From positions 1-37,417 of the forward strand of contig CAMDQC010000038.1 in NCBI GenBank assembly GCA_945905735.1: 37,417 nucleotides of DNA. The letters run 5' to 3'. A program made the position numbers and the translations under genes. The notes under the pieces are model-generated. The model had not been told where the DNA came from. It worked only from the letters and a program-made list of their open reading frames with translations, and searched no databases. Within the stretch, counting starts at the first letter, position 1. The number at the start of each line of letters is the position of its first letter. The DNA is from Prosthecobacter debontii (GTDB lineage Bacteria > Verrucomicrobiota > Verrucomicrobiia > Chthoniobacterales > Chthoniobacteraceae). Positions 1 through 37,417 of the stretch are shown piece by piece.

Positions 1-1
1 G

Positions 2-967
2 AACAGCCCCGAGAAGACGGAGGCGGACATGAAGCCTTACGCGACGACGATTGCTGGGACGGATGTGATGTTCGACATGGTGCCGATCAAAGGCGGCAAA
101 TTTATGATGGGCTCGCCCGCGAACGAGAAAGGCCGCAACGCCGACGAAGGGCCGCAAAAGGAAGTCGCTGTGGAGCCTTTCTGGATGGGGAAGCTGGAGG
201 TCACCTGGCCAGAGTTTCAGCTCTTCATGTATCCCGAGGAGGAGAAGAAAACCCGTGTGGTCAAGAACCTGCCTGCCGAGCTAAACGCCCTCACCGACTC
301 CGTCTCACACCCGACGCAGCCGTATGTGGAGATGAGCTTCGGCATGGGCACGGACGGCTTCCCCGCCATCTCAATGACGCAGCACGCAGCGAACAAATAC
401 TGCCAATGGCTCAGCGCAAAGACGGGCCACTTTTACCGCCTGCCGACCGAGGCCGAATGGGAATACGCAGCCCGCGCCGGCACCAAGACGGCCTATTACT
501 GGGGCGACGATGCCGCGCAACTCGGGCAGTATGAGTGGTACGGCAAGAACGCCGATTTCAAATACCAGAAGGTCGGCAAAAAGAAGCCGAACCCGTGGGG
601 ACTCCACGACATCCTCGGCAACGTCGCCGAGTGGACCCTCGATCAATATGACGCGGGATATTACGCCAAGATGCCCGCCGCGAATCCGTGGAACAAAGCC
701 ACAGCGCCCTATCCGCACGCCGTACGCGGTGGCTCGTGGGACGACGACGAGCCCGAGAAACTTCGCGCCTCCGTGCGCCGCGCAAGTGGGATCGCCTGGA
801 AGGTCCAAGACCCGCAGCTCCCAAAGAGCATCTGGTACCACACAAACGCGCAATTCCTCGGGATGCGCGTCATCCGCCCGCTGAAAGTCGCGACGGCGGA
901 AGAGATGAATGCTTACTGGAATAACGGCGTGGAGAAAGATGACCCACGGCTGAGCAAGCCGGAGTAA
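2..967 (+). CDS. Formylglycine-generating-enzyme/sulfatase-modifying-factor family protein, 5' end cut by window edge
   Basis: The product has the FGE-sulfatase fold typical of SUMF1-like proteins. The N-terminal part has VPIKGGKFMMGS followed by a stretch rich in Glu, Asp and Lys. The centre has YRLPTEAEWEYAARAG, and then NPWGLHDILGNVAEW, VRGGSWDDD and a terminal LGMRVIRP. These are the hallmark blocks of the family. An ATG lies at 29, but the frame is open to the left edge (codons N-S-P-E-K-T-E-A-D precede it), so the gene probably starts outside the window. True FGEs oxidise sulfatase cysteines. Most bacterial relatives, often tethered to other domains, have unknown or different substrates, so the exact reaction cannot be stated. 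No sulfatase gene is visible nearby. Confidence 0.85.
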   Translation, partial: NSPEKTEADMKPYATTIAGTDVMFDMVPIKGGKFMMGSPANEKGRNADEGPQKEVAVEPFWMGKLEVTWPEFQLFMYPEEEKKTRVVKNLPAELNALTDSVSHPTQPYVEMSFGMGTDGFPAISMTQHAANKYCQWLSAKTGHFYRLPTEAEWEYAARAGTKTAYYWGDDAAQLGQYEWYGKNADFKYQKVGKKKPNPWGLHDILGNVAEWTLDQYDAGYYAKMPAANPWNKATAPYPHAVRGGSWDDDEPEKLRASVRRASGIAWKVQDPQLPKSIWYHTNAQFLGMRVIRPLKVATAEEMNAYWNNGVEKDDPRLSKPE

Positions 968-1013
968 ACCCGAACGCCGCTTTTGAGGGCCAAAGCGCCC
1001 GATGTCATACCAG

Positions 1014-1101
1014 CCTTGGGCAACGCCCAAGGTAGATTTGTGCGAACAATAAAGGGCTGAAAGCCCGGCTTCATGGGGCGATGAATCAGGCGCTGCAGCG
1101 C
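1014..1101. repeat. Cluster of three short palindromes (REP-like)
   Basis: Three perfect short inverted repeats follow each other in the gap after the FGE-like gene. The first is an 8 bp stem with a 3 nt loop (1014-1032, CCTTGGGC/GCCCAAGG). The second is a 5 bp stem with a 3 nt loop (1054-1066, GGGCT/AGCCC). The third is a 12 bp palindrome (1090-1101, GCGCTGCAGCGC). They lie between convergent genes, so they could end transcription, but no T-run follows them. The spacing looks more like a dispersed REP-type element. Confidence 0.5.
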
Positions 1102-1111
1102 ATAGGCCGCG

Positions 1112-1459
1112 TCATCGTGCGCTCTCTCTGTCTTTTCGTTTCTTGGTCTCATGCCCCATGATGAACACGAAGTGCTCGCGGCTGCCAGTTACGAGGACGA
1201 ATTGGCCCTCTCGCAAATCGTCATCGGTGTGTCGGCGGCGATGGTCCTCAATGACTGACGCTGGCACATCGGCGAGCACTACGCCTCGGCAGCCTGGGTA
1301 AAGAACCTGCCCAATCTGGAGCGGTGTCAGGTTGTCCAAGGCGCGCTGCGCAGCGGCGTCGTAAATCTCGGGTTGAGTGAGCGCCGCCAGCCCGAACTTC
1401 TCCTGAATTTGTCGAGCCTGTTCCTGTATCTTTTCGTTAATGTCTTTGGTGGGCTCCAT
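1112..1459 (-). CDS. Unrecognised 115-residue protein
   Basis: I do not recognise a family. The protein is soluble and charged, with no signal peptide or membrane segment. Residues 1-35 (EPTKDINEKIQEQARQIQEKF) should form an amphipathic helix, the middle part is mixed, and the tail KKRKDRESAR is strongly basic. The start is the ATG at 1459. Good amino-acid composition and the lack of a competing frame support a real gene. The FGE-like gene converges on it, and the next gene upstream on the same strand ends at 1633. Confidence 0.5.
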   Translation of the reverse strand: MEPTKDINEKIQEQARQIQEKFGLAALTQPEIYDAAAQRALDNLTPLQIGQVLYPGCRGVVLADVPASVIEDHRRRHTDDDLREGQFVLVTGSREHFVFIMGHETKKRKDRESAR

Positions 1460-1490
1460 GTGATGGCGGTGTCGAGCGGCCTAACTCCCT

Positions 1491-1558
1491 GCTATACGAC
1501 TGGGAACTTTTGCCAGTCGTATAGCGGGCGACAGAGAGAGAGGCGCGTTCTCTCTGTC
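1491..1558 (-). terminator. Two adjacent hairpins downstream of the 1633-2619 gene
   Basis: Two perfect inverted repeats sit in the gap between two minus-strand genes. One has 13 bp arms at 1491-1503 and 1513-1525 around a 9 nt loop. The other has 10 bp arms at 1530-1539 and 1549-1558 around a 9 nt loop. In the leftward direction they are met just after the stop codon at 1633, which fits a transcription end. No T-tract follows either stem, so factor-independent termination is not certain. Confidence 0.4.
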
Positions 1559-1632
1559 GGGTTGGTTGTTTTGGTGGATTGTTACGCGCATTCGGGTTTT
1601 GTAGCGGAGCGAGGGGGGATGGCGAGACGTTT

Positions 1633-2619
1633 TTACAGCGGTCTGGCGATGATCACCGGGGCGCTGCCGCGTTCGTGGCCGTCGGCGGTCTGGGCGACTA
1701 GGCGGAAGCTGGCTACGGCGCCCGGTGTGGTGAGGCCCCAGGTTGTGGTAAACACGATCGGCTCCCCGGCGTCCAGAGTGGCTACTACGTTCTCGATGTT
1801 CTCATTATAGTCCGGCCCGACGCAGGCGCGGAGCTGGTTCCTAGTCACCGCTGCGGTGGGCGACGGCGTGCCGGTAAACTCGCCGCGGCTATTCACCACC
1901 GACCAGCCTCCTGTGAGGCCCGGAGCCTGCGGCGTGCTGCCCGCTACGGGGGTCAAAAGCGGCAGTGTATCGAGAATTGCCGACCCCTCGGGGAATATCG
2001 ACGGGATTTTGAGGCGATATACCTTCAGTATAGGATAGACAACATCCTGCGCATCGTTCCGTTTTTGAATGCCTAGCGACCAATCCTGATCCAGCGACTC
2101 CCATTCATTCCACTCCGTGCGCAAGCTATCCAAGGCGGTATTAAACGCCCCCTGTTGATAGTCACCCATCAGCTTCAGCTCCGGTAGGCCTAGTGAAACT
2201 AGCCACAGATTCACCTTTACCCAAAGCCGGTTCGTATCGCGCATCGGCTTCAAAAACGCATCGCGCCCCGAGGTTACCTGAGGCACATCCGACAGATTCT
2301 TGCCATACGGGCTCGAAGCATAGTCAGCACGCATTTTCGTGTTAAAATCGTTCATCTTTGCGAGCATGAACTCCTTCATCCCCGTCACGACGGCGCTTTG
2401 GATGGAAACATCCTGCGCCAGATTCTCGACATTATCCCGATGCTGCTCCAGCGCAGAAAACAGCGCCTCTAAATCCGCCACCACCGGGTCTGTCGTGAGC
2501 CCCGTCTCCGCCTTGCTCAGCGAAATCGGCACACCACCGTTTGCCGTGTTCGCGTCATTCCAGTGATTGATGAAGAGTGGGACTACTGTGAAATATGAGG
2601 TTGGTCCTTGAATTGGCAT
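1633..2619 (-). CDS. Unrecognised 328-residue protein
   Basis: No family recognised. Residues 1-210 look largely helical, with repeated Trp/Leu patches (for example LWVKVNLWLVSLGLPELKL). Residues 215-328 look like a beta-sandwich-type tail containing LTGGWSVVNSRGEF, FTTTWGLTTPGAVASFRLVAQTADG and a final VIIARPL. There is no signal peptide. The start is the ATG at 2619, with no Shine-Dalgarno upstream. The gene appears less GC-rich than the core genes to its right and lies beside an AT-rich spacer, which hints at accessory DNA. Confidence 0.6.
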   Translation of the reverse strand: MPIQGPTSYFTVVPLFINHWNDANTANGGVPISLSKAETGLTTDPVVADLEALFSALEQHRDNVENLAQDVSIQSAVVTGMKEFMLAKMNDFNTKMRADYASSPYGKNLSDVPQVTSGRDAFLKPMRDTNRLWVKVNLWLVSLGLPELKLMGDYQQGAFNTALDSLRTEWNEWESLDQDWSLGIQKRNDAQDVVYPILKVYRLKIPSIFPEGSAILDTLPLLTPVAGSTPQAPGLTGGWSVVNSRGEFTGTPSPTAAVTRNQLRACVGPDYNENIENVVATLDAGEPIVFTTTWGLTTPGAVASFRLVAQTADGHERGSAPVIIARPL

Positions 2620-2974
2620 ATTGCTTGAAGTGTGGTTTGTGAGAGTATTGTGAAAAAACGCGGTGAAAAAATCGAGCCATCGCCTGTTCAGAAGCAGATG
2701 ACAAATATTCCTCGCTGCATTTGTGCGCAGGCAAATACGGTATTGTACGGCGCAAAGTCAATGCAAAAATGCAAACAGGTGCAATTTTGTTCAAAATAGG
2801 CTCTATTGCGCCATTTCCATACTCTGCGGCACGCTTTACAGGCAGTGCCAAAACGTGCAATGGTTGTATTTTATCAATTCTAGGCGGTAAGATTACAAAT
2901 CTAGTGCGAAAGAAAAATGGAATGGTTGGAAATTATCCATTTTCTGAGGATTGAACGAAGAATGGGGATGGGAG
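2620..2974. other. AT-rich intergenic stretch
   Basis: This stretch is visibly richer in A/T than its surroundings, with many A-runs and T-runs between 2640 and 2950. A 77-codon open frame crosses it but shows no protein-like features. It probably carries the promoter for the leftward gene starting at 2619. I could not identify a convincing -10/-35 pair. Confidence 0.4.
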
Positions 2975-3226
2975 CGGGGCTTTCCTAAGCCCCGTTGCCA
3001 CGTCAGTGGCAAGCGCATTAAAAATATCTCTGTTGGACACAGGAGAGACGCGACAGGAGGGGCGGTTTTATACCGCCCTGCGGCCCGAAGGGTCGCCCAA
3101 AAACGACCCTTTCCACGGACCGCGTGCGTTCTCGGGGAGCCGCTCCGTGGCTCAGGGCGGTATGAAACCGCCCCTCCTGTCGCGCTTTGCGCGCCCCGCT
3201 ACATCGACGTTTTAATGCGTTTGCCC
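2975..3226. repeat. Multi-hairpin inverted-repeat element 1
   Basis: The element opens with two small hairpins. One is 2975-2994, an 8 bp stem with loop TCCT. The other is 2995-3012, a 7 bp stem with loop GTCA. A large inverted repeat follows: arms 3050-3080 and 3153-3183 match at 30 of 31 positions. Further out, GCATTAAAA near 3016 pairs with TTTTAATGC near 3210, so the paired structure extends to about 3226. The centre (3085-3150) contains further self-complementary pieces: AAGGGTCG with CGACCCTT, and TCCACGGA with TCCGTGG. No transposase or coding frame is present. It looks like a MITE- or REP-type element, or a structured RNA. Confidence 0.75.
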
Positions 3227-3287
3227 TGGCTCGTTCCTCGCAACCTTGGGGCCGCGTGTGGGTTTTGTGGGCTGGCGGCAGCGCCTG

Positions 3288-3518
3288 TGTCCCGAAGGGA
3301 CAGCCAGAGATTAGCCGGTGGTGGAGCGACGAAGGAGCGGGAACCACCGGTTCAGCGCGTGGTGCGGGATGCGCCCCGGAGGCGGCGCGAGAACGCCCCG
3401 CTTGCCGACAGGCTCTTTCGCCCCTGCCGGGGCTGCATCGCATACTGGGGCTGCGATCCGGTGGCTGCGCTCGTTCCTCGCTCACCACCGGCTAATCTCT
3501 AGCTGTCCCTTCGGGACA
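3288..3518. repeat. Inverted-repeat element 2
   Basis: The outer arms at about 3288-3336 and 3470-3518 are near-perfect reverse complements over some 49 bases. They start and end with the palindromic TGTCCCGAAGGGACA-type sequence and contain AGAGATTAGCCGGTGGT. The interior holds additional GC-rich stems. A piece of the right arm (CTCGTTCCTCGC) also occurs as a direct copy near 3228. There is no coding content. The element directly follows element 1, and the two may form one compound block between the 2619 gene and the MoxR gene. Confidence 0.75.
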
Positions 3519-3587
3519 AAACAAATGTCCGAAGCAACCTTGGGCTGAGTGATGCAACGCCTTCGGCGTAACTGCCATTCCCGCGCT

Positions 3588-3604
3588 CCACTTTTAATCA
3601 CACC
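3588..3604 (+). repeat. 17-bp repeat, copy 1 (CCACTTTTAATCACACC)
   Basis: This 17-mer occurs again, exactly, in the opposite orientation at 34232-34248. The copy here lies 68 bases before the probable MoxR start codon. It is too long to be expected twice by chance in a window this size. Confidence 0.6.
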
Positions 3605-3671
3605 GAAGTTTCGCGGGTGTGGGGACGAATGGCTCGACATGCTGCGGCTTCCGCATTTACCCATGCGGGAT

Positions 3672-4721
3672 ATGAGCGATGATTCGGAGACACCTCCGCC
3701 ACCACCAGTAATGGAGCCCGCGACCTTCAAGGAGGATGACGTGCAGGCGATTGAGTATTTCAAGAAGGCGTATGAGACGCTGCGGTATCAGATCGGCAAG
3801 GTGATCGTCGGTCAGGATGGCGTCATTGATGAGCTGCTGATCGCGATTTTCACCCGCTCGCACGCGCTGCTCGTGGGCGTGCCGGGGCTGGCGAAGACGC
3901 TGCTCATTTCCACGCTGGCGCAGGCGCTGAATCTTCAGTTTAAGCGCATCCAGTTCACGCCGGACTTGATGCCGAGCGACATCACGGGGACGGAGGTGAT
4001 TTATCAAGACCCGGAGAGCGGGGCGCGGGAGTTCAAGTTTTTGCCGGGGCCGATTTTTGCGAATGTGATCCTTGCGGATGAAATCAACCGCACTCCCCCG
4101 AAGACGCAGGCGGCGATGCTGGAGGCGATGCAGGAGCGGAAGATCACGGTGGGCGGTGCAGACCACGTTTTGCCGAATCCGTTCTTCGTGCTCGCGACGC
4201 AAAACCCGGTGGAGCAAGAGGGCACGTATCCGCTGCCCGAGGCGCAGCTCGACCGGTTTATGTTCATGATCTACGTGGACTATCCGAGCGCGGAGGAGGA
4301 GCTGGAGATCATGCGGCGCGGGACGGGCGGCAAGCAGGCGCAGCCGAGGCAGGTGCTCGGGCTGGAGCACATCATGTATCTGCAAGGCACGGTGCGGCGG
4401 ATGCCCGTGGCCGAGCACGTCCTGCGATACGCGCAGAGCATCGCCGCCGCGACGCGCGCGAAGAGCCCGCAGGCGCTGGACTTTTGCAAGAAATGGCTGA
4501 GCTGGGGCGCAGGCCCGCGTGCGTCGCTGAACCTCATCATGGCGGCGAAAGCGCACGCGATTTTGCGCGGGCACATCTATGTGAGCTGCGACGACGTGGC
4601 GGCGGTCGCGCCGAGCATCATGCGCCACCGCATCATCCCGAATTTCGCGGCGCAGTCGGAGGGGATTACCAGCGACGACATCACGCGGATGATTCTGGAG
4701 AAGATACCGAAGGCGGAGTAA
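3672..4721 (+). CDS. MoxR-family AAA+ ATPase
   Basis: MoxR proteins are AAA+ ATPases thought to act as chaperones for assembly or activation of protein complexes, often with a VWA-domain partner. Walker A is GVPGLAKT at residues 69-76. Walker B is VILADEINR around 132-140, followed by TPPKTQAAMLEAMQERK. The family block ATQNPVEQEGTYPLPEAQLDR and the C-terminal lid are present. The chosen start at 3672 (MSDDSETPPPPP) gives 349 residues, the usual size. The frame is open further upstream to 3549, but that part runs through repeat sequence. The usual DUF58 and VWA genes are not beside it: the next gene is smc, 102 bases away. Confidence 0.92.
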   Translation: MSDDSETPPPPPVMEPATFKEDDVQAIEYFKKAYETLRYQIGKVIVGQDGVIDELLIAIFTRSHALLVGVPGLAKTLLISTLAQALNLQFKRIQFTPDLMPSDITGTEVIYQDPESGAREFKFLPGPIFANVILADEINRTPPKTQAAMLEAMQERKITVGGADHVLPNPFFVLATQNPVEQEGTYPLPEAQLDRFMFMIYVDYPSAEEELEIMRRGTGGKQAQPRQVLGLEHIMYLQGTVRRMPVAEHVLRYAQSIAAATRAKSPQALDFCKKWLSWGAGPRASLNLIMAAKAHAILRGHIYVSCDDVAAVAPSIMRHRIIPNFAAQSEGITSDDITRMILEKIPKAE

Positions 4722-4823
4722 GGCTGGCACTCCAGAGAGGGGTTTCATTTGCGGAAACCACTACTAATTGTGCTTGCGCCCATTTTCGCGGTGTTTCAGG
4801 ATTGCCCCAACTGAACCGCGCTT

Positions 4824-7800
4824 ATGTATCTCAAATCGCTAGAAATCTTCGGCTTTAAGTCGTTTGCACCCAAGACCATCCTGAACTTCGACCGGGGCGT
4901 TACCTGCGTCGTCGGGCCGAACGGCTGCGGCAAATCCAACGTCCTCGACAGCATCCGCTGGGTGCTCGGCGAGCAGTCGGCGAAAGCCCTGCGCGGTGGG
5001 GAAATGACGGACGTGATTTTCTCCGGCACGGACTCCCGCAAGGCGCTGGGAATGGCGGAGGTTTCGATGACCTTCACCGAGTGCGAGGAGCAGCTCGGGC
5101 TCGACTGGCACGAGGTGAAAATCACCCGCCGCGTTTTCCGCGAGGGCGGCTCGGAGTATTTGCTGAACGGGACGCCGTGCCGGCTGAAGGACATTCACCA
5201 GATGTTCATGGATACGGGCATCGGGCGCTCGGCTTACTCCATCATGGAGCAGGGCAAGATCGATCAGATTCTCTCCAGCCGCCCCGAAGACCGACGGGCG
5301 ATTTTTGAAGAGGCGGCGGGCATCACGAAATACAAGTTCCAGCGCAAAGAGGCGCTGCGGAAGCTGGAGGCGACCGAGGCGAATTTGCTCCGCCTCGCTG
5401 ACATTATCAAAGAGGTGAAGCGGCAGATTGGCAGCGTGCAGCGGCAGGCGAATAAAGCGCGGCGCTACCAAGGGATGCTCGACGATTTGAAGACGCTGGA
5501 GCTTCACCACGCGCAGCGCCAGTGGGCGGAGTTGGACGGCTCGCGGTCCACGTCGCGGGAGGAACTCGATTCGCTCGCAGCGCAAGCGTACGAGATGGAG
5601 ATCGCCGTCTCCGCTGCCGAGGAAGAAGCCATGGCCCAACGTGCCGCGCTGGAGGATATGGAGCAGCGGCTCAATGGTGCGCGGCAGACCGTGCAGGACA
5701 TCCGGCAGCGCATCGGCAATCACGAAAACCGCCTCGCATTTAACGCCGAACGCGTGCTGGAATTTGAACAGCTCCAGCAGCGGTATCGCGGCGAAGTCGC
5801 TGCGGCAGAAGAGCGCTTCCAAATGGCGGAGACGCAGCTCCGCGATACGAATAGCGAGCTGACGCAAATCACCGACATGCTGGCGGCGGAACTCCGCCGG
5901 ATGGAGGAAGTGCAAGCTCGTGCCGCGGGCTTTACTGCGCAGCGCAGCGAGGCGGATGCGCTCATTTCGTCAATCGCGAATGAAGCGGGTCGCGTGGAGA
6001 GCAAGCTCAGCAGCCTCCGCGCAACGAGCAGCACGATCGGGCAGCAGCGCGACGGCGCGGAAGCCCGCCTCGCCATCCTCGCGCAAGACGCCGCCAGCGC
6101 CGAAGAATCCCTCACACGACTGCGCGAACAATTCTCCACCACCGGCGCAGACATCGAGATCGTCGGGCGCGAACTCGAAGACCGCACCGCCGCGATGGGA
6201 GCCGCAGAAGCAAAGCTCCGTGAGGCTCGCGAGGCGATGGCCGTTTTAGAAAAGGAACTCCGCGACACCCAGCGCGTGTTCAGCGAAAAGGACGGTCGCC
6301 TCGGCGTTCTCCTCCAGCTCAACACCGCAGGCGAAGGCCTCAGCGAGGGCACGCAAGCCGTTATTGCCGGGCTCGATAACCCGGAGTTTTTCGGCCCAGC
6401 CATCCACGGCGCGCTCGCACAGTCCATCCAAGTCGCACCGGAGTTTGTCGTCGCCGTCGAGGCACTGCTCGGCGCGAATTTGCAGGCGATCATCATGAAG
6501 GATACGACGATGGCCGAGCACGTCATGAAGACGCTCACCTCGCAAAAGATGGGCAAGGCGTCGCTGCTCTTGAAGGACATGGACCGCATGTTCACGCACG
6601 AGACAAACGAGCTGATGCTGCTCCCGCACGGCGCGATTGATTGGGTCATCAACAAAATCAACGCCGAGCCCGAAGTCACCCGCGCAATTGAGCGACTCGT
6701 GAACCACAGCGTGCTCGTCCCCGACCTCGAAACGGCGATGAAGGTATTCCCCCAAATGCGCGGCTCCGCCATCGTCACGCTCGCCGGCGAAGTCATCTCC
6801 GGCGACGGCGTGCTGCGCGGCGGCGCGAGCAAGAAGGACGAGGAAAACTCCATCTTGCATCGCAAAAACCAGATCATCGAATTGCAAGCGGAGGTCTCTA
6901 CGTTGAGCGAGCAGCTTGCCATTTTGAATCAGCGCCACGACGAGTGTGTCGCCGACATTGATACGGCCAGCGCCATCATCGAAGAAGCCCGCAACGAAAA
7001 GCAAAACGCCACGATGCAGCTCTCCACCCTGCGCGGACAGCAATCGTTGCTCGAAAGCCAAGTCCGCGATGCCGAGAAGCGGCAGCAAACGCTCGATTGG
7101 GAGAAGCAAAACGCCGAAGCCCGCCGCGCCGAAGCCGCCACGCGGATGGACCAAATGGAACTCGAAGTGCTCGCCGCGATGGAGCAATTCGACGCACTCA
7201 TCGCCCGTCGCAGCGAAGCGCAAAACGAACTCGAAATGCTCCGCGCCCAGGAGTCCGAAGTGAGCGCCGAACTCAACGAATTGAAAATCAAAGTCGCCAC
7301 CGAGCGCCAGCGCCATTCCTCACTCCACCACCAGCGGCAGCCGATGGAAGCGCGCATCGAAGAACTGCGCGGGCTCATGGAAGAACGCCGTCGCGACATC
7401 TCCACGTACGACGACCGCGCCGCCTCGCTGCACATCGAGAACGCCGAAATCGAAGGCAATATGGAGCGCCTGCGAGCCACGATTGGCGAAGCCGAAGAAA
7501 CCGTCGCCCGCCTCCAAGAAGAGCGCCGCGCATTCGTCGCCGGAGCGGAAGAAGTCGCTGAGCGGTTGCGCATGTTGCGCCGCGAACAAAGCGTCTATGT
7601 CGAGAAACGCGGCGGGCTCGAAGTGCGAGTCACCCAGCTCGAACTCAAGGCCGACGCCATCGCCGACCACATCCAAAAACGCTACAGCGTCGCCCTCAGC
7701 GAGTTCACCCCCGACAGCTACGCCCTCGCCGCATGTCTCCGCGACATCGGCAAGCGTGGCCGCAAGGTGGAAGCAGCCACCGACGACGATGAAGCACCCG

Positions 7801-8639
7801 CCCCAGAAGTGCTCGAAGAAGCCGAAGAAACGCCCGTTTTCACCAACGAAGGAATGGACTGGGGCCGCGTGGAAACACTCGTCCGCGAACTCGACACACG
7901 CCTCGCCTCAATGGGGCCGGTGAACATGGACGCCATCGCCGAATACGAGGAACTCGAACAGCGCAACACGTTCCTCGAAACGCAAATCAACGACACCGAA
8001 GCCGCGAAGAACGAACTCCTCGATGTCATCAACAAAATCAACGCCACGACGCGCACATTGTTCGCCGAGACGTTCGAAAAAATCCGCACGAACTTCCAAG
8101 AGATGTTCAAAGAACTCTTCGGCGGCGGCACCGCGAATTTGATCATGACCGACGAAGCCGACCCGCTCGAATGCGGCATCGAAATCATCGCCAAACCGCC
8201 CGGCAAACAGCTCAGCAGCATCACCCTGCTCTCGGGCGGAGAGAAAACGATGACGGCAGTTTCCCTCCTCTTCTCCATCTACATGGTGAAGCCTTCGCCC
8301 TTCTGCGTGCTGGATGAAATGGACGCGCCGCTCGACGAATCGAACATCAACCGCTTCATCAAAATCCTCGACCGTTTCGTGGGCCAGAGCCAATTCGTCG
8401 TCATCAGCCACAACAAAAAAACCATCGCCCGCGCAGACGCGCTCTACGGCGTCACGATGGAAGAACACGGCGTCTCCAAACTTGTCGGCGTCAAATTCCG
8501 CAACCGCGAAGAGAGCAACCAAACGACCGACGTACTGGGCAACAGCAACCCGACGCCGATCCCGAGCGTCGCCGAGAGCTTTGGCAAATCGCCAAACCTC
8601 CACAGCGACAACGTCTCCAGCGGAAACGGCGCAGCGTAA
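4824..8639 (+). CDS. smc: Chromosome segregation protein SMC
   Basis: SMC is the ATPase core of bacterial condensin. It forms long coiled-coil dimers that organise and segregate the nucleoid, together with ScpA and ScpB. The N-terminal head begins [18 protein letters not shown], with Walker A GPNGCGKS at residues 31-38. A coiled coil follows from about residue 170 to 490, the hinge lies at about 510-680, and a return coil runs to about 970. The C-terminal head has the signature LSGGEK near 1136 and Walker [13 protein letters not shown] near 1160. At 1271 residues it is longer than the common 1170-1200. An acidic, proline-containing linker ([17 protein letters not shown], from about 986) and a polar tail account for part of this. 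scpA and scpB are not in the window. Confidence 0.98.
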
Positions 8640-8692
8640 AGCGAACCCACGCTTGCACTCTGCGCGCGAGTCTGTTTCATCCGCGCCGCATT

Positions 8693-9985
8693 ATGAAAAT
8701 CGTCCTCGCATACTCCGGTGGTCTCGACACGAGCGTCCTGCTCACTTGGCTCAAAGAAACATACTCCGCTGAAATCATCGCCTACTGCGCCGACGTCGGC
8801 CAAGAGGAAGAGCTCGACGGGCTCGACGCTAAGGCGTTCAAGACCGGCGCGAGCAAATGCTTCATCGAAGATTTGCGCGAGGAGTTTGCGCGGGATTTCA
8901 TCTTCCCGATGATGCAAGCGGGCGCGATTTACGAGGGACAGTATTTCCTCGGCACGAGCATCGCCCGCCCGTGTATCGCGAAGAAAATGGTGGAGATCGC
9001 ACAGGCCGAAGGCGCGCACGCGGTGGCGCACGGCGCGACGGGAAAAGGGAACGACCAAGTGCGCTTTGAGCTCGCAGCAGCGGCCCTCGCGCCGTCGCTG
9101 GAGGTCATCGCTCCGTGGCGGCAGGATCGCTTCCGTGAAGAGTTCCCCGGTCGCGCCGAGATGATCGCCTATGCGGAGAAGCACAACATCCCCGTCCACG
9201 CCTCGGTGAAAAAGCCCTACTCGATGGACCGCAATCTTCTGCACATCTCGTTCGAGGCCGGCATCCTCGAAGACCCGTGGTTCGACGCCTCCGCCGAAAA
9301 AGCACGCGACATGTACATCCTCTCCGTCTCGCCCGAAGAAGCGCCGGACAAGGCCGAGCACGTCGAGCTGACCTTCGAGAAGGGGAACTGCACCGCCATC
9401 GGCTACCACGAAATCGCCGCGCTGCTGGCGACGCTCGGGCACAAGGGCGACGTGAAATTTAACGCCTACAACCACGCAGAGTTGTCCCCTTTCTGGGTGA
9501 TGAAAGTACTCAACGCCCTCGGCGGTCGCCACGGCTGCGGGCGCGTGGACATGGTGGAGAATCGCTTCGTCGGCATGAAGTCGCGCGGCGTGTATGAGAC
9601 GCCCGGCGGCAGCATCCTGCACTTCGCCCACCGGCAAATGGAGTCGCTCACGATGGACCGCGAAGTGATGCACCTGCGCGACACGCTCGTGCCGAAATAC
9701 GCCGAGCTGGTCTATTACGGCTTCTGGTTTGCCCCCGAGCGCGAGGCGCTCCAAGCGTTCATCACCGAGTCGCAAAAGAGCGTCACCGGCGTCGTCCGTG
9801 TGAAGCTCTACAAAGGCAACATCATCGCCGCAGGCCGCAAGTCCCCGCTCTCGCTCTACAACCCCGAGATCGCCACGATGGAGGCTGACCCGACGAAGGC
9901 TTACAACCAAAACGACGCCACCGGCTTCATCGCCCTCAACGCCCTACGGCTCAAAGTTGCCTCGCGGGTGCATGGGGTGAAGTAA
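8693..9985 (+). CDS. argG: Argininosuccinate synthase
   Basis: This enzyme joins citrulline and aspartate using ATP to make argininosuccinate, the penultimate step of arginine biosynthesis, in the cytoplasm. The PP-loop AYSGGLDTS lies at residues 6-14. The conserved blocks [27 protein letters not shown] and [20 protein letters not shown] are all present. The length (430 residues) is within the family range. The ATG at 8693 is fixed by the motif [10 protein letters not shown]. It follows smc by 53 bases on the same strand and may share its transcript. The arginine gene argC lies far away at 30413, so the pathway genes are dispersed. Confidence 0.98.
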
Positions 9986-10016
9986 CGCAGGGCTTTTGAA
10001 GTTATTCAGCGGTTCT

Positions 10017-10472
10017 CTAGGATAAAGCGTCCGGCAGAATATGGTAGAGAATGACACAGACTAAAGCCGCTGCGAGCGCAAGTAAGAAGGCGTGCCAGAC
10101 AAGAGTGAGAGTGCCGAGACCGCAAGCGACGTAAGCATACCGATGATCTTCGCGGCGGAGGTATGAAACTGCCCCTCCGATGATCGCGACCGCAGCCAGC
10201 GCCAAGGAAAGAGTGTAAGGCATCTCCTGCGCGGAGAAACGCTGTCGTGGAGCTTCGGTTGGCGGTGCAGCCTTCTTGAGTTTGGCGGTGATGTGCCGCT
10301 TAAGGCTGACGATCGTCTCCGCGAGTTGTTGATTGGCAGCCGGAGGCGGAACAATCGCGTCCCGGATAGCTGGACCAATGAGCACGGATAATAAGCCGAG
10401 AAACGCAGCGACGACGCCTAGGATGCCGAAGGTTTTCGGTCTAATTTCACGAGGAAGTTCTGCTGTTGTCAT
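10017..10472 (-). CDS. Small membrane protein, unrecognised
   Basis: This 151-residue protein has four probable membrane helices: about residues 15-40 (FGILGVVAAFLGLLSVLIG), 84-103, 112-124 and 125-146. A charged, Lys-rich loop at 50-75 separates the first helix from the rest. No family recognised. It ends 31 bases from the argG stop in a convergent arrangement. Part of its coding sequence (10160-10178) matches one arm of the inverted-repeat element at 3050-3183. Confidence 0.6.
   Translation of the reverse strand: MTTAELPREIRPKTFGILGVVAAFLGLLSVLIGPAIRDAIVPPPAANQQLAETIVSLKRHITAKLKKAAPPTEAPRQRFSAQEMPYTLSLALAAVAIIGGAVSYLRREDHRYAYVACGLGTLTLVWHAFLLALAAALVCVILYHILPDALS
10160..10178 (+). repeat. 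Partial copy of the element-1 arm inside a coding sequence
   Basis: GGTATGAAACTGCCCCTCC here differs at one base from 3159-3177 in the right arm of inverted-repeat element 1. On the minus strand it encodes part of GGAVSYLRR of the small membrane protein. Confidence 0.45.
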
Positions 10473-10562
10473 TGGTCGGTGCGCGCGGAGGCGGCTAGTA
10501 TCCTTCTGTGCCGCACACAGGCGGGCGTTGTTGGTGTGGGATTGGCGAAGTGAATCGCGGTA

Positions 10563-11963
10563 TTAAATATGAATCGGGTGCCCGTAGGCCGCGCAGGTCG
10601 CTTCGTGGATGGCTTCGCTGAGCGTCGGGTGCGCGTGGATGGTCGCTTCGATCTCGTCTTTCGTAAGCTCTGACGTAATCGCCAAGCCCATCTCCGCGAT
10701 CATCTCCGTGGCTTCGGGGCCGACGATGTGCGCGCCGAGCAGCTCGCCGTGTGGCTCGCCGTAGATGAGCTTCACAAAGCCATCGATCTCGCCAATCGCG
10801 CGGGCTTTGCCGCTCGCCATGAATGGGAACTTTCCGACTTTAAACTTGAGCCCCTTCTCCTTCGCCGCGCGCTCGGTGAGGCCGACGCTGGCGACCTGTG
10901 GGTGGCAGTAGGTGCAGCCGGGGAAAGTGGTGACTTTCTTCGGCTTGTGACCCGCCACGAACATTCCCTCGACGCACTGAATCGCCTCGTAGCTGGCAAC
11001 GTGCGCCAGCCACGGTGGGCCGATGATGTCGCCCGCTGCGAAGACGCCGGGAGTGGTCGTCTCGTAGCGATCATTCGTGGCGATGAAGCCGCGATCCGTG
11101 AGCGATTTCTTGTCCGCAAATACTGCGCCGCCGGGGAGCAGCGGCATGATGCCGATGGCGACGAGGCAGACCTCGGCCTCCAGCACTTGCTCTTTCCCAT
11201 CCGCGCCGACGACAGTGATTTTCACGCCGTCCGCCGTGACTTCCGTCTTCGTCGTCTTGGTGTTCGTGAGGACTTTGATGCCCTGTTTCACGAACGCCTT
11301 CTCCACGACCTGCGAGACTTCGGTATCCTCCACGGGGAGTGCGTTGGGAGCCATCTCGACGACGGTTACTTTCGTCCCGAACGCATTGTAAAAATATGCG
11401 AACTCCACGCCGATTGCGCCTGCTCCGATGACGATCATGGACGCGGGTTGTTTCTCCAAAACCATCGCCTCACGCGAGCCGATGACGCGCTTCCCGTCGA
11501 ACGGCAGCCCCGGCATCGGGCGCGACAAGCAGCCCGTGGCGACAAGGATTTTCGCAGCCGTATGGACTTCCGTTTTTCCATCCGCGCCCTTCACGGTGAC
11601 GCTGCCCGCTTTGTCCAAAGTCGCCTCGCCACGGATGTAATCAATTTTGTTCTTCTTGAAGAGGAACTCGATGCCGCCCGCGTTCTTATCGCTCACATCG
11701 CGCGAGCGTTTGATGACCTTGCTCCAGTCGTAGCTCAGGTCGGTAAACGAGAAGCCGAACTCGGCAGCGCGATGCTTCATCAAGTGATAAAGCTCGGCGT
11801 TGCGCAGGAGCGACTTCGTCGGGATGCAGCCCCAGTTCAGGCAAGTCCCGCCCGCACGTTCCTTTTCCACGCAAGCGACGCGTTTGCCGAGTTGAGCTGC
11901 TTTGATCGCGCCGACGTAGCCCGCCGGGCCGCCGCCAATTACAATGAGGTCGTATGATGCCAT
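10563..11963 (-). CDS. lpdA: Dihydrolipoyl dehydrogenase (E3)
   Basis: This FAD flavoprotein re-oxidises the dihydrolipoamide of 2-oxoacid dehydrogenase complexes and of the glycine cleavage system, passing electrons to NAD. The FAD-binding GGGPAG motif is at residues 10-15. The redox disulfide GGTCLNWGC has Cys41 and Cys46. The NAD-binding segment VIGAGAIGVEFA follows in the centre. The C-terminal dimer interface ends with the active-site HAHPTLSEAIHEA (His445, Glu450). At 466 residues it has family-typical length. No E1 or E2 gene lies beside it, so the partner complex is not revealed by context. Confidence 0.96.
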   Translation of the reverse strand: MASYDLIVIGGGPAGYVGAIKAAQLGKRVACVEKERAGGTCLNWGCIPTKSLLRNAELYHLMKHRAAEFGFSFTDLSYDWSKVIKRSRDVSDKNAGGIEFLFKKNKIDYIRGEATLDKAGSVTVKGADGKTEVHTAAKILVATGCLSRPMPGLPFDGKRVIGSREAMVLEKQPASMIVIGAGAIGVEFAYFYNAFGTKVTVVEMAPNALPVEDTEVSQVVEKAFVKQGIKVLTNTKTTKTEVTADGVKITVVGADGKEQVLEAEVCLVAIGIMPLLPGGAVFADKKSLTDRGFIATNDRYETTTPGVFAAGDIIGPPWLAHVASYEAIQCVEGMFVAGHKPKKVTTFPGCTYCHPQVASVGLTERAAKEKGLKFKVGKFPFMASGKARAIGEIDGFVKLIYGEPHGELLGAHIVGPEATEMIAEMGLAITSELTKDEIEATIHAHPTLSEAIHEATCAAYGHPIHI

Positions 11964-12046
11964 AAAAAGGCGCGCACAATCCGAGTTGGGAAACGTCGCG
12001 TCAAGGCTCCTGCGATCTATTTCGCGGGAGGGGCGCTACTGCTCCG

Positions 12047-12286
12047 TCACGGCAATTCATCACCCGGCATCGGCGGCACATCGGGGACTTCGGAAAGCGC
12101 TTCGTCGAAAGCAGTCCGCGACGCACCGCGCGCCCGATGCTCCATGTAGCTTTCATGGCTCCACACGCCCACGGATTGCGTGACTGCGAGTGAAATGAGC
12201 TGCGCCAACGGGATACGTTCACGCGCGGCGAGAGCGCGAGCTTGCTCCATCACGGGTTCGGGCACTTGGGCTTCGATAGTGGTCAT
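12047..12286 (-). CDS. Probable ribbon-helix-helix-type antitoxin of the PIN toxin gene
   Basis: This 79-residue protein begins TTIEAQVPEPVMEQARALAARERIPLAQLISLAV. That is a beta strand followed by two helices, as expected for a small DNA-binding antitoxin. The acidic, proline-rich tail (SEVPDVPPMPGDELP) would be the toxin-neutralising part. Its ATG overlaps the stop of the PIN gene by four bases (12283-12286), which indicates translational coupling with the toxin upstream. The antitoxin assignment rests on context and composition. I saw no exact family signature. Confidence 0.65.
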   Translation of the reverse strand: MTTIEAQVPEPVMEQARALAARERIPLAQLISLAVTQSVGVWSHESYMEHRARGASRTAFDEALSEVPDVPPMPGDELP

Positions 12287-12704
12287 GGCTGTATGGTTCG
12301 TAGTGTTTTAAGAAACTTCCCCGGCGTGGTTACAGTCACCCCGAGTTTGTCGGCGCCAGTGAAGTTTCGGATGTTGTGCGTGACGATATAGCGCGCTCCT
12401 GCGGAAACCGCCAGTTCCAGAATGAAATCATCGTTCGGATCAGAAAGAAACGGTCGCCAGCGAAAGCTGATGCCGTGCTCCACCGCGTTCGCTGCAATGA
12501 ACTGCAACACCGCCTCAACTCGCTCCGGTTTCGCCCAAGCCGCCATCACCTCACGTCGTGCCACATCCTCATACTCCAGCAGCAAAGCGGTAGAAACATG
12601 GAGCCGCCAACCCGCCGAAGAAGCTCAAACGATGCGCCATTCCGAGAACGCAGTGCGGAAATGAGCACATTGGTGTCGAGCACGACTTCGAGAGGTGGTT
12701 TCAT
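12283..12704 (-). pseudogene. PIN-domain toxin (COG1569-like), broken by an internal deletion
   Basis: PIN toxins are Mg-dependent ribonucleases. Reading leftward from the ATG at 12704 gives MKPPLEVVLDTNVLISALRS, with the conserved first Asp of the active site, then NGASFELLRRVGGS. The frame then runs into a stop. The remainder continues in another frame from about 12602: HVSTALLLEYEDVARRE, followed by FLSDPNDDFILELAVSAGARYIVTHN with the later acidic residues. The span is 422 bases, not a multiple of three. Family members have roughly 140 residues and would carry a few more residues, such as a Trp-Glu-Leu stretch, between GG and HVST. A deletion of about 10 bases near 12600 would explain both facts. 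A sequencing error remains possible. Confidence 0.75.
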
Positions 12705-12772
12705 GAGATTCGTTTAGAGGGCGTAAACATCCTTGTGCGTAATGGATTCAGGGACGTTAAACTCTCTCACAT

Positions 12773-13123
12773 TCAACAAATGGCCGGGTTAAAGCCGAGC
12801 ATCACGTAACTCCATATCCCGTAAAGCACAGCCGCGATGCCGAGCAGGAGCACGACTGGCGTGAGCCAAGGACGAGACGCCGCACGGGCGGAGAACACGG
12901 CGACCAGCGCCCATGCGACGGGAAGCAGAAGCAACGTGAAGCCAGAGTGGCGGACGAACAACGCAGTTGAACGGAAGAAGGCAGCAGGGACACCACCGCC
13001 TCCGTAGCCGTGAGCCTTGAGCATGGTGGCAACGAAGAGCGTGCCACCGACAACAACGCCAGACTGGATCAAAGCGATCACAGAAATCGCGCGATAAGCT
13101 GGTGCTGTGTGGCTCTTGTTCAT
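12773..13123 (-). CDS. Small membrane protein, unrecognised
   Basis: This 116-residue protein has three probable membrane helices: about residues 12-35 (AISVIALIQSGVVVGGTLFVATML), 60-80 and 84-108. A Gly-rich loop (GYGGGG) lies between the first two. No family recognised. It lies 16 bases after the stop of the gene at 13140-13853 on the same strand, so the two are probably co-transcribed. Confidence 0.5.
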   Translation of the reverse strand: MNKSHTAPAYRAISVIALIQSGVVVGGTLFVATMLKAHGYGGGGVPAAFFRSTALFVRHSGFTLLLLPVAWALVAVFSARAASRPWLTPVVLLLGIAAVLYGIWSYVMLGFNPAIC

Positions 13124-13139
13124 GGAGGGCAGGCGCGGC

Positions 13140-13853
13140 TTACGCTGCGCCGCCGGGGGCGTCGGCTTTGTCCTCGCGTTGGGGGGCGCGCTCGACTCGG
13201 CTGGCGGTTTGCCAGGTGTGGAGTTTGACGGAGTCGCGGGCGTATTTGTTTTGCATCATGGCGTCGAGCTCTTGCACGTCGTCGGCGGCGAGGGCGAGGA
13301 TTTGGCCGATGCGGGCGGTGTCTTCGATTCCGCTTTGGTTTTCGCTTTGGTTATGGGCGTTGGCTTCGCGGATGGCTTCGCGGTCGGCGGCAAGGTCTTC
13401 GACGAAATCGTCGGGGAGGAGATATTCGATGAAGCGGGCGCGCAGGGCGGCTTTGGCTGCTTTTTGCGCGGGGGTGTCGCCGCCTTGTTCTACGGGGTCG
13501 TTGTTGTCTTTGAGGCGCTTGAGCAGGGAATCGGCGTGGGTGGTGATGGCGATTTCGGCGGGGTTGCTGGGGATGATGTATGGGACTGCGAAGCCGTTTT
13601 CTTTGAGGGCGATGGAGCGGGCGGTCCGGGCGATGTTTTTGAAGTCGAGGACGAGGGCGTCGAGGAGCGTTTCTTTGCTGACTCGGGCGGGGAGTTGGCC
13701 GGCTCGGGCTTGGTCGAGCCCGGCGATGTAGCCCTCGATGGCTGTGAAGTGGCGTTGGGCTTTGGCGCTGTTGGCAAAGTCAGCGGCGTGGTCGGCCCCG
13801 AAGGTTTGGATGCGGGTGAGGCGGGCGTAGCGGCGTTGGTCGCGGTCGTTCAT
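13140..13853 (-). CDS. Unrecognised 237-residue protein
   Basis: The chosen start at 13853 gives MNDRDQRRYARLTRIQTFGADHAADF. The open frame extends 25 codons further upstream, but that part lacks protein character. The protein is soluble, helical and Ala/Asp/Arg-rich, with no signal peptide or known motif. The central part has FAVPYIIPSNPAEIAITTHADSLL and RARFIEYLLPDDFVEDLAADREA. The composition suggests a helical bundle. No function can be assigned. It is followed closely by the small membrane protein at 12773. Confidence 0.6.
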   Translation of the reverse strand: MNDRDQRRYARLTRIQTFGADHAADFANSAKAQRHFTAIEGYIAGLDQARAGQLPARVSKETLLDALVLDFKNIARTARSIALKENGFAVPYIIPSNPAEIAITTHADSLLKRLKDNNDPVEQGGDTPAQKAAKAALRARFIEYLLPDDFVEDLAADREAIREANAHNQSENQSGIEDTARIGQILALAADDVQELDAMMQNKYARDSVKLHTWQTASRVERAPQREDKADAPGGAA

Positions 13854-13947
13854 AGTTTTATATGGAAGGTTGAGGGGCGGAAATTGGCGGGAGTCGAGTG
13901 AGATGCCAAGCGGGAAATGAGGAATCATTAACCCGAACGCGGCTATT

Positions 13948-14077
13948 TTTGAACCGCAGATACGCGCAAATCTCCGCAGATAGCCGAGAAGTCCGCGTCT
14001 ATTTACCCAGGACAGAATGAGGTCGAACCCACGTTGCCATAATATCTGCGTTCATTCGCGCGTATCTGCGGTTCAAA
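13948..14077. repeat. Inverted repeat with perfect 20-bp arms
   Basis: Arm 13948-13967 and arm 14058-14077 are exact reverse complements and enclose a 90-base centre. Inside each arm region the words CGCAGAT and ATCTGCG recur (13954, 13975, 14044, 14064), so the element is built of a repeated short motif in mirrored orientation. It has no coding content and lies just upstream of the 13853 gene, next to the tandem array. Confidence 0.7.
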
Positions 14078-14210
14078 ATGCGGCGGTCGGGATGAACTCT
14101 CCGGCTCTGGTGGAAAACTGCGGGAGCTGGGGGATGCTGACGCTCGTTCTGGGGGAATGCGGGGAGTCACTCTGAGGTCGCTGACCGCTCTCACAACAGA
14201 GAAAAAAGTA

Positions 14211-14490
14211 ACCCAGACTCCAGCTCGCACCAACCCAGACCTCGACGCGCACCAACCCAGAGGGCGTCTCGCACCAACCCAGAGGGCGTCTCGCATTAAC
14301 CCAGAGGCGGGCTGACATTACCCAGACTGTTGCTCACACAACCCAGACCTCGACGCGCACTAACCCAGAGGTCGGCTGCACAGACCCCGGCTTGGGCTGC
14401 CACGACCCAGAGCGGTGCTCGCATTGAACCAGAGCTAGGTAGCCATCGCCCAGAGTGGGGCTGCATGGACCCAGAGGACGGCTGCTTCAG
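14211..14490. repeat. Degenerate tandem array of 13 units of 21-22 bp
   Basis: Thirteen consecutive units start at 14211, 14233, 14255, 14277, 14299, 14320, 14341, 14363, 14384, 14405, 14427, 14448 and 14469. Ten of the 13 begin with exactly ACCCAGA. The others read ACCCCGG, AACCAGA and GCCCAGA. The second half is looser, usually CTCGCAC or GCTGCA. Units 2 and 7 match at 21 of 22 positions, and units 3 and 4 at 20 of 22, so local duplication has occurred. Mixed lengths of 21 and 22 break any reading frame, so it is not protein-coding. It lies between the stop of rimO and the next gene on the same strand. Confidence 0.9.
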
Positions 14491-14522
14491 CTCCGGGCTG
14501 CGTTTTCCGGGTGCTGGGGGCT

Positions 14523-15968
14523 TCAGATCACTTCCCCGACGAGGTCATACACTTGCGTGCCGGTGATGCGGACGTTCACGAACTCGCCTACGGGGGCGGG
14601 CTTCTTAAGTAAAATGCGCCCGTCAATGTCCGGCGCGTCGCTCTCGCCGCGTGCGACGAGCGGTTGGTCCACTACGGCGCGGACGACTTTGCCGAATTGG
14701 GCTTGGCCGATCTCTTTCGCGATCTTTTGCTGGAGCTTCATCGCCTTTTTGTAGCGCGCCTCTTTGACCTTGGCGGGGAGTTGGCCTTCCATTTTACCTG
14801 CGCGACTGCCTTCTTCCTGACTGTAGGTGAAGACGCCGAGGCGCTCGAACCGTGTGCGCTCGATGAAGTCGAGGAGGTATTCAAATTCTTCCTCCGTCTC
14901 GCCGGGGAATCCGACGATGAACGTGGTGCGGATGGAGATTCCGGGGATGCCTTCGCGGATGCGCTTCACGAGGGACTCGATGTGCTCGCTGGAAGTCTCG
15001 CGTTTCATCACTTCGAGCATCCGGGGGTGGATGTGCTGGAGGGGCATATCAATGTATCGCGCGACGTGGCGGGTGGCGGCGATGCAGTCGATGAGTTCAT
15101 CGCTCCAGTGCGCGGGGTGGGTGTAAAGTAGGCGCACCCAGAAGTCGCCTTCGATGCGGTCTAGCTCGCGCAGGAGCTTGGTGAGCGTGGGGCCGCGGCG
15201 GCTGTCCACGAGCTGTTTCGGCCCCGCCTTTTCTGCCCAGAGGTCCATGCCGTAGTAGGTGGTGTCTTGGCTGATGAGGTTGATCTCTTTCACGCCTTCC
15301 GCGACGAGCCCGCGCACTTCCGTGGTGACGCTCTCGATGGTGCGCGAGCGGTGCCGCCCGCGCATCTGCGGGATGACGCAAAACGAGCACGGGTGGTTGC
15401 ACCCTTCGGCGATCTTCGTGAAGACGGTGTGCGCTGGCGTGAGGCGGACGCGGGGCGTGTCCCAGTCCGGGATATAGACGGGCTTGCGGGTGACGAAGTT
15501 CATGGGCTCCCACGCTTCGTTGAGGGGGACTTTCGTGGAGGTCTGGGCGACCTTCGGGCTCTCGCCGCGACCGAGGACTTTGGCGATGATAGAGCCGACA
15601 TCCTTCACTTGATCGAGCCCGATGAACGCATCCACTTCGCCCTTAAACTCTCCGGCCAGCTCGGTGGAAAATCGCTGGCTCATGCAGCCGGCGACGATCA
15701 GCTTCTGGCCGACGCGGCGCTTTTTGAGGCCCTTGGATTCGTGGGCTTCGAGGATGGCTTCGATGCTCTCTTCTTTTGCGGAATCAATGAAGGCGCACGT
15801 ATTCACGATGAGCACATCGGCCTCGGCAGCGTCGTTGGTAATCGTCATCCCGTGCTGCAAAACATCGCCGAGCATGATCTCGGCATCCACGAGGTTCTTT
15901 GCACAGCCAAGGGAGATCATGCCGATCTTGGGGACTTTGGTTTCAGGCGCTTTCGTGGTCGTTTTCAT
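14523..15968 (-). CDS. rimO: Ribosomal protein S12 methylthiotransferase RimO
   Basis: RimO is a radical-SAM enzyme with two iron-sulfur clusters that adds a methylthio group to an aspartate of ribosomal protein S12. The N-terminal methylthiotransferase domain has ISLGCAKNLVDAE (Cys22), VNTCAF and VAGCMSQRF. The radical-SAM motif CNHPCSFC is at residues 190-197, followed by VIPQMRGRHRSR. The C-terminal TRAM-type domain ends RITGTQVYDLVGEVI. The start at 15968 (MKTTTKAPETK) gives 481 residues. The 14 extra upstream codons seem unlikely to be translated. The GCAKN and RGRHRSR blocks separate it from MiaB. Confidence 0.96.
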   Translation of the reverse strand: MKTTTKAPETKVPKIGMISLGCAKNLVDAEIMLGDVLQHGMTITNDAAEADVLIVNTCAFIDSAKEESIEAILEAHESKGLKKRRVGQKLIVAGCMSQRFSTELAGEFKGEVDAFIGLDQVKDVGSIIAKVLGRGESPKVAQTSTKVPLNEAWEPMNFVTRKPVYIPDWDTPRVRLTPAHTVFTKIAEGCNHPCSFCVIPQMRGRHRSRTIESVTTEVRGLVAEGVKEINLISQDTTYYGMDLWAEKAGPKQLVDSRRGPTLTKLLRELDRIEGDFWVRLLYTHPAHWSDELIDCIAATRHVARYIDMPLQHIHPRMLEVMKRETSSEHIESLVKRIREGIPGISIRTTFIVGFPGETEEEFEYLLDFIERTRFERLGVFTYSQEEGSRAGKMEGQLPAKVKEARYKKAMKLQQKIAKEIGQAQFGKVVRAVVDQPLVARGESDAPDIDGRILLKKPAPVGEFVNVRITGTQVYDLVGEVI

Positions 15969-16028
15969 ATTTGAAGCGGGGTGAGTAACACGCGGCAGCG
16001 TTATCGGCAAAGGAAGAACGTGCTCCGA

Positions 16029-17447
16029 TTACTTCTCCACCACGAACGAATCAAACGCGGCGATGCCTGGGATCGGGACTGCGACGTTTGTGCCGGCGGC
16101 TAGTTCGGGGTAGAGGAGGGTGACTGGGATTTTGCGCCCGGTGGTGCGCTCGCTGGTCCAGACGAGGGCGTCGGGGCTGGTCTCGAAGCGGAGGGAATCG
16201 CCCGCTTTATCGTGCCGGAAGCGCCAGTAGCGGTGCTGCGTGGGGCTGTAGGCGACGGTCGCTTGCTCGCGGAGGCCGACGGCGTTTTGGATGAAGGTGA
16301 GGACGCCTGCTTTGTAGCGGATTTGCAGGAAGTTCTGCCGGTCTTTGTAGAGGCTAAATACGGCCTCTGCGTTGCCTGCGGGGACGGCGGGGACCATGAT
16401 CTGGGCGCTGCATCCGGTGAAATCAATGGCGGTGCCAGTGATGCCGAAGAACCGCTCGCCGGGTTTCGCAACGCGAGGGACGATTTCGGTGCGGCGGTTG
16501 CGCTCGGCGACGAGGATGGCGCGGTCGAGCCCCGAATTGGTGGTGGTCGCGGCGGTGGCTCCGAGTCTCCATTTCTGTGGGTTGCGCATGTTGTCGTCGA
16601 AGTTATCTGTGGCGACGATCACGGGCGGAATGTCGGTGATGAGGGCAGTGGTGGAGGTCGAGTTCGTCGCGCCTTTGTCGTCGGTGACGGTGAGCGTAAC
16701 TGCGTAGCTCCCGGCGGCGGTGTAGGTGCAGGTGGGCTTTGCGCCGGAGGCCGTGGTTCCGTTGCCGAAGCTCCATGCGTAGCTGGCGATGGTGCCGTCG
16801 GCGTCTGTGGAAAGTGAGCCGTCGAACGCGACAGGGACGCCCGTTTTCCCGCTGAATGGGCCGCCGGTGCGCGCGATGGGCGCTTGGTTTACGCCGACGA
16901 TGCTGGCGGTGGTGGTGGCGCTTCCTGTTTCACCTGTGTTGTCGCTGACGGTGAGGCGGACGGTGAAGGTTCCGGGGGTCGCGTAGGCGTGGGAGACGTT
17001 GATGCCCGAGGCCGTAGTGCCGTCGCCGAAGTCCCAGCTCCAGTCCGAGACAGTGCCGTCTGGGTCGTTCGAGGTGGAGCCGTCGAACGCGATGCTTGCT
17101 CCGGGAGCTGCGCTGTAGGGGCCGCCGGGCCGGGCGATGGGCGGCATATTGGCCTGCGCGGGGATGACGGAGATGCTCACGCCCTCGGTAGCCGTCGCGC
17201 CTTTGTTATCGGTAACGGTGAGCTTCGCCTCGTAGAAGCCAGTGAACGAGTACGTGTGCGAGACGGCGACGCCTGTCGCCGTGATGCCGTCGCCGAAACT
17301 CCACGCATAGCTGGCGAGGGTGCCGTCTGAGTCCGAGGAGCCGCCGCCGTCGAAATACACCGGCGCGCCGACGAGCCCGCTGTAAGGTCCGCCGGGGTTT
17401 GCGATGGGCGGCTGGTTGGTCGGAGGGGTGATGATCACGACGTTGGC
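16029..17447 (-). CDS. PKD-repeat and jelly-roll C-terminal half of the copper-radical oxidase-like protein, out of frame with its N-terminal half
   Basis: The frame has no credible start of its own. The open frame upstream of 17447 is only the shadow of the oxidase gene. From 17447 it reads ANVVIITPPTNQPPIANPGGPYSG, then three PKD domains of about 85 residues each (IANPGGPY..., IARPGGPY..., IARTGGPF...). Each has the SWDFGDG/YAWSFGDG strand and a closing LTVTDNKGAT-type strand. The last 190 residues form a lectin-like jelly-roll (TDNFDDNMRNPQKW, YSPTQHRYW, TSPDALVWT). A similar module ends the upstream fragment, which supports one original protein of about 1220 residues. PKD domains are extracellular spacers or carbohydrate-contact modules. 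Confidence 0.75.
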   Translation of the reverse strand, partial: ANVVIITPPTNQPPIANPGGPYSGLVGAPVYFDGGGSSDSDGTLASYAWSFGDGITATGVAVSHTYSFTGFYEAKLTVTDNKGATATEGVSISVIPAQANMPPIARPGGPYSAAPGASIAFDGSTSNDPDGTVSDWSWDFGDGTTASGINVSHAYATPGTFTVRLTVSDNTGETGSATTTASIVGVNQAPIARTGGPFSGKTGVPVAFDGSLSTDADGTIASYAWSFGNGTTASGAKPTCTYTAAGSYAVTLTVTDDKGATNSTSTTALITDIPPVIVATDNFDDNMRNPQKWRLGATAATTTNSGLDRAILVAERNRRTEIVPRVAKPGERFFGITGTAIDFTGCSAQIMVPAVPAGNAEAVFSLYKDRQNFLQIRYKAGVLTFIQNAVGLREQATVAYSPTQHRYWRFRHDKAGDSLRFETSPDALVWTSERTTGRKIPVTLLYPELAAGTNVAVPIPGIAAFDSFVVEK

Positions 17448-19705
17448 AGGCTTTCCGTGGTTCCTGCGCTGATTTCTACTTTCAGCGCAGTGACGGGGAA
17501 CTCCGGGGGCTCCGTCCGCAGGGTCGTCCACACGACGCCTTCGGGGCTGACGCGGAAAGACACCATCGGCACGCCGTTTACATCGCCATGCACGATGCTC
17601 CAGAAGCGATGCTGCGTCGCGTTGTATGGCACGCCCGTCGCCTCGCGATCGCCCGCTAGGACTTGGTCGACGATGAGCGTCGAGCCGACTACGGACATGG
17701 AGAGGTAGTTCTGCATGTCGGCGCAGAGTGCGAACTGCGTCGTCGCGCCGGATGCTGGGGCGCTGAGGACTTCGACCTTGGCGGTCGCGTTGGTGAGGTT
17801 CCACAAGTTCTTCGAGACGTAGCCTGCGAAGTGGTCGCCGAGGACGCCTGCACGCGGGGTGATTTCTAGGCGCGCATTGACCTCCAGCACCGGGATGACG
17901 GAGTCGAATGCGGACGCGCCTTCGTCCACACCACCCGCGATGGTGCCGATGATCCACTTCGTCGCATCAATCACATTGTCGGTGAAAACGTCCGACAACA
18001 CCGTCTGCCCGCCGGTCGTGAGCTGGCCGGCAGTCGTCACGGTGGCGATGTTGGAAAATAGGGACGGCCCCACGGTGTTGAACGCTTTGACCTGGTATCC
18101 GTAAGCCGTCGCCGGAGTCAGCCCCGTGTCGGAGAACGTCACGAGATTCGGCCCGACCATTCCAATCTCGGACCAAGCGCCCGTGCCGATTCGGCGTTCG
18201 ATTTTGAAGCCCGCTTCGTTCGTAGATCCATCGACCCAACGAAGGTCCACTTGGTTCGCCGTGCTGCCCGTCACCGCCAGCGCAGTCGGGGCTGCAGGCA
18301 CGGTCGGCGGTGGGCCAAGCGTGCTCGTCCCGAGGCGCACGATTTTTGCCACACTGGGGACATTTTGCTCGTTCAGGATAAAGAGCATGTAGTAGCCCGG
18401 CGGCAGGACGAAGCCGTTCATCGGAGCCGTCACCGTGAGCTGCCCGGTGCCACGTGTGAAGGCGAGGCTCACGTAGCGTTGCCCGGTGTTCAGCGAGTGC
18501 GTGACCGTCGAGAGGCCGATGAGCGTCACCTTTTGCACCGCCGCCGCATCGGGCGTGGTGATGGTGAAAGGATTGGCGAAAGGAATCGCGCCCGGCACCG
18601 AAGAAATCACAGGCCGCGTGCCCGCGAAAAGATACGGCGGGGAGAAAATCTCGGCGCTCAAATGCTGGTCCGCGCCCGCAGAAAGGATGCGCCCATCCGG
18701 CAGCAGCAACGCCGAGTGATGGTAGCCGCGAAACTCGTTGGGCGTCGCCCAGACGGACCAATTCTCCGTCACCGGGTTCCACACCGCCGCAGGCAGCGGA
18801 GGGGTCGCCTTATTGTCGAAGCCCGAGCCCGTGCTCCCGTGCGTGACCAGCACGCGCCCATCCGGCAGCATAGTGAGCTGCTGTTGCCGCCGCCCTTCCG
18901 GCATCGGGCTGCTAAAGCGCACCGTCGGAGTGGATACCGAGAGATCGAAAAGCTCCGTCGTTGCCAGCGCCGGGTCGCCGCCCCCGGTGTAGAGATACTT
19001 GTCCGGCAAATACTGGATGCCCGCGCCGTAGTCACGGCTGCGGTCGAGGCGGAACGGGCCACGCGTCCATTTCCCCGTGCCCGCTGTGTCGAGCATCATC
19101 GTGATGACGTTGGGCCCTGCCACAAAGAGGCGACCGTCCGGCATCATCGCCGTGCGGGGATACATGGGGATGACTTGGTCGCTCGCACCGGTGAGCTGTC
19201 GCCAATTTCCTGCCGCCGCATTCCAAACTTCGGGCGTTTTGTTGATGCCAAAAGTCTGATTGATCATCCCGCTGATCGCCGTGATGTCGCCGTTGGGCAT
19301 GGTGAGGACTGTCGGATACCAGCGCCCTGCATTAATGTCTGCCACGCGCAGCCAAGTGCCCGTCGCCGGGTCGAAGATGCTCGCCTTTGGCTCCCCGATT
19401 CCGCCTCCGCCGATGTGGCCGCTCACCACCATCAGCCTCCCATCCGCGAGATAGGAGTGTCCCGCGCAAAAAGGGTTGTAGCCCACGCCCGGCAGCAGCG
19501 AATGCGTGTTCGTCGCCGGGTCCCAGATGCGCGGCTTGTCCGTGTAGGGGAACCAAAACACCTTCCCATCCGGCATCAGTGAGGCGTGGACGGCAACATC
19601 CGGCCACGCCTGCGACGCTGACCACTGACCGATTTCCGCCGGAGGCTGAGTGTCCGCCCAAGCGAGCGAAGATGCGACACACGCAAAGAGGATTCCTTTT
19701 TTCAT
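17435..19705 (-). CDS. Secreted galactose/glyoxal-oxidase-like copper-radical protein, N-terminal part of a frame-broken gene
   Basis: A signal peptide (MKKGILFACVASSLAWA) is followed by a kelch-type beta-propeller, the DUF1929 'early set' domain (about 361-460), an FN3 domain (about 468-560) and a jelly-roll (from about 565). By recall of the fungal enzymes, the copper-radical ligands are present: Cys80 (NPFCAGHSYLADGR), Tyr130 (GRWYPTVLTMPNGD), Tyr328-His329 (RGYHHSALLLPDGR) and His403 (VTHSLNTGQRYV). Such enzymes oxidise alcohols or aldehydes and release hydrogen peroxide. The substrate here is unknown. The ATG at 19705 lies 9 bases after GGAG. An ATG at 19711 overlaps the previous stop (TAATG) and is an alternative. 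The frame ends at 17435, just where the PKD frame takes over. Confidence 0.85.
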   Translation of the reverse strand: MKKGILFACVASSLAWADTQPPAEIGQWSASQAWPDVAVHASLMPDGKVFWFPYTDKPRIWDPATNTHSLLPGVGYNPFCAGHSYLADGRLMVVSGHIGGGGIGEPKASIFDPATGTWLRVADINAGRWYPTVLTMPNGDITAISGMINQTFGINKTPEVWNAAAGNWRQLTGASDQVIPMYPRTAMMPDGRLFVAGPNVITMMLDTAGTGKWTRGPFRLDRSRDYGAGIQYLPDKYLYTGGGDPALATTELFDLSVSTPTVRFSSPMPEGRRQQQLTMLPDGRVLVTHGSTGSGFDNKATPPLPAAVWNPVTENWSVWATPNEFRGYHHSALLLPDGRILSAGADQHLSAEIFSPPYLFAGTRPVISSVPGAIPFANPFTITTPDAAAVQKVTLIGLSTVTHSLNTGQRYVSLAFTRGTGQLTVTAPMNGFVLPPGYYMLFILNEQNVPSVAKIVRLGTSTLGPPPTVPAAPTALAVTGSTANQVDLRWVDGSTNEAGFKIERRIGTGAWSEIGMVGPNLVTFSDTGLTPATAYGYQVKAFNTVGPSLFSNIATVTTAGQLTTGGQTVLSDVFTDNVIDATKWIIGTIAGGVDEGASAFDSVIPVLEVNARLEITPRAGVLGDHFAGYVSKNLWNLTNATAKVEVLSAPASGATTQFALCADMQNYLSMSVVGSTLIVDQVLAGDREATGVPYNATQHRFWSIVHGDVNGVPMVSFRVSPEGVVWTTLRTEPPEFPVTALKVEISAGTTESLPTS

Positions 19706-19710
19706 GCTCA

Positions 19711-20280
19711 TTATCTCCAGAAAAATTCGCGCACTTCCATCACCCAGCCACCATTCTCCGAGCGGAGCGGCCCCGTAAGTTTCGCCGCCCGCGACGCGCT
19801 GGTGGACTCCACTTTCAGCTTCACAAAAGCCGACTGCTCCGCCGCTGAAATCTCCACATCCTTTTTCGCGCGCACGTTCCACTGTACCTTCCGCTTCAGC
19901 GCCTCCAGCCGCAGTTCCGCGCCCGCATCCAGTTTAAATACGAGCCCGCCGTCCCGCTTTTCCACCTTCCCCAGCAGCGTCCCCTCGATCCCGCGCACGG
20001 TGAATTGGTCCCCATTAAAGCGGTGCATCAGCTCCTTCATCCCCGCGAGGTCCGGCAGCTTCCCTCCCGTTGTTTTGAATTGCCCCGTCCACTCCGTACT
20101 CACCGCCGTATCCGACACCCACGACACCCCATCCACCAAGGAAACCGGCTCGCGGACCTTGCTCCAGCAAGGCGCGAGGCCATAGATGCACCGCGTATCG
20201 ACCCCGAGCGTGAAGACATTTTCCTCAGCCGAAGCGGAGAGACTCAATGCAGACAGAATCAGCAAAAATGCACGTTTCAT
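19711..20280 (-). CDS. Small secreted protein of unknown function
   Basis: This 189-residue protein has a clear signal peptide (MKRAFLLILSALSLSASA, cleavage near AEE). The mature part has two cysteines close together (DTRCIYGLAPCW), then mostly beta-strand-like sequence ending GGWVMEVREFFWR. No family recognised. Its stop overlaps the ATG at 19711 of the copper-oxidase gene, so the two form an operon and the proteins may act together outside the cytoplasm. TATAGT on the minus strand at 20301-20306 may be a -10 box. A good -35 at the right distance is missing. Confidence 0.7.
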   Translation of the reverse strand: MKRAFLLILSALSLSASAEENVFTLGVDTRCIYGLAPCWSKVREPVSLVDGVSWVSDTAVSTEWTGQFKTTGGKLPDLAGMKELMHRFNGDQFTVRGIEGTLLGKVEKRDGGLVFKLDAGAELRLEALKRKVQWNVRAKKDVEISAAEQSAFVKLKVESTSASRAAKLTGPLRSENGGWVMEVREFFWR

Positions 20281-20415
20281 TGTTAGATAGACCGCCTCTT
20301 ACTATAATTGCTAGAACCGAAAGCAAGCGCTTTTTCCCTCAGCGTTTCGCTCCTAAAGTCGATCCAGAGTCCCTGAATCATCAAATACTGCCCCATCAAG
20401 AGGTGCCCGCAGGGG

Positions 20416-21192
20416 CTATTTGCTGTGCTCTTTGAAGAAGCGAACAAACATCTCGGGTGCCTCGCTCGGGAAAAGATGGCCGCCACCGTGAATGTAAGAG
20501 ACGAAGGGCGTCCCCTTTTCCGAAGGATAGAGCAGCGCGCCCTTCGTCTCGCCCCACGGCTTGGGCTCCGCAGCGCAGCCATTGATGCGGCGCATCGCGC
20601 TCATGCAGAAGCTCTGCGCCGTGAAGGGGACAATCTCATCCTTTTCTCCGGCGACGTGAAGGGCTGGGATCGGCTTCCCGGCGTAAAGCGGACGAAACCC
20701 GCCAGCGGACGAGCCAATCGCCGCAAAAACATCGGGCCGCGAACCCCACAGCAGGTAGGTGAAGGCCGAGCCGTTCGAGTGGCCCGTAGAGTAGATGCGC
20801 TTCGAATCAACAGCGTATTCCTTTTTCGCGAAAGCGATGAGGGAATCGAAGAACTTGAGATCGCGCCCACCTAGATCGTCGGCCTTTTGCTGCCATCCGC
20901 GCTTTTTCCCCTCCGGATCGGTGCGGCCAGCGGTGGGAAGACCGTCGGCGTAGATCACAATGGCCTGTGGCCACAACTCGTGGATGCGAAATGAACGGGC
21001 AGCGTTTTGCGCACTCCCGCCGTGCCCATGCCAGCCAAAGACGAGCGGCGCAGGCTCGCTATCTTGCGGAGGCGCAAAGACGAGCGCAGTGCGGGCGACG
21101 CCGTCCACGGTGAGTTCCACTCTGCGCGGCTGTGCGCCATGCAGCGAGAAGGTGGCAAACAATGCGAGAATGGTGAGCAGAAGTCTTTGCAT
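20416..21192 (-). CDS. Secreted PHB-depolymerase/feruloyl-esterase-like hydrolase (LpqC type)
   Basis: The chosen ATG at 21192 gives 258 residues and begins with a signal peptide (MQRLLLTILALFATFSLHGA). The much longer open frame upstream has no protein character. The alpha/beta-hydrolase core shows the oxyanion region FGWHGHGGS, the nucleophile elbow GHSNGS, the acid EKDEIVPF and the final histidine in HGGGHLFP. This is the pattern of secreted esterases related to polyhydroxybutyrate depolymerase, feruloyl esterase and acetyl xylan esterase. The likely role is cleavage of ester bonds in plant-derived or storage polymers outside the cell. The substrate cannot be told from the sequence. Confidence 0.85.
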   Translation of the reverse strand: MQRLLLTILALFATFSLHGAQPRRVELTVDGVARTALVFAPPQDSEPAPLVFGWHGHGGSAQNAARSFRIHELWPQAIVIYADGLPTAGRTDPEGKKRGWQQKADDLGGRDLKFFDSLIAFAKKEYAVDSKRIYSTGHSNGSAFTYLLWGSRPDVFAAIGSSAGGFRPLYAGKPIPALHVAGEKDEIVPFTAQSFCMSAMRRINGCAAEPKPWGETKGALLYPSEKGTPFVSYIHGGGHLFPSEAPEMFVRFFKEHSK

Positions 21193-21406
21193 GGGCGATG
21201 AAACCAAGGACCGCGCGGAAAGTTTCCGCGCGGAACGATCGTAACCGCGATGACCAGCGCTTCCGTCATCCCGCCATATGTCGCTGGCCAAAAAATCACC
21301 ACGCCCGGTCGGAAATAATACCGTTCGGAGCGTACACCCGATCGTAACGAGCGTTTCCGTTACGTAACGTGCAAGGGCCTGAAGACTGCGATACCGTCGG
21401 AGCGTT

Positions 21407-21598
21407 ATGAAAAACGGAAACACATTATCCATCGCCGACGCCACTGGGGTTTCGGAGTGGTGGTTCACACGCAATATCATCGCCGCACTGTTCGGCATCG
21501 CAGCGAGCCTGTCACTCGGTTTCGCTCTCGATCTTGGAACTGACAAACAACCCAGCGCCGCCCCGCGTGTGCAGCCTGTGACTATCGCGACAAGGTAG
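21407..21598 (+). CDS. Possible small single-span membrane protein
   Basis: A 63-residue frame begins at an ATG preceded by GGAG at a spacing of about 4 bases. It has a hydrophobic segment, IIAALFGIAASLSLGFAL, at about residues 24-41. No family recognised. The Shine-Dalgarno-like sequence and the helix argue for a real gene, but its short length keeps this uncertain. It lies divergent from the esterase gene, about 215 bases from that start. Confidence 0.35.
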   Translation: MKNGNTLSIADATGVSEWWFTRNIIAALFGIAASLSLGFALDLGTDKQPSAAPRVQPVTIATR

Positions 21599-21868
21599 TC
21601 GGCATTGCGCATACCAGCGTCGAGCTGGGAGAAGCTGCGGGTCGAGCCCGAGGGCAGGAAGCGCGTCATTTTAAAAGCAATCTACGGAGCGGCGAATGGC
21701 TCGTGGATTTGCATGACGAAGGTTCCGCAGGGACGGCTGCTGCTTGGCGGGCAAAACGGGCAGCCGATGAGCGATTCGCGGAAGAAAGGCTCGCCGTATT
21801 CTCCATACGGAGTTTTTCGTTGATTGGTTGAATGCCGAGCTTTCTAAACTGACGAAGACTGGACATTC
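21599..21868 (+). other. Spacer with protein-like fragments but no clear gene
   Basis: Two overlapping frames look weakly protein-like. One is 21605-21823 (EGRKRVILKAIYGAANGSW). The other starts inside the same stretch and ends near 21830 (ARHFKSNLRSGEWLVDLHDE). Neither has a convincing start or family. It may be a remnant of a decayed gene, or the leader of the next operon. Confidence 0.25.
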
Positions 21869-23086
21869 ATGACTTCTCACATCGCCAACTTTATGCTCCG
21901 CACACTTCTCAGCATCGCCCTCACCACGACTTCATTCGCCGCAACGGATTGGCCACAGTTTCGCGGGCCAGAGAGCACGGGGACCGTCGCCGACGCGGTC
22001 ATCCCCGCGAAGCCCAAGCTCGACTGGACTGCGCCGTTGCCGGGGCGTGGCTTGGCCAGCCCGATCATCGTGGGGGAGAAAGTGTTCGTCACTTGCTCCA
22101 GCGGGCCTTCGCAGGAGCGGCTGCACGTCATTTGTTTCTCCGCTACCGACGGCAAGAAGCTGTGGGAGCGCCAACTCCAGGCGACCGGGCGCACGATGAC
22201 ACACCCGAAAACTTCCATCGCCGCTTGCACGCCGTGCAGCGACGGAAAGAGCGTCTTCGCTCTGTGGAGCAGCAACGATATGGCGGCGTTTGACCTCGAC
22301 GGCGGGCTGCTGTGGGTGCGCGGGCTCACGGCGGACTATCCGAATGCCAGCAACAGCCTCGGCATGGCATCCTCGCCCATCGTCATCGGCGGCACGGTGG
22401 TCACTTTGATCGAGAACGACAGCGAGAGCTACGCGCTCGGCCTCGATGTGAAAACGGGGCGCAATCTGTGGAAGCTCGACCGCCCGAAGGCTGCGAACTG
22501 GTGCAGCCCGGTGTCGTGGAAGGGAGTGGCGGTTTTGCAGTCATCCAAAGGTCTGCTCGGCGTGAACCCGGAGACGGGCAGCACGCTGTGGAACTACGGC
22601 GAGGGCGCATCCACGATGAGCTCCAGCGTCGTGGCAAACGGGATCATTTACGCGCCCTCAAACGGCATTACCGCTCTCGCGCCGAAGTCCAACGGCGAAG
22701 CGCCCGAGCAAGTCTGGCGGTCGAAGCAGATCAATCCTTCCACCATCAGTCCACTGGTTTTGGGCGACCGCATTTTCAGCATCAACAGCGCAGGCGTCAT
22801 CGCCACTGCCGACACGAAGACAGGCGAAAATGGCTGGAAGCTGCGGCTCACCGGCGCGTTCAGCGGATCGCCGGTCGGCTCTGGCAAGACGCTCGTCGCC
22901 GTGAGCGAAAAGGGACTGCTGCAAATCGTGGATACGGCAGGAGAAGGCAGCGTCACCGCCACTCTCCAACTCCCGCTCGTCAAGGAGCCCGAGGAGCTGA
23001 TCCTCTCCACGCCCGCCCTCAGCGGCGGCGCAATCTTCATCCGCGCCGACAGCGCGCTTTGGCGGGTAGGCGATGGGGCGAAGTAA
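21869..23086 (+). CDS. Exported PQQ-like beta-propeller protein
   Basis: The signal peptide lies in MLRTLLSIALTTTSFA, and the mature protein starts ATDWPQFRGPESTG. WPQFRGP is the usual opening of verrucomicrobial and planctomycete PQQ-repeat proteins. Repeated blades follow with ATDGKKLWERQL, DLDGGLLWVRGL, DVKTGRNLWKLD and NPETGSTLWNYG, the BamB/quinoprotein blade signature. Catalytic residues of quinoprotein dehydrogenases are not evident, so it is more likely a scaffold or binding propeller. The start could be 21869 or 21893. Its stop overlaps the next start at 23086 (TAATG). Confidence 0.88.
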   Translation: MTSHIANFMLRTLLSIALTTTSFAATDWPQFRGPESTGTVADAVIPAKPKLDWTAPLPGRGLASPIIVGEKVFVTCSSGPSQERLHVICFSATDGKKLWERQLQATGRTMTHPKTSIAACTPCSDGKSVFALWSSNDMAAFDLDGGLLWVRGLTADYPNASNSLGMASSPIVIGGTVVTLIENDSESYALGLDVKTGRNLWKLDRPKAANWCSPVSWKGVAVLQSSKGLLGVNPETGSTLWNYGEGASTMSSSVVANGIIYAPSNGITALAPKSNGEAPEQVWRSKQINPSTISPLVLGDRIFSINSAGVIATADTKTGENGWKLRLTGAFSGSPVGSGKTLVAVSEKGLLQIVDTAGEGSVTATLQLPLVKEPEELILSTPALSGGAIFIRADSALWRVGDGAK

Positions 23087-24021
23087 TGACGCTCACGGCC
23101 TTTTATCATCCTCGATACGCTGCGCCGATTGGGGAGCATATCATGCCGATCCGGAAATTCGGGCTCGTCGCGGCGGGGCTTGCCGGGGCGGCGGATGTCC
23201 GGCTCGTCGAGCCAGAGCCCGTGGGGCTGCCGGAGCTTTTGCGCGTGCATACGCCGGGATACATCGAGGCGGTCCGCACGGGGGAGCCGCGCGCGCTGGC
23301 GGAGTCGCAAAAGTTCCCGTGGTCGCCAGAGCTTTACCCGAGCGTGTGCCTGACGAATGGCGGCTGCCTGGCGGCGGCGCGGCAGGCTCTCGCGGATGGT
23401 GTGAGCGCGGCGCTGGTGAGCGGTTTCCACCACTCCTGCGCGGACCACGGCGAGGGGTTCTGCACTTTTAATGGGCTCGCAGTGACGGCGGATACGCTGC
23501 TCGCCGACGGAAGCGCCCGTAGGATCGCAGTGCTGGATATGGACCTCCATTATGGCAATGGCACCGCGCAACTCGTGGCGGCGCGTCCGCACATGTTCCA
23601 AGTCTCGATTTACGGAAACGACTATTGGGCGAACGTACCCTATCGCGATGTGACCGTGCGGCACCATGAGGATGGCGCGAACCACCATTCCTTCGCCCTG
23701 CCTGCCGGGTGCGACCGCACGACGATGCTGGCGACAATGGCCCGCGGGCTGCCGCTCATCGCTGCATGGAAGCCGGATGTGCTGCTCTATCAGGCTGGGG
23801 CGGACCCGTATTTTGAAGACCCCTATTCTCCGCTGGCGCTCGACCACTCCGATCTACGGGCGCGAGACGAGGCGGTGTTTCGCTTCGCAAACGACCGGGG
23901 TATCCCCGTTGCGTGGGTTCTTGCGGGAGGCTACACGCCGGATATCGCGAAGGTCGTCGGCGTCCACCTCGGGACATTCGATGCGTGGCGTGCGGTGTAC
24001 AATGGTGGCAAAGGGAATTGA
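23086..24021 (+). CDS. Histone-deacetylase-family (AcuC/APAH-like) hydrolase
   Basis: This 311-residue zinc amidohydrolase of the arginase/deacetylase fold removes acetyl or similar acyl groups from amines such as acetyl-lysine or acetyl-polyamines. The tandem active-site histidines are in GFHHSCADHGEGFCTFNG (His115-His116). The zinc ligands are Asp153 and His155 in DMDLHYGNGT, and Asp240 in YQAGADPYFEDP. The distal Tyr position lies in VLAGGYTPDIA. The first eukaryote-like HHGNGT is LHYGNGT here. The start at 23086 is coupled to the stop of the PQQ-propeller gene. The much longer frame running in from 22312 is only a shadow of that gene. Confidence 0.9.
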   Translation: MTLTAFYHPRYAAPIGEHIMPIRKFGLVAAGLAGAADVRLVEPEPVGLPELLRVHTPGYIEAVRTGEPRALAESQKFPWSPELYPSVCLTNGGCLAAARQALADGVSAALVSGFHHSCADHGEGFCTFNGLAVTADTLLADGSARRIAVLDMDLHYGNGTAQLVAARPHMFQVSIYGNDYWANVPYRDVTVRHHEDGANHHSFALPAGCDRTTMLATMARGLPLIAAWKPDVLLYQAGADPYFEDPYSPLALDHSDLRARDEAVFRFANDRGIPVAWVLAGGYTPDIAKVVGVHLGTFDAWRAVYNGGKGN

Positions 24022-24056
24022 CTCTCTCGGAGCGGTTCTTAGTCTGCGCCCCTCAA

Positions 24057-25052
24057 ATGACCCGACTCGCAAACCGCATCTTTCTTTCACTCATCCTTGC
24101 CTCCGGCGTGCCGATTTCGAAGGCGTTTGCTGCTCCGAAAAAGGAGGTAGCGCCGACGAAAGACCCTGCGTTTCTCGATGGCGTGGCGGCGACGGTCAAC
24201 ACCGACATCGTCACATTTTCGCAAGTCCGTGAGCTCACAGGGCCGGTGGAGAACAGCGCGCGCGCTTCGTTTTCCGGCCCGGCGCTGGCGGAGAAGGTGA
24301 AGGAGATTCGCCTCAATGCGGTGAATATGCTCATCGACCGGCAGTTGATTTTGCAGGAGTTCAAAAAGGGCAAGGGGCAGATACCGACGCACATGGTGGA
24401 CGAGCGAATCAGCGAGACGGTGCGGACGCGGTTTGGCGGGGATCGCTCGGCGTTCCTGCGGACGATTACGGCGCAAGGGCTGACGCAGGATAAGCTGCGC
24501 AAAATGGAGGAGGAGAACATCATCGTGAAGTATATGCGCGGGAAAGAGATCAAGACGGACTCCTTGGTTTCGATGTCCGAGGTGGAGAAGTTTTACAGCG
24601 CGCACCGCGATGACTGGACGACAAATTCGCAGGTGAAGCTGCGGATGATCAAAGTGAACCCCGGCACGGACTCGGAGAAGAAGCGAAAGCTCATTGAGGA
24701 TATCCGGGCGAAGGCCGTGGCGGGCTCGGACTTCGCGGATTTGGCGCGAATATACTCGGAGGATTCTACACAAGATAATGGCGGCGATTGGGGCTGGGTG
24801 AAGCACGGCGACTTGAGTGGGGAACTGGACCGGCAGGTGTTCTTGCTGAAGCCGAAGAAGGTGAGCGAGGTGCTGACGATGAACGGTGCCTTTTACCTCC
24901 TACTGGCGGAGGACAAGAAGAACGGCACGGCAAAACCGCTGAAGGAAGTGCGCGATGAAATCGAGCAGCGCATCGGCCAGCAGGAGCGGCAAAAGCTGGA
25001 GCAGGCGTGGATGGCGCGGCTGCGGAAGAAGGCTTACATCAAGATTTACTAA
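24057..25052 (+). CDS. SurA-like periplasmic peptidyl-prolyl isomerase (parvulin type)
   Basis: A signal peptide (MTRLANRIFLSLILASGVPISKAFA) is followed by the SurA N-terminal chaperone region. This includes VAATVNTDIVTFSQV and LIDRQLILQEFKK. One parvulin domain follows at about residues 195-300, with VKLRMIKVNP, DFADLARIYSED, GGDWGWVKHGDL and a closing helix EVRDEIEQRIGQQERQKLEQAW. Such proteins help outer-membrane and secreted proteins fold. The start at 24057 was chosen for the signal peptide. It follows the deacetylase gene by 35 bases and precedes the halogenase-like gene by 6, so it is probably in one transcript with them. Confidence 0.9.
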   Translation: MTRLANRIFLSLILASGVPISKAFAAPKKEVAPTKDPAFLDGVAATVNTDIVTFSQVRELTGPVENSARASFSGPALAEKVKEIRLNAVNMLIDRQLILQEFKKGKGQIPTHMVDERISETVRTRFGGDRSAFLRTITAQGLTQDKLRKMEEENIIVKYMRGKEIKTDSLVSMSEVEKFYSAHRDDWTTNSQVKLRMIKVNPGTDSEKKRKLIEDIRAKAVAGSDFADLARIYSEDSTQDNGGDWGWVKHGDLSGELDRQVFLLKPKKVSEVLTMNGAFYLLLAEDKKNGTAKPLKEVRDEIEQRIGQQERQKLEQAWMARLRKKAYIKIY

Positions 25053-25058
25053 CGGCGA

Positions 25059-26603
25059 ATGGCGCTCATGGAATCACACTACGACGTGGTGATTATCGGC
25101 GCTGCGCTCGCAGGGGCGAGCATGGGGCTGCTGCTCAAGCGAGCACGGCCCGAGACGCGTGTGCTCATTGTGGAGCGGAGTGATGCGTTTGATTTCAAAG
25201 TCGGCGAGAGCACGTCGGAGGTCGGCGCGGCATTCCTCACGCGGGTGCTCGGGCTGGGCTCGTGGATGGCGCGGGAGCAAATCGCTAAGAACGGTTTGCG
25301 CTTCTGGTTTCAAAAAGACGGGAACACGGACTTCGCCGCGTGCTCGGAGCTGGGGCCACGTCTGCAAGTGCGGCTCCCGGCGTTCCAGCTCGACCGCTCG
25401 ACGCTCGATACGCACGTCCTCACGCTGGCGGCGGAGGCGGGCTGCGAAGTGCGGCGTCCGGCCACGGTGCGGGAGATTGAGTTTGGCGGCGTGGGGAAGA
25501 ATCGACTGACGATTTCGGCGGGCGGTGAGTCGCTCACGGTGACGGCTGGCTGGGTCGTGGATGCGAGCGGAAAAGCGGCTGTCATCGCGAGAAAGCGCGG
25601 CACTTTAGAAATCCTGAAGGAGCATCCGACAAACTCGATGTGGTGCCGCTTTCGCGGCGTGCGGGACTTGGACGACGGCACACTGGCACAGCGGAGCGAG
25701 TGCTATCGCGACCGCGTCTGGGGCGTGCGTGCGACGGGGACGAATCACCTCACGGGCTACGGCTGGTGGGCGTGGATCATCCCACTACAGGGCGGAGAAG
25801 TGAGCGTGGGAATCACATGGGATCGCCGACTTTACGAACCGCCGAAAGTAGGGACGATCCCCGAGCGCCTCGTCGCTGCACTGAAAGGCCACGCGCTCGG
25901 AGCGTGGCTCATGGAGAATGCGACCGCTGTGACGGAAGACGCGCGCATTTACAGCCAGCTCGCGTATCGCAGCATGGAGGTGATGGGCGATGGCTGGGCG
26001 GCAGTCGGCGACGCGGCGGGGTTCATGGACCCACTTTACAGCCACGGCATCGACTTCATCGGCAACACCGTCTGCGCCGTCCGCGCCATCCTCCTTGATG
26101 CGCTGAATGGCGAATGCGTGAAGGCGCGCGGCGTGGACTACTCGCGGCAGTATCAGGCGAGTTTCATGAGATGGTTCGAGGCGCTCTATCTCGATAAATA
26201 CAAATACATCGGCGAGGCGGAGCTGATGCGTGCGGCGCTTTTCTTGGACATCGGCTCTTACTTCATCGGCCCCGTGCGGCTCATCTACAGCGACATGGAA
26301 AAAGAGTTCGCGCTGCTGCCCTACAACGGCCCCATCGGCGAGGCCGTGGGCAGGTTCATGCGCTTCTACAATCGGCGACTCGCCAAGCTCGCCGACATCC
26401 GCCGCAGCAAGGGAATCTGGGGACGGCGCAATGTCGGGCATCACGCCATTTTCTCCGAAACGTTCGTGCCCTCGCTCGCGGTGAACAAGCTCATCCGCCA
26501 CGGGATATGGCTCTGGATAAAATGCGAAGTCTCTACGTGGCTGGCTCCGAGTCGTGCGCCGGAGAGAGTCATCGTGCCCACCCCATCGGAGGCGCATAGT
26601 TGA
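25059..26603 (+). CDS. Flavin-dependent halogenase-like FAD oxidoreductase
   Basis: The Rossmann FAD site DVVIIGAALAGAS (residues 9-21) departs from GxGxxG at its second Gly. VGESTSE follows at 48-54, then the family motif WxWxIP as WAWIIP at 237-242, and GDAAGFMDPLYSHGIDF at 318-334. WxWxIP and the DP-[LF]-[FY]-S-x-G block are typical of flavin-dependent halogenases and their close non-halogenating relatives. The likely reaction is FADH2-dependent halogenation of an aromatic ring, possibly a carrier-bound one. A geranylgeranyl-reductase-like dehydrogenase is the alternative. The start may be the ATG at 25059 or at 25068. Its stop overlaps the start of the chorismatase gene. Confidence 0.8.
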   Translation: MALMESHYDVVIIGAALAGASMGLLLKRARPETRVLIVERSDAFDFKVGESTSEVGAAFLTRVLGLGSWMAREQIAKNGLRFWFQKDGNTDFAACSELGPRLQVRLPAFQLDRSTLDTHVLTLAAEAGCEVRRPATVREIEFGGVGKNRLTISAGGESLTVTAGWVVDASGKAAVIARKRGTLEILKEHPTNSMWCRFRGVRDLDDGTLAQRSECYRDRVWGVRATGTNHLTGYGWWAWIIPLQGGEVSVGITWDRRLYEPPKVGTIPERLVAALKGHALGAWLMENATAVTEDARIYSQLAYRSMEVMGDGWAAVGDAAGFMDPLYSHGIDFIGNTVCAVRAILLDALNGECVKARGVDYSRQYQASFMRWFEALYLDKYKYIGEAELMRAALFLDIGSYFIGPVRLIYSDMEKEFALLPYNGPIGEAVGRFMRFYNRRLAKLADIRRSKGIWGRRNVGHHAIFSETFVPSLAVNKLIRHGIWLWIKCEVSTWLAPSRAPERVIVPTPSEAHS

Positions 26604-27484
26604 GCACGATGCACTCGCTCACTTTTTCACCAAACGCGACCACTGCCACAGTGCGTCGAGCGGCAAGTGGAGTCGTGCTGGAAGTTCCAATGCCGCTGCA
26701 TTCCGGCCCGGCGACGGAGTGTATCTTTCGTGGTGAACGAGCGCAGAGAGTAGGGGCGTTCCAGCTCGTCGAGGACGACGAAATTCTCGCAGGTGCCGCC
26801 ATCGCGCCCGCGGGACTTTCTCCACGAGAAGCGGCGGCGTTTCTCTACGACGAGCTGTTCCGCGTCGTCGGCGAACGGCAGCTCTGCCGGGTCTGGAACT
26901 ACATCCCGGGCATCAACGAACTCCGCGACGGCGAAGAGAACTATCGAGAGTTTAACGCCGGGCGGCTCGACGCATTTCGCCAGCACTACGGCGCAGACTT
27001 CCGCCCACGCCTGCCCGCCGCTTCCGCCCTCGGCACATGCGGTGGCGAGATGGCGCTGGCCTTTTTCGCGGGCCGCGAAACTCCCATCCACTTCGAGAAT
27101 CCCGAGCAAGTCCCCGCGTGCGATTACCCGAAGGACTACGGCGCGCAACCGCCCGCTTTTGCCCGTGGCACCCGGTTGGGCACACGCTGGTTTCTGGCCG
27201 GGACGGCGAGCATCAAGGGTCACCTCACCCTCGGCCAGACGTGCGCCGAGCAAGTCCGACTCACCCTCGGCAACATTCTCGTTATGGAGCGCACGATGGG
27301 CCTGCCAGCAGACGTGCAGAGCGCGTGGAAAGTCTTCGTCCGCAACGCCGCCGACCTCGCCGAGTGCCGCGCCGCATTTGAAAAAGCATATCCGCACGCG
27401 ATGGAGCGCACCATGTTTCTGCACGCCGACGTTTGCCGCAGCGAGCTACTCGTGGAGATCGAAGCTGTGTATTCCTCGGAGTAG
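26600..27484 (+). CDS. Chorismatase of the FkbO/Hyg5/XanB2 family
   Basis: The enzyme removes pyruvate from chorismate, giving 3-hydroxybenzoate (XanB2/Hyg5 type) or a dihydrodiol (FkbO type). Family blocks are in order: CRVWNYIPGINE (97-107), EFNAGRLDAF (117-126), PAASALGTCG (139-148), HFENPEQVPACDYP (164-177), FLAGTASIKGH (198-208) and HADVCRSELLVEIEAV near the end. The start is a TTG at 26600 overlapping the halogenase stop (TTGA), with an ATG at 26609 as alternative. The length of 294 is slightly below the usual 330-345, mainly at the N-terminus. The product class cannot be set from sequence. The neighbour suggests an aromatic acid that is then halogenated. Confidence 0.85.
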   Translation: MSTMHSLTFSPNATTATVRRAASGVVLEVPMPLHSGPATECIFRGERAQRVGAFQLVEDDEILAGAAIAPAGLSPREAAAFLYDELFRVVGERQLCRVWNYIPGINELRDGEENYREFNAGRLDAFRQHYGADFRPRLPAASALGTCGGEMALAFFAGRETPIHFENPEQVPACDYPKDYGAQPPAFARGTRLGTRWFLAGTASIKGHLTLGQTCAEQVRLTLGNILVMERTMGLPADVQSAWKVFVRNAADLAECRAAFEKAYPHAMERTMFLHADVCRSELLVEIEAVYSSE

Positions 27485-27526
27485 AATTGCTCTCGCAACC
27501 CCTCCCGGCATGTCTATCGTGCCGCG

Positions 27527-29566
27527 ATGAAATCGCGCCGATTCGCCTTCTTTCCAGATTTTCAGCCTTGGAGCATGGTCGCTCTCTTTTTAATCGGCAC
27601 CGTGCATTGGTGTGCGGCGGCTTCTGCGGATGAGGGAGATTTTTCGCCCGCTGCGGTGAAGCGCGGAAAGGAGGCGACGGTGATGGTGGACCTTGGGAAA
27701 AACGGGAGCGGCACGGGCTTTCTCGTCCATGCTTCGGGCATCTTCGTCACGAATCGCCACGTCGTCGAACGTGCCCCTGCCGGGAAGCCGGTGACGCTCG
27801 TGCTGAACTCGGGCGAAGAAACGCAGCGGCGCGTTCCAGCGCGGGTGATTCTCCTTTCCGAAGACGAAGACCTTGCGCTGCTCAAGACCGATGAGCCGCT
27901 GAAAATCGAGCCGCTGCGCCTCGCCGATGGAGCGGCGCTCGCCGAACTTTCGCGCATCGCGGTGCTCGGCTATCCGTTTGGGAAAATGCTCGCCACCGGC
28001 GGCGACCAATCGCCCGCGATCAGCATCAACGCAGGCCGCGTGAGTGCGCTGAGAAAAGACGGCGGCGTGCTGGAGCGCATCCAACTCGACGCCGCGACGA
28101 ACCCCGGAAATTCCGGCGGTCCCGTCATGACGGCGGATGGCGGCGTGGTCGGTGTCGTCGTTTCCAGCATCCGCGGTGCGAATGTAAATTTCGCGATTCC
28201 CGTCCGGCATGTGAAAAAGCTCATCGCACAACCGGTGCTGTCGATGCGGGTGCCGGAGATGCCATTTTCCAAGCGCGCGGAAGTGCAGGAATTTGAATTG
28301 GAAATCGTCCCGACGACGCCCGTTGCCGAGGGTTCGGAATTGGTCGTGCATTTCGGCGAAGCCGCGAAACGCCGCTCGTTTACTGCGGAGAAAAAGGACG
28401 GGAAATATCGCATCAAAGCAGCGCCGCTGGAGCCATCGCCCCCTTTGCACCTGTGGCTCACGGCGCAAGTCGGCGTCTTGCGCTTCCGGGCAAATGTGAA
28501 CGACTGCCCGGTGAAAATCGGCGGAAAGACCGTTCAACTCTCGGAGATTCGGAACATGGTGACCGAGGGCAAAATCGTGAAGACAACGCTGGGTCGCTTC
28601 GACGAAGAGCGCGGGCAATTTGAAGTCGTCGATGGCAGACCGACCGAACTGCCGACGCTGCAAAGCCAGATCAATGATGCGACGGTGGATTTTGAAAAAG
28701 CGACGAGCCTCAATATCTCCGCTTACGACCTTGGAACGCTGAATATTCCATACGAACTCGAGCTGAAAACGAAAGGACGCGTGGTGGCTTCGGCGCGTGG
28801 CCGCATTCCACTGACGAACCCGCCTGCGGGGTTGCAGCAGGATGAACGAAATAGCAGTTCCGGCATGAATTTCGGAAGGATGTTCCGGCGCTCGCGGAGC
28901 ATGGGTGCGCCGGACCAAGAGTTGGATTTATTGACCATCTACTTTCTGAAAGACGACGTGAAATCCGGCACTTGGGAGCGCAACAAAGGAAAAGGATTGG
29001 AGACGAAAGCGGTGCCCGCCGCGTGGTGCGAGAGCCCGGTGATACCGAGTCGCGATTACGACCTGGAGCTGGAGTTCGTGCCGAGCCGAAATGCGGAGGG
29101 CGAATTGCTCATCCATCTCCCCATCGGGCGCACTCACGCGATGCTCCGACTCAACGGTTCGGCGAAGGGATTTGCAAAGCTGGACCTCGCCGGGCAGACG
29201 CAAGACGGGAGCGGAGAGGTGACGATTCCGCCGTTTGAAAAAGGCAAGGAACTCGGCGTGAACGTCTCCGTCGCTACGCAAGGCGAGAACGTGCGAATCT
29301 TCGCGCAGGTGGGCGAAGCCGCGCCGCTGATGTGGATGGGTAAATTGAAAAATCTCGCCGAACCCAAGCTCGCGAATATCGCCGCAGACCGTGTCGCCAT
29401 AGGCCATGCGGGCCTCGCGATGTTGCTGAAAACATTCACGATTTCCGCGCCGGACGGATCGCTGCGAGTCTTGCGCGAGTGGCTCTCAGACCACCATCCC
29501 GACAGCCCGCAACTGGTCGCCGCCTGGGAGCTGAACTACCCGTGGACCGGCGACGGAGAAGGATAA
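27527..29566 (+). CDS. Trypsin-like (S1C/HtrA-type) protease, N-terminal part of a gene with an internal deletion
   Basis: A hydrophobic segment (WSMVALFLIGTVHWCAAASA) acts as signal or anchor. The serine-protease domain spans about 45-235, with His78 (FVTNRHVV), Asp115 (SEDEDLALLK) and Ser196 (TNPGNSGGPV), so the triad is complete. There is no PDZ domain. Instead, about 400 residues of beta-rich sequence follow, ending LVAAWELN, which looks like the first strand of a LamG-type lectin domain. The frame stops at 29566, while the next frame starts mid-LamG (KALRFYVNG). It likely acts in the envelope. The substrates are unknown. Confidence 0.85.
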   Translation: MKSRRFAFFPDFQPWSMVALFLIGTVHWCAAASADEGDFSPAAVKRGKEATVMVDLGKNGSGTGFLVHASGIFVTNRHVVERAPAGKPVTLVLNSGEETQRRVPARVILLSEDEDLALLKTDEPLKIEPLRLADGAALAELSRIAVLGYPFGKMLATGGDQSPAISINAGRVSALRKDGGVLERIQLDAATNPGNSGGPVMTADGGVVGVVVSSIRGANVNFAIPVRHVKKLIAQPVLSMRVPEMPFSKRAEVQEFELEIVPTTPVAEGSELVVHFGEAAKRRSFTAEKKDGKYRIKAAPLEPSPPLHLWLTAQVGVLRFRANVNDCPVKIGGKTVQLSEIRNMVTEGKIVKTTLGRFDEERGQFEVVDGRPTELPTLQSQINDATVDFEKATSLNISAYDLGTLNIPYELELKTKGRVVASARGRIPLTNPPAGLQQDERNSSSGMNFGRMFRRSRSMGAPDQELDLLTIYFLKDDVKSGTWERNKGKGLETKAVPAAWCESPVIPSRDYDLELEFVPSRNAEGELLIHLPIGRTHAMLRLNGSAKGFAKLDLAGQTQDGSGEVTIPPFEKGKELGVNVSVATQGENVRIFAQVGEAAPLMWMGKLKNLAEPKLANIAADRVAIGHAGLAMLLKTFTISAPDGSLRVLREWLSDHHPDSPQLVAAWELNYPWTGDGEG

Positions 29567-30368
29567 AAACAAGGCGCTGCGGTTTTACGTCAATGGCAAC
29601 GAAGTCGGGAGCGGGTTTAGCAACGTCATCGGCGATCACGAGCGTCTGGCGTTTGGCACGATGTATGGCTCCAGCCGCACCAGTCCCGCCGAGCCAAAGG
29701 ATGTCGCGGTGGAAAACAAGCAGTTCGCCGGGCTCCTCGACAAAATCCAAGTCTTCAACGAAGCGCGCAGTGCCGGGACCGTGAAAATCCTCTCGGGCGG
29801 GCATTACAAAGCCGCCGTGCCCGCGCCGCCGGCGATGCTCGATGTGGCGCTGGCACTGCGGCTCAAGGCGGCGATTGATGGGAAGACGCTCCAGCGGCTC
29901 GGGCCGACCGGATCGACCACGCGGGATACCTCGAAAGAGGGCGAAGGCTGGACCGATCTGCCCAAAGCCGGTTCGCTTCTCGTGGGGTTCGAATACAACA
30001 ATGGAACGTGGAAAAACGCGCCGATGGTGAAGGCGCTTCTCCCCATCTTCCTGACGCCCGCCGGCATTGTCTCGGGCAAGGCGCGCGGCGTGCCACACAA
30101 GGCCAATGAATACAAGACCATCAAAGCGAAAGAAGGCTACGCCGTGAGCGGGCTGATCGTGAACCCCGGCGCAGAACGGCTCGGCGGTTTCCAAGTGATC
30201 TTCGCCAAGATAGGTTCGGAAAAACCCGAGACGTATAAAAGCGAATGGATCGGCGGTGAACTAAAGGAAGGTGCAGTGACTCTCGGCGGTGACGGAAAGC
30301 TGGGAGTCGGAGTCTTCGGCATCTCTGGCGCTGACGTAGCTTCCATCGGATTGATCGTAGCACCGTAG
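29562..30368 (+). CDS. C-terminal part of the protease protein (half LamG domain plus terminal beta domain), out of frame
   Basis: The frame is open from 29535 and has no start codon of its own before 29661. It begins DKNKALRFYVNGNEVGSGF, the middle of a LamG/concanavalin-like domain, and continues to LLDKIQVFNEARSAG, the usual end of such domains. The last 170 residues form a beta-rich domain (KAKEGYAVSGLIVNPGAERLGGFQVIF, then TLGGDGKLGVGVFG). It is the natural continuation of the protease gene, but in the +1 frame. It is probably not translated by itself unless the lesion is a sequencing error. Confidence 0.7.
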   Translation, partial: DKNKALRFYVNGNEVGSGFSNVIGDHERLAFGTMYGSSRTSPAEPKDVAVENKQFAGLLDKIQVFNEARSAGTVKILSGGHYKAAVPAPPAMLDVALALRLKAAIDGKTLQRLGPTGSTTRDTSKEGEGWTDLPKAGSLLVGFEYNNGTWKNAPMVKALLPIFLTPAGIVSGKARGVPHKANEYKTIKAKEGYAVSGLIVNPGAERLGGFQVIFAKIGSEKPETYKSEWIGGELKEGAVTLGGDGKLGVGVFGISGADVASIGLIVAP

Positions 30369-30412
30369 GGGAACTGCTCGCTTTGTCCCTGCTGCCTCGC
30401 TAAATCGCCCGC

Positions 30413-31453
30413 ATGAGTCTCGAAAAAGTCGTCGTCGTCGGAGCCAGCGGATATGCTGGCGAGGAGTTGGTCCGTTTGCTGATCCGCCATCCGCAGATCG
30501 AGCTTGCCGCCGTCACATCGCGGCAGGCTGTGGGGCAGACGCTCGGTAGTGTGTTCCCGAAGTTTGCGGGGATGCGGTATGCGGATTTGAAATTCACGGA
30601 CTCCACGGTGGAGAGCATCCTCGCGACAGGCGCGAAGATTGTTTTCCTCGCGCTGCCGCACGGCGTGTCTGCGGAGTTTGCCGTCCCGCTCGTCGCGGCT
30701 GGGTGCAAGGTCATAGACCTGAGCGCCGACTTCCGACTGCGCGACGCTGCGGTGTACGAGGAGTTCTACGGGCAGAAACACCCCGCACCCGAACTGCTCC
30801 CGGGGGCGGTGTATGGGCTGCCGGAGATTCGGCGTGCGGAGATTCCCGGTGCGTCGCTCATCGCGTGCCCTGGGTGCTACCCCACGAGTATTTTGGTCCC
30901 GCTCATCCCGCTCGTCCGGCGGCAGCTCATCAAGCCGCAGAGCATCTGCGTCTTTAGCATGAGCGGCGTGAGCGGCGCGGGCCGGACGGCAAAAATCGAA
31001 TACCTCTTCGCCGAGTGCAACGAATCCGTCCGCGCCTACGGCATCCCGAAACACCGGCATCTTTCGGAGGTCGAGCAGGAGCTTTCGCTGGCGGCGGGAG
31101 AGCGAGTGATGATCAATTTCACCCCTCACCTCATCCCGGTAAATCGCGGCATCCACACGACCATCTACGCGGCACCGGCGGACGGCGTGGAGCCGTTCCA
31201 CTTTACCAACGCCTACGCGGAAGACTACGGCGCGGCGAAGTTCGTCCGCGTGCTCGGCGACAGCGGCGCGCTGCCGGATACGAAGAATGTCGTCTCCACA
31301 AACTTCGTGGACATCGCGTGGCGGCACGACCCGCGCACGGGGCGCGTCATCCTCCTGAGCGCCGAGGACAACCTCACAAAAGGCACCGCTGGCCAAGGCG
31401 TGCAGTGCATGAACCTCATCTGCGGCTGGCCGGAGGAGACGGGGCTTTTCTAG
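30413..31453 (+). CDS. argC: N-acetyl-gamma-glutamyl-phosphate reductase
   Basis: ArgC makes N-acetylglutamate semialdehyde using NADPH, the third step of arginine and ornithine synthesis, in the cytoplasm. The NADP-binding GASGYAGEEL is at residues 10-19. ALPHGVS follows at about 80, and the catalytic cysteine is Cys155 in ACPGCYPTS. Conserved GVSGAGR and HRH segments come after it. At 346 residues it has family length. The gene begins 44 bases after the protease remnant, in the same direction. argG is about 20 kb away on the same strand. Confidence 0.97.
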   Translation: MSLEKVVVVGASGYAGEELVRLLIRHPQIELAAVTSRQAVGQTLGSVFPKFAGMRYADLKFTDSTVESILATGAKIVFLALPHGVSAEFAVPLVAAGCKVIDLSADFRLRDAAVYEEFYGQKHPAPELLPGAVYGLPEIRRAEIPGASLIACPGCYPTSILVPLIPLVRRQLIKPQSICVFSMSGVSGAGRTAKIEYLFAECNESVRAYGIPKHRHLSEVEQELSLAAGERVMINFTPHLIPVNRGIHTTIYAAPADGVEPFHFTNAYAEDYGAAKFVRVLGDSGALPDTKNVVSTNFVDIAWRHDPRTGRVILLSAEDNLTKGTAGQGVQCMNLICGWPEETGLF

Positions 31454-31460
31454 GCGCGGG

Positions 31461-32615
31461 ATGCTGCTCATCACGATCTTCCTGCTCGGCGGCATGGCGA
31501 CGCTGCTCGCGAACTTCGCCGTGTGGCGCAGCCTCGCGCCTGCGCCGGTGCCGGTGGATGCGCCGATGATTTCCGTGCTCATCCCCGCGCGGAATGAGGC
31601 GCGCAACATCGAGGACTGCGTGGGCTCGCTCCTGCGGCAGGCTTACCCGAACTACGAACTCATCGTCATGGACGATCAATCGGACGACGGCACAGGCGAG
31701 ATCGTCGAGCGGCTTTTCGCGGAGCATCCGGGAGTAAAGACGCGGCTGCTGCGCGGGAGCACACTGCCCGAAGGCTGGACGGGAAAGGGCTGGGCCTGCC
31801 ACCAGCTCGCGGCGGCGAGCAGCGGTGAGTTCCTCTTTTTTACCGATGCCGATACCACGCACGCGCCGGGCCTGCTGGCTGCGGCGGTGGCTCACGCGCA
31901 GGAGACTCGGGCGAGCTTGCTGTCGGCGTGGCCGCGACTTTTGACGGGGACTATCGGCGAAATGCTCGTCGTCCCTGCGATTGCGCTCGTCGGACTCACG
32001 ATGGTGCATCACTGGCTGGTCGCGCTGCTTCAGCGATGGCCCGCGCTGGCGAAGCGGCTGGGCTCGCGGGTGACGCGGGTGCTGGGCGGCGCAAACGGGC
32101 AGTTTATGTTTTTCACGCGAGCCGCTTACGACGCCATCGGCGGGCACGCTTCGGTGAAGTCGCATGTCGTGGAAGACGTGGCGCTCGGTCGCGAAATCAC
32201 GGCGCGGATCGGCGAGGGGATGCGGCTCATCAACTGCGACTCGGTGCGCTTCTCCACGGTGCGGATGTATCGCTCGTTCGGGGAAAGTTGGGATGGCTTT
32301 TCCAAGAACCTTCGCGCCGCGTTCGACCGGCAGCGCGTGTTGTTCTGGATGTTCGTCGTCTCCCTTTTCTTTGGATGGCTGTTGCCGTCGGTGATGTGGA
32401 CTTGGGATGCCGGGAAGCTCGCACTTTGCAACGCCCTCCTCGTCTGGGCGCTGCGCTGGCTCGTGACGCTGCGGCTGCGCATGTCGCTCCTCTCGGCGCT
32501 GCTGCATCCAGCCTCCATCGCCGTATTCATCGGCATCGCGCTGAATAGCTGGCGTCTCTCCCACGGCAAAGGAGTGACGTGGAAAGGGCGGACGTATCGC
32601 CCGGATATTGGGTGA
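31461..32615 (+). CDS. Membrane-bound family 2 glycosyltransferase (CrtQ/HpnB-like)
   Basis: An N-terminal membrane helix (LLITIFLLGGMATLLANFAVW) anchors a GT-A domain. Its nucleotide-sugar binding ISVLIPARNEARNIEDCV is at 37-54, VMDDQSDDGTGE is at 69-80 and the DAD motif, in FFTDADT, is at 129-131. An acidic VVEDVALG and an Arg-rich YRSFGESWDGFSKN follow. Two or three C-terminal helices lie at about 290-370. This layout is shared with transferases that act on carotenoid or hopanoid-type lipids. The acceptor is unknown. It starts 7 bases after argC, and its stop lies one base from that of the convergent gene at 32617. Confidence 0.85.
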   Translation: MLLITIFLLGGMATLLANFAVWRSLAPAPVPVDAPMISVLIPARNEARNIEDCVGSLLRQAYPNYELIVMDDQSDDGTGEIVERLFAEHPGVKTRLLRGSTLPEGWTGKGWACHQLAAASSGEFLFFTDADTTHAPGLLAAAVAHAQETRASLLSAWPRLLTGTIGEMLVVPAIALVGLTMVHHWLVALLQRWPALAKRLGSRVTRVLGGANGQFMFFTRAAYDAIGGHASVKSHVVEDVALGREITARIGEGMRLINCDSVRFSTVRMYRSFGESWDGFSKNLRAAFDRQRVLFWMFVVSLFFGWLLPSVMWTWDAGKLALCNALLVWALRWLVTLRLRMSLLSALLHPASIAVFIGIALNSWRLSHGKGVTWKGRTYRPDIG

Positions 32616-32616
32616 G

Positions 32617-33726
32617 CTACTTCGCCTCCGGCGGAAGCGGCGGGAGCGGGTTTTCCTGCGGCACGTCTGGAGCGGTCGGCGGCGCTATGGGCGCGGCGTC
32701 TTCAGTCGCGGGAGCTTCGGGCTTTGCGCCTTTGGCTTCTGCGTCGAGGTCATCGACGGATTTCCAGCCATTCGCGGCGGCGAGCTTCTCTGCGAGGCGT
32801 AGCGGCCATTCGGGGTTCTTGAAGTAATCGGGCAGCGTCACCCGGAGGTCCTTCGATGCGGAAAGAAACTGGTCGTATTGCTCCGAGAACTTCTCGGCGA
32901 GGCCGGGATAGCGGCGCGTGGCCTCTTGTTGCGCCAGCTCGTTCAGTTGTTTGAAATTATACCGCACCATCGCAAAGTCCGAGCTCACCGTGGCGGTATC
33001 CTGTCCCGCTTTGAATGTGTAAACTCCGTCCTGAAGCGTCGTGAATTCATACTTGTCGCCCTTTTTAATGAGGAAACGCCGACCGCCGATATTGATTTCT
33101 GTGTCATCGGTAATCTCGATCACTTTCTTTGCAGTTCCCGGCGGAGGCGGGACCATGAGTTCGCGGACGATGTTGTCCTCGGGGGCTTTGTTCACGACTT
33201 TCGCGGGCTCTATACTTGGCGGTGGTTCGTCGGGGGTGACGGGGGCGGGCGGTGCCGTCTTGCTGGTCAAGGGCGGTGGTGGCGCAACGTCGAGTTTTGG
33301 CGCAGGTTTCTCGTCGCTCAGGCGATCTTGGGCGAGGCGTTCCAAGCTGCTGAATCCTCGCTCCACAAGCGGGATGGCGGCTCCGAAGAGCACGACGACG
33401 GTGAGGGCGAGAAAGACGCCGTGGCGCTGGCGGAGGATGCGCATCGTGTAGAGCAGCCAGATGATGCCGAACGTGCCGAGACTGGCCACGACTGTGCTCG
33501 CCGCGTTGCCGCCGGAAACAATGCTCGCGAACCGATACGCGCAAAATGCTGCGACGAGAAAGATGACGCCCCACGCGAGATTGCGCGGGCCCACAGCGCG
33601 CTCGGGCGTTTGCGGCACGTCCACGTAGCGTGTCTTAGATTCTGGTGCGCGGCGTGCGGCGCTTTCGCTGGTCGGTGGTTGAAACGGCACGGTGCGTGAA
33701 TCGTCTTCTGGATACTCGGATGGCAT
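32617..33726 (-). CDS. Proline-rich membrane protein of unknown function
   Basis: The start at 33726 (MPSEYPEDDSRTVPF) gives 369 residues. The open frame further upstream has no protein character. Two membrane helices lie at about 49-70 (LAWGVIFLVAAFCAYRFASIV) and 74-97, with a third at about 103-120. A long Pro/Ala linker (APPPPLTSKTAPPAPVTPDEPPPS) spans about 145-190, and a mixed soluble domain at 200-330 precedes a second Pro/Ala tail (PTAPDVPQENPLPPLPPEAK). The linker resembles those that cross the periplasm or peptidoglycan. No family recognised. Confidence 0.65.
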   Translation of the reverse strand: MPSEYPEDDSRTVPFQPPTSESAARRAPESKTRYVDVPQTPERAVGPRNLAWGVIFLVAAFCAYRFASIVSGGNAASTVVASLGTFGIIWLLYTMRILRQRHGVFLALTVVVLFGAAIPLVERGFSSLERLAQDRLSDEKPAPKLDVAPPPPLTSKTAPPAPVTPDEPPPSIEPAKVVNKAPEDNIVRELMVPPPPGTAKKVIEITDDTEINIGGRRFLIKKGDKYEFTTLQDGVYTFKAGQDTATVSSDFAMVRYNFKQLNELAQQEATRRYPGLAEKFSEQYDQFLSASKDLRVTLPDYFKNPEWPLRLAEKLAAANGWKSVDDLDAEAKGAKPEAPATEDAAPIAPPTAPDVPQENPLPPLPPEAK

Positions 33727-33999
33727 GGTTCGGACCGCGCACCTTGCCACAGAAGCGAGCGTTGTCGCGCTCAATCTCGGCGTTTCTTCGCGACCCCATT
33801 GCGCCGTGCTCCCCGCGACACAAACCAACCTCCGAACCCGAGCAAGCGGCGCAAAAAGCCAGCGCACCTGCCTCACACAACCGCACTCAAAAACCGGACC
33901 GGTGGAGCGCGTGAGGGCTGTAAGCCCTTTTACGCGACAACCGTGATGACACTGCGGCTTCGCACGGATGCCATCAGAAAAGTTTAGGCGGCGTGGGTT

Positions 34000-34359
34000 T
34001 CATTTCGCTCCTGAATACTCAAACACAATGTTCGTCGTGCCCTCGACTCTGACCTCGACGGGGACTCGCGACAACATGCCTGATTCCATGCCGCGCCGCT
34101 CCAGAGCGACGGTCCGGGAGGGTGCCGCCACACTCACTCCAGCGTGGAGGACCAAGGCGTCTCCTTCGCGAAATCGGATATGCCAAGTCTGGCCGGGCTG
34201 AACGACGAAAGACTCGCCGCTATGTTGGACGGGTGTGATTAAAAGTGGAATGGATCGAAGTCGCGACAGCGACAAGCGGCGCTGCTTCCGTTCTCGGGTG
34301 TTGGTTGGTGGAAATCGCACGGCTTCTTTGTCTCTCTCACGTCTCGTCGGGCGGGTCAA
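34000..34359 (-). pseudogene. Probable remnant of a small gene joined to a 17-bp repeat copy
   Basis: The last 75 codons look like a real beta-rich protein (SFVVQPGQTWHIRFREGDALVLHAGVSV, ending TTNIVFEYSGAK). No ATG or GTG start precedes them in frame: the first candidate is a TTG at 34359. The 17-bp repeat at 34232-34248 lies exactly where the protein-like part begins, so the original 5' end may have been replaced. A real gene with an unusual start cannot be excluded. Confidence 0.35.
34232..34248 (-). repeat. 17-bp repeat, copy 2
   Basis: An exact reverse-complement copy of 3588-3604. It lies at the upstream boundary of the gene remnant ending at 34000. Confidence 0.6.
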
Positions 34360-34430
34360 TCTTCGGGTTTTCGGAGCCTTTTAGCGGTCCATTCATTTCG
34401 TTTTTCGCGCCTGCCCCACGTTCCCCTCGA

Positions 34431-34853
34431 TCAAACGTCCGAAAACGGCGCGATGAGCGGAATCGTCTGCCGCCCGTTACGGCGGTAAACCAGAAAGTCA
34501 GAATCCGTCGTCCACACACGGCATTTCGGTTCCCGTTCGGACAACGAAACGACACACGCATCGGCGAAATCCATCGGCGTATCCGCATACTTCTCCAGCA
34601 GTCGCCAGACTCCCGCCGCCGCAGGCTCAAACTCGAAGGTCACCCGGAGAATCCCCGTCTTGTGAAGTTTCGCAAGTGCCGCACGCGAAGGCCCGGATTC
34701 ACCAAGTAAATGCCAGGCTTCCGCAAATACCGCCTCACAAGTGAATAGCGGTGGTCGCAGCGATTTGAAAACACCCACTGCCCATTTGTGCCATTCATCC
34801 GAGCGGTCGAGCAGAGCCACGAGCGCCCCCGTATCCACGAAGACCGTTCCCAT
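34431..34853 (-). CDS. PIN-domain toxin, VapC type
   Basis: VapC-type toxins are Mg-dependent endoribonucleases that cleave tRNA or rRNA when not held by the antitoxin. The frame begins MGTVFVDTGALVALLDRSDEWH, with the first catalytic Asp at residue 7. A conserved acidic residue follows in CEAVFAEAWHLL. The third and fourth are in PMDFADACVV and WTTDSDF. All four acidic positions appear intact. Its length of 140 is usual. The ATG at 34853 overlaps the stop of the upstream gene (TGATG). A GTG one codon earlier is possible. Confidence 0.88.
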   Translation of the reverse strand: MGTVFVDTGALVALLDRSDEWHKWAVGVFKSLRPPLFTCEAVFAEAWHLLGESGPSRAALAKLHKTGILRVTFEFEPAAAGVWRLLEKYADTPMDFADACVVSLSEREPKCRVWTTDSDFLVYRRNGRQTIPLIAPFSDV

Positions 34854-35080
34854 CACTTCGCCGCCCGCTTCCGGCCAAACTCTGCGAGATGTTTCTTATT
34901 CGTGGAAAGGTCACGCCTTCCACTCGCCCCAATGCGCCCCGGTTTCTCAAAAAGGTCACGAGCCAAGTCATAGCAACTTGGCCCCGCGCTCAGCCGTTCG
35001 GTCAAATGACGCAGCAAAGTTTGCTGTTGTTTGCGCGGTAGCGATTCCACGGCTTGTTCAATCTCCATCAACGTGCTCAT
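34853..35080 (-). CDS. Antitoxin partner of the VapC-type toxin
   Basis: This 75-residue protein begins STLMEIEQAVESLPRKQQQTLLRHLTERL, the form seen in many small antitoxins encoded before PIN toxins. A basic tail (SGRRDLSTNKKHLAEFGRKRAAK) follows. It precedes the toxin gene with a stop-start overlap, the standard order. Autoregulation of the pair is likely by family precedent. An operator could lie within 35081-35239. I saw no clear palindrome there. Confidence 0.75.
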   Translation of the reverse strand: MSTLMEIEQAVESLPRKQQQTLLRHLTERLSAGPSCYDLARDLFEKPGRIGASGRRDLSTNKKHLAEFGRKRAAK

Positions 35081-35239
35081 GCGCGGAAAATGCCCGATGT
35101 TCTACGGCCCGTCAACTCACTGGTTTGGGCGACAAAGAATACGTCATTGAGCATTGAGCCGCAGTTCATCCATCGACTTTTGAGGGGCGGATTTGAATGC
35201 TTGTAGCACACGGACCCGCTTTCCCCTCAGTTCCGTTCC

Positions 35240-35542
35240 CTATGACGTCTGGTGACCGTTGCGGTGGATCGAAAAAATAATGAAGAGTGTGAAAATACCA
35301 CTAAGGCGCGTGAGAAATAGACGTAAGCGAGAAGGCCCTGCGTTGGGTCTATAATACCAACCCTCTGTGATCTCCCACACGATGCGTGGATAAAAGATAG
35401 AGATTACGGCGAACGATATGCTGACATAAAGCAACCAGTCTGGCATGGTCGTTATTGAGGTTGTTGTTTCCCCGAGTATGGTTGTTGGAATGGCATATAC
35501 GGAAACTTCCGCAATATGGATAGCTGCCAGTGCAATAGCCAC
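35240..35542 (-). CDS. Small membrane protein after the EcsC-family gene
   Basis: About 100 residues with three probable membrane helices: ALAAIHIAEVSVYAIPTTIL, WLLYVSISFAVISIFYPRIV and LFLTRLSGIFTLFIIFSI. The short polar ending is HRNGHQTS. No family recognised. The frame is open back to 35665, inside the EcsC-family gene. I took a GTG at 35542 as start because the preceding part is out-of-frame sequence of that gene. The true start is uncertain. It follows the EcsC-family gene on the same strand and is probably co-transcribed. Confidence 0.5.
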   Translation of the reverse strand: MAIALAAIHIAEVSVYAIPTTILGETTTSITTMPDWLLYVSISFAVISIFYPRIVWEITEGWYYRPNAGPSRLRLFLTRLSGIFTLFIIFSIHRNGHQTS

Positions 35543-35573
35543 GCCGGTTCCCTGTCGCGTATGTGCGAAAATT

Positions 35574-36401
35574 TCATATGTCGATAATCTTCTTGTTGTG
35601 AACCAACCATCGTTCTTGGAAGGCGCGCCGCGCAGCCCAGCCAACATCCTTGATATACCATCCATTCACGGATGCGCCGATACCCGCTCCGATGAAAGGA
35701 ATCGCTTGGAGGGCTTTCCGCTTCGTCAGATTGATGCCGAGCTGCTTTGCGAGGTTTCTGATGAGCAGAATTCCGGCTTCCTTGCTGAAAGCTTCCTTGG
35801 CCGCCTGCTCCCCCATCTTCGTAAACGTCTGCTTCGCAAGTGTAACTTCGATTGACCTGAGCATCGTCAGCGCGGCAATCTTCTCTTCGACGGAGTTCGC
35901 ACCGCTGGCGGATAAAATCCCGAGCGCAAATTGTCTGTCAGCCTCGGTGTCGAGCGAGAAGCCGTAGGCTAGACCGACTCCGTGAATAGTGCGTAAGGCG
36001 AAGCTAACAATGAGCGGAATGTCCACTACCATACCAGGTAAGCCGAAGAATCCGGCCACTCCCCCTTCTGTTGTGGCGATTCCAATCGCCCAGTTATGCA
36101 CGCTGTCCGCGAGATTGTCGCACTTGTTGAGTTCAGCGTTGAGCAACTCGGAGAACTCGCTGACTCCTGCATCTGCTTTCAGCGTGCCTATCTCGGCCAA
36201 CCACTTGCCTGCGACACTGGACAGGTCGAGCGCCCCGCGCATCGCGGCCTGTGGAATCAAGTGGCTGACGAGCCACGTAACCGGCGCAAATACGTAATTG
36301 ACTACCTTCGATGTAACGCTTGGCTCCTGCTGCTTCCATTCTTGGATCGCGCGGACTTGCTCCTTCTCGTAGTCGTTTAGTGGGTTTGGTTCGTTGTTCA
36401 T
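35574..36401 (-). CDS. EcsC-family protein
   Basis: The start at 36401 (MNNEPNPLNDYEKEQVRAIQEW) gives 275 residues. The longer upstream frame is not protein-like. The amphipathic opening helix YEKEQVRAIQEWKQQEPS, the core LPGMVVDIPLIVSFALRTIHGVGLAYGFSL (121-150) and the ending AIPFIGAGIGASVNGWYIKDVG (237-258) match the EcsC family. Its namesake belongs to the Bacillus ecsABC operon. The biochemical role of this family is unknown, and it is thought to be membrane-associated. No ecsA or ecsB transporter genes are near. It lies 62 bases after the YaaW-like gene. Confidence 0.85.
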   Translation of the reverse strand: MNNEPNPLNDYEKEQVRAIQEWKQQEPSVTSKVVNYVFAPVTWLVSHLIPQAAMRGALDLSSVAGKWLAEIGTLKADAGVSEFSELLNAELNKCDNLADSVHNWAIGIATTEGGVAGFFGLPGMVVDIPLIVSFALRTIHGVGLAYGFSLDTEADRQFALGILSASGANSVEEKIAALTMLRSIEVTLAKQTFTKMGEQAAKEAFSKEAGILLIRNLAKQLGINLTKRKALQAIPFIGAGIGASVNGWYIKDVGWAARRAFQERWLVHNKKIIDI

Positions 36402-36463
36402 GGGAGGTGTGCAAATGGGGGCAGTGTGCGAATCTTGACTTGTTTCATGAGTTTTCAAAGCAT

Positions 36464-37201
36464 TCAAAGGTCGCCAAATTGAAATCGACGGCGCGCTGAA
36501 ATAACCATCGCGACCACAGGAATCACCTTGCTCCAATTGGTATTTCCTAAATCGAAAGCTACAAGGATACCGCTCAATATCCAACCGGCGGGGCCAAGCA
36601 GAGCAGCCAAAGTGCGCCCTATGATGGGACCAGCAATTGTAACGCTGATGCCAATTCCCAGCCAACGAGCAATCGCAAAGAATATCTGATTCACGACGAT
36701 ATAGAGAGCAAATCCCGCCAATCGCCCAGCAACCACTGCCGACATCAGTGCAGCACCTCGTAGCTGCTTCAACTGGTCTGCGATATGTGGGGGGATTTTG
36801 CCCTCCGCAATGAGCCGTTTGATTTCCTCTTCGACGCTCTTCTCGATGTCTTTCCAAGCTTGTCCGCCCTTTTCTTTGATCATGTGTTCACGGGCGTTTT
36901 CGATAAGCTCAACAAGTATCTTATCTTCAAGTTCTACGAGAGTGTTATGATCCTTCACAGGAACATCGAGTTTCTCCGCTGTAGCTCGAATGATCTCGAT
37001 GTAGTCCGGTTCATACCACGCACGCCAGAGGTTCGGTATGGAATGACCATAGGAATGGCGAATTTCCTTGTTTATGTATTCCGTTCGTTCCGGGAGGGGA
37101 ACACCTACCTTTATGTCCAATATTTCGTAGAAATCGCCGAAGTCTTTGTCGGTCATCCGAGGGTCGCGTAGCAGTATGTCCAGTTCATCGTTTTTAGCCA
37201 T
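36464..37201 (-). CDS. YaaW/DUF3944-like protein with hydrophobic C-terminal segment
   Basis: The N-terminal part resembles the DUF3944 motif: DELDILLRDPRMTDKDFGDFYEIL, then RHSYGHSIPNLWRAWYEPDYIEIIRATAEKLDV. A helical region (LEDKILVELIENAREHM, 91-107) follows. A long Ala/Gly-rich hydrophobic region (149-218, with SVTIAGPIIGRTLAALLGPAGWILSGI) and a basic end come last. This is the layout of the Escherichia coli YaaW family, whose role is unknown. Family assignment is from recall of the pattern and is fairly uncertain. The gene begins the minus-strand cassette. Base composition is less GC-rich than the core genes, suggesting transfer. Confidence 0.65.
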   Translation of the reverse strand: MAKNDELDILLRDPRMTDKDFGDFYEILDIKVGVPLPERTEYINKEIRHSYGHSIPNLWRAWYEPDYIEIIRATAEKLDVPVKDHNTLVELEDKILVELIENAREHMIKEKGGQAWKDIEKSVEEEIKRLIAEGKIPPHIADQLKQLRGAALMSAVVAGRLAGFALYIVVNQIFFAIARWLGIGISVTIAGPIIGRTLAALLGPAGWILSGILVAFDLGNTNWSKVIPVVAMVISARRRFQFGDL

Positions 37202-37376
37202 ATAGTGTTTAGTTAATTATTTGAGAATGTTCGTTTCCGAGCGAGGCGCACGTTTGGTGGGGTATAATAGGCTCCCCGCTGTTTAGAGTGGGATTCAGAG
37301 AGGAACGGCATTGATGAACTGGGCCGGATTCTTGGGGGAACAATTACGCTGACGCGGGAGAGGAAAACGCCTACCC

Positions 37377-37383
37377 AAAGGAG
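37377..37383 (+). promoter_or_regulatory. Shine-Dalgarno sequence before the right-edge gene
   Basis: AAAGGAG lies six bases before a TTG that begins an open frame running off the window. It is one of the few strong ribosome-binding sites here. A TATAAT at 37263-37268 may be the -10 of this transcript, but I see no matching -35. Confidence 0.4.
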
Positions 37384-37389
37384 ACACCA

Positions 37390-37417
37390 TTGGAAGCAAA
37401 CGCATTATTCGAACTAG
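37390..37417 (+). CDS. Start of a gene cut by the right edge
   Basis: The frame reads M-E-A-N-A-L-F-E-L from a TTG after a well-placed AAAGGAG. Only nine codons are visible, so no product can be named. It would be divergent from the YaaW-like gene. Confidence 0.35.

Follow-up and report, generated by a model that had tools for sequence, protein, structure and literature searches.

Phased arrays with a step of about 21 bp upstream of an unannotated protein superfamily in Verrucomicrobiota: a candidate two-part chromosomal locus

Thirteen degenerate tandem units lie next to rimO in a contig of Prosthecobacter debontii, and the question raised by this locus is what such units are for and to which gene, if any, they belong. 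We analysed a window of 37,417 nucleotides (contig C38 of genome G000) and compared it with other genomes, among them a sister species (G002) and a member of the same genus (G007). A previous sequence-only reading had described an array between rimO and its downstream neighbour that was phased to the DNA helix and might be a set of binding sites, a structured 3' RNA or a decaying minisatellite. Its helical phasing stood up, its structured RNA found no support, and it had missed both the partner gene and the leader that are described below.

The array and its setting in the window

The array occupies positions 14211..14489 on the plus strand, the end having previously been placed one base too far, at 14490, and the start correctly. 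It comprises 13 units with a 7-base head, ACCCAGA (TCTGGGT when read on the strand of the partner gene), which a recount confirmed to be exact in 10 of the 13. Read unit by unit, their lengths are, in order, 22, 22, 22, 22, 21, 21, 22, 21, 21, 22, 21, 21 and 21 bp. Mean pairwise identity is 0.91 over columns 1-7 and 0.46 over columns 8-21; with a tail identity of 0.46 over 13 units, kinship among the tails is still visible. The local duplication that had been read from near-identical units is real, as units 2 and 7 agree at 21 of 22 bases and units 3 and 4 at 20 of 22. Tandem Repeats Finder (TRF) scored the array at 119 and 82, and a chain of heads scored 136.8 in the 500-bp piece containing it versus a maximum of 54.4 over 144 control pieces of the window. 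In addition, nothing in a 437-kb genome sample that included the window was more strongly periodic than the array (13.5 at P = 21.5).

A gene for a repeat protein, already excluded in the earlier reading, is ruled out here, as are coding heptads, since stops are present in all six frames across 14205-14500. Folding of the array RNA showed no excess over shuffles on either strand (z +0.65 and +1.71, for secondary structure, pseudoknots lying outside the model), so that a structured RNA is not supported for this array, and a search of the window against Rfam returned no match at gathering score.

The gene at 13140..13853 on the minus strand starts 357 bp from the array, which thus lies 5' of it. 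This partner gene encodes a protein of 237 aa, predicted to be mostly helical in a poor model of low confidence (pLDDT 44.7). A domain search recognised no DNA-binding domain, and the protein matched no family in Pfam, NCBIfam, PHROG or PADLOC; PADLOC also gave no match for two neighbouring genes. In the sister species the partner is 97% identical, and 32 of 714 bases of the gene differ, including 11 of 121 fourfold sites.

Directly ahead of unit 1, at 14196..14209 on the plus strand, is a leader consisting of ACAGAG and a run of A. By-eye comparison found an A-rich ACAGAG leader before five arrays (the window, G002:C116, G002:C66, G000:C59 and G000:C73) and none ahead of the array at G000:C1. 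Between array and gene, a repeat search detected an inverted repeat at 13947..14078 with 36-nt arms (TTTTGAACCGCAGATACGCG...) that are 89% complementary, which is also present in G002. By position it falls within the locus and is at most a candidate part of it; a simple scan of 13800-14600 found no promoter- or terminator-like site. An inverted repeat of GCAGAT type resembling it lies between array and gene in locus L358. Two further long inverted repeats were seen elsewhere in the window, at 3288-3518 and 3049-3184, and the former is probably a dispersed palindrome since it resembles a CCAGAGATTAGCCGGTGGT element near the array at G000:C48.

The genes around the array are rimO (14523-16010, minus strand; UPF0004, Radical_SAM and TRAM domains), the partner gene, a 116-aa ORF and a PIN-domain gene (12283-12585; PF13470, E 7e-10), and the domain search identified an lpdA-like gene (dihydrolipoamide dehydrogenase by domains) at 10563-11963. 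rimO, the array and the partner gene are co-directional. In genomes G009 and G020, lpdA comes immediately after rimO with neither array nor partner gene in between, and in six relatives outside G002 neither ACCCAGA nor TCTGGGT occurs in the 1000 bp after rimO. As rimO abuts lpdA in G009 and G020, the segment between them, array and gene included, seems to have been gained in the window lineage, the alternative being loss elsewhere. The PIN-domain gene belongs to the same segment missing from these two genomes.

Kin arrays and a shared step

The earlier reading had proposed a search for similar arrays in the same genome and its relatives, and these were found in G000 and in two relatives, so that the refuting case it had named, a private minisatellite, is out. 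G000 holds three more arrays like that of the window, at C1, C59 and C73. At C59 the whole layout of gene, leader and array is repeated, with a gene 54% identical to that of the window, and the C73 array adjoins a remnant of the first 28 codons of the partner gene. Of 19 genomes, three (G000, G002 and G007) contained an exact three-head pattern; over a wider contig collection it matched at least 117 stretches from many phyla, a raw set that may include chance or coding matches. Profile R1, trained on the arrays at C38, C1, G002:C66 and G007, recovered the two G000 arrays outside its training (C59 and C73). Among 40 genomes of the family it matched four, one of which (G047) had no more than a single weak hit. 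The sister species keeps the window array minus one 22-bp unit: its rimO DNA is 96% identical, the aligned array columns 94%, and the flanks (110 and 32 bp) 69-71%. A second array in this species, at C66, has 13 units, and a fragment of two units is embedded in another repeat at C11, where an array of a different element (TTACAAGCGTCTGCGTTCATATAA) encloses two ACCCAGA units (L264, 10250-10560).

Beyond these kin, a survey by Fourier scan and TRF with a home-made coding mask covered 837 kb of G000, 792 kb of G002, 121 kb of G009 and 200 kb of G007, and yielded 19 loci with a noncoding array of 55 bp or more. Removing the window and four loci in stretches that had been fetched for known arrays (L252, L262, L270 and L271) left 14 survey loci. 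Eleven have periods at or near multiples of 21 (21/42, 22/64, 41/61, 42, 63, 84 and 105) and three do not (27, 69 and 279); by our own arithmetic, with 3 residues in 21 allowed, the chance of 11 in 14 is about 1e-7. The idea of phasing at two helical turns therefore survives, as arrays with unrelated sequences share a step of about 21 bp. Stops in all six frames were found in the arrays of the window, L234, L245, L284, L295, L328 and G002:C66, other arrays have an open frame, and 7 of 27 TRF rows called coding also have a period of 21 or 42. Samples from further genomes were mixed: G025 (same order, 200 kb) has 21-bp steps at two of three loci, and G018 (same family, 187 kb) has arrays of 19 to 41 bp, which speaks against a universal 21-bp rule.

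Several other elements were observed near arrays or in the same samples. Loci L316 and L320 of G018 represent another type of repeat, in which GAGAAAGTGTCTGTCCCTTG-like units are clustered between genes at periods ranging from 19 to 41 bp. Arrays with 21-bp GGTACTT units occur in L211 200-700 (G000:C14), L252 1-400 (G000:C48) and L220 (G009:C31), and in these the two halves run in opposite orientations on either side of a GTACC/GGTAC centre, the left being the inverted one, so that they form a large imperfect hairpin. Adjoining an array at G000:C14, the stretch L211 1-128, presumably the end of a group II intron, has near-exact copies at many G000 contig ends. In L354 3110-3717 (G000:C30), an ORF that we take to be an IS200-type transposase is followed by a 21-bp array, the leader of which resembles that of the G000:C41 array.

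Linkage of the arrays to a protein superfamily

One survey array, L245, sits 5' of another gene, of 246 aa, relatives of which are present in 9 of 40 genomes of the family and which has weak library matches only, all under curated cut-offs. Profiles of the window-type proteins (A3, 4 rows) and the L245-type proteins (A2, 16 rows) match end to end (probability 88, E 3e-6), and on the strength of this comparison the two subfamilies are handled as one superfamily. Its distribution is patchy, with window-type profile matches in 9 of 147 genomes of the order and L245-type matches in 2 of 96 genomes drawn across the phylum; plasmid records and viral contigs, queried with one protein (L356), contained no relatives. 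Members sit in differing gene neighbourhoods and beside arrays with differing heads, suggesting that the locus probably travels as a unit, and the neighbour genes of 19 loci shared no common family, bar one sister pair and one weak match.

The linkage of arrays and superfamily was assessed by seeking the best period within 12.5-48 bp in the 553 to 1011 bp upstream of each member, a band of 20.5-21.75 or 41-43 bp being counted. The best period fell in the band for 21 of 31 members, a partly dependent set (L352 was an array-found seed, the window was given and has its ortholog in L347, L344 at C59 was array-found, and L353/L358 and L354/L365 are sister-species pairs), versus 104 of 1122 control genes, which came from the G000, G002, G009 and G007 samples while members were drawn from further genomes too (p 2e-14). 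With a score of at least 7 the counts were 19 of 31 versus 28 of 1122 (p 7e-21), and with a score of at least 8 they were 15 versus 20. About a third of the members (10 of 31) have no upstream band signal. The cleanest subset is made up of nine members from other genomes of the order that had been picked by protein profile alone; eight of these are in band (p 6e-8), six with a score of at least 7 and four with at least 8. Among L245-type members, 9 of 17 are in band with the seed left out. In one subfamily, a periodic score of at least 8 was found upstream of 7 of 15 genes and downstream of 1 of 15 with enough DNA.

As to the composition of the set, the window-type profile gave 18 places. Ten upstream stretches were taken, of which L390 (233 bp) was dropped; the other eight places were four already in the set, the remnant at C73 and three further ones, weak or partial, that were left out. 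Also left out of the count were L363, with 143 bp of upstream DNA, L359 and L360, whose frames are broken or partial, the fragments L349 and L351, and the partial matches L373, L375, L377 and L380, whose whole loci lack a strong 21-bp signal; the fragment L349 has a 42-bp array beside it. Three members were scored as misses despite a possible array, namely L352 (period 22.0; TRF period 42), L364 (12.2 at 14 bp, a third of 42) and L379, where the array lies beyond an intervening ORF, presumably a transposase. Taken as observed, the pairing of array and superfamily very probably holds.

The anatomy of 13 gene-linked arrays was examined with a head picked by eye for each and chains ending where heads fail; units fitted across the whole upstream region had overrun the arrays and diluted the identities. 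These arrays contain 7 to 23 units, and 152 of 182 spacings are 21 bp and 180 are 20-22 bp, in a fit that mildly favours 21. Head identity is 0.61-0.91 and tail identity 0.32-0.67, the latter at or below 0.39 in 8 of the 13, and each chain score tops 100 of 100 shuffles of its own sequence. In L353, L356 and L358 all 40 spacings are 21 bp, with head identity of 0.74-0.84 and tail identity of 0.32-0.35. One head, TGTCAA, is shared by loci of both subfamilies and points in gene direction in 29 of its 30 occurrences, which is in keeping with the two-part reading. The case for a novel two-part element is slightly weakened by the less random tails of five of the 13 arrays and of the window array. 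A CTCTGT motif, from a pattern made post hoc, lies near the gene-side end of the array in some loci and is absent from most, and was dropped as a general end motif.

What the arrays may do

We propose a two-part chromosomal locus in which the array is the cis element and the other part is the gene for a helical protein of about 240 aa. Some 7-23 heads, set about 21 bp (two turns of B-DNA) apart and lying 5' of the gene at a distance of tens to a few hundred bp, would be putative binding sites on one face of the helix, read cooperatively by the protein of the adjacent gene. Each protein lineage would have its own head, and the outcome may be control of the partner gene or of local DNA architecture. 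The locus would probably have been gained and moved as a unit, and in the window it seems to have been inserted between rimO and lpdA. For a two-part locus in which the phased array serves as binding sites, most likely for the product of the adjacent gene, we see about an even chance; that the heads are bound by the neighbouring protein we rate at even or a shade below.

In form, the locus may be likened to iteron or operator arrays. Iterons are direct repeats about two helical turns apart that lie by the Rep gene in plasmid origins, and the arrays described here similarly consist of direct repeats about two turns apart near a gene for a protein of similar size. Unlike iterons, however, they are chromosomal, occur many times per genome, reach 23 units and have very variable tails, with no replicon seen. 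Moreover, the neighbour was not recognised as a Rep among the known types in Pfam, NCBIfam and PHROG, and for this reason we do not file the locus as an iteron origin.

Decaying intergenic minisatellites would offer a different account, in which units of about 21 bp arise by slippage with a bias at birth to two-turn steps, and the link to the gene reflects a shared mobile segment with no function. Near-identical adjacent units and unit-sized indels between sister species are what slippage would leave, and some arrays are near-uniform, such as the young array at G007:C5, where the head is kept no better than the tail. Arrays also exist where no partner-type gene does (G000:C1, G002:C66, G002:C11, G007:C5 and G050:C15). 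Substitutions fit this account as well, and the earlier expectation that heads would be more conserved across relatives is unproven: the window array has 2 changes in 84 head positions versus 14 in 173 tail positions, four orthologous arrays pooled between G000 and G002 have 22 in 384 versus 59 in 765 (p 0.27), and the C6/C9 array leans the opposite way (5 in 83 versus 5 in 158). Both rates are close to the rate at fourfold sites (22 of 236 in rimO, 7 of 99 in the C41 gene). This parity reflects either low power of the test, weakly kept heads, or tails that were different from birth. Against minisatellites stand the near-random tails of L353, L356 and L358 beside persistent heads and exact spacing, the position of arrays 5' of one protein superfamily far above controls, and the return of kin heads together with the protein in different bacterial families. 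The local duplications are real, but the minisatellite option from the sequence-only reading is weakened, as arrays track the protein family and keep head and step while tails are often near random; we consider it unlikely, if the likeliest of the alternatives. Noncoding arrays at many genomic places and of open function have been described as the TAACTGA heptamer repeats of Beggiatoaceae (PMC4679880) and the BrickBuilt minisatellite of Porphyromonas gingivalis (PMC4596501). In contrast to the present arrays, each of these is one sequence family, and the accessible portions of the two papers describe neither a 21-bp lock across sequences nor a partner protein family.

The array might instead act at the RNA level, its transcript being made upstream of the gene and serving as the target of the protein, as in a type III toxin-antitoxin system or an RNA decoy. 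Its position 5' of the gene and the common direction of rimO, array and gene would suit such a role, as would the constant direction of the TGTCAA head relative to the gene (29 of 30 occurrences in gene direction, at L353, L356, L358, L382 and L383, spanning both subfamilies) and the fact that some sister arrays, e.g., L257 and L295, fold far better than shuffles. However, the window array does not fold in this way on either strand, the scan around it found no promoter- or terminator-like site, and two-turn DNA spacing has no obvious RNA reason, which makes the RNA reading quite improbable. A type III locus would have a hairpin terminator between array and gene; the scan of 13800-14600 showed no terminator-like site there, but the inverted repeat at 13947-14078 occupies that interval. 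As far as the available part of one account shows, ToxIN likewise has a tandem array 5' of a single gene, with array sequence particular to the protein cluster, whereas ToxI repeats are longer, few (3 to 5.6) and folded into a pseudoknot, and the toxin is an endoribonuclease (PMC8860590). Here the units are of 21 bp, the window array shows no secondary structure beyond shuffles, and Pfam, NCBIfam and PADLOC returned no endoribonuclease toxin family for the window protein, so we do not file the locus as type III toxin-antitoxin.

A phased bend or nucleoid-architecture element, in which A-run heads curve the DNA or place a general nucleoid protein and the neighbour is not the binder, would agree with the A runs of several heads (GGAAA, TTTTT) and with the two-turn step. 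Yet the window head ACCCAGA lacks an A run, each array has its own specific head, and the tie to one protein superfamily would go unexplained, rendering such an element very improbable. Addition of units one by one, each joining the constant head to a tail acquired from elsewhere as a miniature analogue of spacer acquisition, would fit the constant head, the often near-random tail, the one-sided leader and tails different from birth that mutate like heads between sister species, but it is scarcely credible given that whole units including tails are clearly duplicated in the window array, that tails of 14-15 nt are too short for tracing and that neither the partner nor two neighbouring genes match PADLOC. 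A CRISPR array, which would call for cas genes and for unique spacers between identical repeats at least some 23 bp long, was rejected here, with a 7-bp head, duplicated tails, and rimO, the partner, the 116-aa ORF and the PIN gene as neighbours.

Returning to the two-part locus, a search of the literature, mostly outside subscription papers, found no description of such arrays or loci. We tentatively extend the proposal to a class of two-part elements in Verrucomicrobiota, a generalisation that we hold at somewhat less than even, in which fast-diverging helical proteins would each recognise their own 5' array by lock-and-key co-evolution while the helix step stays fixed. If the proposal is true, these loci, detected through their kept spacing rather than their sequence, would constitute an unrecognised system of recognition in which a protein family and its DNA (or RNA) sites form numerous natural pairs of differing specificity. 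They would then also be a warning that sequence-based repeat searches miss such arrays, and would provide both a handle on an unannotated superfamily and a natural data set for the study of specificity change.
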